Shown piece after piece: positions 1-41,968 of a stretch of 41,968 nt of DNA (position 1 is the stretch's first letter; each line of letters begins with the position of its first letter). This DNA comes from Clostridia bacterium (GTDB lineage: Bacteria > Bacillota > DTU025): the NCBI GenBank assembly GCA_034926675.1, contig JAYFQW010000014.1, forward strand, positions 1-41,968, written 5' to 3'. A program made the position numbers and the translations under genes. The notes beneath the pieces are model-generated. The model worked only from the letters and a program-made list of their open reading frames with translations. It had not been told where the DNA came from and searched no databases.

Positions 1-939
1 GCTTCCTGAGAGCAATTCTATCTGTTTGACCTGGCTCTCCTTAACCGTGGTAGGATACTGCAACGTATACATGTGATAATCGAAGAACGGCTTCTCCTCG
101 AAAGGCGCTGGCGCCTCGGCCAAGGTCATTTTCGCCCCACCGGCTCGATCAAGCGCGTAGTTCATCTCCTCATGCACCTGATTCACATCGCCTGCCACCA
201 GCTTAAGCTTGGCATCCTTGAATGTAGCGCCGGATTCGTTCGTAATGGTGACCCATCCGGTTATGTCAAGCTTGTCGTCGTTCGGCCCGATCACCGCAAC
301 ATAATCCGCCGACCATGAGAGACCGCCGGTAAGGTATGTGACAAGGCAGTCGTGGGTCGTCGCGCCGGATGTGTTTGAAATCAGCCACGCCAAGGTCGGC
401 CTTGTTATCAGGCCTTCTGGGAGGCTCGGGTACTTCACAGATTGGATATCGCCAAGGTGGACTGTGTAGATCTCCCCTGAGCCATTGGGCCCCGCGGACA
501 TCACTATGTTTGCAGGGGATGAACCCTTGGCGCCACTCAGGAGGCAGCCTGTGTAGGCCTGCCCTCCGCGGGTCGTGACTGTGATGCGCTCTCCAATGAA
601 CTTCTGAAGGAGCTTTGCATCTTCTACAAGGTCATACTCGTAGTTCTGCTCGCGCACCGATACTGCCCTAGGCGATGTGAGCGAGAGGAAACTGACTGTT
701 GTCGGGTTGATGCGCGCGGAAATATCGGGGAAGAGCAGTGTGGACACGCCCTCTGGGATCTGAAGTGGCCGCTTCTCCTTGACGAGGGCCAGGTCTGCGT
801 TGTAGATCGTGATCTCCACAGAACGCTCATCTCCCTTCGGCGCGCCGGCGGTATGGGGCGCAGTTGCAAACGACAGCGCTCCAATGAGCACAACGGCGCA
901 GGCTGTGATCATCATCAGTGTTCCTCGGCGGCGGGTCAT
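1..939 (-). CDS. DUF4139-type secreted protein, N-terminal part (runs off window)
   Basis: An open frame of 313 codons runs from an ATG at 939-937 to the left edge without a stop, so the gene is cut by the window. A clear ribosome site (GGAGGAATT, about 945-952) precedes the ATG. The N-terminus starts MTRRRG, then a hydrophobic stretch ending near SFATAPHTAGA, which is a Sec signal peptide. The mature part opens with VEITIYNADLALVKEKR, followed by LLFPDISARINPTTVSF. This matches the start of DUF4139 proteins, in which a beta-rich domain defends or builds surface structures of unknown role. No catalytic residues are recognisable. It follows the SLH protein gene on the same strand, with a hairpin between them. 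The family call rests on the N-terminal pattern only; function is unknown. Confidence 0.7.
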   Translation of the reverse strand, partial: MTRRRGTLMMITACAVVLIGALSFATAPHTAGAPKGDERSVEITIYNADLALVKEKRPLQIPEGVSTLLFPDISARINPTTVSFLSLTSPRAVSVREQNYEYDLVEDAKLLQKFIGERITVTTRGGQAYTGCLLSGAKGSSPANIVMSAGPNGSGEIYTVHLGDIQSVKYPSLPEGLITRPTLAWLISNTSGATTHDCLVTYLTGGLSWSADYVAVIGPNDDKLDITGWVTITNESGATFKDAKLKLVAGDVNQVHEEMNYALDRAGGAKMTLAEAPAPFEEKPFFDYHMYTLQYPTTVKESQVKQIELLSGS

Positions 940-1010
940 CTTAATTCCTCCTACACAATGCGACACTTGTGTGCGTCTGGATGCCTTGATCTTGCAGTAA
1001 CAAAGACGAC

Positions 1011-1041
1011 GCCGCCGCGGACTTTGTTCCAACGCGGCGGC
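1011..1041 (-). terminator. hairpin between SLH gene and DUF4139 gene
   Basis: A perfect 9-bp inverted repeat (GCCGCCGCG at 1011-1019, CGCGGCGGC at 1033-1041) has a 13-nt loop. It lies 27 nt past the stop of the SLH gene when read on the minus strand and is followed there by GTCGTCTTTGTT, which is only moderately T-rich. It probably ends or attenuates the SLH transcript before the DUF4139 gene. Confidence 0.5.
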
Positions 1042-1067
1042 ATGATTGATGGCGATTTCGAGTATCT

Positions 1068-2270
1068 CTACATCTTCAGGAACTTGGAGAGCAATACCTG
1101 TGCAGCTTCCAGCTCGGCGTAGCTCCTTGCCGCCTGCCAGTCACGGGCCATCACTGCGGCGATGAGATCGGAGGATACGCCAAGCTCCTCGCTTAGGGCC
1201 TGCGCCAGCCGCTTCTGAGCCAGGTCCGGCAGGAGAGACCACTGCTGTGAGAGCACTGCGCCCACTTCCGTCTCAGTTAGGCCCATGTCCATCAGGCGCT
1301 GGGTGAGAGCGGGGCTCATACCCGCCCTGGCTTCGTCCCACTTTCCGCGGGATATGGCGTCTACCTGGTCCGGGGTTATTACCCCGTGGGTGAGCGCGCT
1401 CACCTTACGCGTGATGTCTTCCTTAGTCACCACGCCCTCAGCCTTGATGAACCTGGCCGAGCCGTAGCTGGTTCCAACCACGTAGACGGAGTCGTTTGAT
1501 CTGACCGAATCGAGGGTAGAGGCCACTCCGTTCCTATATAGGAGAGTATCGGCGCCTACCTGCACCACCTGGGTGCTCCCGGCCACGTTTTTCAGGGTTA
1601 TCGTCTCCGACATGGCGCTAACCTGTGTAACCGTTCCTCGAGCGAACTGAGCGTCGGAGAGGGCCTTCACCATGAAGGCGGTTTCCGCCCTGGTTGCCGC
1701 GCGTTCAGGCTCGAACACCATCCCGAAATGGAGTGGGATCGTATCAAGGCGCCTCGCTATCTCCACGAACCTGAACGCCCAGTGGGATGCGTCTACATCT
1801 CTGAAACTCGGAGTCCACGCCTGGGCGTCGGTCGCGCCCATGTCGCCTAGCTGTGCCACTCGTGCGAGCATTGCGGTCATCTCAGCCCTGGTGACGTTCG
1901 TGTCTGGGCGGAATGTGCTGTCCGGATAGCCGGTGACTACCTTTGCGGCGTCGAGAGCCGATACGAACGGCTCTGCCCAGTGCCCATCCATGTCGCAAAA
2001 CTTCGTGTCCATGGTGGGGGCGTAGCCGAAGGCCCTCGCGACCACCTTCGCGAGTTCCGCTCGAGTTATGAGGTTTTCGGGCTGGAATGTCTGATCCGGA
2101 TACCCCTCCAGCACTCCCATCTTGGCGAGGGAGGTGATGGCGCCCTCAGCCCAATGGCCCGCCACATCCTTCAGGACGGGGGGGGCCGCGCAGATACGCC
2201 CTGGCAATGCGCACACTGACACAGCGGCCAGAACGGTAAGAATGGCTATGGCAAGTTTCCTCGAAGCCAT
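1068..2270 (-). CDS. S-layer homology (SLH) domain surface protein
   Basis: The 400-residue product has a Sec signal peptide (MASRKLAIAILTV..., cleavage near CAAPP) and three SLH domains in a row: about residues 30-80 (VAGHWAEGAI ... ITRAEL), 90-145 (DGHWAEPFV ... VTRAEM) and 160-215 (SHWAFRFVE ... ATRAET). SLH triplets attach proteins to secondary cell wall polymer or peptidoglycan. Residues 215-285 look like a small beta domain, and the C-terminal 110 residues are helical without a recognised family. The start at 2270 is preferred over the ATG at 2288 because the AAGGGAGAA ribosome site lies between the two, 8 nt before the 2270 ATG. The gene is divergent from polA. It is a wall-anchored protein with no visible enzymatic domain. 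Confidence 0.85.
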   Translation of the reverse strand: MASRKLAIAILTVLAAVSVCALPGRICAAPPVLKDVAGHWAEGAITSLAKMGVLEGYPDQTFQPENLITRAELAKVVARAFGYAPTMDTKFCDMDGHWAEPFVSALDAAKVVTGYPDSTFRPDTNVTRAEMTAMLARVAQLGDMGATDAQAWTPSFRDVDASHWAFRFVEIARRLDTIPLHFGMVFEPERAATRAETAFMVKALSDAQFARGTVTQVSAMSETITLKNVAGSTQVVQVGADTLLYRNGVASTLDSVRSNDSVYVVGTSYGSARFIKAEGVVTKEDITRKVSALTHGVITPDQVDAISRGKWDEARAGMSPALTQRLMDMGLTETEVGAVLSQQWSLLPDLAQKRLAQALSEELGVSSDLIAAVMARDWQAARSYAELEAAQVLLSKFLKM

Positions 2271-2302
2271 ATGCAGTTCTCCCTTCATCGCAGCTTACAA
2301 GG

Positions 2303-2325
2303 TGTATGGTGTGTTTCGCCATACA
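2303..2325. promoter_or_regulatory. operator-like inverted repeat between SLH gene and polA
   Basis: TGTATGG (2303-2309) and CCATACA (2319-2325) form a perfect 7-bp inverted repeat with a 9-nt centre in the divergent region. On the minus strand a possible promoter for the SLH gene, TTGCTT (2346-2341), 17 nt, TATGGC (2323-2318), overlaps the right arm. A repressor bound here would block that -10 element. Both the promoter and operator roles are inferences from position. Confidence 0.35.
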
Positions 2326-2430
2326 TCTGGCGGCGCCTCTAAGCAAGTGATGGAGATCCCGGTCGTTGCAGGTATTGGAGCACCTGTCGTGGAAGAATAA
2401 CATGAAATTGCATTGAGAGGAAGAAAGCCT

Positions 2431-5271
2431 TTGCCCGGTACAAGAGGACGAAAGATCCTGATCATAGACGGCCACTCCCTGGCCCACAGGGCGTATCACG
2501 CCCTCCCTCCTACGCTTACGCGCGCCGATGGCACGCCGACGAATGCAGTATTGGGTTTCTGCAACATGGTTCTGAAACTCCTGGAATCTGAGAAGCCCGA
2601 CGCAGGTGTATGCGCATTCGATAGGCCTGCGCCCACCTTCAGGCATAAGGAGTATGAGCAGTACAAGGCCACCCGAAAACCAATGGAGGATTCCTTGAAG
2701 GTGCAGATCCCAATAGTGCGCGAGGCTGCGCAAGCATTGGGGCTCACAGTTTCCGAGCTTGACGGATGGGAAGCGGACGACGTGATCGGCACGGTCTCCC
2801 GTCTTGCCGAGGAGGCAGGCGACCAGGCGGTCATAGTGACCGGCGACAAGGACGCTCTGCAGCTTGTGTCCGACAATGTCAGGGTAGTGTTGACGAAGAA
2901 AGGGATCTCCGAGTTTGAGGAGTACGGCCCCAGCGAAGTGCGAGCCAGATTCGGGTTCGGGCCTGAGAAGATCCCCGATTTCAAGGGGCTCATGGGTGAT
3001 CCTTCCGATAATATCCCGGGAGTGCCCGGGGTGGGTGAGAAGACCGCCATGCGGCTTGTCTCACAGATGGGAACGGTTGAGGAGATCCTGGCGCACGTCC
3101 ACGAGATCAAGCAGGAGAAGCTCAAGAACACCCTTCTTGAGAATGCCGACGTGGCCCTGGCCAGCAAGCGCTTGGCCACGATTGACCGGGATGCTCCTGT
3201 GAACGTGGATCTCGGGGAGTGCTGCGTGCTGAGGCGTGATGCGAACCAGCTTGCCAGCTTCCTGCGCAAGCAGGATTTCCGCACTCTGCTCGCGAGGCTG
3301 CGACTTACCTCCCAACCGGGCCTGTTTCCCGCAGGCGGCGCAGGAGCAGGATCGGGGGAGCCGTCTGGGGCAGGCGGTCGACTGCCCGGGTTTTACGGGG
3401 CGGAGCAGGATGAGCCTGCGGTTTCTGTAGGGGGCGGGGGCACAGGCGCAGGAGCAGGCCCGCAGTCAGCGGAAGGGCGTCCGGTGGAGATCGTGTCGAC
3501 GGCAGACGGCATTACGGCCCTGGCTGCCGCACTAAGGGCGGAAGGCAGATTCGCCTTCGATGTGGTGAGGACGGGGTTGCGGCCTATCACATCCAGGGTG
3601 GAGGGCCTTGCATTCCAAGCTGCGGGGATCTCCGCCTATGTTCCAGTTGGCGACGGCGATGGGCGAGTTTCGCCTGCCGCTGCGTCGGAGGCCTTCGGGA
3701 TAGTGTTCGGAGACGGTTCCGTGGAGAAGCTGTGCCATGACGCCAAGGAGAAGACGATTCTCCTTTCCCGGATGGGATGCGCTCTCAGAGGCGTTGCGTT
3801 CGATAGCATGATCGCCTCGTACCTTGCAGATCCGGGCGCCCCCAATGCAGAGCTGTGCGATGTGGCTGAGAGATGGGTGGGCGTAAGCGTACCGCAAGTT
3901 CATAGTTACGTGGAAGCAGAGGCCAAGCGGGTTCGGGATCCTCAGTTCTGCCCGGGCCCAGAGATCCTCGCCCAGATGTCGTGCTCATGCCTTGGCGTGA
4001 TGCCCGAGCTCGAGGCCGCGCTTCTTGCTGCACTGTCGTCATATGGAATGGAGAAGCTCTACCGTGAGGTCGAGATTCCTCTAGTTGGCGTTCTTGCCGA
4101 CATGGAGATGACAGGCATCAGAATCGACTCCGATCGGCTTCGGGAGCTTTCGGGGGAGATGCAGGATACCCTCGCATGTCTTGCCGGGGAGATCTACAGC
4201 ATGGCTGGAGAGGAGTTCAACATCAACTCCACGAAGCAGCTCGGCCATGTGCTCTTTGAGAAGCTGGGCCTTGCTCCGCTGAAGAAGACGAAGACCGGGT
4301 ACTCCACAGACGCCGAAGTGCTTGAGGCCCTCTCGGGGCAGCACGAGATTTTGCGCAAGCTCCTCGACTATCGGACAGTATCCAAGCTGAAATCCACGTA
4401 TGTGGACGCTCTTCCGGAACTAGTGAACCCCGGAACTGGCCGGATACACACGAGCTTCAACCAGACTGTGACTGCGACCGGGAGGCTGTCGAGCACAGAC
4501 CCGAACCTCCAGAACATCCCGGTGAGGACTGAAGAAGGACGCAAGATCCGCGGGGTGTTCATCCCAGGGCATGATGGCTGGGTTCTCGTAAGTGCTGACT
4601 ACTCGCAGATAGAACTGAGAGTCCTGGCCCACATGTCTCAGGATCATGTTCTCATTGAGTCGTTCCTTGCAGATGAGGACATCCACCGGCGGACAGCAGC
4701 TGAAGTCTTCGGAGTGCCATTTGATGACGTTACACCGGAGATGCGTTCACGCGCAAAGGCCGTCAACTTCGGGATCGTCTATGGGATTAGCGACTATGGG
4801 CTCTCCAAGAACATAGGAGTTTCGCCTCGAGAAGCGAAGGAGTTCATAGAGAGGTACTTCACAAGGTACCGTGGAGTGCGAAACTACATGGACTCCATAG
4901 TCGCCCAGGCGAAAATGGATGGATACGTCACGACACTCATGAACCGCAGACGATGCCTTCCGGAGCTCACGAGTCCATCGATGGCTGTTCGAAAATTCGC
5001 TGAGAGGGTCGCAATGAACACTCCAATCCAGGGAACGGCGGCCGACATCATTAAACGCGCAATGGTGAATGTACACGCAAGAATTGCTGATGAAAAGCCG
5101 GAGGCGCGTCTTCTTCTGCAGGTCCATGACGAGCTGGTGCTCGAGGCGCGTGCCTGCGAGGCTCAAGAGGTCGCCGATATCGTGAGAGAGGAAATGAGCA
5201 GCGCAATGCAGCTTTCAGTGCCCCTTCGGGTGGACGTGTCGTGGGGCCGCACCTGGGTTGAGGCGAAATAG
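2431..5271 (+). CDS. polA: DNA polymerase I
   Basis: The product is a full-length Pol I of about 946 residues. It has an N-terminal 5'-3' flap exonuclease domain (about 1-290, beginning KILIIDGHSLAHRAYHAL), a Gly/Ala-rich linker (about 295-352), a 3'-5' exonuclease-like domain (about 355-530) and the polymerase domain. Polymerase motif A (VSADYSQIELR, about 720), the O helix (RSRAKAVNFGIVYG, about 772) and motif C (VHDE, about 897) are intact. In the proofreading domain the DxE motif reads FDVV and the NxKxD region reads HDAKEK, so proofreading is probably lost, as in many Bacillota and Thermus enzymes. The TTG at 2431 is preferred because GAGAGGAAG sits 8 nt upstream; an in-frame TTG at 2413 is the alternative. 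It acts in Okazaki fragment processing and repair. Confidence 0.95.
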   Translation: MPGTRGRKILIIDGHSLAHRAYHALPPTLTRADGTPTNAVLGFCNMVLKLLESEKPDAGVCAFDRPAPTFRHKEYEQYKATRKPMEDSLKVQIPIVREAAQALGLTVSELDGWEADDVIGTVSRLAEEAGDQAVIVTGDKDALQLVSDNVRVVLTKKGISEFEEYGPSEVRARFGFGPEKIPDFKGLMGDPSDNIPGVPGVGEKTAMRLVSQMGTVEEILAHVHEIKQEKLKNTLLENADVALASKRLATIDRDAPVNVDLGECCVLRRDANQLASFLRKQDFRTLLARLRLTSQPGLFPAGGAGAGSGEPSGAGGRLPGFYGAEQDEPAVSVGGGGTGAGAGPQSAEGRPVEIVSTADGITALAAALRAEGRFAFDVVRTGLRPITSRVEGLAFQAAGISAYVPVGDGDGRVSPAAASEAFGIVFGDGSVEKLCHDAKEKTILLSRMGCALRGVAFDSMIASYLADPGAPNAELCDVAERWVGVSVPQVHSYVEAEAKRVRDPQFCPGPEILAQMSCSCLGVMPELEAALLAALSSYGMEKLYREVEIPLVGVLADMEMTGIRIDSDRLRELSGEMQDTLACLAGEIYSMAGEEFNINSTKQLGHVLFEKLGLAPLKKTKTGYSTDAEVLEALSGQHEILRKLLDYRTVSKLKSTYVDALPELVNPGTGRIHTSFNQTVTATGRLSSTDPNLQNIPVRTEEGRKIRGVFIPGHDGWVLVSADYSQIELRVLAHMSQDHVLIESFLADEDIHRRTAAEVFGVPFDDVTPEMRSRAKAVNFGIVYGISDYGLSKNIGVSPREAKEFIERYFTRYRGVRNYMDSIVAQAKMDGYVTTLMNRRRCLPELTSPSMAVRKFAERVAMNTPIQGTAADIIKRAMVNVHARIADEKPEARLLLQVHDELVLEARACEAQEVADIVREEMSSAMQLSVPLRVDVSWGRTWVEAK

Positions 5272-5314
5272 GCCCTGCGCTGGAGCAAAAAATGTTGGAG
5301 ACTGTTTCCGCACC

Positions 5315-5343
5315 TTGAAGGATTTGCGGGAACCGTGTAGAAT
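5315..5343 (+). promoter_or_regulatory. sigma-A-type promoter for the barrel-like protein
   Basis: TTGAAG (5315-5320) and TAGAAT (5338-5343) are separated by exactly 17 nt, close to the housekeeping consensus. Transcription would start near 5350 and give a leader of about 290 nt before the ATG at 5639. The element lies just after polA, so the downstream gene is probably transcribed on its own. Confidence 0.7.
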
Positions 5344-5349
5344 TAAGCA

Positions 5350-5638
5350 GCCGAACAGGCCAAGCTGCCGCCACGGCCTGTTTCTACCAGCGTTTTAAGA
5401 TTTGCAGAGTTACCACTATTCGGTCCTGATAGCCAGAAAGGAGGTGCACCCCCGGTTGCTTCCAGGATCGAGTCTATAGCGGTCGGATCGTGGCACACAC
5501 GGCAGAACCGCAACACGCCGAACCGAAGCCCGAAGCAACGGGAGGCCGTGAGGAAACATGGACACTCCGATACCTCCCCCGCAATACGGCCGAGCAGAGG
5601 CGTGAACCAAACTAACAAAACCGTAAGGGGGACGCTTC
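5350..5638 (+). promoter_or_regulatory. long structured 5' leader, no gene
   Basis: This 289-nt stretch holds no convincing ORF but several paired segments. AACAGGCC (5354-5361) pairs with GGCCTGTT (5375-5382) at the very 5' end. GTTGCTTC (5455-5462) pairs with GAAGCAAC (5532-5539), extended by CCC (5451-5453) with GGG (5540-5542). GGCCGT (5543-5548) can pair with ACGGCC (5585-5590). A second AAAGGAGGTG (5438-5447) is ribosome-site-like but no ORF of useful length follows. The translation start of the next gene has its own site (AAGGGGG before 5639). I could not match the leader to a riboswitch class I know. A cis-acting RNA or a stability element for an abundant envelope mRNA is plausible. 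Confidence 0.45.
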
Positions 5639-7510
5639 ATGAAGAAGAATCTAATCCTCGTCCTCGCCACCATCGCGTTGGTGGCCATGGCGATCCCGGC
5701 GTCTGCCGCTACCCTCACGCTGAGCGGCAAGTACACCGCCGATTTCACCTATGACTGGACGACCGCCAACACCGAGTTCTGGTCGCCTACTACCCTCGCT
5801 GGTGCGAGCAAGCTCGCTCTGAACCTCACCTTCAAAGAGGGCGACGCAATCACCGCATACCTGCCCCTGACTGTCAAGCCGTTCATCGGCGCGTTCGCTC
5901 CGACAGTTGGCAGCTGGTATTTCGCCTACGACGCGGCTCCAGCCAAGTTCTGGGTGAGCAAGGGCGATTCGTACAACGCCAAGAAGTTCGCATCTCTCGG
6001 CGATCCTCTGGGAATCGCTGCTAAGCTCTATAACGGGCCGACAGTCGTCGGAAACGTCAGCGGATCGCTCTGCGGCGTGGGCTTCAATGTGTACGCAGCA
6101 GATCTGGGTTCGCATACCAACGCTTTGGGGACCTGGAACGATGGCAACGCCGTTCTCAGCAGGTTGACTTACGGACTCCCTGCCGGGTTCACCCTCGGCG
6201 TAGTCAGTACGTTCAACGATGGCGTCCAGCTCACTAGTGGTGATCCCGCCGTTACTGAGCCAATGATGGACGACATCACCGCCGGAGTCGACGTAACCGG
6301 GAAGCTGCCCGTGGTCGGTGGAAACCTGACCCTCGCCGGCGCCGGATTCTGGCGCTTCGATGAGGGCACGAAGAAGTTCGTGGCTGGCGGGGACAATCCG
6401 TACGCAATGCTCGCCAAGGTTGAGGATCTGACCCTTGGCCCCGTGACCGCAAAGCTGTCCTACACCTCGGTTGGTGACGACTTCGTTGCGTTCTTCAAGA
6501 GCACCAGCACCACCACAGTGCCGCTTCTTACGAAGTACGCCGAGGCAGCGGCAGTGGAAGCCGAAGTTAAGGCCACCCTTCCCGTCGTGATCCCCGTGAA
6601 CCTTACCATCGGCGACACCCTGTGGATGAAGTCGAACGGCAACAAGCCAGTATACAATGAGACCACTGGCAAGGTCGAAGTGGATCCGATAAAGGACCTC
6701 AAGGTTACCGTGTCTGGCGCGTACAAGGCTGATCTCGACGATGATGCCGCTACCGACTTGGTCGGGTACAAGGTCCGCGGCGATGTGTCCTACAAGGCAT
6801 TCGGACTTGAGCTCAAGCCGTACGTCTACTACCTGAACAATAGCTATGCAACTCCTGGAGTGCATGGCACAGCGACCAAGCCTGCCGACACCGTGTTCGG
6901 CGCCGACCTCACCGGAAGCCCCATCGGCGGCCTCGAGGTAACGCTTGGCGGCAGCTACGAGCTGGAGCTCAAGGCTGCGGACCTCAAAGCGTGGGGAATC
7001 TACACCACCGAGTTTGCTCCTGCGGTCGTTAAGAGCGCAATCACCAAGGTAGCTGCGTTTGCGTCCTTCAACAAGGTAGACGCGGCTGATGCGACCACCA
7101 ACCTCTACGCCTTCGCAGGCAGCACCGTGGTTGTGAATGACAAGCTCGACGGCAAGGTCGGCCTGCTCACCAAGGATGCGGCTAACAAGATCGTCGCAAG
7201 CGCTACTCTCAACTACAAGATCAGCGATAAGCTAGCTGCGTTCGGAACCTACACCTACCGCCAGAACGCCATCGCTCCCGACGCGGATCACGCCGACGAG
7301 TGGAGGCCTCTCGGCAATAACCACTGGGTGAAGGCTGGAGTCACGGGCACCGTCGGCGCCAGCACCATCAGCGTGGCCTATGGCAAGAACGGCTTGGCCG
7401 ACGCTGATGACGAGGGATTCCACGCAGGCAAGCCCTGGGCTTACCTCCGGAATACCCCTGACTTCATGAACTGGCAGCTCTGGACGGTCAACCTCGCGGT
7501 TCCGTTCTAA
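5639..7510 (+). CDS. secreted beta-barrel/porin-like envelope protein
   Basis: The 623-residue product begins with a textbook signal peptide (MKKNLILVLATIALVAMAIPASA). The mature chain consists of alternating polar/hydrophobic strands rich in Thr, Val, Lys and Asp (for example LTLSGKYTADFTYDW) and ends WQLWTVNLAVPF. A last strand with terminal Phe is the classic beta-signal of outer-membrane barrels recognised by BamA. There is no SLH domain, LPXTG motif or transmembrane helix after the signal. Its own promoter, long leader and strong terminator fit an abundant single-gene transcript. The best reading is a porin-like outer-membrane protein of a diderm Bacillota. An S-layer subunit is the main alternative; the exact family is not recognised. 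Confidence 0.6.
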   Translation: MKKNLILVLATIALVAMAIPASAATLTLSGKYTADFTYDWTTANTEFWSPTTLAGASKLALNLTFKEGDAITAYLPLTVKPFIGAFAPTVGSWYFAYDAAPAKFWVSKGDSYNAKKFASLGDPLGIAAKLYNGPTVVGNVSGSLCGVGFNVYAADLGSHTNALGTWNDGNAVLSRLTYGLPAGFTLGVVSTFNDGVQLTSGDPAVTEPMMDDITAGVDVTGKLPVVGGNLTLAGAGFWRFDEGTKKFVAGGDNPYAMLAKVEDLTLGPVTAKLSYTSVGDDFVAFFKSTSTTTVPLLTKYAEAAAVEAEVKATLPVVIPVNLTIGDTLWMKSNGNKPVYNETTGKVEVDPIKDLKVTVSGAYKADLDDDAATDLVGYKVRGDVSYKAFGLELKPYVYYLNNSYATPGVHGTATKPADTVFGADLTGSPIGGLEVTLGGSYELELKAADLKAWGIYTTEFAPAVVKSAITKVAAFASFNKVDAADATTNLYAFAGSTVVVNDKLDGKVGLLTKDAANKIVASATLNYKISDKLAAFGTYTYRQNAIAPDADHADEWRPLGNNHWVKAGVTGTVGASTISVAYGKNGLADADDEGFHAGKPWAYLRNTPDFMNWQLWTVNLAVPF

Positions 7511-7526
7511 GCTAATCCGATCTGGA

Positions 7527-7555
7527 GGACCCCCGGACGTTCCGGGGGTCCTTTT
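7527..7555 (+). terminator. strong intrinsic terminator
   Basis: GGACCCCCGGA (7527-7537) and TCCGGGGGTCC (7541-7551) form a perfect 11-bp stem with a 3-nt loop, followed immediately by TTTT. It sits 16 nt after the stop of the barrel-like protein gene and should end that transcript efficiently. Confidence 0.92.
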
Positions 7556-7642
7556 CCGTCTCCGGACCGTATACTGTGTCTGGCCGCGGGCAGGCGTGCC
7601 CAGGGATCCGGCAAGTTGGCCTCCTGCGGCTGGGACGAAGCA

Positions 7643-8299
7643 GTGGGGATTATCGAGCTTCTGGCGCTTGCGCTCGCCCTGAGTATCGACTCGCTTGGGG
7701 CGGGAATCGTGTATGGGCTGCGGAGGATTCGGGTTCCATTTGCGGCGATTCTCACGGTAAGCATGGCTTCTGCGGTGGGGGCAGGGCTTTCGGTGGCCTT
7801 TGGCGCTGCAATGGGAGGTGCGGTGGGAGCAGGAGCGGCGAGGGTGATCGGTGGAATCATACTGTTGGCGATGGGAGCATGGATGGCCTGGGAGGGGGCG
7901 AAAACTGAGGCCCGGGGCAGAGAAAGGCAACGCCCGACTGATGGGCTGGGCACGGGGAATATGATACTGTCGTTGAAGGTGCGGCCCATCGGAGTCGTGA
8001 TCCAGGTGATGCGTGACCCGGAGACTGCGGATTTCGACCGTTCTGGTTCGATCTCGTATGGCGAGGCGCTTCTTCTCGGCGTTGCTCTGGCTCTGGATGG
8101 GGTGGGGAGCGGCTTCGGCGCGGGGATGAGTGGGGCGTCCTGGGCACTGACCTCGGCGACGGTGGGGTGCGGGACCTTTGCGTGTTTGCGACTGGGCATG
8201 AAGCTCGGCGGGCGTGCGCCTGACGGATGGGGCGGAAAATGGATCAGAGTATGCCCGGGGTTGCTTCTCATGCTGATCGGGCTGTGCTCCATGGCGTAG
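7643..8299 (+). CDS. ytaF: YtaF-type sporulation membrane protein (MntP-like fold)
   Basis: The product has about 218 residues and six hydrophobic segments arranged as two repeats, each with an Asp near its start: ALSIDSLGAG (about residue 15) and ALALDGVGSG (about 150). The central loop reads PETADFDRSGSISYGEA, the Asp/Gly-rich signature that separates YtaF from the manganese exporter MntP. YtaF proteins are conserved in spore formers and are induced during sporulation; the transported substrate is not established. The GTG at 7643 starts the protein just before the first membrane segment; an upstream TTG at 7616 would add nine residues with no family counterpart. In Clostridia it commonly lies between polA and coaE, as here. 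Confidence 0.8.
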   Translation: MGIIELLALALALSIDSLGAGIVYGLRRIRVPFAAILTVSMASAVGAGLSVAFGAAMGGAVGAGAARVIGGIILLAMGAWMAWEGAKTEARGRERQRPTDGLGTGNMILSLKVRPIGVVIQVMRDPETADFDRSGSISYGEALLLGVALALDGVGSGFGAGMSGASWALTSATVGCGTFACLRLGMKLGGRAPDGWGGKWIRVCPGLLLMLIGLCSMA

Positions 8300-8390
8300 T
8301 GGGAGGAGTTGGTCGCCTTTTGCGGGGAGGAGAAGCATCGCCGACGGGGAATATGCAGTGACGTGTCTCACAGCTTGGGGGTCCGATGGT

Positions 8391-8996
8391 ATGATAGTGC
8401 TTGGGCTTACGGGGCAGAGTGGAACTGGGAAGAGTACGATTGCTGCGATGCTTGCGGCGAAAGGCGCGGCGTGCATCGACATGGATAAGGTTGCCCGAGA
8501 GCTGGTGCAAGTTGGGTCGAGTGTGCTGCGTGAGATCGAGCGGGAGTTCGGCCCTGAATTCATAAGGGCAGACGGCAGCCTCGACAGGCGAAGCCTCGGA
8601 AGGCTTGTCTTCTCCAACTCTCGAAATCTTGCTGCCCTCAACAGGATCACCCATCCTGAACTCGTGCGCCGAACGCGGGCGTGGCTTGATCATCTTTCGA
8701 GCGAACCATCGCCTCCCGAAGTTGCGGTTATCGATGCAGCTGTGCTCTTCGAGTCTGGCCTTTTCGAGCTGGCGGATCTTGTGGCAGTGGTTGTTGCGAA
8801 TGCGGATGTGCAGGCAAGCCGGATTGCGGCAAGGGATGGGATACCGCTTGCAGACGCACTGGCGAGGGTGCATGCCCAGCGGCCGATGGAGGAGATGCTC
8901 GCTCGAGCGGACTGCGTTATTCGAACTGACTGTCCACTGGACGCTACGGCTCGTCAGGTAGACGACATGTGGGCCAGACTGGTTGCGCGCGTCTAG
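8391..8996 (+). CDS. coaE: dephospho-CoA kinase
   Basis: CoaE phosphorylates the 3'-hydroxyl of dephospho-CoA with ATP, the last step of coenzyme A synthesis in the cytoplasm. The 201-residue length is normal. The P-loop GQSGTGKST is at residues 8-16, the substrate-lid motif CIDMDKVAREL is at about 29-39, ITHPELVRR is near residue 86, and the substrate motif VIDAAVLFESG is present. The ATG at 8391 is chosen because the P-loop then lies at the family's usual distance from the N-terminus; an in-frame start at 8358 would add 11 unconserved residues. It is flanked by ytaF and a lytic transglycosylase, the usual Clostridia arrangement. Confidence 0.93.
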   Translation: MIVLGLTGQSGTGKSTIAAMLAAKGAACIDMDKVARELVQVGSSVLREIEREFGPEFIRADGSLDRRSLGRLVFSNSRNLAALNRITHPELVRRTRAWLDHLSSEPSPPEVAVIDAAVLFESGLFELADLVAVVVANADVQASRIAARDGIPLADALARVHAQRPMEEMLARADCVIRTDCPLDATARQVDDMWARLVARV

Positions 8997-9044
8997 CATC
9001 ACTGTGTTCTGATAAGCATAAGGGTACACATCGGAGTTGGTTGA

Positions 9045-9647
9045 ATGGCCATGTACATCAGGAGGATGGTCCGCATTGCAGCAGCGACTATCATCATCGG
9101 CGCCCTGTCGGCTATCATCGTGAACGCGCCCTGGTTCAGGCGTATGGCATATCCCATCCACTACCAGGGTCCGATTGCAGCCTACGCCCGCGCAAATCAA
9201 GTTGACCCGTTCCTGATCGCAGCCATAATCAAGGTTGAGAGCAGGTACAACGCGAAAGCCACTTCACACAGGGGCGCGCGTGGGCTCATGCAGATCATGC
9301 CGCAAACGGGGGAGTGGGCGGCCGGGCGCCTGGGGTTGACTGGATACACTGCGGATGCTCTCTTCGACCCGGATACGAACATCGCAATCGGATCGTGGTA
9401 CGTGAGCCAGCTGCTGAAACAGGCAGACGGCAACCTTACAACGGCGCTTGCTGCCTACAATGGAGGGCCGACGCACGTGGAGCGTTGGATATCCGATGGA
9501 ATCTGGTCTGGGGAAGCTCACGATGCGGAGAGCATTCCGTTCCCGGAGACCGCGCGCTATGTGACGAAGGTGATGAAGGCGCACCAGGCCTACATCAAGG
9601 CCTACGGCGGTCGGTGGCCGGGCGATGTGGCGAACCTCGGCTCATAG
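9045..9647 (+). CDS. membrane-anchored lytic murein transglycosylase (Slt family)
   Basis: The 200-residue product has one N-terminal membrane segment (about 9-28) followed by a single SLT domain. The catalytic Glu lies in IIKVESRYN (Glu65). GARGLMQIMPQT (about 78-88) and AAYNGG (136-141) are the other two hallmark motifs. Such enzymes cleave the MurNAc-GlcNAc bond with 1,6-anhydro ring formation, outside the cytoplasmic membrane, in peptidoglycan turnover. An ATG two codons later (9051) is an alternative start. It follows coaE by 48 nt and is probably co-transcribed with it. Confidence 0.92.
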   Translation: MAMYIRRMVRIAAATIIIGALSAIIVNAPWFRRMAYPIHYQGPIAAYARANQVDPFLIAAIIKVESRYNAKATSHRGARGLMQIMPQTGEWAAGRLGLTGYTADALFDPDTNIAIGSWYVSQLLKQADGNLTTALAAYNGGPTHVERWISDGIWSGEAHDAESIPFPETARYVTKVMKAHQAYIKAYGGRWPGDVANLGS

Positions 9648-9706
9648 TGGCCTCAGTGTGGTATAATCAGCCCATAGAAGGCTTGAACTGGGAGGTGCGC
9701 GGGGTT

Positions 9707-10750
9707 ATGGATGCTCAAGGCAAGCTCAGCAACATGTCGCAGGTTAAGAAGTTTACGGTAGACCCCGATCGAAGGCTGTTTTCAGCCACCCACGATGAGA
9801 TAATCCTGGGGTACACAACAGATGTGTACTTCGTCAAGACTAGGCAGATACTCGACTCGATGGGCCTTGCTGATACCCGCGTTACTGCGGAAGTATTTCC
9901 GCGTAGGCCCGGGGTCATGTGCGGCGCTGTGGAGTGCCTCGGACTCCTGCGGGATCTCGATGTGGAAGTGTGGACAATCCCTGAGGGCGAGACGTTCAGC
10001 CCTCGGGACACTGTGATGCGGATAATCGGCAAGTACTCGGAGTTCGGCATATACGAGACAGGCCTTCTGGGGATCCTGGCGAGCTCATGCGCGTGGGCCA
10101 TGGCTGCGCGGGAAATGCGGGCGGCTGCTGGGGACAAGCCGTTCATCTCATTCGGGGCGAGGCATGTTCATCCTGCTGTTGCTCCAGTCATGGAACGGGC
10201 AGCTGTCGTTGGCGGGGCCGACGGCGCCAGCTGCATCCTGGCGGCCAAAATCGCAGGGGTGGAGCCCAGGGGAACGGTGCCTCACGCTGTGTTCCTCATC
10301 GCCGGAGACACTGTGAAGGTGGCAAAGGCATACGACCGGGAAATGGCGCCTGAGGAGGCCAGGATCATCCTGGTGGACACGTTCAAGGATGAGGCCGAGG
10401 AGTCTCTCCGGACCGCGGAGGCGCTTGGCCAACGGCTGGCAGGCGTGAGGCTGGATACTCCCGGAGAGCGCGGAGGGGTCAGTCCGGAGCTCGTTCGAGA
10501 GGTGCGAGCCCGCCTTGACCAGGCCGGGTTCTCGTATGTCAAGATATTCGTTTCCGGCGGACTAACCCCGGAGCGGCTTGCGCTGCTTTCCGAGGCTGGG
10601 GCGGATTCCTTCGGAGTCGGAAGCTACATATCAGGCGCATCGCCGATCGACATGACCATGGACATCAAGGAGATCGAGGGCCGGGCAATTGCCAAGAGAG
10701 GCCGGATCCCAGGGCGGATAGAGAATCCAAAGCTTGTAAGGGTCAAGTAG
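9707..10750 (+). CDS. nicotinate phosphoribosyltransferase
   Basis: The product has 347 residues and is of the short, archaeal-type NAPRTase class. It makes nicotinate mononucleotide from nicotinate and PRPP in NAD salvage. Recognisable segments are YTTDVYFVKT (about 32-41), the hallmark SFGARHVHP (about 148-156), VDTFKDE (about 223-229), VSGGLTPE (about 281-288) and GVGSYISGA near the phosphate-binding end. The ATG at 9707 has a GGGAGGTG ribosome site 9 nt upstream. A TATAAT (9662-9667) lies 40 nt before the start and suggests its own promoter, although no good -35 is visible. Confidence 0.88.
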   Translation: MDAQGKLSNMSQVKKFTVDPDRRLFSATHDEIILGYTTDVYFVKTRQILDSMGLADTRVTAEVFPRRPGVMCGAVECLGLLRDLDVEVWTIPEGETFSPRDTVMRIIGKYSEFGIYETGLLGILASSCAWAMAAREMRAAAGDKPFISFGARHVHPAVAPVMERAAVVGGADGASCILAAKIAGVEPRGTVPHAVFLIAGDTVKVAKAYDREMAPEEARIILVDTFKDEAEESLRTAEALGQRLAGVRLDTPGERGGVSPELVREVRARLDQAGFSYVKIFVSGGLTPERLALLSEAGADSFGVGSYISGASPIDMTMDIKEIEGRAIAKRGRIPGRIENPKLVRVK

Positions 10751-10769
10751 GCTTGAACCGAAACGTCCC

Positions 10770-10798
10770 TTGACACCCGATGGGAGCGGTCGTATAAT
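10770..10798 (+). promoter_or_regulatory. near-consensus promoter for tRNA-Leu
   Basis: TTGACA (10770-10775) and TATAAT (10793-10798) match the housekeeping consensus perfectly and are 17 nt apart. The tRNA gene begins 37 nt after the -10 element. This is a strong stable-RNA promoter. Confidence 0.93.
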
Positions 10799-10835
10799 CA
10801 CTGATGTAAGCGCCTTGAGCGCGAATATGGCAAGT

Positions 10836-10918
10836 GCCCGGGTGGCGGAATTGGCAGACGCGCACGTTTGAGGGGCGTGTGGGCAACCATACGAGTTCAA
10901 ATCTCGTCCCGGGCACCA
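10836..10918 (+). tRNA. tRNA-Leu (anticodon GAG)
   Basis: The acceptor arm GCCCGGG (10836-10842) pairs with CCCGGGC near the 3' end, and the terminal CCA is encoded (10916-10918). The D-arm segment GGCGGAATTGGCAGACGC, the anticodon stem-loop CACGT-TTGAGGG-GCGTG, a long variable arm typical of tRNA-Leu, and the T loop GTTCAAATC are all present. The anticodon in the loop is GAG, which reads CUC and CUU codons. The downstream T-rich stretch TTCTTTTGTACTTTT may serve as terminator. Confidence 0.96.
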
Positions 10919-11123
10919 TTCTTTTGTACTTTTGTGCCTTTCGGTTTCTCTGTTGAGGAGTGGCCGGGAGGCATTTTCGTTGTACGGAAGGCTCTCGTGG
11001 CTGGTCACAGGGCGCTGCCGCTCATATCGCGCACGTTCGGCGGCAATGTGATGCTCGCGCTCGTTGCGCCGCATATCGTAACGTGTGGATCCGAAATCTC
11101 CAAGGGCGAGGTTGGTGATCTTG

Positions 11124-12023
11124 ATGAGAATCGGGTTGGCGCTCGGTTCCGGCGGCCTGAGAGGCGCTGCACACATAGGCGTGCTGTCGGAGCTCGATCG
11201 GGCGGGCATCAACATCGATATGATCGCGGGCACAAGCGCTGGAAGCGTGATAGCAGTCATGTATGCGCGTGGCATGACTGCCGAGCAGATAGAGGAGCGC
11301 GCATTGACGCTTGCCGCACGGGACATAATCGACCCGACAGGGTCTACGCTCATGTATCTGATTGCTCCGACGTTTCTCTTCTTTCTCGGGTGGCGCAGGC
11401 TGCTGCCGAAGGGCATCCTCCGAGGAACGAAACTTGAGGCATTCATAAGGCGCGAGCTCGGCGAGATCAAGATGAGCGATCTCAAGATCCCGTGCGCTGT
11501 CGTGTCGGTCGACATCCACACAGGCGACAAGATCGTGTTCACCTCGGAAGCGAGCAGAGTAAAGGCCGGGAAGCAGACCTGCTACTTCGATGAACACGTG
11601 GCCGATGCAGTCCGCGCGTCCTGCAGCATTCCAGGGGTGTTCGTGTGGAAGGAATGGCGAGGGCGGTGTCTCGTCGACGGTGCGATCAGAGAGCCTGTTC
11701 CAGCCAGGGTGCTGAAGGAGATGGGCTGTGACTACGTGATAGCTGTGGATCTGGGCTACACTGGGCAGGCCGACGAGAAGGTGGATGGACTGCCCTCCGT
11801 CGTAGCTCAGGCCCTGGATGTGTTGGGTGAAGAGGTGTCAGACTACGTCCTGGCCAACTACGCGGATATTGTGATCAAGCCGCGGCTTTACAACGTGGCG
11901 CTCACCGATACCTCCAGAATACCGGAATGCATAGACGCAGGCCGAAGGTCCGCTCAGGAGATGATCCCCGCCATACGGCGGGCCCTGCGCCGGAGGGTAA
12001 TCAGCAGAATCGCCCTCCTGTGA
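11124..12023 (+). CDS. patatin-like phospholipase (RssA/YchK type)
   Basis: The product has about 299 residues. It starts MRIGLALGSGGLRG, giving the oxyanion-hole motif GSGGLRG (8-14). The nucleophile elbow GTSAG (Ser38) follows, and the catalytic Asp is in VDGAI (about 186). These are the Ser-Asp dyad residues of patatin-family serine esterases, which hydrolyse acyl-ester lipids. A hydrophobic stretch near residues 75-90 (MYLIAPTFLFFLGW) may contact the membrane. The ATG at 11124 places the first motif at the usual distance; TTG 11112 and GTG 11115 are in frame just upstream. The 205 nt between the tRNA and this gene hold no convincing gene. Confidence 0.88.
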   Translation: MRIGLALGSGGLRGAAHIGVLSELDRAGINIDMIAGTSAGSVIAVMYARGMTAEQIEERALTLAARDIIDPTGSTLMYLIAPTFLFFLGWRRLLPKGILRGTKLEAFIRRELGEIKMSDLKIPCAVVSVDIHTGDKIVFTSEASRVKAGKQTCYFDEHVADAVRASCSIPGVFVWKEWRGRCLVDGAIREPVPARVLKEMGCDYVIAVDLGYTGQADEKVDGLPSVVAQALDVLGEEVSDYVLANYADIVIKPRLYNVALTDTSRIPECIDAGRRSAQEMIPAIRRALRRRVISRIALL

Positions 12024-12143
12024 CTTGTGGTGGAGGAGCGTTCGCGGTTTCCGGCTCGGGCCGGGCCGGTCGACGCCAGGCTTCCGGCCCTCCGTAGGAA
12101 GGAAGCCTTCATGCGTTGGCGAATAATAACTAATGCGTTGACC

Positions 12144-12163
12144 GCACGGCCCCGCCGCCGTGC
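12144..12163 (+). terminator. possible weak terminator hairpin
   Basis: GCACGGC (12144-12150) and GCCGTGC (12157-12163) form a perfect 7-bp stem with a 6-nt loop, followed by TGGTTGTTCATT. It lies 120 nt after the patatin gene and 31 nt before the first M42 gene. Another inverted repeat, AGGCTTCC (12078-12085) with GGAAGCCT (12101-12108), precedes it. Either could separate the two transcripts. Confidence 0.4.
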
Positions 12164-12193
12164 TGGTTGTTCATTCGTGAAAGGGGACGTCTC

Positions 12194-13249
12194 ATGGAAA
12201 CGAAAGAGGCTCTAATGCGACTCGCTGACGCCCGTGGGGTAACGGGTTACGAGTCCTGTGCAGGGGATGTGGCAGCATCGCTGTTCGATGGGCTCGTCGA
12301 CGAGATCCGGAGAGATGCACTGGGCAGTGTGATCATGCTGAAAAGGGGCGCGGCCCCGGAACCTTCAGCTCGTCTCATGCTGGCGGCGCATGTGGACGAG
12401 ATCGGCATGATCGTCTCGAGGATCGAGGAACAGGGCTTTCTCAGAGTATGGATGATGGGCGGTGTGGATCGGCGGATCCTTCCCTCCATGGAAGTGACTG
12501 TGCATGGGCGCTCCGACATTCCAGGCGTGATAGGGGCGATTCCGCCACATCTTCAGGATCCATCCGAGAAGGACAAGTCCTGGAAGTGGGAAGAACTAGC
12601 GGTTGACTGTGGGATGCCGGCGGAGAAGCTTCGGGCGATTGTGCGTGTGGGTGATGTGGTGAGCTTCGACCGCCGCTCAGTCGCACTTGCTGGCGACCGG
12701 ATTGCAGGAAAATCCATGGATGACCGCGCGGGAGTCGCAGTCATGTATGAGATGGCCTGTGAGCTTCAAAGGCTGAAGCATGATTGCGATGTGTTCTTCG
12801 TGGCCACAATCCAGGAGGAAGTGGGCTATGGCGGGAGCATCACAAGCACCTACGGCATCGTGCCCGACATCGGAATCGCAATCGATGTTGGCCACGGCGC
12901 CATGCCGGGCCTTCCTGAGGACGACGTGCTTACGTTGGGCGGAGGGCCAGCCATCGGTTTTGGTCCCCACGTTCACCCCAAGGTGTTCGGCAAGCTCAAG
13001 GAGATAGCTGAGAAGCGGGGAATCCCATATCAGCTGGACGCAGACACCTCTGCTCAGGGCACCGACGCCTACGCTATGCAGATGACGCGAGCAGGAGTGG
13101 CGACTGGACTGCTGTCGATTCCCCTGCGCTACATGCATACATCAGTTGAGACACTCTCCCTCGGCGATATCACGAAATCCGGGCAGTTGCTGGCCTACTT
13201 CGCCAGCGCAGTCGACTCCCGGTTCAGGGAGGGATTGACTTGCTTCTAG
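12194..13249 (+). CDS. M42 family metallo-aminopeptidase, copy 1
   Basis: The product has 351 residues, the standard length for M42 (TET/FrvX/YsdC) peptidases, which form large dodecameric shells and release N-terminal residues from short peptides in the cytoplasm. The di-metal site is visible: AAHVDEIGM (His66), SMDDRAG (bridging Asp176), IQEEVG (Glu208/Glu209), IAIDVGHG, and HTSVE (His315). The ATG has AAGGGG 9 nt upstream. It overlaps the next M42 gene by 10 nt. The three copies differ clearly in sequence, so they are probably specialised subunits or enzymes with different residue preferences. Confidence 0.92.
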   Translation: METKEALMRLADARGVTGYESCAGDVAASLFDGLVDEIRRDALGSVIMLKRGAAPEPSARLMLAAHVDEIGMIVSRIEEQGFLRVWMMGGVDRRILPSMEVTVHGRSDIPGVIGAIPPHLQDPSEKDKSWKWEELAVDCGMPAEKLRAIVRVGDVVSFDRRSVALAGDRIAGKSMDDRAGVAVMYEMACELQRLKHDCDVFFVATIQEEVGYGGSITSTYGIVPDIGIAIDVGHGAMPGLPEDDVLTLGGGPAIGFGPHVHPKVFGKLKEIAEKRGIPYQLDADTSAQGTDAYAMQMTRAGVATGLLSIPLRYMHTSVETLSLGDITKSGQLLAYFASAVDSRFREGLTCF

Positions 13250-14286
13250 CCAAGCTCTCAGAGGTTGCTGGCATTTCCGGGCAGGAGGCCGAGGTCAGAG
13301 AGGCGATACGGGCAGAGATCGCGCCATATGTGGATGAGATCACAGTGGACGCCATCGGCAACCTGGTCGCGCTGAAGCGGGGCCGCGGAACTGGCGTTTC
13401 GGGCGGGCGGCGCGTGATGCTCGCTGCTCATATGGATGAGGTTGGCCTCATGGTGAAGGGATTCGAATCCGATGGACTGCTCAGAGTGGCATCGGCAGGC
13501 GGAGTAGACCCGCGAGTGCTCGTGTCGAAGATGGTCTATGTTGGACGGGGTTCGGAGAAGCACCCTGGGGTGATTGGATCCAAGCCTATCCACTTGCTGA
13601 AGAGAGAGGACATGGACCGGGCCACCGACATCAAATCCTTGTATGTCGATATCGGAGCATCCAGCAAGGAAGAGGCGAGCAAGCTCGTGCAGATCGGGGA
13701 CCCCATCTCCTTCGCGACGAAGTGCGAACCCATAGGGGAGGGTTTCATTCGGGGCAAGGCGTTTGACGATCGGGCAGGGTGCTGCGGGGTGATTGAGGCA
13801 CTAAAGGCCCAGCACGACTTCGACTTGTACGGCGCGTTCACCGTTCAGGAGGAAGTTGGTCTGCGAGGCGCTGGTGTGGCGGCATTCAGGATAAAGCCAG
13901 ATCTCGCCCTGGTATTGGAGGGCACGACCGCTCATGATATCCCTAAGGCCCCAGAGCACGCTTTCTCCACGGTCCCCGGGAAGGGTCCGGCGATAGTCCA
14001 CAGAGACGCCTCCTGGATTGGCACAAGGTCCGTTATTGACCGCCTTGTCGCGACGGCTCAAGCCGCAGGTGTTCCATACCAGTTCAAGCGCTCCGTTACT
14101 GGCGGTACTGATGCGGGGAGAATCGGCCTCACTGAGGCAGGGATACCTGCGGCGGTGATGTCAGTGCCATGCAGGTTCATTCACTCGCCGGTCTCGGTGA
14201 TGAGCATCTCCGATTTTGAGAACTATGTGAAACTCGCCGGGCTGTTCCTCGATAGTCTAGACGAAGGGGGTCTTCCGCTGTCATGA
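13240..14286 (+). CDS. M42 family metallo-aminopeptidase, copy 2
   Basis: This 348-residue product belongs to the same family. Its metal and catalytic motifs are AAHMDEVGL (His64), AFDDRAG, VQEEVGLRG and IHSPVS near the C-terminus. It starts with TTG at 13240, preceded by GGGAGGGA at a normal distance, within the last codons of copy 1. Overlap on both sides (10 nt upstream, 4 nt downstream) indicates translational coupling. Unlike copies 1 and 3, the metal-ligand region after the QEEVG helix reads LVLEGT rather than IAIDV. The acidic ligand is thus Glu instead of Asp, a known variation among M42 subgroups. Confidence 0.92.
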   Translation: MLLAKLSEVAGISGQEAEVREAIRAEIAPYVDEITVDAIGNLVALKRGRGTGVSGGRRVMLAAHMDEVGLMVKGFESDGLLRVASAGGVDPRVLVSKMVYVGRGSEKHPGVIGSKPIHLLKREDMDRATDIKSLYVDIGASSKEEASKLVQIGDPISFATKCEPIGEGFIRGKAFDDRAGCCGVIEALKAQHDFDLYGAFTVQEEVGLRGAGVAAFRIKPDLALVLEGTTAHDIPKAPEHAFSTVPGKGPAIVHRDASWIGTRSVIDRLVATAQAAGVPYQFKRSVTGGTDAGRIGLTEAGIPAAVMSVPCRFIHSPVSVMSISDFENYVKLAGLFLDSLDEGGLPLS

Positions 14287-15311
14287 AGGATCTCATCAAG
14301 AAACTCACTGAGGCATACGGCCCGTCCGGGTCGGAGAGCCAGATAATGGCGACCATCAAGGCCGAGGTCGAGCAGTATGTCGACGATATTCGCCTTGATG
14401 CGCTCGGCAGCCTGATCTGCCGAGTTGACCCCAAGTTGCCCGCGCCTGGGGTGGCGCCCAAGAGGATAATGGTGGATGCGCATATGGACGAGATCGGGGT
14501 GGTGGCGTCCTACATAGATGACAAGGGTTTCATCAGGTTCTCCCCAGTCGGTGGGCTCTCACCTTGGGTGCTGATGGGGCAGAGAGTCCGTTTCGAAAAC
14601 GGCGTTGTGGGGGTTTTTGGCACTGAGCGGCTCGAGGACATCAAAGAGCTCAAAATCGAGAAGATGTTCATCGACATCGGCGCTCGGGACCGCGCAGAGG
14701 CGGAGCATAAGGTCCGCATCGGGGACGCGGCCTGCATTCTTCGGGAGTTCGCTGACCTTGGCAGCCGCGTGATTGCCAAGGCAATGGACGACAGGGTTGC
14801 GTGTGCCGTAGTGATCGAGGCTCTTAAGAGAGCGCGCCCCGCCGCGGCCGCGGTGTACTACGTGTTCGCGGTTCAGGAGGAGGTGGGCCTGCGCGGGGCG
14901 AGGGCTGCGGCTTACGGGATCAACCCGCACGTGGGCATAGCAGTTGACGTGACCATATGGGGCGACACTCCCGAGAGCGCTCCATTCTCGGTATGTCTTG
15001 GACGAGGAGTGGCGATCAAGGCGAAGGACTCCAGTGTGATTGCCCACCCCAAGGTGAAGAACCTCATGATCGACGTGGCGGAGAAGAATGGCATCCCATA
15101 CCAGATGGAAGTGCTTGAGCGCGGAGGGACTGACGCCGGCGCCATCCACCTGACCCGGGAAGGAGTCCCATCGGGAACCATCTCCATTCCCTGCAGGTAC
15201 GTGCATACTCCGTGTGAGATGGTTGACATGGGCGATGTTGAGGCAAGCGTCAAGCTGCTTGCTGGTGTTGTGGAGGAGTTGGCATCTCCAGCCGGCGGTG
15301 GTATACTCTAA
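14283..15311 (+). CDS. M42 family metallo-aminopeptidase, copy 3
   Basis: This 342-residue product has motifs DAHMDEIGV (His67), AMDDRVA (an unusual Val in place of the Ala of DDRAG), VQEEVGLRG, IAVDVT and VHTPCE. It starts with ATG overlapping the previous stop as ATGA (14283-14286). The last part of the gene contains a good promoter for the SCIFF gene downstream. The proximity of three aminopeptidases to a ribosomally made peptide system is notable, but a role in trimming that peptide is only a guess; general peptide recycling is the default view. Confidence 0.92.
   Translation: MKDLIKKLTEAYGPSGSESQIMATIKAEVEQYVDDIRLDALGSLICRVDPKLPAPGVAPKRIMVDAHMDEIGVVASYIDDKGFIRFSPVGGLSPWVLMGQRVRFENGVVGVFGTERLEDIKELKIEKMFIDIGARDRAEAEHKVRIGDAACILREFADLGSRVIAKAMDDRVACAVVIEALKRARPAAAAVYYVFAVQEEVGLRGARAAAYGINPHVGIAVDVTIWGDTPESAPFSVCLGRGVAIKAKDSSVIAHPKVKNLMIDVAEKNGIPYQMEVLERGGTDAGAIHLTREGVPSGTISIPCRYVHTPCEMVDMGDVEASVKLLAGVVEELASPAGGGIL
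15279..15307 (+). promoter_or_regulatory. promoter for the SCIFF operon
   Basis: TTGGCA (15279-15284) and TATACT (15302-15307) are 17 nt apart, both one or two changes from consensus. The element sits in the last codons of the third M42 gene, so the SCIFF precursor can be transcribed independently of the peptidases. Start of transcription would be near 15314, giving a leader of about 27 nt that includes the ribosome site. Confidence 0.7.
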
Positions 15312-15340
15312 GCGAATCAGACACGACCGGAGGAATTGGC

Positions 15341-15496
15341 GTGGATAAGAAGAACGAGAAAAAGCATGTGAAAACTGTCATAGCCTCTAACCTTAAGGCC
15401 ACCGCGGCCTCAGGTGGGTGCCGGGAGTGCCAGACCTCCTGCCAGTCCGCCTGCAAGACCTCCTGCACCCTCGGAAATCAGGCGTGCAGGAAATAG
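15341..15496 (+). CDS. scfA: SCIFF ranthipeptide precursor (six cysteines in forty-five)
   Basis: This 51-residue peptide begins with GTG at 15341 behind CCGGAGGAATT. The leader (MDKKNEKKHVKTVIASNLKA) is followed by a core with exactly six cysteines at 27, 30, 34, 38, 42 and 49, including CQTSCQSACKTSC, which is the diagnostic SCIFF signature. The family is a near-universal marker of Clostridia. In the characterised member from C. thermocellum the maturase links a Cys to a Thr five residues on, through a thioether at the Thr alpha carbon; Cys38 and Thr43 are the equivalent positions here. The biological role is still debated, with signalling suggested. Its stop lies inside the start of the maturase gene. 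Confidence 0.95.
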   Translation: MDKKNEKKHVKTVIASNLKATAASGGCRECQTSCQSACKTSCTLGNQACRK

Positions 15497-16908
15497 CGAA
15501 CGGCCTCGAGCTTCAGCGAGGGCGTCCGACCCGAGCCGGCGTCAGCCGCAACTGGCGACGGTTCGGTGTGCCGGGCGCCCGTTTCCTTCTCGACGTCCAG
15601 TCTGGCAGCTTGCATTGCATAGATGAGGCGGCGTGGGACGTCATCGGACAGCTCGACGAGGCTGTGCCCCGCGGGGCAATCGCTCACATCGGAGCGGATC
15701 AAATTGCCGAGGTCGCGCATGACCTCGACATGCTGATCGAGGAAGGCACGCTATCCTACCCGGACGACCCAGACACCATGCCCAATACTGGGCAGACCCT
15801 CGGCCCTGGCGTCGTGAAAGCGATGTGTCTCCACGTTGCCCACGACTGCGACATGCGTTGCGGATACTGCTTCGCCGGAACCGGAGGCTTCGGCGGTGGG
15901 CGATCGCTGATGCCCGCCGAGGTGGGCTGCGCCGCGCTGGACCTTCTGTTCAAGCTCAGCGGCGGCATTCGCCATCTGGATGTTGACTTCTTCGGAGGCG
16001 AACCGCTCCTCAATATGGAGGCAGTCCGGACCATCGTAAAGCACGGCCGCAGGCTGGAGGCGGCCTCTGGGAAAGTGTTGAAGTTCACCCTGACGACCAA
16101 CTGCCTCGGGCTCACCCCCGATATCGGGGGGTTCCTGAACGATAACAACATCGCGGCCGTGCTATCAATCGATGGCAGGCCTGCGGTGCATGATGCGGTG
16201 CGCAGAACTGAGCATGGAGGCCCCACCCACGAGCGGATAATGGCAAACGCCCTGCAGTTCGTTCAAACACGGCCAGATGGGGAGTACTACGTGAGGGGCA
16301 CGTATACAAGGCGGAACCTGGACTTCGTGGATGATGTGCTGTACTTGGCCGACATGGGTTTCGATAGCATATCCTTCGAACCAGTTGTGTCGCCTCCCGA
16401 GTCGCCATACTCAATTCGAGAGCAGGACCTTCCACAGGTGTACGCATCCTACGACAGGCTCGTGGATGAGATGATCGCCCGCAGGCGACAGGGACGGGGT
16501 TTCCGCTTCTTCCACTTCGACCTGAACCTTGCGAACGGCCCCTGCCTGGCCAAGAGGTTGCTAGGATGTGGGGCAGGGCGTGAGTATGTGGCCGTGACCC
16601 CTGCCGGCGAGCTGTACCCGTGCCATCAGTTCGTGGGGCGGGATGGCTTCATTATGGGGGATGTTCGCTCGGGGATCGCACGACCGGAAATCGGAAGCGA
16701 ATTCGGCCGCGCGCACATCTACGCCAAGCCCGTGTGCAGGGGCTGCTGGGCGAGATACATGTGCTCTGGCGGTTGCCACGCCAACGCTCATCAGATGAAC
16801 GGAACCATTGCTGAACCATATTCCATCGGATGCAGAATCACGCGGAAACGACTTGAGTCAGCTCTTACCCTTGCCGCGGCAGAGGCTACAGGCGATTCGC
16901 GAGCGTGA
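15484..16908 (+). CDS. scfB: SCIFF radical SAM/SPASM maturase
   Basis: This enzyme forms thioether cross-links in the SCIFF peptide. The product has 474 residues. An N-terminal peptide-recognition (RRE-like) part includes ARFLLDVQSGSLHCIDEAAW (about 34-53). The radical SAM motif CDMRCGYC (Cys122, 126, 129) and the SAM-binding FFGGEPLL follow. The C-terminal SPASM domain carries the Cys ligands for auxiliary clusters: GPCLAK, LLGCGAG, YPCHQF, CRGCWARYMCSGGC (about 418-432) and IGCRI. The GTG at 15484 is chosen because it is the only plausible start after the SCIFF core, with a 13-nt overlap; its ribosome site is weak, so coupling to SCIFF translation is likely. Confidence 0.93.
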   Translation: MQEIANGLELQRGRPTRAGVSRNWRRFGVPGARFLLDVQSGSLHCIDEAAWDVIGQLDEAVPRGAIAHIGADQIAEVAHDLDMLIEEGTLSYPDDPDTMPNTGQTLGPGVVKAMCLHVAHDCDMRCGYCFAGTGGFGGGRSLMPAEVGCAALDLLFKLSGGIRHLDVDFFGGEPLLNMEAVRTIVKHGRRLEAASGKVLKFTLTTNCLGLTPDIGGFLNDNNIAAVLSIDGRPAVHDAVRRTEHGGPTHERIMANALQFVQTRPDGEYYVRGTYTRRNLDFVDDVLYLADMGFDSISFEPVVSPPESPYSIREQDLPQVYASYDRLVDEMIARRRQGRGFRFFHFDLNLANGPCLAKRLLGCGAGREYVAVTPAGELYPCHQFVGRDGFIMGDVRSGIARPEIGSEFGRAHIYAKPVCRGCWARYMCSGGCHANAHQMNGTIAEPYSIGCRITRKRLESALTLAAAEATGDSRA

Positions 16909-16988
16909 CATATTGGCGCCGGCCCGGGATGCTATCATGGCCTAGGTGTGAGAATCGGGGCCTAAGCATAATCGGGGGGTGCGCGCTC

Positions 16989-17621
16989 GTGATGGATATT
17001 GGGGCAACTTGCGATGGCGAACTGATCCGCATCGTTCAGGCCACCGGGTCAGGTGACGCGTTCGAGCGGCTTCTTTCCAACTACTCCGGAGCGCTCTATA
17101 GGTGGACGGCGCCCTACAGGGGTTATGTCCACGACCGAGAAGAGCTGATGCAGGAGGCGCGGCTCGGGTTCCTTGCGGCTGTGCGTGGGTATGATCCGAC
17201 TAAGTCCAGCTTCTACTCTTTCGCACAGCTCTGTGTTGTACGAAGGCTGATGAGTGCGGCCAGATCGAGTGTACGCATGAAGGCCGCGGTTCGTGGATTC
17301 ACAATCCCCCTTCGCTACGGGGCTGACGGACAGGATGACAACAGAGATCCCATAGAGACGATCGCTGACACGACGGCGATCGATCCGGCCGAGTCCGTGG
17401 AGCGGCTTGAGGAGTGCCGAAGAATCTGGTCAGTAGCGAAGACAGCGCTTACCCCGCTTGAACTCGAAGCCATGTCGTGGATCGCCAATGGCCTATCGTA
17501 TCGCGAGGCCGCTGCTGCAATCGGCGTCACCGCCAAGGGGGTTGACAACGCTGTTGCAAGGGCGCGAAGGAAACTCCGCGAACTCCTTTCATTGGAACTC
17601 AAGAGGGATGGGATTGCCTGA
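16989..17621 (+). CDS. SigH-like sigma-70 family factor
   Basis: The product has about 210 residues with region 2 (LLSNYSGALYRWTAPYRGYVHDREELMQEA..., with GFLAAVRGYDPTKSSFYSFA for -10 melting and recognition) and region 4 with a helix-turn-helix (LSYREAAAAIGVTAKGVDNAVARARRKL) for -35 recognition. Length and layout match the SigH/SigF-type factors of Bacillota; SigH switches on early sporulation and stationary-phase genes. The promoter set here cannot be read from sequence. GTG 16989 and ATG 16992 are adjacent in-frame starts, behind a G-rich stretch ending near 16980. An extended -10 (TGCTATCAT, to 16938) may drive it. It lies directly after scfB, which raises the possibility of shared timing. 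Confidence 0.78.
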   Translation: MMDIGATCDGELIRIVQATGSGDAFERLLSNYSGALYRWTAPYRGYVHDREELMQEARLGFLAAVRGYDPTKSSFYSFAQLCVVRRLMSAARSSVRMKAAVRGFTIPLRYGADGQDDNRDPIETIADTTAIDPAESVERLEECRRIWSVAKTALTPLELEAMSWIANGLSYREAAAAIGVTAKGVDNAVARARRKLRELLSLELKRDGIA

Positions 17622-17650
17622 CGTAGAATCTAGTCCCTGGGTGATGGTGG

Positions 17651-20044
17651 ATGGGAGTAGCGCGCGATGCTCGTATTGGCGCAATTGTCGACAAACTGCG
17701 GTCGGCAGGCGGGAAAATCGACTTGGAGCAGGCTGCTTCGGAACACGGCGTCTGCTGCCGTACTATCGCACGTGATATCGCAAGGCTGCGGACGATGGGG
17801 TACGATATTGAGATCCGCGATGGGGTGATGCATTCCCGCGGTGGGCTTATGCCGCAGCTGCCGTCCTCTGTGATAGCAATGAGGCGCATGGCGGTCCTCG
17901 CATACCTTGTGGCCGGGCCTGCTGCGTTCACGGAGATTGTGGACCGTCTCTCCGATCCCATCCGGGGCTTTTCTGCGGATGAGCGGACAGTAAGGCGAGA
18001 CATGGACTACCTCTGCACGCAGGGCTTTGTGGAAGAGTGCGACAGTCGTGAAGAATCAGGATACCGTCTGAGCGGGGCCTTCATGCCCCGTTTTTCGCTC
18101 ACTTGTGATGAACTACTGTCGGTGCTCCATGCAGTGGAGGCAGCTCCGGAGGCGGTGGCGGAACCCGCTGCTGTGAGGTCAATCCGAGAGAAACTCTTAG
18201 CGGCAGTGGCGCCATCAGCGAGCCTTGCAAGGCTCGCCTGCCGCAGGCGGTACATGAAAGGCAGGACGGGGCGATTTGACCCTGAGATTCAGAACCTCGT
18301 CGACATGCTCGAGGTGGCCTCGCTCGAAGAGAGAGTGGTCAGGATCACATATCGTTCGCGCGACGTTCGGGGCAGGGCGCCTAACGGAGAGTCCTGCGAT
18401 AGCGGCGGATCCAGCGGAGTAAGGGACGTTGAACCACTAGGGCTTGTGTACTACTGGTTCCACGATGCCTGGTACCTCGTGGCTCAGTGCCGCCGTGCTG
18501 GAGAGATCCGTCATTTCCGCCTGGACCGCATCACCGGAGTGGTGGTGACCAACTCGCACTTCCAGTACCCCGACTCCTTCGATTTGGCGTCGCATGTGTC
18601 AGGGATGTGGGGAGTGTTCTCGGGGAAGTCCACCCGCGTAAGGGTTCGGTTCTTCAACGAGATGAACGTGTTCGCGCGGCTTCAGGCTGAGGCAGGCGAT
18701 AGACCATCGTGCCTTCTCACGCCCTGCGATGACGGCACAACAGAGCTTTCGGATACGGTGGCGGGTCTCTCAGAGTTCCGGACGTGGCTACGGTCGTTCG
18801 GCTCTTCTGCACAGGTGATCGAGCCGAAGGAGTTGGCTCAAGAACTGGTGGACAGCGCCATCGTGATGCGACGCATCTATGCAGCCTCCCCATGCGATCC
18901 AGGCGAGGGCTCGCGCCGCCCTCCGATTGCGCCATCGTCGCTGTCGCCTTCGCCCCCCGCTGTTTCGGCTACTGCTGGAGCTTCCGCTGCTCTGAGAGTC
19001 CCTTCGCGTGCGGAGATGACCGAGGCGATGTACTTGAGGTTGATTCAGATAGTCAACAGGCTTCGCTCCACACCAGAAGGCATGACAGTCACTGAACTGG
19101 CGGATGAGTGTGGGGCCACTCCGGAGATGGTGGCAGCAGATCTTGAACTGCTTCTATCCCACGGCCGCGTTCCACTGGCGTGCAGTGCTGACGATCCAGA
19201 TACTGGCTGCGATGGGGAGCAGAAACCTGAAGACGAGATCTGGATGCTGTCATCGTCGGACTTCTCCTTTCCCATCACCTCGCTCAGCCGCCACGAAACC
19301 AGCACCATCCTCCGAATTCTGGATCGCCTTCCCGCGGGCGCGGACGTGGCGGGTGCGCGTGACAAGGTGGAGGCTGGTCTCACAGCGGTTCATTCATCGG
19401 ACGAAGTCATGCGCGCTATCGGGCGACGGGTGGTCAAAGCGGGGCGAATCATGTATGGTCCGGGGCAGGAGGAACAGAAAGTGGATGCTCTGGGCAAGTA
19501 CGTGGCCGGAAACGCTGCGATAAGAGTTGAATACGTGGGCGCGTCTGGAGCGCAGTCTGAAAGAGACACTTGCGCAGTTGCCTTGGTGTACGACTGGCGA
19601 ACCTGTGCGTGGTACCTCTACGGCTTCAGTGGTTCCGAGCAGTTCAGGCATTTCAAGGTGTCGAGAATCCGTAACTGCCGGCTGTCGTCGATTCGTATCG
19701 CCCCCCCGTCTGACGATGACGTTGATGCGCACGTTAAGAGCTGTTGGGGAGTGGAATGCTCATCGGAACCGGTGGATGTGGCAGTGCGTTTCTCGAACGA
19801 CTTCAACGTAATAAGCCGCATGCGGTCCGACACTGCCGACAGGGCATCAGCCACGTACTTGGAACTTCCTGACGGCTCAGTAATATACCGCGACACCATG
19901 CCAGGATGCAACGAGTTCCGAGCCTGGCTTGCTACGTTCGGTGAATCAGCCGAGGCGCTGGCCCCGGGCGAGCTTAGGGCCAGTATGGCTGCTGGAGTGG
20001 AGAGGGTGCTCGCCAGGTACGGCATCGATATCGCTGGCGTCTGA
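17651..20044 (+). CDS. fused double HTH-WYL transcription regulator
   Basis: The 797-residue product contains two complete regulator modules in tandem. Module 1 has an HTH at about 1-55 (EHGVCCRTIARDIARL), a second winged helix at about 75-135 (ADERTVRRDMDYL) and a WYL domain centred on FHDAWYLVAQC (about 268-278), with RHFRLDRI after it and a WCX-type tail. After a Pro/Ser/Ala linker (about 415-450), module 2 repeats HTH (about 456-510, MTVTELADECGATPEMVAADLELL), WYL (YDWRTCAWYLYGF, about 646-658, and RHFKVSRI) and a WCX tail. The layout is like the fused PafBC regulators that control DNA-damage genes in actinobacteria and the WYL regulators that sit next to defence loci. The ligand is unknown; nucleic acid or nucleotide sensing is typical of the fold. 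It is followed by the SbcD/YhaN-like pair. Confidence 0.85.
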   Translation: MGVARDARIGAIVDKLRSAGGKIDLEQAASEHGVCCRTIARDIARLRTMGYDIEIRDGVMHSRGGLMPQLPSSVIAMRRMAVLAYLVAGPAAFTEIVDRLSDPIRGFSADERTVRRDMDYLCTQGFVEECDSREESGYRLSGAFMPRFSLTCDELLSVLHAVEAAPEAVAEPAAVRSIREKLLAAVAPSASLARLACRRRYMKGRTGRFDPEIQNLVDMLEVASLEERVVRITYRSRDVRGRAPNGESCDSGGSSGVRDVEPLGLVYYWFHDAWYLVAQCRRAGEIRHFRLDRITGVVVTNSHFQYPDSFDLASHVSGMWGVFSGKSTRVRVRFFNEMNVFARLQAEAGDRPSCLLTPCDDGTTELSDTVAGLSEFRTWLRSFGSSAQVIEPKELAQELVDSAIVMRRIYAASPCDPGEGSRRPPIAPSSLSPSPPAVSATAGASAALRVPSRAEMTEAMYLRLIQIVNRLRSTPEGMTVTELADECGATPEMVAADLELLLSHGRVPLACSADDPDTGCDGEQKPEDEIWMLSSSDFSFPITSLSRHETSTILRILDRLPAGADVAGARDKVEAGLTAVHSSDEVMRAIGRRVVKAGRIMYGPGQEEQKVDALGKYVAGNAAIRVEYVGASGAQSERDTCAVALVYDWRTCAWYLYGFSGSEQFRHFKVSRIRNCRLSSIRIAPPSDDDVDAHVKSCWGVECSSEPVDVAVRFSNDFNVISRMRSDTADRASATYLELPDGSVIYRDTMPGCNEFRAWLATFGESAEALAPGELRASMAAGVERVLARYGIDIAGV

Positions 20045-20212
20045 GGGAGGAATCAGCCGTCAAAGGTAGAATATCGCAGTAGTAGGGCGATGGGCGGCAT
20101 TGATGGCCGCTCATCGTGCGTTATTCGGCAATATCGTCGAATATCGCCAATGGACGAAGCAAATCGGGACGGAACGAGAGACTCGCTCGCCGCCTGGAAT
20201 GGGGGGAATGGC
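20045..20212 (+). promoter_or_regulatory. repeat-bearing control region before the SbcD-like gene
   Basis: The motif AATATCG occurs three times in the same orientation, at 20070-20076, 20130-20136 and 20140-20146. Starts are 60 and 10 bp apart, so the copies fall on nearly the same face of the helix. The last two form an imperfect palindrome with their flanks (GGCAATATCG / GAATATCGCC). The first overlaps a -10-like TAGAAT (20067-20072); the same hexamer occurs before the WYL gene (17624-17629). This may be an operator for the neighbouring WYL regulator, which is an inference from position. Confidence 0.35.
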
Positions 20213-21373
20213 TTGGATCCCATCAGGCTTCTGCATACTGCCGATTTGCATCTGGATCATGTTCTCACCGACTACGGGCGCTCTGCGCGCGCTGTGCGCC
20301 GGGCCGATCTCATCGCGACCTTCAACTTCCTGGTGGATGAGGCCATTCGCTCTGATGTGAAGGTATTGCTCGTGGCAGGAGACCTAATATGCGCGGCGTC
20401 CGCCGCGGAGTCTACTGTACGGACTGTTAGAGAGGGGTTCGCGCGACTTGGACGGGCCTTGGTGCAGGTGGCGGTGGCGCCCGGTGAATCGGAAGAGCAC
20501 GGAGACCTCGCGCTCCTGCGCGAAGCGTGCCGACCGGACAATGTGCATCTATTCATGGGTGAGGAATGGTCCAGGTTCTCCCCAATACAGGGGGTTACAA
20601 TCTGGGGATTGCGCACTGCCAACAGAAACTCAGATATCCCTGTGCTCAGGAGCCTGATAGTGGAGGAATCTGGGCGGCACATTGGACTGATGCATGCCAC
20701 CTACGCCGACACTCCCGGAGAGCCCATATCATCGATCACCCGTGATGACCTGGCTGCTGCCGGTCTTGACTACCTGGCGCTCGGGCATCACCACAACAGG
20801 CTCAACTGCTCTGTAGGACGTGCGCAGTGCTGGTACCCAGGCTCGCCTGCGCACATCGGCTACGAAACCAGGGGAGAAAGGCATTGCCTCATCGTCACCA
20901 TGCGTGACGATGGTGTCCGGGTGAGTCCATTGAAGGTTCCGAGCAGGGCGCAGAGAGTGGTTCACATGGATGTGACCGGCAAGACCCCTGACCAGATGCG
21001 CAAAAGGCTGGAGGAACTTGCGGACCCGGACCTATGCTTGAATCTGGAACTGCAGGGCCGACTTGAGTTTGAGCAGACCGCTTGCCTCGCGTGCCTTGAA
21101 GCCGAGTTCGCCCCCAGGTTCCTTGACCTGAATGTGAACGATGACACTGTGCCGTCCCGATCCGCCAGGCCGTCTGATTCTGTACAAGGTGATGATCTTG
21201 AACAGGCACTCATACGAAGGGCTGCCGGAGTGCTACGGCGCGCCTCGGTGGCCGGACACGACAGGGCTGGGGGGGAGTCTGCTCCCATCGGAGGACGAGT
21301 CCTGTCGCGTGGCCTGAAGCTTTGCCTTCGCGCTTTGAGGGAGGCGCCTGCCAGTGAGAATCGAGAGACTTAA
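20213..21373 (+). CDS. SbcD/YhaO-like phosphoesterase with a degenerate active site
   Basis: The product of about 386 residues has the calcineurin-like fold order of SbcD/Mre11/YhaO: HTADLHLD (8-15), LLVAGDL (about 52-58), a third motif, MHATY (about 160), then GHHH (191-194) with YPGS after it. The third motif, normally GNHD or GNHE, reads PGESEEHGD (about 90-98). The Asn that binds both metals and the His acid are therefore missing at that place. In family enzymes this abolishes or strongly lowers nuclease activity. TTG at 20213 has GGGGGG 6 nt upstream and starts the protein five residues before motif I; ATG 20150 and an upstream start at 20090 are in-frame alternatives. It overlaps the next gene by 20 nt, so the pair is probably a complex. 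Confidence 0.75.
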   Translation: MDPIRLLHTADLHLDHVLTDYGRSARAVRRADLIATFNFLVDEAIRSDVKVLLVAGDLICAASAAESTVRTVREGFARLGRALVQVAVAPGESEEHGDLALLREACRPDNVHLFMGEEWSRFSPIQGVTIWGLRTANRNSDIPVLRSLIVEESGRHIGLMHATYADTPGEPISSITRDDLAAAGLDYLALGHHHNRLNCSVGRAQCWYPGSPAHIGYETRGERHCLIVTMRDDGVRVSPLKVPSRAQRVVHMDVTGKTPDQMRKRLEELADPDLCLNLELQGRLEFEQTACLACLEAEFAPRFLDLNVNDDTVPSRSARPSDSVQGDDLEQALIRRAAGVLRRASVAGHDRAGGESAPIGGRVLSRGLKLCLRALREAPASENRET

Positions 21374-23603
21374 GGTATCTGAACGACGCAGGGGATCAAC
21401 ACACGATATCGAGCTGGCGCCTGATCTCACCATCATCGGATCGGACGATCCAGGGTTTTGCGATGCTCTGACGAATGCAGTGTCGGCCCTGGGCGATAGC
21501 GGATCGGCTGAGGTTGTCGCGCTTGACCCTGAGGATCTCGACTGTGCGACTGCTGGGAATGCCCGGGGAGTGTGCATCGGAAGCGTTGCCCTATCCCAGG
21601 TGCTGCCTGAGGAAGGTCCCAGGCTGGAATCTGCCTTCAGATGCCTGCGGGGAATGGCGAATGAGGGTGGATCGGCGACACGGGAGGCTCTAGATGAATC
21701 GGTCGAAGAGGTCTTCCGTGCCAGGGCGCGCAGGTCGAAGCTGGAGTCCAGGCTATCCTGGATTGTGGAGCGGGCAGCATTTCTGGATTCTCGGATCTCA
21801 GCCATTGATTCCATTCTGAGGGCATCGGCAGAGAGAATGGAGATCGATGGCTACATCGCACGGCTGAAAGCTGAGCGTGATGACTTGCAGATTCGCCTTG
21901 GAGAGGCAAGGTCCGCCAGAAAGGCGGCTGCTGAGGCTGCTTGGAGACTAGCAGGCCTGCCAGGCGCCGGCGCAGGGTTTGACGGTGCGAGCGCAAACGA
22001 GGTGCAATCACTCGACAGCACGTTGAAAGACCTTGAGCAGCAAGCGGTGAGAGCAGAGGCGGAGCAGTCCACCATCTCCAGCCGATTCGTGCGTCTTCGC
22101 GGGGAGCTGTCGTCGATCGAACGAAGCCTGGCCCGAGCTGCCGACGATAGACTCGAACGAGAGGTGCGCTCTCTTTCCGCCGTATGTGAGGAAAAGGAGA
22201 AGGGACTGGCGCGCATATCGGAGGATCTCGAGCGAATGAGGAGGATCCCATCGCGAATCACCATTTCCCGCTGGCTTTCCGTTGGCGGATCCGGCGTAGC
22301 CTTCGTATCGCTGATAGGCCTCCTCGCGTGTGGGACCAAGATGACGTTCCTCCGTTCGTTCCCCGGCGTGCCTGCTCTCCTGATCTCCCTGGCCTTGGGC
22401 ATCCTCGCAGCAGGATACGGCCTGGCAGAGGCGATGGAGCTGGATTCCCGCGGTTGCGCTCAGGCTCGTCTGCAAACTGAGAGGGAGACCCTAGAGCGGC
22501 AACTTGCGTGGAATCGCCAGCAGTTGTCGGCGGCGCTCGGCGGAAAGAGCCTCGAAGACCACATGGCGATCGCCGAGAACAGGCGATTCCTCGAGGCCGG
22601 GCGCGATATCCTCATGGGGGAACTCGAGGAGACCGGTGCGCAGCTGGCGCAGGTGCGGAACGAAGCGGACTTGATCAGGATGAGGACTTGCCGTGTTAAG
22701 GAACGGACCTGGGAACTCGTTCGGGCAGCTGGATTCGGATCCGTGCAGAAGTTCATCGAGGGATACCAGCGGTTTGCTCGAGAGGATGCCCAGTATCGGC
22801 AGGCTGCACGACGACTTGAGGAGGCATTGGCAGGACGGACTGAGGCAGGCGCCGAGCGAGAGGCGGAGTTATCTATCGAAGAGATCGCCGTGTCGGAGGC
22901 TGCTCGCGACTCATTGGCGGATCCCAAGAACGAGGGCAGGTCCCGAGAGCTCTCCGAGGAGTATGCGCTCAAGATGGCTGAGGTGGAGGAGCTCGGGAGG
23001 GAGGCCGCAGCCGATCAGGCTGAGCTGTCTATGATACGTGCTGAGCTTGAATCCACCGACCTATGGGAGCTGGCGTCGGCTGCGGCTGAGATGGCAAGTA
23101 ACGACGCGAGGAGACATGCGGACATGCCTGCCATGGCAATGGCCGAACTGCTCCTTGGAGAGCTCATAGAGGAGCGGGCGAAGTGCGGCGGGGCTGAGGT
23201 GGCGAAGCAGACGGCGGCGCTTGTAGAACTGCTGACCGGAGCGCAGGACCCGCACGTGACTTGGGAGATAGCATGTCCCGTCGGAGACGCGAGTGAAAGG
23301 CATGAGGTCGTGTTCTCTCTAGACGCTGGCCCAGGAGAGGAGCGGAACGCACACATGCCCCAGAGGCGCCCAGAGGAGGCTCTCGCCTTTGCGCTGGCCG
23401 TGCGTGGGCGCGGGTGTAATGGCCAGGTTCCGCTTGCGTTGATATTCACACCCCACTCACATGAGTATGCTGGGTTGCTATTGGCTCTGACACGTTTGGC
23501 CAGCGTCAGGCAGGTGATATGGCTCGCTGGCGTTCTCCCCTGCCAGGCTGCGACAGGCGGACTTGGCCCGGATTCATATGGCGCCACAGTGCGCGTTCTA
23601 TGA
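21354..23603 (+). CDS. YhaN/SbcC-like coiled-coil membrane protein lacking Walker motifs
   Basis: The 749-residue product begins MRIERLKVSERRRGS...IELAPDLTIIGS, in register with the N-terminus of YhaN and other Rad50-like ATPases. Where the P-loop (GPNEAGKST) should be, it reads GSDDPGFCDAL (29-39), without Lys or Ser/Thr. Two long coiled-coil segments (about 105-300 and 365-600) flank two hydrophobic segments (about 305-325 and 337-360), the hairpin membrane anchor typical of YhaN. The C-terminal lobe keeps a helix like RPEEALAFALAVRG, but the Walker B position reads PLALIFTPHSHEY, without the Asp-Glu pair. ATP hydrolysis is therefore unlikely. GTG 21354 has GGGAGG 9 nt upstream and lies inside the SbcD-like gene. 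The role is unknown; a structural, membrane-tethered partner of the upstream protein is the best guess. Confidence 0.7.
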   Translation: MRIERLKVSERRRGSTHDIELAPDLTIIGSDDPGFCDALTNAVSALGDSGSAEVVALDPEDLDCATAGNARGVCIGSVALSQVLPEEGPRLESAFRCLRGMANEGGSATREALDESVEEVFRARARRSKLESRLSWIVERAAFLDSRISAIDSILRASAERMEIDGYIARLKAERDDLQIRLGEARSARKAAAEAAWRLAGLPGAGAGFDGASANEVQSLDSTLKDLEQQAVRAEAEQSTISSRFVRLRGELSSIERSLARAADDRLEREVRSLSAVCEEKEKGLARISEDLERMRRIPSRITISRWLSVGGSGVAFVSLIGLLACGTKMTFLRSFPGVPALLISLALGILAAGYGLAEAMELDSRGCAQARLQTERETLERQLAWNRQQLSAALGGKSLEDHMAIAENRRFLEAGRDILMGELEETGAQLAQVRNEADLIRMRTCRVKERTWELVRAAGFGSVQKFIEGYQRFAREDAQYRQAARRLEEALAGRTEAGAEREAELSIEEIAVSEAARDSLADPKNEGRSRELSEEYALKMAEVEELGREAAADQAELSMIRAELESTDLWELASAAAEMASNDARRHADMPAMAMAELLLGELIEERAKCGGAEVAKQTAALVELLTGAQDPHVTWEIACPVGDASERHEVVFSLDAGPGEERNAHMPQRRPEEALAFALAVRGRGCNGQVPLALIFTPHSHEYAGLLLALTRLASVRQVIWLAGVLPCQAATGGLGPDSYGATVRVL

Positions 23604-23681
23604 CTATTCGCAGGAAATCGGCGTCAGGTGTTGAACTTAACATGAAAGCTTTACCATCACTGGTTTCGGGGAGGGTGGTCA

Positions 23682-24929
23682 GTGAAGTACGTCAACGGCT
23701 ACACATGCGTATCGTGTGGCGCTTCCTATTGTGCACTTCCGCTTTCCTACACCTGCCCTGCCTGCGGCGGCATTCTGGACGTCGGATACTCTTATGAATC
23801 AATCAACGGCGATTCGCTTCGGGATTCACTGCGCGCAAGTGCTGATCGCTCCATATGGAGGTATGAGGATCTACTTCCGGTTGATCCCGGAGGGCCCAGG
23901 CCTGGGCTGCGCGTGGGCGGAACTCCCCTATACCATAGCGCGCGCCTTGGAGCTGAACTGGGAATGGATATGGTCTTGGTGAAGGATGATGGGCTCAACC
24001 CGACTGCTTCGCTCAAGGACCGAGCTTCCGCAGTAGCGGTGGCCAAGGCGCTTGAGGCTCACGCCTCCACTATCAGCTGCTCATCAACGGGAAACGCCGC
24101 ATCCTCCTGCGCCGGCTGCGCAGCTTCGATTGGCTTGCGGGCAGTGATATTTGTCCCGGAACGAGCGCCGTCTGGAAAGCTCGCTCAGCTTCTGATTTTC
24201 GGGGCGGTGGTAGTGAAGGTGAAGGGCGACTACCGTGACGCCTTCAATCTATCAGCGGAGGCGATCCGAACCTACGGATGGTACAACCGGAACGCCGCCA
24301 TCAATCCATACATGGTGGAAGGCAAGAAGACGGTGTCCTACGAGATCTGTGAGGATCTGGGATTCGAGGTTCCGGATTGGGTCGTGGTGTCGGTGGGAGA
24401 CGGATGCACAATTGCAGGAGTATGGAAAGGCTTCCGAGAATTCTACGCTATCGGTGCAATTTCACGTACGCCGCGAATTCTCGGGGTTCAATCGGAAGGG
24501 TCCAATCCGATAAGCACTTCGTTTCGAACTGGTCTTCCTCTGCAGCCCGGGCGGGAGGACACTCTTGCAGATTCAATCGCTGTCGGCGTTCCTCGAAACC
24601 CCGTTAAGGCTCTCCGGGCGATAAGAGAGTCTGGTGGAACCATGATCGACGTTTCTGATGATGAGATACTCGCAGCCATGCGGGTGCTGGGGAGAACTAC
24701 CGGCGTATATGGTGAGCCGGCCGGAGCGGCAGGGCTCGCCGGGCTCATGAGAGCAGTTCGGACCGGGGTTGTGGGCAGGTCGGAGCGAGTGTGCGTAATT
24801 GTGACTGGCAACGGGCTTAAGGACATATCCTCCGGCGCCCGCGCGACGGGTGAGCCGATCAGCATCCCTCCAGATATGCGGGTCCTCGAGGGAGAACTCT
24901 CAAGGGTCGCGCCGGCTCTTCTGCCATAG
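23682..24929 (+). CDS. threonine synthase-like PLP enzyme
   Basis: The 415-residue product has an N-terminal zinc ribbon (Cys9, Cys12, Cys25, Cys28) and a fold-type II PLP domain. The PLP lysine is in NPTASLKDR (Lys112), phosphate-binding residues are in SSTGNAASS, and a C-terminal VTGNGLKD completes the threonine synthase pattern. Classical ThrC has NPTGSFKDR; the ASLKDR variant and the position at the head of a purine-catabolism operon suggest another amino-acid lyase or synthase reaction. In E. coli the equivalent cluster has YgeX, a fold-type II diaminopropionate ammonia-lyase. Biosynthetic threonine synthase remains possible: no other thr genes are visible here. GTG at 23682 follows GGGGAGG. 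Confidence 0.7.
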   Translation: MKYVNGYTCVSCGASYCALPLSYTCPACGGILDVGYSYESINGDSLRDSLRASADRSIWRYEDLLPVDPGGPRPGLRVGGTPLYHSARLGAELGMDMVLVKDDGLNPTASLKDRASAVAVAKALEAHASTISCSSTGNAASSCAGCAASIGLRAVIFVPERAPSGKLAQLLIFGAVVVKVKGDYRDAFNLSAEAIRTYGWYNRNAAINPYMVEGKKTVSYEICEDLGFEVPDWVVVSVGDGCTIAGVWKGFREFYAIGAISRTPRILGVQSEGSNPISTSFRTGLPLQPGREDTLADSIAVGVPRNPVKALRAIRESGGTMIDVSDDEILAAMRVLGRTTGVYGEPAGAAGLAGLMRAVRTGVVGRSERVCVIVTGNGLKDISSGARATGEPISIPPDMRVLEGELSRVAPALLP

Positions 24930-25010
24930 GCGCGGCCGAGCACCATATTCACAAGACTACAACGGGTTTCGCCCAGAGGCAGCGGCGAACCGCTTTCCGA
25001 GGTGTGGCGC

Positions 25011-26408
25011 ATGCCTGATCTTGTTATCTGCGGAGGAAGTGTAGTCTCATCTGAATCGACTATTGCGGCAGACGTGTACGTGCACGCTGGGCGGGTAGTG
25101 GACGTGATGCCTGTTGATGGCGCACCCCGCGCGCGGGCTGACATGCCATCTGGGGTGTGGGCATCGGTGGATGCCTCGGGGATGCTCGTGCTGCCGGGCA
25201 TCATCGATCCCCACGTCCACTTCGGCCTCAGATCAAGAGGGTCCATTACTGCGGATGACTTCAGTTCTGGAACTGAGGCAGCGGCCGCAGGCGGAGTGAC
25301 GACCGTAATCGACTACGCAGACCATGCCGCCGGCAAGCGCCTGCGGGATTGCGCAATGGCACGGCTCGATGAAGCGGCGGCGCTTGCTAGTGTTGACTTC
25401 TCAGTGCACCAGAATGTGGTGAGGCTCGAGCCGGATACCCTCGAGCAGCTGTGTGAACTGTCCGGCCTGGGAATCGCCAGTGTGAAAGTGTTCACTACCT
25501 ACAAGGACGCCGGGTACATGCTGGATGGCAAGTCCCTTGCAGGCATTCTCGCCGCATCACGGGAAAGCGGCATTCTGGTTACCGTGCATGCGGAAAGCGA
25601 TCCCGTGATCGAGGACGCCGGCCGTGGCCTGATTGCGCAGGGAGATACGTCTGTTCACGCACACGCCAGGTCTCGGCCTGCCGAGGCAGAAGCAGCTGCG
25701 ATCGGTGCGGTCATCGAGGCCGCCGCGTCTGTCGCTGGTCGAGTCTATTTCGTGCACGTCTCGACCGGCGTAGGGATCCAGAGGATCATCGCTGCAAGAG
25801 AACGCGGCCTTGAAGTGCACGCCGAAACCTGCCCGCATTACCTGCTTCTCGATGAGAGCGCCTACGGACGGGAGGACGCGGCGCTTTACATAATGAGCCC
25901 GCCGCTGAGGCGAGGGCAGGATCGCGCGATGCTCTGGGAGGCTATGAGGGCGGGCCGGATCGATACGATTTCCACTGATCACTGCGCCTTTACCCCGGGG
26001 CAGAAGGCCCTGGGCACAAGCTGTTTTGACACGCTGCCCGGCATCCCCGGAGTTCAGACACTCCTTCCTTTGATCTACACATACGGGGTGCGCGCAGGGC
26101 GGCTCAATATCACCGACATGGTGAGAATGATGTGCGAAAACCCCGCCCGGCTCTTCGGGCTGTGGGGGCGGAAGGGGAGCATATCGCCTGGCTTTGACGC
26201 GGATTTCGTCATTCTCGACCCCTCAGGTGGATCCACGCTCTCTGGAGATGAGCTGATTTCGAAGTCGGGATACACGCCTTACGAGGGCATCGAGGTAAGT
26301 GGAGAGATTCGACAGGTGTACCTTCGAGGCGAGATCGTTTTCGAGCGTGGGAGGTTCTGTGGACGCTCTGGGGGCGGACGATACGTGCCTGCTTGGCAGG
26401 GACGATGA
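25011..26408 (+). CDS. dihydropyrimidinase/hydantoinase family amidohydrolase
   Basis: This 465-residue cyclic amidohydrolase opens dihydropyrimidine or hydantoin rings to N-carbamoyl amino acids. Metal ligands are visible: DPHVHFG (His68, His70), the carboxylated lysine in FTTYKDAG (Lys165), HAES, FVHVSTG, and the catalytic Asp in ISTDHCAF. The ATG at 25011 has GAGGTG 6 nt upstream. It is the counterpart of E. coli HyuA/YgeZ, which lies in the same kind of cluster. Here a PreT/PreA dihydropyrimidine dehydrogenase is also present, so dihydrouracil or dihydrothymine is a credible substrate. Its stop overlaps the next start as ATGA. Confidence 0.9.
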   Translation: MPDLVICGGSVVSSESTIAADVYVHAGRVVDVMPVDGAPRARADMPSGVWASVDASGMLVLPGIIDPHVHFGLRSRGSITADDFSSGTEAAAAGGVTTVIDYADHAAGKRLRDCAMARLDEAAALASVDFSVHQNVVRLEPDTLEQLCELSGLGIASVKVFTTYKDAGYMLDGKSLAGILAASRESGILVTVHAESDPVIEDAGRGLIAQGDTSVHAHARSRPAEAEAAAIGAVIEAAASVAGRVYFVHVSTGVGIQRIIAARERGLEVHAETCPHYLLLDESAYGREDAALYIMSPPLRRGQDRAMLWEAMRAGRIDTISTDHCAFTPGQKALGTSCFDTLPGIPGVQTLLPLIYTYGVRAGRLNITDMVRMMCENPARLFGLWGRKGSISPGFDADFVILDPSGGSTLSGDELISKSGYTPYEGIEVSGEIRQVYLRGEIVFERGRFCGRSGGGRYVPAWQGR

Positions 26409-27640
26409 CGGCGCAGGAGAAGGAGGCATTCTACTTGGCACGTGCGATTCAGGATGTTATGAGGCTCGCAATGGAGTACGAGCCGAAGATAGTCCAGTTT
26501 CTGCGGGATCTGATCCGGATACCGTCCACCTCAGGGTGCGAGGGTGCGGCCATGAGGCGGATAGTCGAAGAAATGCAGGCTGTGGGCCTGCCAGATGTGG
26601 AGATAGATGAGATCGGCAATGTGGTGGGGCGGATTGGCGATGGAGATCTCAAAGTGCTGTACGATTCGCATATCGACACGGTGGGAATCGGCGACATAAG
26701 CGCCTGGCCCCATGACCCGTTTGAGGGCAAGTTGGAGAATGGGATCGTGTACGGGAGGGGGGCCTCGGATAACAAGGCAGCCATCGCGTGCATGGTGTAT
26801 GCCGCCAGGATAATGATGGACCTTGATTTAGGCAGCGGCGCCACCCTATACGTTGTGGGAGTGCCTCAGGAAGAGGACTGCGATGGCTGGGCCATCGGGG
26901 AGATGATCTCCAGGGAGTTCATACGGCCCGATCTTGTGGTTCTGGGCGAGTGCACGAATCTGGGAGTGAATCGCGGCCATAGGGGCAGGTGCGAGGTTGC
27001 GGTTGCGACCAGGGGCGTATCCTGCCACGCGAGCGCGCCGGAGCGGGGAGAGAACGCCATCTACAAGATGATTCCAACGATCAAGGGAGTGCAGGCGCTT
27101 GAATCGAAGACTAAAGACGACCCGTTCCTCGGCCGCGGCAGCATTGCGGTTACCCGAATCGAGAGTGTGAGCGGGTCGCTGAACGCACTGCCCGACCTGT
27201 GCAAGGTGTACATCGACAGGCGCATGACCATAGGCGAGACAGCCGGTTCCACCATCGAGGACGTGAGAAAGCACTCCGACCCGTGTGCAGAGGTTTCGCT
27301 CCTCCGCTACACCGAGAAAAGCTGGACCGGATATCAGGCGGATGTGCCGAAGGACTATCCTACCTGGGTGCTTCAGCCGGATCACCCTGCGGTGCTCGCA
27401 GGAGTGGAGGCTGCAAGGCAGGTGCTTGGGAGGGATCCCGTGGTCAGCAAGTGGGTGTTCTCCACCGACGGCGTGTCGATCACTGGCAAGCACGGCATCC
27501 CCACCATAGGATTTGGCCCCGGTGAGGAGAAATACGCTCACACCGTGAACGATCAGGTGCCTGTGGACCATCTGGCAGCGGCGACCGGGTTCTACGCGGT
27601 CTTCCCGGACGTGGCCGCTGCGATCATGGCGAAGCGCTGA
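26405..27640 (+). CDS. ygeY: YgeY-type M20 metallohydrolase
   Basis: The 411-residue product is of the M20 peptidase/deacylase family. Metal-site motifs include YDSHIDTVGIG (His89, Asp91), YGRGASDNKAA, PQEEDCDG (catalytic Glu and metal Glu) and the late STDGVSITG and GFGPGEEKYAH. It resembles E. coli YgeY closely in pattern: GVSCHGSAPERG there corresponds to GVSCHASAPERG here, and SWTG is shared. YgeY belongs to the anaerobic purine-degradation gene set, where it acts on an open-ring or carbamoylated intermediate. The ATG at 26405 makes a 4-nt ATGA overlap with the hydantoinase stop, which decides the start. Confidence 0.88.
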   Translation: MTAQEKEAFYLARAIQDVMRLAMEYEPKIVQFLRDLIRIPSTSGCEGAAMRRIVEEMQAVGLPDVEIDEIGNVVGRIGDGDLKVLYDSHIDTVGIGDISAWPHDPFEGKLENGIVYGRGASDNKAAIACMVYAARIMMDLDLGSGATLYVVGVPQEEDCDGWAIGEMISREFIRPDLVVLGECTNLGVNRGHRGRCEVAVATRGVSCHASAPERGENAIYKMIPTIKGVQALESKTKDDPFLGRGSIAVTRIESVSGSLNALPDLCKVYIDRRMTIGETAGSTIEDVRKHSDPCAEVSLLRYTEKSWTGYQADVPKDYPTWVLQPDHPAVLAGVEAARQVLGRDPVVSKWVFSTDGVSITGKHGIPTIGFGPGEEKYAHTVNDQVPVDHLAAATGFYAVFPDVAAAIMAKR

Positions 27641-27655
27641 TGGGGGGCAGTGTGC

Positions 27656-28189
27656 GTGGAAGCAACTCGCATTAGGATCACGGTGAACGGAAACGAGTTC
27701 ACGAGGACCGTATCCACATCCACTACGCTTCTGGATTTCCTCAGGGAGGAGCTGAACCTGACTGGCACAAAGGAGGGGTGCGGCAAGGGCGAGTGCGGGG
27801 CATGCACTGTCCTGCTGGACGGAACCCCAGTCGATTCCTGCCTGGTGTTTGCCTTCCAGTGCCACGGCAGGTCAGTCACCACTATTGAGGGATTGGCGCG
27901 CGAGGGGCAACTCCACCCGGTGCAGGATGCCTTTGTGCGCCATGGGGCAGTGCAGTGTGGATTCTGCACCCCGGGCATGGTCATGTCGGCAGTTGCTCTG
28001 CTGGATTCGGTTCCAGATCCATCAGAAGCAGAGATAAGGCAGGCGATGTCTGGAAACCTGTGCCGGTGCACAGGATACAAGGCCATAATCGAGGCCATCC
28101 AGGATGCAGCACAACAGAAAGCCAGTGGCAGAGGACGTCGCTTTGAGCAGGGTATGGATACGACGGAGAGGCCTTGGGAACAGCGATGA
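27656..28189 (+). CDS. molybdenum hydroxylase [2Fe-2S] subunit S1
   Basis: This 177-residue small subunit of a xanthine dehydrogenase-type enzyme transfers electrons from the molybdenum site to FAD. Cluster II ligands are Cys42, 47, 50 and 62 (GCGKGECGAC...C); cluster I ligands are Cys101, 104, 136 and 138 (QCGFC and CRC). The GTG at 27656 is preferred over 27650 because the G-rich ribosome site (27642-27647) is then 8 nt away. The C-terminus carries about 25 extra charged residues (GRGRRFEQGMDTTERPW) beyond the usual end. Its own M and L partners are not adjacent but lie about 4 kb downstream, after mocA, xdhC and preTA. Confidence 0.93.
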   Translation: MEATRIRITVNGNEFTRTVSTSTTLLDFLREELNLTGTKEGCGKGECGACTVLLDGTPVDSCLVFAFQCHGRSVTTIEGLAREGQLHPVQDAFVRHGAVQCGFCTPGMVMSAVALLDSVPDPSEAEIRQAMSGNLCRCTGYKAIIEAIQDAAQQKASGRGRRFEQGMDTTERPWEQR

Positions 28190-28920
28190 CTGGATCTGAC
28201 GTCGAGGATGTCGCAAGGTCTGTTGGCGGACCCTTCGTGTCGGCGATACTGCTCGCCGCAGGCGCCTCCAGCAGGATGGGCACTGCCAAACAGCTTCTGA
28301 TGTGGGAGCGTGTCCCGATGGTGAGCCATGTCGCCTCCGTATGCGCCAACTCCCGCTGCGCCGAGGTGATAGTAGTGGTCGGGTGCCGCGCGGATGAAGT
28401 GCGCGAGGCGGTCTTGGCGCGATGCGAGCAGTCGGGGCCTTCGGGCGCGCGATTCCGAGGAAAGCCTGTCACAGTAGTGACCAACGAGGGATGGGAGAGG
28501 GGGATGGCAAGCTCGGTGGCCTGCGGGGCAGCCTCAGCGGATCCCAGGGCAGATGCGTTCGCAATAGCCCTATCCGACCATCCTGCGGTGGAATCGAGCG
28601 TTATTGATGCCATCATCCTTGCATTTGCGAGATTCGAACTGAACCAGCAGGGAAGGGCAGTAGTCGTTCCGACGCACAACGGCAGGCGCGGCCACCCCAT
28701 TCTGCTTGGGGCTGCTCTCAGAGATGAGCTCATTGCGCTCCCTGGGAAACCGGGGGAGGTTCGGGGGAAGGGCCGGACTCTTTCGGATATCGTGGGGGAG
28801 AACCTGGATGTGCTGCGCGGGTTGGTGGAGGTGTCGTCTCCAGGCGTGAGAGTCGACCTCGACACCGTGGAAGAGTACGAGGCAGCGTGCGAGGATAGAG
28901 GTTTCACTCAGAGGAGGTAG
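28186..28920 (+). CDS. mocA: molybdenum cofactor cytidylyltransferase (MocA-like)
   Basis: This 244-residue NTP-transferase (MobA/MocA fold) attaches CMP to molybdopterin to make the MCD cofactor used by xanthine dehydrogenase-type hydroxylases. The nucleotide-binding loop LLAAGASSRMG (22-32) with downstream Lys35, the VVVGCRADEV strand, the metal-binding Asp in ALSDHPAV, and PTHNGRRGHPILL are all typical of MocA. ATG 28186 overlaps the preceding stop as ATGA. In E. coli the equivalent gene (ygfJ) also lies in the purine cluster. It should serve both hydroxylases encoded nearby. Confidence 0.88.
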   Translation: MTGSDVEDVARSVGGPFVSAILLAAGASSRMGTAKQLLMWERVPMVSHVASVCANSRCAEVIVVVGCRADEVREAVLARCEQSGPSGARFRGKPVTVVTNEGWERGMASSVACGAASADPRADAFAIALSDHPAVESSVIDAIILAFARFELNQQGRAVVVPTHNGRRGHPILLGAALRDELIALPGKPGEVRGKGRTLSDIVGENLDVLRGLVEVSSPGVRVDLDTVEEYEAACEDRGFTQRR

Positions 28921-28931
28921 GGGACGGCAGT

Positions 28932-29771
28932 ATGCTTGAGCTTCTTAGAGAGACGGTCCGGACCATGGAATCTGGGACTCCTGCTGTCCTGGTGACGGTG
29001 ATAGGCACTGGAGGGCCTTCTCCGGGAAAGGAGGGGGCGAAGATGCTTGTCCGGGCAGATGGGAGCACTGCGGGCACAGTTGGAGGCGGCGCGCTGGAGG
29101 CCAGGGCCATTCAGGCGGCCATTCAGGCCATGTCATGCAGACACAGCCGCAGGCTCACTCTTGGCCAAGAAGAGGGTGGTCTTGCGAGCCTCGGGATGGC
29201 GTGCGGCGGTCATATCGACCTGCTCTTGGAGTATATGTCGTCAGGGCCCGAGGTGCACGTTTTCGGGGCGGGCCACGTGGGGCTGGCCGTCGGGGAGCTT
29301 GCGAAGTTTGCAGGTTTCAGAGTGAGGCTGATCGACGATAGACAGGAGTTCGCATCGAGGACCTTGGCGCCCTGGGCGGACGAGGTTCGGGTGCAGAGTT
29401 TCCCCGAGGCCGCGGCGGCGACGCCCGGAGGTGTGGATTCCTACGTGGTAATCGTGACCCGCGGGCATGAATGGGACACCGAGGTTCTGTACCACATCCT
29501 GAGGGCGGAGGAGCCTCCGTTCTACGTGGGCATGATCGGGAGCAGGCAGAAGGTTGAAAGCTGCTGCACGAGTTTGCGAAGCAGAGGGGTGAGCGAAAAC
29601 TCCATTGCCCTGCTTCATGCTCCGATTGGCCTCCATATCGGCGGGAATGCGCCCAAGGAGATTGCGGTGAGCATCGTTGCAGAGATGATAGCTGCCAGAT
29701 ACGGATTGGACTCGAAATGCAGCAATGGAGGTGCTACTGGTGGCGACTCGACAACAATCGGAAACCATTAG
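28932..29771 (+). CDS. xdhC: XdhC/CoxI family maturation factor
   Basis: The 279-residue product has an N-terminal XdhC domain (SPGKEGAKMLV, GTVGGGALEARA near 50) and a C-terminal Rossmann domain (VHVFGAGHVGLAVGELA near 105; MIGSRQK). XdhC binds the molybdenum cofactor, promotes its sulfuration and inserts it into the L subunit. It follows mocA by 11 nt and overlaps the start of preT by 32 nt, consistent with an ordered cofactor-loading module. E. coli YqeB in the corresponding cluster is a related protein. Confidence 0.9.
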   Translation: MLELLRETVRTMESGTPAVLVTVIGTGGPSPGKEGAKMLVRADGSTAGTVGGGALEARAIQAAIQAMSCRHSRRLTLGQEEGGLASLGMACGGHIDLLLEYMSSGPEVHVFGAGHVGLAVGELAKFAGFRVRLIDDRQEFASRTLAPWADEVRVQSFPEAAAATPGGVDSYVVIVTRGHEWDTEVLYHILRAEEPPFYVGMIGSRQKVESCCTSLRSRGVSENSIALLHAPIGLHIGGNAPKEIAVSIVAEMIAARYGLDSKCSNGGATGGDSTTIGNH

Positions 29772-31119
29772 CATGGCAGAGCGGGTGTCGAGCATGGCTG
29801 AGGTGAAGAGGGGCCTGAAGCCGCACCAAGCCCTGGCTGAGGCGGCAAGGTGTCTCTTTTGCCACGATGCGCCATGTGTTAAGGGCTGCCCCGTGGGAAT
29901 CGATATCCCCGGCTTCATCCGACGGATAGCTCAGCGGAATACCATCGGCGCCGCCAGGCTGATACGGCAGTCGAATCCACTCGGTTCGATATGTGCAAGG
30001 GTCTGTCCGGCGGAGTCGCTCTGCGAGAAGTCGTGCACGAGCTCTGGCATTGCCCAACCGATCGCCATTGCAGATCTCCAAAGATATGCAACAGATCAGG
30101 AACTGGCAAGGGGAATACCTCCGATGAAGTGCGCTGCCTCCACCGGCAGAAACGTCGCGGTGGTCGGGGCTGGTCCTGCCGGACTCACATGTGCGGTGTC
30201 CCTGGCTTCCCAGGGCGAATCGGTCACGGTGTTCGATCGCTGGGCGGAGCCTGGGGGAACGATGCGATATGGTATTCCAGCTTATCGCCTGCCCCGAGAG
30301 ATCCTGGCGGCGGAATCGGTTTGGGTCCTGTCTACAGGCGTCAAGTTCGTTCCGAGTACCGAGATCGGAAGGGACATCAGCTTCGATGAACTGGTGTCTG
30401 GCTACGATGCGGTGTTCATCTGCGCCGGGCTGGGGCAACCGGAGAACCCGCGGCTGCCAGGCGATGACGTGGCAGGAGTGGCATCAGCATACAGCTTCCT
30501 TCGATTTGCGTCTGACCCTGGGAGTCGGGCGGGGATGAGATCAACCGACATTCCCGACCCCCTCGGACGGGTAGTGGTGCTGGGCGGAGGAAATGTGGCG
30601 GTTGACGCCGCATGTGTAGCCGCGAGGCTCGGAGCGGATTCCGTTACCATCGCATACAGGCGCTCTGAGGCGGAGATGCCGGCCTGGCCAGGAGAGGTCG
30701 AGTTCGCTCGCGAGGAGGGGGTGGAGTTCAGATTCCTGCTCTCTCCATCGGAGGTTCTGGGATCGGAGGGGAAGGTGGTCGGAGTCAAGATGGCCCGGAT
30801 GAGGCTCCTGGCTGCTGATGGTTCCAGCCGACCGAAACCGGCGCCCACCGGTGAGCCTGACGAGCTCCTCGGCGCGGATACTGTCGTGTTGGCGTTTGGG
30901 CAGGGGCCCAACGAGGCGGTGTTCAGAGGGATGCCCGGTCTTGTTCGCGGTGACTCGGGGATGATCCGGATTGACCCATTTACAGGCGCTACATCGGTTC
31001 CAGGGGTTTTCGCCGGAGGCGACGCTGCAAATGGCGGCACGACGGTGGTTCGTGCGGTGCGCGAGGGGCTGGCGGCTGCGGCCGGGATACGTGGCTATCT
31101 CGATTCCCGGGTGAGTTAG
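29740..31119 (+). CDS. preT: NAD(P)-dependent dihydropyrimidine dehydrogenase subunit PreT (GltD-like)
   Basis: This 459-residue protein carries electrons from NAD(P)H to PreA. N-terminal Cys groups for two [4Fe-4S] clusters are at 38/41/46/50 (CLFCHDAPCVKGCP) and 85/89/95/99 (CARVCPAESLCEKSC). The FAD site GAGPAG is at 143-148, the NAD(P) site GGGNVAVDAA at about 282, and the C-terminal FAD motif VFAGGDAANGG closes the fold. GTG 29740 is preferred, with GGAGGTG 6 nt upstream; ATG 29725 in frame contains that ribosome site. The pairing with preA directly downstream distinguishes it from glutamate synthase small chain. Confidence 0.88.
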   Translation: MATRQQSETISMAERVSSMAEVKRGLKPHQALAEAARCLFCHDAPCVKGCPVGIDIPGFIRRIAQRNTIGAARLIRQSNPLGSICARVCPAESLCEKSCTSSGIAQPIAIADLQRYATDQELARGIPPMKCAASTGRNVAVVGAGPAGLTCAVSLASQGESVTVFDRWAEPGGTMRYGIPAYRLPREILAAESVWVLSTGVKFVPSTEIGRDISFDELVSGYDAVFICAGLGQPENPRLPGDDVAGVASAYSFLRFASDPGSRAGMRSTDIPDPLGRVVVLGGGNVAVDAACVAARLGADSVTIAYRRSEAEMPAWPGEVEFAREEGVEFRFLLSPSEVLGSEGKVVGVKMARMRLLAADGSSRPKPAPTGEPDELLGADTVVLAFGQGPNEAVFRGMPGLVRGDSGMIRIDPFTGATSVPGVFAGGDAANGGTTVVRAVREGLAAAAGIRGYLDSRVS

Positions 31120-31188
31120 CATAGTGGGGCCTCGCAGCGCCGCGCGCGGCGGCGCGTCCTGCGCCAGAATATTCATGGAGGGATTTCT

Positions 31189-32400
31189 ATGGGTGCTGAT
31201 CTGTCCATACAATTCGCAGGGGTCCAATTCGAGAACCCATTCACTCTGGCAGCATCGCCGTGTTCCGACAACGCTGAGATGGTTGCGCGCGCGTTCGACG
31301 CCGGATGGGGCGGGGCAATTCTGAAAACCACATCCGTCGAGGAAGAAGTGGTTGAGCTCGCATACCCGATGATGGCGGGCCTTGATTACGACGACAAGCG
31401 AGTGATAGGGCTTCAGAACATCGACCTCATCTCAGAACGGCACATCGACCAGGTGGAGCGGGATGTGCGTGCGCTCAAGAAGGAGTACCCGCACAAGGTA
31501 GTCGCTGCTAGCATCATGGGCTCGAAGAAAGAGCACTGGCAGGAGCTCGTGAGGAGGCTCGAGGCCGCTGGCGTCGACTTGATCGAGTGCAGTTTCTCGT
31601 GCCCCCATGGGATGCCAGAGCGGGGCATGGGTTCCACGATAGGTCAGGACGCCCAACTCACCGAGCGCACTGCGAGATGGGTGAAAGAAGCATCCTCCAG
31701 AGTGCCCATTGTGATCAAGGTGACTCCCCTTGTGGCAGACATCACTGCGATCGCCCGCGCTGTCAAGCGGTCCGGGGCAGATGGGGTGTGCGCCATAAAC
31801 ACGGTGAAGTGCCTCATCGGAGTGGATTTGGACAGCCTCGTTCCCTACCCGAACGTTGGCGGCAAGTCGACCTACGGAGGGTATTCTGGCCCAGCCGTGA
31901 AACCCATCGCCCTTAGGTGCGTTGCTGAGATCGCGAAGGCTATTGACATCCCCGTAGCGGCTACTGGAGGAATCTGCACATGGCGCGATGCAGCGGAGTT
32001 CCTCCTCTTGGGTGCGCGAAACCTTCAGATCTGCACGGCAGTCATGAAGAATGGTTTCCGGATAATCGAGGACCTCGTCGACGGGCTGTCAGTGTATCTG
32101 GAAGAGAAAGGCATGTCCTCCGTGGAGGAACTCGTGGGCAAGTCACTCCCTAATATCGTTGAGCACTCCCGCCTCTCCCGGGCATATAAGCCAGTTTCCG
32201 TGATCAACCTCGAAACTTGCGTAAAGTGCGACGTCTGCTACATAGCCTGCCTCGATGGCGGGCATCAGGCCATAAGCCTTGATGAGAAGAGACTTCCCCA
32301 TGTTGACGAAGAGAAGTGCGTGGGATGTGGGATGTGCGCTTCGGTCTGCCCGGTATGGGACTGCGTCAGGCTGGATCAGAGGCAGGAGGCAGGCATCTAG
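31189..32400 (+). CDS. preA: dihydropyrimidine dehydrogenase subunit PreA
   Basis: The 403-residue product is an FMN TIM-barrel dehydrogenase of the DHOD family. The catalytic loop reads SCPHGMPERGMG (about 136-147), which carries the active-site Cys of dihydropyrimidine dehydrogenases. The C-terminus has two ferredoxin clusters (CVKCDVCYIAC about 344-354 and CVGCGMCASVCP about 377-388). With PreT it reduces uracil or thymine to the dihydro form, or runs in reverse. ATG 31189 has GGAGGGA upstream. The 69-nt gap before it contains a very GC-rich self-complementary stretch (about 31136-31155). Confidence 0.93.
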   Translation: MGADLSIQFAGVQFENPFTLAASPCSDNAEMVARAFDAGWGGAILKTTSVEEEVVELAYPMMAGLDYDDKRVIGLQNIDLISERHIDQVERDVRALKKEYPHKVVAASIMGSKKEHWQELVRRLEAAGVDLIECSFSCPHGMPERGMGSTIGQDAQLTERTARWVKEASSRVPIVIKVTPLVADITAIARAVKRSGADGVCAINTVKCLIGVDLDSLVPYPNVGGKSTYGGYSGPAVKPIALRCVAEIAKAIDIPVAATGGICTWRDAAEFLLLGARNLQICTAVMKNGFRIIEDLVDGLSVYLEEKGMSSVEELVGKSLPNIVEHSRLSRAYKPVSVINLETCVKCDVCYIACLDGGHQAISLDEKRLPHVDEEKCVGCGMCASVCPVWDCVRLDQRQEAGI

Positions 32401-32458
32401 CGCTCGGCGGACAGGGGACAGCGGGCGCGGAAAGCCTGATGCGGGAGGTGGGCGCGGT

Positions 32459-33742
32459 ATGGTGGAACCTTTCGTTGCTGTGAGGGCCAGGTCCGCCCGG
32501 GATGCGGTGGGGCTTCTAGGGGCCAATCTCGGCGCCAGCGTGATCGCGGGCGGCACTGACCTGGTTGTGAAGATGAAAGACGGCAGAGCCCGACCGAAGG
32601 TGCTGGTTAGCATCGATGCCGCGGAAGATCTGTCGGGCATTGAGGACCTGGGCGACGAAGTATGGATCGGCGCAGGGTGCACCCATGCTCAGATCTCATC
32701 GTCTGAGGTAGTGAAGGGCAGGGCGCATCTTCTTGCGGCAGCCTCGATATCCGTGGGCTCTCCCCAGATACGAAACAGGGGGACAATCGGTGGGAACATC
32801 GGCACCGGATCTCCTGCCGGAGACGCCATTCCCGCTCTGATGGCGATGAATGGACGAGTGGTGGCAGAGAGCAAGCGCGGCAGGCGCGAGTTTTCTGCGG
32901 AGGATTTCTTCCTAGGCCCGGGCAGAACCGGACTGGAGCCTGACGAACTGATCCTTGGTGTGCGTGTACTCGCGGATCGCCCCGGCGACATTGCTGCCTT
33001 CCGCAAACTTGGCCAGAGGCGGGCAATGTCAATATCCATTGCGAGTGTGGCTGTCCACGGCCACCTTCAGGGAGGGGCGCTCACCGATGTAAGGGTTGCT
33101 CTTGGCTCTGTTGCTCCCACTGTAGTGCGGGCACGGGCCCTTGAAGCGGCTCTTGAAGGAAAGGAAGTCACCGCCGAGTCTCTCGCAGACGCGTGCGCGC
33201 TTGCGAGAGAGGCGGCGTCGCCAATAGCTGACATCCGTGGAACTCGGGAGTACAGGCTGGCGATGGTGGAAGCCCTCACATACCAGGCGCTCTACAGGGC
33301 GATATGGCCGGAACTTGTGGATGATGCGAAGGCCAAGTGGGCCGCAGAGCAGGGGCTTTCGGCGAGGGGCTGCTGTGGAGCGAAGGAAGGGCGAGGGCAG
33401 GCCACGATGGACGCGGCAACAGGCGCGGCAACAGGTGCGGTCGCAGGCGCGGTCGCAGGTGCGGATGTGGACGCGGCAACAGGCGCCTGCGAAGGAGCTC
33501 AGCCAGGCTCGATCAGAGTGAAGGTTGCCCTGTTTGGGGAGCTTTCGAGGCTGGCGCCTGGCGGACGAACCACTGTTCAGCTCCATGCAGGCGCGAGGCT
33601 TGCGGATCTGTACGGTCTGCTCCTAGTGGAAGACAATAGCTACGTGGTGGCATTGGTGAACCAGAAACGGCAGTTCGATGACGCAATTCTGGCCGACGGG
33701 GATGAAGTGCAGCTGATGCATCCTGTGGGCGGCGGAGCATAA
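32459..33742 (+). CDS. molybdenum hydroxylase FAD subunit M1 fused to a MoaD/ThiS-like domain
   Basis: The product has 427 residues. Residues 1-295 are a CoxM-type FAD-binding subunit (IAGGTDLVV at 29-37, TIGGNIGTGSPAGD near 109, FRKLGQRRAMS). Residues about 300-345 are a low-complexity Ala/Gly/Thr linker, and the last 80 residues form a beta-grasp MoaD/ThiS-like domain (IRVKVALFGELSRLAPGG ... DEVQLMHPVGGGA). MoaD needs a free C-terminal Gly-Gly for adenylation by MoeB; here the chain ends Gly-Gly-Gly-Ala, so trimming or a non-catalytic role must be considered. ATG 32459 has GGGAGGTG 9 nt upstream. The fusion is not the usual architecture of M subunits. Confidence 0.88.
   Translation: MVEPFVAVRARSARDAVGLLGANLGASVIAGGTDLVVKMKDGRARPKVLVSIDAAEDLSGIEDLGDEVWIGAGCTHAQISSSEVVKGRAHLLAAASISVGSPQIRNRGTIGGNIGTGSPAGDAIPALMAMNGRVVAESKRGRREFSAEDFFLGPGRTGLEPDELILGVRVLADRPGDIAAFRKLGQRRAMSISIASVAVHGHLQGGALTDVRVALGSVAPTVVRARALEAALEGKEVTAESLADACALAREAASPIADIRGTREYRLAMVEALTYQALYRAIWPELVDDAKAKWAAEQGLSARGCCGAKEGRGQATMDAATGAATGAVAGAVAGADVDAATGACEGAQPGSIRVKVALFGELSRLAPGGRTTVQLHAGARLADLYGLLLVEDNSYVVALVNQKRQFDDAILADGDEVQLMHPVGGGA
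33411..33489 (+). repeat. in-frame low-complexity repeat in the M1-MoaD linker
   Basis: Related 12-nt units such as GCGGCAACAGGC and GCGGTCGCAGGC are repeated, and the first unit recurs at the end (near 33472-33483). They encode a run of Ala-Thr-Gly-Ala and Ala-Val-Ala-Gly tetrads. The array has expanded in frame and its length probably varies between strains. Confidence 0.75.
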
Positions 33743-33752
33743 GGGGGGCGCC

Positions 33753-36035
33753 ATGCACGACTTCAAGTGGGTCGGAAAACCTGTAACGAGGGTCGATGCC
33801 CGGGACAAGGTTACCGGCGCCCAGAAGTACATGGGCGACCTCAAGTTCCCAGGCATGTTGTATGGGCGCGTGTTGAGGTCGAAATACGCCCACGCACTGA
33901 TCAAGGCGATCGATGCATCGAGGGCGGAGGCGGCGCCCGGTGTTGTTAGGGTGCTTACCTGGCGAGACGTGCCGGGGCTGAATGCATACGGAATCGCGGT
34001 GCCCGACCAGCCAGTGCTGTGCCACGAGAAGGTTAGGTACACCGGCGATGCGGTGGCCCTGATCATCGCGGAAACGCCCGAGGATGCAGAGTCGGCGCTT
34101 CCGCTAGTGAGCGTCGACTATGAGCCGCTGCCAGTGGTGGACGACCCCGAGGCTGCGATGGATCCAGACGCTCCTAAGGTGCATGCCTCAGGCAATATTC
34201 ACCTTCACACGTTTGTGGCTAATGGCGACGTGGAGGAGGGCTTCCGCGACGCGGACGTGATCGTGGAGGCGGTGTATCACACGCCTAGGCAGATGCATGC
34301 CTTTATGGAACCAGAGCAGGGTGTAGGCGCGCCAAACCCAGACGGAACCATCACTGTGTACTGTGGGGCACAGCACCCTTACAGGGATCAGATGCAGATT
34401 TCCCGATCCCTCGCCATCAAGCCTTCCCTCATAAGAGTGGTCGCCAATCCAACTGGAGGAGCGTTCGGCGGCAAGGATGAGATCACTCTTCAGATCCTGT
34501 TGGCCCTGGGCGCGCTCAAGACCGGGCGTCCTGTGAAGATAGTGCTCTCACGGGAGGAATCGGTGCTTGCCGGCTGGAAGCGCCACCCGATGAAGGTGTA
34601 CATGAAGACCGGCGCGAAGAGCGACGGCGCCCTCGTTGCGCACAAGGTGAGGATAGTGTCGGACAAAGGCGCCTACGCGTCTCTAGGCGGGCCTGTGACA
34701 AACCTTGCTCTTGAGCATTCAGTCGGCGTGTATCGTATCCCCAATGTGTCACTCGACGCCACGGCAGTATACACCAACAATGGGATATGCGGAGCCTTCC
34801 GCGGTTTCGGCGCGCCACAGGTCGTCTTCGCAATGGAGACACAGCTAGACGCCATTGCAGAGAAAACTGGGATCGGGCGCATGGAGATTCGGATGAAGAA
34901 CGCGCTCAGGGGAGGAGAGAGATCGCCCCTAGGATATACGATGGTCAAGGCGGTCGGGACCACCCATACCTTGGAAGCTGCGGACAAGTGCGACATATGG
35001 GTCAAGCGCAAAGAGCTGAAGACGCAGGCGTCGGCGCCCTGGCGGAAGCGGGGCATCGGGATCGCCACTGAGATGCAGGGAACCGGGCTTGGGGTTGGCT
35101 TGCCAGATTATGGTGCAGCCCTTATCAGGCTCACACCGGATGGTAGGTATGTGGTGTCTCTCTCCTGCCCTGAGATCGGCCAGGGAAACTCCACGACTTA
35201 CGCTCAGATGGCGGCGGAATGTTTGGAGTGCAACGTAGACGATGTGTCGGTGATAACTGGCGACACGGCCCTCAGCCCGGACTCCGGGAGTTGCACCGCA
35301 TCGAGATCTGTGTACACCGGGGGCAATGCGATATTCCGCGCCTCGGCGCAGATGCGGGATAAGCTCATAATGGAAGCCGCCCGGATTCTTGGTGCAGAGC
35401 CGGCGAATGTGGCGCTGGAGGATGGGCGCTGCAGCAGGCAGGATGGGGACGGATGCGTGAGCGTGGCCCAGATTGCAGACGCGGTGTCGGCTGAAGATCG
35501 GGTGATCTCGGCAGATGGCGCTTTTATATGGCCGGAAGCGGACAAGTCGATTCCGGGGGCGGTCGGGCTTCCGCATATCATCAACTCGTACGTAACCCAC
35601 GTCGCCCTAGTCGAAGTGGATGAGATGACTGGCGAAACTGAGGTTCTTAAGGTATTCGCGGCCATCGACGCCGGCAGGGTGGTCAATCCCCAGGGGCTTG
35701 CAGGGCAGTCGGAGGGCGGAGTAGTGATGGGGATGGGATTCGCTATTATGGAGGATACAATCATCAAAGACGGGATTGTGAAAACCCCCAACTTGTCAAC
35801 CTACATAGTCCCCACGAGTATGGATGCACCTGAAATCGAGACTGTTGCCGTGGAAGTGCTGGAGCCGACAGGCCCATTCGGCGCGAAAGGCATTGGCGAG
35901 GCGGTGATGGTGCCGGTAATCCCAGCTATCACGCTGGCAATAAGGGATGCAGTTGGCGCCAGGATGGAAGTAACGCCTGCCACTGCGGAGCGGGTGTACG
36001 TCAAAGTACGCGAAACATATCGCAACCGGGGGTGA
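33753..36035 (+). CDS. molybdenum hydroxylase large subunit L1
   Basis: This 760-residue catalytic subunit of the xanthine dehydrogenase/CO dehydrogenase-like family holds molybdopterin cytosine dinucleotide and hydroxylates heterocycles with water oxygen. Cofactor motifs are GGAFGGKDE (about 235-243), AFRGFGAPQ (about 348), EIGQGNSTTYAQ (about 475) and the catalytic-Glu segment GAKGIGEA (about 709-716). An aldehyde oxidase/xanthine dehydrogenase a/b hammerhead (VTRVDARDKVTGAQKY) starts the protein. There is no AYRCSFR-type loop of CO dehydrogenase, so CO is not the substrate; purines or related heterocycles are likely from context. It follows M1 by 10 nt and precedes L2 by 4 nt. Confidence 0.92.
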   Translation: MHDFKWVGKPVTRVDARDKVTGAQKYMGDLKFPGMLYGRVLRSKYAHALIKAIDASRAEAAPGVVRVLTWRDVPGLNAYGIAVPDQPVLCHEKVRYTGDAVALIIAETPEDAESALPLVSVDYEPLPVVDDPEAAMDPDAPKVHASGNIHLHTFVANGDVEEGFRDADVIVEAVYHTPRQMHAFMEPEQGVGAPNPDGTITVYCGAQHPYRDQMQISRSLAIKPSLIRVVANPTGGAFGGKDEITLQILLALGALKTGRPVKIVLSREESVLAGWKRHPMKVYMKTGAKSDGALVAHKVRIVSDKGAYASLGGPVTNLALEHSVGVYRIPNVSLDATAVYTNNGICGAFRGFGAPQVVFAMETQLDAIAEKTGIGRMEIRMKNALRGGERSPLGYTMVKAVGTTHTLEAADKCDIWVKRKELKTQASAPWRKRGIGIATEMQGTGLGVGLPDYGAALIRLTPDGRYVVSLSCPEIGQGNSTTYAQMAAECLECNVDDVSVITGDTALSPDSGSCTASRSVYTGGNAIFRASAQMRDKLIMEAARILGAEPANVALEDGRCSRQDGDGCVSVAQIADAVSAEDRVISADGAFIWPEADKSIPGAVGLPHIINSYVTHVALVEVDEMTGETEVLKVFAAIDAGRVVNPQGLAGQSEGGVVMGMGFAIMEDTIIKDGIVKTPNLSTYIVPTSMDAPEIETVAVEVLEPTGPFGAKGIGEAVMVPVIPAITLAIRDAVGARMEVTPATAERVYVKVRETYRNRG

Positions 36036-36039
36036 AGCC

Positions 36040-38388
36040 TTGAATATCAGCGCATCTCCCAGCTGGTGTCCGGTATCGACAAACGCTCCCCGGGTTGACG
36101 CGAGGGACAAGGTGACTGGCAAGGCGCTGTTCGGAGCGGACATGGCCTTCGACGGGATGCTCTTCGGGCAGGTCGTAAGGTCGAAGTACGCACACGCGAG
36201 GCTTTCGCGGATCGATTCATCTCAGGCACTCGCCGTGCCCGGTGTTGCAGCGGTCCTAACCGCCGCCGATGTTCCCGCATCGAAGGCATTCGGTGTGGTA
36301 GTGCCGCACCAGCCAGTCTTCGCGTTCGACAGGGTCCGGTACTTGGGCGACGGAATTGCGATGGTGATTGCGGATTCTTGGGAGGCGGCGAGGGCAGCGG
36401 CAGTGCTGGTGGATGTGGAGTATGCAGAGCTTCCGGCGCTGTTCTCTACCGAGGAGGCGCTCGCTCCGGAAGCGCCGGAGATACACAGTGAGTACCCAGG
36501 CAACATCTGCGTCCATCATGTGGTGAGGAAGGGAGACGTGGATCAGGGATTTGCAGAGGCCGACGTGGTGCTGGAGCGCGACTACGCTACCCAGCTGATA
36601 GAGCACGCCTATATAGAGCCCGAGGCTGCAGTCGCGGTCCCGGGGCCTTCAGGCGGAGTGTTGGTCTACGGATCGATCCAGAATCCATTCTCCTGCCGCC
36701 GCGCTGTTGCGGGAATCCTGGGTCTCCCATTGGCTAAGGTGAGGATAGTCCAGCTGAACATGGGCGGATCCTTCGGCGGGAAGGACGAGGTCATGTCGGC
36801 CATGGCTGCACGGGCTGCTCTGGGGGCTCTTCTGACCGGACGCCCCGTGAAACTCGTAAACACCAGGGAGGAATCACTGGTGGAGTCGTACAAGCGCCAC
36901 CCATACAGGCTCCACTACAAGGTTGGCGCCATGCGCGATGGAAGGCTGGTTGCTATCGAGGCGCGCATGGTTGCTGATGCCGGAGCGTATGCATCTCAGA
37001 CTCCATTCGTTACGTGGCGTTCGACTGTCCAGGCCACGGGGCCGTATGTTGTTCCCAATGTGCGCACCGATGTATTCGGGGTGTTCACGAACAACACCTA
37101 TACAGGCGCTATGAGGGGATTCGGCTCTCCGCAGGCGATATTCGCTCAGGAATCCCTCATGGACGAGCTTGCGGGTGAACTGGGCATCGATCCGCTGGAC
37201 ATCCGAATGACAAACGGCTTTGAACAGGGTTCGGTGACCGCCACTGGGCAGGTGCTCGAAGAACACACTGTATCCCTCAAGGAAGTGATTCGCCGGGCAA
37301 CCGAGGCCTCTGGATATGCTGAGAAGCGAAAGAGGCTGCCGCTTCAGAACCAGGCGAAGGCGGTGAAGCGCGGCATAGGCTTTGCTTGCAGTTTCCGGGG
37401 ATGCGCGCTCGGCGCTGAAGGCGTGGACGCCGCCGGCGCCATCGTGTCGGTCCAGACAGATGGGAGCGTCTTGGTCTTCTCCGGGCTTGCCGAGAATGGG
37501 CAGGGCCTCAAGACTATATTCTCGCAGATCGCTGCGACGGAGCTGGGGGTCACACTAGACCGCGTGATCTTCATGGAGACTGACACGTCTACAGTGCCGG
37601 ACTCCGGGCCGACGGTTGCCTCCAGAAGCACTATCATGGGTGGCAACGCTGTGCGAATTGCGGCGCGCAAGGCAGGAGACGTTCTTATGGAGCAGGCCGC
37701 AAAGAAGCTTGGGCGCTCCAGGAGCGAGCTTGTCGCCGAGGCAAACTCGATCTTCGCGGCGGCCGAGCGGGAGATGGCTGGGTCGCCCCGCATGGGCTTC
37801 GACGATGCGGTCAAGCTGGCCTGGAACGCGGGAGAGCTCATGGCGCAGTTCGGATGGTTCGGCGCGCCCCACGTGGACTGGCACGAGGATACAGGGCAGG
37901 GCAGGGCCTATTTCACATATGTATATGCCTGCCAAGTGGCTGAGGTTGCAGTTGACACCGATACCGGGCAGGTGATCGTGGAGCATATCACCGCTGCGCA
38001 CGATGTGGGTCGCGCGATCAACCCGCAATCGGTGGAGGGGCAGATATTCGGGGGCGTGGCCATGGGAACCGGGTATGGACTTTTGGAAGAGGTGGAGCTG
38101 GAGAACGGCAGGACGAAGACCCAGAACTTCGACGAGTACCTCATTCCCACTGCCGTGGATGTGCCCTGCGTGACCCCGATCATCGTGGAGAACCCAGATT
38201 CCTACGGCCCGTATGGCGCAAAGACTATCGGTGAGCCAACGTGCGAGCTTGGCGCAGCGGCCATAGCCAACGCCATCGCCAATGCGTGCGGAAGAAGGGT
38301 GCGGGAGCTTCCTATGGATATGGAGAGAGTGCTTCTCGGGCGCGCCCTCAGGCCGACCCGCGGACGGAGGGGGAGTGAGAGAAAGTGA
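36040..38388 (+). CDS. molybdenum hydroxylase large subunit L2
   Basis: This second large subunit has 782 residues. Motifs: PRVDARDKVTGKALFG at the start of the hammerhead domain, GGSFGGKDE (about 242-250), AMRGFGSPQ (about 357-365), ENGQGLKTIFSQ (about 485) and the Glu segment GAKTIGEP (about 726-733). It begins with TTG at 36040 behind GGGGTG, immediately after L1. It is clearly diverged from L1 throughout, so the pair is an old duplication with probably different substrates. It overlaps M2 by 4 nt (GTGA), which links it to M2 and S2 as the second enzyme. Confidence 0.92.
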   Translation: MNISASPSWCPVSTNAPRVDARDKVTGKALFGADMAFDGMLFGQVVRSKYAHARLSRIDSSQALAVPGVAAVLTAADVPASKAFGVVVPHQPVFAFDRVRYLGDGIAMVIADSWEAARAAAVLVDVEYAELPALFSTEEALAPEAPEIHSEYPGNICVHHVVRKGDVDQGFAEADVVLERDYATQLIEHAYIEPEAAVAVPGPSGGVLVYGSIQNPFSCRRAVAGILGLPLAKVRIVQLNMGGSFGGKDEVMSAMAARAALGALLTGRPVKLVNTREESLVESYKRHPYRLHYKVGAMRDGRLVAIEARMVADAGAYASQTPFVTWRSTVQATGPYVVPNVRTDVFGVFTNNTYTGAMRGFGSPQAIFAQESLMDELAGELGIDPLDIRMTNGFEQGSVTATGQVLEEHTVSLKEVIRRATEASGYAEKRKRLPLQNQAKAVKRGIGFACSFRGCALGAEGVDAAGAIVSVQTDGSVLVFSGLAENGQGLKTIFSQIAATELGVTLDRVIFMETDTSTVPDSGPTVASRSTIMGGNAVRIAARKAGDVLMEQAAKKLGRSRSELVAEANSIFAAAEREMAGSPRMGFDDAVKLAWNAGELMAQFGWFGAPHVDWHEDTGQGRAYFTYVYACQVAEVAVDTDTGQVIVEHITAAHDVGRAINPQSVEGQIFGGVAMGTGYGLLEEVELENGRTKTQNFDEYLIPTAVDVPCVTPIIVENPDSYGPYGAKTIGEPTCELGAAAIANAIANACGRRVRELPMDMERVLLGRALRPTRGRRGSERK

Positions 38389-39254
38389 CTCAATTCAGCC
38401 TCTATCGACCATCGAGCCTCGATGATGCCCTGTCCTTCCTGTCCTCCCATCCTCGTGAAGTGAAGCCGATTGCAGGTGGAACTGATCTTCTAGTCGCTGC
38501 AAGGCAGGAGGCGCCCAACTGGACATGGGCCCTTGACCTGTCAGGACTGGGAGAGATCCGCGGGATCCGAAGGGACGGCATGAGTGTGTGCATAGGTGCG
38601 GGCACGACCCATGCGGAGATCTCAGAATCCACGTTGATCGCGGAGACTGCCCCTTTTCTAGCATCGGCGGTTAGGACTATCGGATCCGCACAGATCAGGA
38701 ACAGGGCCACTATAGGCGGGAACATCATGAATGCATCACCTGCCGCTGATTCCATTCCGCCCCTTGTCGCCCTCGATGCGGTGGCTGCCATAGGATCGGT
38801 GCGAGGTGTGCGCACGGTCGAACTCGGTGAGTTGATCACTGGACCATACTCGACAGCCGTAGCCTTCGATGAACTGCTGCTAGATGTGAGATTCAGGCCA
38901 ATCCCCCCCGGCGCACGCAGCGAGTTTATCAAGCTCGGGCGCAGACGAGCAATGGCCATATCGAGGCTTTCGGTGGCGGCGATGCTTGCAGTGGATGACA
39001 ATGGCCTCATCATGGATGCCAGAGTGTCTGCCGGCGCCGCATTTCCCACGCCATGCAGGATCAGAGAGGCAGAGGCTGTGCTTGGGGGAAGGCAGTACCG
39101 GCCGGAACTTGCTGCCGAGGCAGGCAAAGCGGCTGGCGATGCCATGGTGCGAGCTAGCGGCATCAGATGGTCAACAGACTACAAGCTGCCAGTGCTCGGC
39201 GCCCTTGTTGCCAGAGCCATCAGGCGGTGCGCGGGAGAGGAGTCGTGGGAATGA
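38385..39254 (+). CDS. molybdenum hydroxylase FAD subunit M2
   Basis: This 289-residue FAD-binding subunit of CoxM type has IAGGTDLLVAARQ (about 28-40), TIGGNIMNASPAADS (about 109-123) and FIKLGRRRAMAIS (about 184). It lacks the MoaD extension of M1 and has normal length. GTG at 38385 overlaps the stop of L2 by 4 nt, and its own stop overlaps the S2 start by 4 nt, so L2, M2 and S2 form a coupled set. Confidence 0.92.
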   Translation: MTQFSLYRPSSLDDALSFLSSHPREVKPIAGGTDLLVAARQEAPNWTWALDLSGLGEIRGIRRDGMSVCIGAGTTHAEISESTLIAETAPFLASAVRTIGSAQIRNRATIGGNIMNASPAADSIPPLVALDAVAAIGSVRGVRTVELGELITGPYSTAVAFDELLLDVRFRPIPPGARSEFIKLGRRRAMAISRLSVAAMLAVDDNGLIMDARVSAGAAFPTPCRIREAEAVLGGRQYRPELAAEAGKAAGDAMVRASGIRWSTDYKLPVLGALVARAIRRCAGEESWE

Positions 39255-39736
39255 GCGGAACGGAGTACTTGGGCGTGAAGATGACTGTCAACAGAAGGCC
39301 GGTAGCTGTTGATGTGACTGGGGATGAGAGGCTCCTCGACACTCTACGCACTCGTCTTCGCCTAACGGGAGCAAAAGAAGGGTGCGGGGTGGGCGAGTGT
39401 GGCGCATGCACGGTCATCCTTAACGGAAGGGCAGTCAACTCGTGCCTGGTGCTCACGGCTCAGTGTGATGGGGCGGAGATTGAGACAGTTGAAGGGCTCG
39501 CCAATGGAGATGCGCTACACCCTCTTCAGGACGCCTTCATACAGCACGGGGCGGTGCAATGCGGTTTCTGCACTCCTGGGATGCTCATGACAGCCAAGGC
39601 CTTGCTTGACCGGAAACCAGACCCCTCCCGCGATGAGATCAGGGAAGCTATTGCAGGAAACCTGTGCAGGTGCACGGGATACGAGCAGATAATCAGGGCC
39701 ATAGAGTCGGTCGCGAAAGGAGGCGGGCGCCAGTGA
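39251..39736 (+). CDS. molybdenum hydroxylase [2Fe-2S] subunit S2
   Basis: This 161-residue small subunit has both [2Fe-2S] clusters: GCGVGECGAC...C (N-terminal, plant-ferredoxin type) and QCGFC with CRC (C-terminal). ATG 39251 is chosen for the ATGA overlap with M2 and the GAGAGGAG ribosome site 8 nt upstream. It is close in pattern to S1 but without the charged C-terminal tail. Its stop overlaps the ssnA start (GTGA at 39733-39736). Confidence 0.93.
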   Translation: MSGTEYLGVKMTVNRRPVAVDVTGDERLLDTLRTRLRLTGAKEGCGVGECGACTVILNGRAVNSCLVLTAQCDGAEIETVEGLANGDALHPLQDAFIQHGAVQCGFCTPGMLMTAKALLDRKPDPSRDEIREAIAGNLCRCTGYEQIIRAIESVAKGGGRQ

Positions 39737-41070
39737 AGCCGAACCTGCTCCTTGGGAATGGAGTCGTGCTCACCTGTGAGGAAAGCCCTCAGGTATTCGA
39801 GGACGGAGCTGTCGCAGTGGCCGGGGAGTTCATTGCAGATGTCGGACCAACGGCGGCGCTCAAAGAGAAGTATCCCGACGCTCAGTTTGAGGATGTTGGC
39901 GGGAGGCTGATCATGCCAGGCATGACCTGCGCCCACATGCATCTATACAGCACTTTTGCTCGGGGCATGGCGCTCGATGGGGCGCCAGCTCGCACATTCG
40001 GTCAGATCCTGGAGAGGTTATGGTGGAGGCTGGACAGAGCCCTCACCGAAGAGGATGTGCGCATGAGCGCGATGATGCCGCTCATATGGTGCGTGCGGAA
40101 TGGAACCACCACCATACTTGATCACCACTCAGGCCCGAATGCCATCCCGGGATCACTAGACGTGATTGCCGATGCAGTCACTGAGGTGGGAATCAGAGCT
40201 TCGCTTGCGTACGAAGTATCCGATAGGGACGGAGAGAGGGTTGCAGCGGAGGCCATAGCGGAGAATGCGCGGTTTATCGAGAGATGTAAGCGGCATCGCT
40301 CTCCTCTCCTCCGTTCCATGTTCGGCCTTCATGCATCATTCACACTGTCAGATGAGACCCTTCGTAAGTGCGTGGAATCGCCCGGCGCTATCGATGCCGG
40401 GTTCCACATACATACAGCAGAAGGTATCGAGGATCTGATCAACAGCATCAGGCAACATGGCAGACCGGTGGTGAAACGCCTGGATGACTTCGGGATCTGG
40501 AGCGACCGATCGCTCGCAGTTCATTGTGTACACGTGAATCCTGAGGAGATCGAGGTTCTGAAGTCGAGGGATGTGAGTGTCGTTCATAACCCCGAGTCGA
40601 ACATGGGAAATGCGGTTGGCGCCGCGCCGGTGCTGGAGATGATGCGGAACGGAGTAAGAGTCGGCCTCGGAACCGACGGGTACGCCACCGACATGTTCGA
40701 GAGCATCAAGGTCGGCAACTGCTTGCACAAGCATAATGAGGCCAATCCGCAGGCAGCATGGTCGGAGATGCCTGCCATGGCCTTCAGCAATAACAGCAGG
40801 ATCCTAGCCAAGTACTGGGATGCGCCGATTGGGGTCCTGCGTGCCGGGGCATACGCCGACATTATCACAGTGAACTACTGGGCGCCAACGCCGGTCACAG
40901 CTGGCAATTGGTACAGCCACGTGCTGTTCGGGGTCTCTGGAGGCATGGTGGACAGCACTATGGTTGGCGGAAGATTCCTGATGCACAAAGGGGCATTGCT
41001 TACGGTGGACGAACAGCGTATGGCGAAGCGCTCGAGGGAGCTTGCTGCTGATCTGTGGAAGAGAGTGTAG
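39733..41070 (+). CDS. ssnA: SsnA-type aminohydrolase
   Basis: This 445-residue amidohydrolase-superfamily enzyme of the chlorohydrolase/guanine deaminase branch has metal ligands His68 and His70 (AHMHLYS), a later His in GFHIHTAEG, an HCVHVNPEE segment, and the catalytic Asp in GLGTDGYATD. In pattern and position it matches SsnA, a member of the anaerobic purine-degradation cluster with YgeY, HyuA and XDH-type subunits. Its exact reaction is not settled from sequence; deamination of an aminopurine or hydrolysis of a ring amidine are options. GTG 39733 has AGGAGG about 9 nt upstream. It is the last gene of the operon. Confidence 0.88.
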   Translation: MKPNLLLGNGVVLTCEESPQVFEDGAVAVAGEFIADVGPTAALKEKYPDAQFEDVGGRLIMPGMTCAHMHLYSTFARGMALDGAPARTFGQILERLWWRLDRALTEEDVRMSAMMPLIWCVRNGTTTILDHHSGPNAIPGSLDVIADAVTEVGIRASLAYEVSDRDGERVAAEAIAENARFIERCKRHRSPLLRSMFGLHASFTLSDETLRKCVESPGAIDAGFHIHTAEGIEDLINSIRQHGRPVVKRLDDFGIWSDRSLAVHCVHVNPEEIEVLKSRDVSVVHNPESNMGNAVGAAPVLEMMRNGVRVGLGTDGYATDMFESIKVGNCLHKHNEANPQAAWSEMPAMAFSNNSRILAKYWDAPIGVLRAGAYADIITVNYWAPTPVTAGNWYSHVLFGVSGGMVDSTMVGGRFLMHKGALLTVDEQRMAKRSRELAADLWKRV

Positions 41071-41126
41071 CCTCGTAGGGACTCGCGCTCTGTGCGAGGG
41101 CGTGAGCAGGCTAATGGTGTGACTAC

Positions 41127-41160
41127 TAGAGGGGCGGCTGAGAGGCCGCCTCTTTCTTTC
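41127..41160 (+). terminator. terminator after ssnA
   Basis: GGCGGC (41133-41138) pairs with GCCGCC (41145-41150), and AGA/TCT extends the stem with a two-G bulge. The stem is followed by TTTCTTTC. It lies 57 nt past the ssnA stop and should end the long catabolic transcript. Confidence 0.75.
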
Positions 41161-41229
41161 CCGCATTCCCGCCTCCAGTATCCATCATGTCCCATATTCA
41201 GCACCCTTGAGCATCGAACTTTTGAGTTT

Positions 41230-41409
41230 TCAGAGGTCTCGCACTTCGCGCTCCTTGAGATCGCCCACCGAAGCTATCACCCTGTAGACGGTCTTGGTGG
41301 GAAGAGGTTCGTCCTTCTTTGGCCTGCCAGGTCTGGACCTTCTGACAACCACCTCTTCGGCCTGTACGTCCCCCGAAATCGCGTAGAGGGCGTTGCGATT
41401 CTCACTCAT
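41230..41409 (-). pseudogene. possible transposase fragment
   Basis: A 59-codon minus-strand segment from the ATG at 41409 reads MSENRNALYAISG, then RRSRPGRPKKDEPL, then TKTVYRVIASVGD and stops. The GRPKKDE...VYRV pattern resembles the N-terminal part of IS1634/IS4-like transposases, which suggests a remnant; the rest of such a gene is absent. The open frame extends upstream to 41784 but that part is repeat-derived and not protein-like. An AT-hook-like DNA-binding segment would give a similar pattern. Confidence 0.3.
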
Positions 41410-41629
41410 GACTCTCTCGAGAGCCGAGAGCGCCCAGAATACTGGCGCTTCGGCCCCCAGACCGCCAGCATTGTTGGCGCCCCAGCAGGCATGGAGAGAC
41501 ACGTTTGGCCAGGGTCGGGTAGTCAGCGTGGCGCGCTGCTGTAGCCGCGCGCCACATATATGGCCCCCGGCTGCGCGCCCGCGCCGCCTGACGAGGTGCG
41601 ACCAACGCGATCGAGCCCTGGAGCGATAC
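41410..41629. other. non-coding stretch, nothing recognised
   Basis: Between the possible transposase fragment and the repeat array I see no gene with coding character, no RNA gene and no clear regulatory element. Short open frames on both strands look like chance products of high GC content. Confidence 0.4.
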
Positions 41630-41757
41630 TGTCGACGAATCCGGCAGTGAGACGAGCTCAGTGTCGATGAAACCAGCATTGAGACGCCCGCAATGTCGAT
41701 GAAACCAGCATTGAGACGCCCGCAATGTCGATGAAACCAGCATTGAGACCCTCCAGA
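41630..41757. repeat. 32-bp tandem repeat array (four copies)
   Basis: Units start at 41630 (degenerate, TGTCGACGAATCC...), 41662, 41694 and 41726, an exact 32-bp period. Copies at 41662 and 41694 are essentially identical; the last diverges after about 24 bp. The shared core is TGTCGATGAAACCAGC followed by ATTGAGAC. Unit ends CAATG and CATTG are mutually inverted. Multiple short repeats beginning with TG are typical of the ends of IS21-family elements, so this may be one end of such an element. Confidence 0.85.
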
Positions 41758-41908
41758 CGCGCGTTCCGGCGAGATTGGCGACACTGCGCGCGAGAGGGCG
41801 GGATCATGGCATAATGTGGCGCGGCTAACTTGCAGCTAGACGTGTTTTCGGAAATCGCCCGCGCGCGTCATGGGATCTGCGCGAACCTCGACCGCGGGAG
41901 TCGGACCG

Positions 41909-41966
41909 TCAATGCCACTCAAATGGACACTGACCTCGTGGTCAATGTCCATTTGAGTGGCATTGA
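41909..41966. repeat. long near-perfect palindrome at the window edge
   Basis: The arms 41909-41929 and 41946-41966 are 21 bp and perfectly complementary. Inside them, after one C/A mismatch, TGAC (41931-41934) pairs with GTCA (41941-41944) around a 6-nt loop. The outer arm CAATGTCCATTT...GCATTGAG resembles the 32-bp repeat unit (CAATGTC ... GCATTGAG), so the palindrome probably belongs to the same mobile-element family. No T-run follows inside the window. Confidence 0.85.
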
Positions 41967-41968
41967 GC

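Follow-up and report, generated by a model that had tools for sequence, protein, structure and literature searches.

YhaO-YhaN (SbcEF; COG0420-COG4717), a bacterial Mre11-Rad50-type pair found in Bacillota, is poorly characterised (PMC6452273), and our search of the open literature yielded no informative paper on the function of YhaN or YhaO. For Mre11 of P. furiosus, His85 is needed for both the exo- and the endonuclease activity, and an H85S substitution abolishes both (PMC8007570). Among WYL regulators, the mycobacterial DNA-damage activator PafBC consists of tandem HTH-WYL-WCX units that are adjacent or fused, the A. aurescens protein being a natural fusion (PMC6789036), and residues R211 and R214 of PafB are required for its binding of ssDNA (PMC11804915). 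DriD of Caulobacter (8tp8) is likewise a WYL-WCX regulator, activated by ssDNA and having an ssDNA-binding WYL domain (PMC12340889).

The 41,968-nt stretch of DNA analysed here (the window) is one contig (C14) of a 3.38-Mb genome present in 90 contigs. The original prediction described three consecutive genes in it, encoding a double-WYL regulator, an SbcD/YhaO-like phosphoesterase (hereafter D) and a membrane-anchored YhaN-like coiled-coil protein (hereafter N); all three open reading frames, and the 20-nt overlap between those of D and N, were recovered (Table 1). The present analysis adds a SigH-like paralogue upstream and a conserved sigma-H-type element before D, and it shows that the WYL pair matches PafBC in architecture. 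The order of D followed by N in overlapping or abutting frames is that of the YhaO-YhaN pairs of Bacillota, and the likeness extends to the Mre11-like fold of D, to the Rad50-like head and membrane-hairpin coiled coil of its partner N, and to sequences nested within the family. What sets the pair apart from YhaO-YhaN is that D lacks motif III while N lacks Walker A, the signature motif and Walker B. With SbcCD and Mre11-Rad50 the pair shares the fold of D and a detectable C-terminal half of the Rad50 ATPase in N; unlike them, it has neither GNHD nor ATPase motifs, possesses a membrane hairpin and scores under all curated SbcD/Mre11 cut-offs.

Table 1. Features of the D-N locus, in window positions
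Feature	Position	Strand	Remarks
SigH-like sigma-70 factor	16905-17621	+	
Fused HTH-WYL-WCX-HTH-WYL-WCX regulator	17651-20044	+	797 aa; Pfam, PafBC fusion match
WYL1 HFRLDR, residues 288-293	18512-18529	+	R290 and R293 match the ssDNA-binding RxxR of PafBC
WYL2 HFKVSR, residues 667-672	19649-19666	+	same site; Lys in the window replaces the first Arg
Sigma-H-type promoter-like element GGAGGAATC-N11-GTAGAATAT	20046-20074	+	between WYL2 and D; conserved in relatives
D, YhaO/SbcD/Mre11-like phosphoesterase with altered motif III	20090-21373 (ORF); probable start 20213	+	427 aa as listed
D motif I HTADLHLD	20234-20257	+	D52 and H54 invariant in 9/9
D altered motif III PGESEE, residues 131-136	20480-20497	+	PGNHD expected
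N, YhaN/Rad50-like coiled-coil protein, membrane-anchored, without ABC ATPase motifs	21354-23603	+	749 aa
Lost Walker A site of N, GSDDPGFCDA, residues 29-38	21438-21467	+	GPNEAGKST expected; next helix still predicted
Two hydrophobic segments of N, residues 308-326 and 333-351	22275-22406	+	hydropathy scan
Lost Walker B site of N, PLALIFTPH, residues 693-701	23430-23456	+	PLILDDPF expected; RQVIW strand after it retained
Second sigma-H-type promoter-like element GCAGGAAAT-N11-GTTGAACTT	23610-23638	+	between N and threonine-synthase-like gene

D matched the Pfam Metallophos family as a calcineurin-type phosphoesterase and also, far under cut-off, the NCBIfam sbcd and Mre11 models. Its predicted structure folds as Mre11 (pLDDT 86), with residues 1-30 of the listed ORF below a pLDDT of 50; the start is probably the TTG at 20213 and not 20090, judging from relatives that begin there. 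The closest solved folds were all Mre11/SbcD, the third PDB match being 3dsd, the P. furiosus Mre11-H85S protein crystallised with branched DNA and manganese, and His85 of that protein is the equivalent of the motif III His missing from D. All nine D proteins carry PG(E/D)(A/S)(E/D)E where the PGNHD of an active nuclease would be expected: the catalytic His is absent and the metal-ligand Asn has become Glu or Asp. The ligands contributed by motifs I, II, IV and V (D52, H54, D98, H202, H233 and H235) are invariant in the same nine proteins, and invariance of these remaining motif and ligand columns would have a probability of about 4e-5 if it were random. Because the motif III Asn is itself a metal ligand, the acidic residue in its place may preserve metal binding. 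To call the motifs of D eroded was hence correct for motif III but too strong overall, as one of the five motifs is touched and the other metal ligands are kept.

N returned no AAA match and nothing specific from Pfam or NCBIfam. Walker A is absent from all nine N proteins, and the signature and Walker B are missing as well from the eight that are full-length (the ninth is partial); the proposal that both partners had lost key motifs at once therefore holds for N as it does for D. Despite these losses the ancestry of N is clear, since a profile of the N family finds the C-terminal half of the Rad50 ATPase (E 9e-8), in which an LVVEASA-type run aligns to LLILDEPTP. The predicted model retains the strand-helix order of an ABC head with moderate confidence (pLDDT 77, pTM 0.36), and a fold search with it placed Rad50 and SMC-type proteins on top, the whole-model TM of 0.17 being low because of the coiled coil. 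The hydrophobic segments interrupt this coiled coil, correspond to model helices 300-327 and 338-395, and are predicted to form a membrane hairpin. An anchor is thus predicted, in keeping with the original proposal; as a mark of repurposing it was rejected, as such segments are widespread in canonical YhaN.

The degenerate pair occurs in nine genomes from six genera and two families of one uncultured Bacillota order: besides the window's own genome, seven belong to the same family (f1) and one to a second family (f2; G008). The order's third family (f3), represented by three genomes, has a canonical YhaO-YhaN pair instead and lacks the WYL pair as well. A scan of one genome per species (~85,000 species) gave, among the matches listed, four records of this clade followed by proteins of ~32% identity with GNHD intact, and among the 30 best loci from 398 genomes of the phylum degenerate D appeared in the same nine genomes only. 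A tree of 47 sequences joined these D proteins in a single clade (100/100) with a long stem; the clade is nested within YhaO proteins whose motifs are intact, as are those of its nearest sisters (in G168 and G068). The dN/dS ratios were 0.12-0.21 for D, 0.11-0.32 for N and 0.11-0.20 for the WYL genes, compared with 0.07-0.10 for neighbouring enzymes. At the level of sequence, the single clade and the low ratios therefore indicate that the pair was altered once and then retained by selection. Recent decay or a sequencing error in one genome was ruled out by these ratios and by the finding that all nine genomes, representing six genera, have open frames and share the losses; with the WYL association conserved in all nine, the locus is a distinct conserved module. 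An origin on a plasmid or phage was also rejected, as searches of plasmid and phage collections gave no close copies (best ~25% identity).

The loss of motif III was considered as a feature unique to this clade and was rejected in part. Other YhaO proteins carry GTHD (Desulfuromonadales), GHAD (Chloroflexota) or GDSD (one Bacillota genome), and their partners keep the ATPase motifs where these are readable. In the Desulfuromonadales loci L068, L069, L070 and L073, a YhaO-like protein with GTHD is accompanied by a partner with intact Walker A, which has the appearance of drift in an otherwise canonical pair.

Pfam assigned two WYL domains, two WCX domains and an N-terminal HTH_11 to the regulator, and HTH_PafC came near threshold in its second half (31.8 vs 32 bits). 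The first half (residues ~1-420) is PafB-like and the second (~455-797) PafC-like, giving the tandem HTH-WYL-WCX arrangement of PafBC; the best solved relative was 6sj9, the A. aurescens fusion (phmmer, E 3.7e-9). The fused double-WYL regulator is real in the window, but the fusion is peculiar to this genome, and the relatives encode WYL1 and WYL2 as separate genes. The Arg residues of the ssDNA-contact loop are conserved, with R-x-D-R in 7/7 aligned WYL1 sequences, and with RVSR or RVDR in WYL2 of the relatives and KVSR in that of the window. Unlike PafBC, the pair is found next to the SigH-like factor and D-N and not at a Pup-proteasome locus, in a genome that has LexA; replacement of LexA, the SOS regulator, by the WYL pair was rejected because LexA is present. 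DriD differs in being a single HTH-WYL unit, and we know of no link between DriD and an MR-like pair. The only other WYL protein found in the window's genome is a second double-WYL protein (L186; G000:C34, 1147-3207, minus strand), which adjoins a gene without a Pfam match.

The SigH-like factor scored 81.7 bits against the NCBIfam SigH family, whose cut-off is 294.8. The canonical SigH of the genome (G000:C26) reached 375 bits, and the SigH-like factor is its paralogue; orthologues of the latter lie directly 5' of WYL1 in 9/9 module genomes, that of the second family included. Between WYL2 and D, a 30-nt element was identified with a motif search score of 221.8 against 126.2 +- 6.6 for shuffled sequences, a score inflated by related rows. 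The element is present in G008, thus in another family, and its spacer is 11 nt in all nine genomes. The element reads roughly GAAGGRAAA-N11-GNNGAANTA and is similar to the sigma-H consensus RnAGGAwWW-N11/12-RnnGAATww, for which the searchable open literature gave us no paper. The second element, 3' of N, is found in four genomes (the window's, G001, G005 and G008). Elsewhere in the window, positions 5317-5345 (+) agree with 15/15 scored positions of a sigma-H-type consensus, ~290 nt 5' of a 623-aa ORF (5639-7510). Six genomes have a similar element ~74-85 nt 5' of their spo0A match, the individual matches not being significant relative to shuffles. A check for Spo0A itself gave scores over cut-off in G012 and in all six genomes covered from f1 and f2, and no match in the two covered from f3. 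Several relatives have terminator-like hairpins, read by eye, in the WYL2-D interval, and these suggest that D-N is a transcription unit of its own. PafBC-type promoters have the motif TTGTCRGTG-N8-TANNNT; a search for it before D gave no convincing site and was uninformative because the window holds 31 loose matches. No known RNA element was found at gathering threshold.

Within the window's family the gene order is SCIFF maturase, SigH-like factor, WYL1, WYL2, D and N. WYL2-D-N is linked in 9/9 genomes and is the sole block kept in all of them when the flanks change, as they do upstream in G008 and downstream in G003 and G004. Of the genomes tested, 9/9 that carry the degenerate pair also have the WYL pair, as against 0/6 of those that lack it, a co-occurrence that represents co-inheritance and not nine independent events because the genomes are related. 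Beside the canonical Bacillota relatives examined, neither a WYL pair nor a SigH-like neighbour was found. In G008 a break falls between WYL1 and WYL2, which lie on different contigs: the end of C2 carries M42 peptidases, SCIFF maturase, SigH-like factor and WYL1, and the interior of C5 carries WYL2-D-N and the threonine-synthase-like gene. Further features of the surroundings include three M42-family aminopeptidase genes in a row (12167-15311, +), in an order kept in relatives; a short ORF with six Cys (15341-15496, +), a SCIFF-type ranthipeptide precursor that overlaps the listed start of the SCIFF maturase ORF (15418-16908; TIGR03974, 522 bits); and, 3' of the threonine-synthase-like gene, dihydropyrimidinase-like and YgeY-like genes (25002-27640, +) that are kept in G008, the latter being a hydrolase of the selenium-metabolism-linked type.

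D-N is real and conserved, and within the YhaO-YhaN family it stands as a separate branch that has a PafBC-like regulator. Since its motifs are gone although selection still acts on it, and its neighbours resemble ssDNA sensors, the pair has probably been repurposed as a membrane-bound complex that binds DNA, instead of serving as a repair nuclease. The fuller account that we favour, with a probability of roughly 0.4, is that the catalytic motifs of a YhaO-YhaN pair disappeared a single time, in an ancestor common to the two families, and that the pair was kept as a non-catalytic, membrane-tethered scaffold for metal and DNA under a sigma-H-type promoter and ssDNA-responsive WYL control. D retains the Mre11 fold and the metal ligands without the catalytic His, and N retains the topology of a Rad50-like head, the coiled coils and the membrane hairpin but would be incapable of the usual binding or hydrolysis of ATP. 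Transcription would start at the sigma-H-type promoter, through the canonical SigH or the SigH-like factor two genes upstream, so that expression would most likely fall at stationary phase or at entry into sporulation, and the PafB/PafC-like pair would probably control the module in response to single-stranded DNA. Its likely role at the membrane would be to hold, or to sense, DNA that is damaged or carries ssDNA, without cutting it. Ancestry, shared losses, selection, linkage, the promoter-like element and the conserved ssDNA-contact arginines were all observed, whereas DNA binding, sigma-H dependence, ssDNA sensing and the physiological role are inferred, as is the DNA-end or nucleotide sensor function first proposed. 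Against this account we counted the YhaO proteins with GTHD, GHAD or GDSD whose partners keep Walker A, the poor fold match of N, the weak matches upstream of spo0A, a sigma-H consensus that the searchable papers did not yield, the contig split in G008 and the presence of LexA.

A further point counted against it is that metallophosphoesterases such as LpxH (GNRD) and YfcE (GNCD) are active without the motif III His, the loss of which is not by itself fatal to the enzyme. This leads to the main rival, a possible although somewhat unlikely one, in which D is still an enzyme with an altered motif III that acts on another substrate (a nucleotide, a lipid diphosphate or a cyclic dinucleotide), with N as its membrane anchor. 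The invariance of the other ligands and an acidic residue in motif III that could coordinate metal are consistent with such an enzyme, as is the far better conservation of D than of N across the clade (48-53% vs 25-38% identity to the window proteins). However, the nearest solved folds are all Mre11/SbcD, Mre11 with H85S is inactive (PMC8007570), and it would be unusual for a Rad50-like partner to be retained as a simple anchor. It is unlikely that the WYL pair and D-N are mere chromosomal neighbours, with the WYL pair and the SigH-like factor serving other genes: much of the surrounding gene order is conserved within the window's family, and in several relatives the hairpins stand between WYL2 and D, yet the block survives changes of its flanks and the co-occurrence noted above is complete. 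Moreover, two Chloroflexota MAGs present an independent association, in which a single HTH-WYL gene is divergent from a GHAD-type YhaO whose partner has an intact Walker A (L111, 7853-10110; L115, 7855 to ~10100).

Quite improbable is a regulatory role in which D and N form mixed complexes with the canonical YhaO-YhaN and so damp or redirect it. The window's genome does encode an intact pair (G000:C72, L060), with GNHD and Walker A, and a second SbcD-like match is present in most relatives; mixed complexes are not obvious, however, because the two D proteins are only 25% identical and other proteins in the tree lie closer to the degenerate D than the canonical copy does. Least expected of the functional alternatives, and very unlikely, is an anti-phage defence module. 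WYL regulators often adjoin defence systems (PMC9122601), and PADLOC returned WYL models along with LmuB/PbeC matches. Set against this are the housekeeping synteny conserved in nine genomes and the lack of close plasmid or phage copies; PADLOC gave no match for D, those for N were weak and covered the coiled coil only, and beyond the WYL models neither D nor N was recognised as part of a known anti-phage system.

A more specific form of the scaffold account, which we regard as speculative and distinctly unlikely, is a DNA-integrity checkpoint at entry into sporulation, where the SigH-like factor and the PafBC-like ssDNA sensor would control a catalytically dead, membrane-anchored Mre11-Rad50-type complex. 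If this were true, the complex, sitting at the membrane, would bind DNA that is broken or single-stranded and would hold back or orient chromosome handling before spore formation.

Because the YhaO-YhaN family is so poorly characterised, a repurposed branch provides an informative contrast. MR-type pairs without nuclease and ATPase motifs, maintained by selection and keeping their metal ligands, would amount to separation-of-function variants that nature has made of a universal repair machine, and would show that the DNA-binding or scaffolding role of the Mre11-Rad50-type machine can be useful alone. The linkage to a PafBC-like regulator would, in addition, join the sensing of ssDNA with an MR-like complex in Bacillota.
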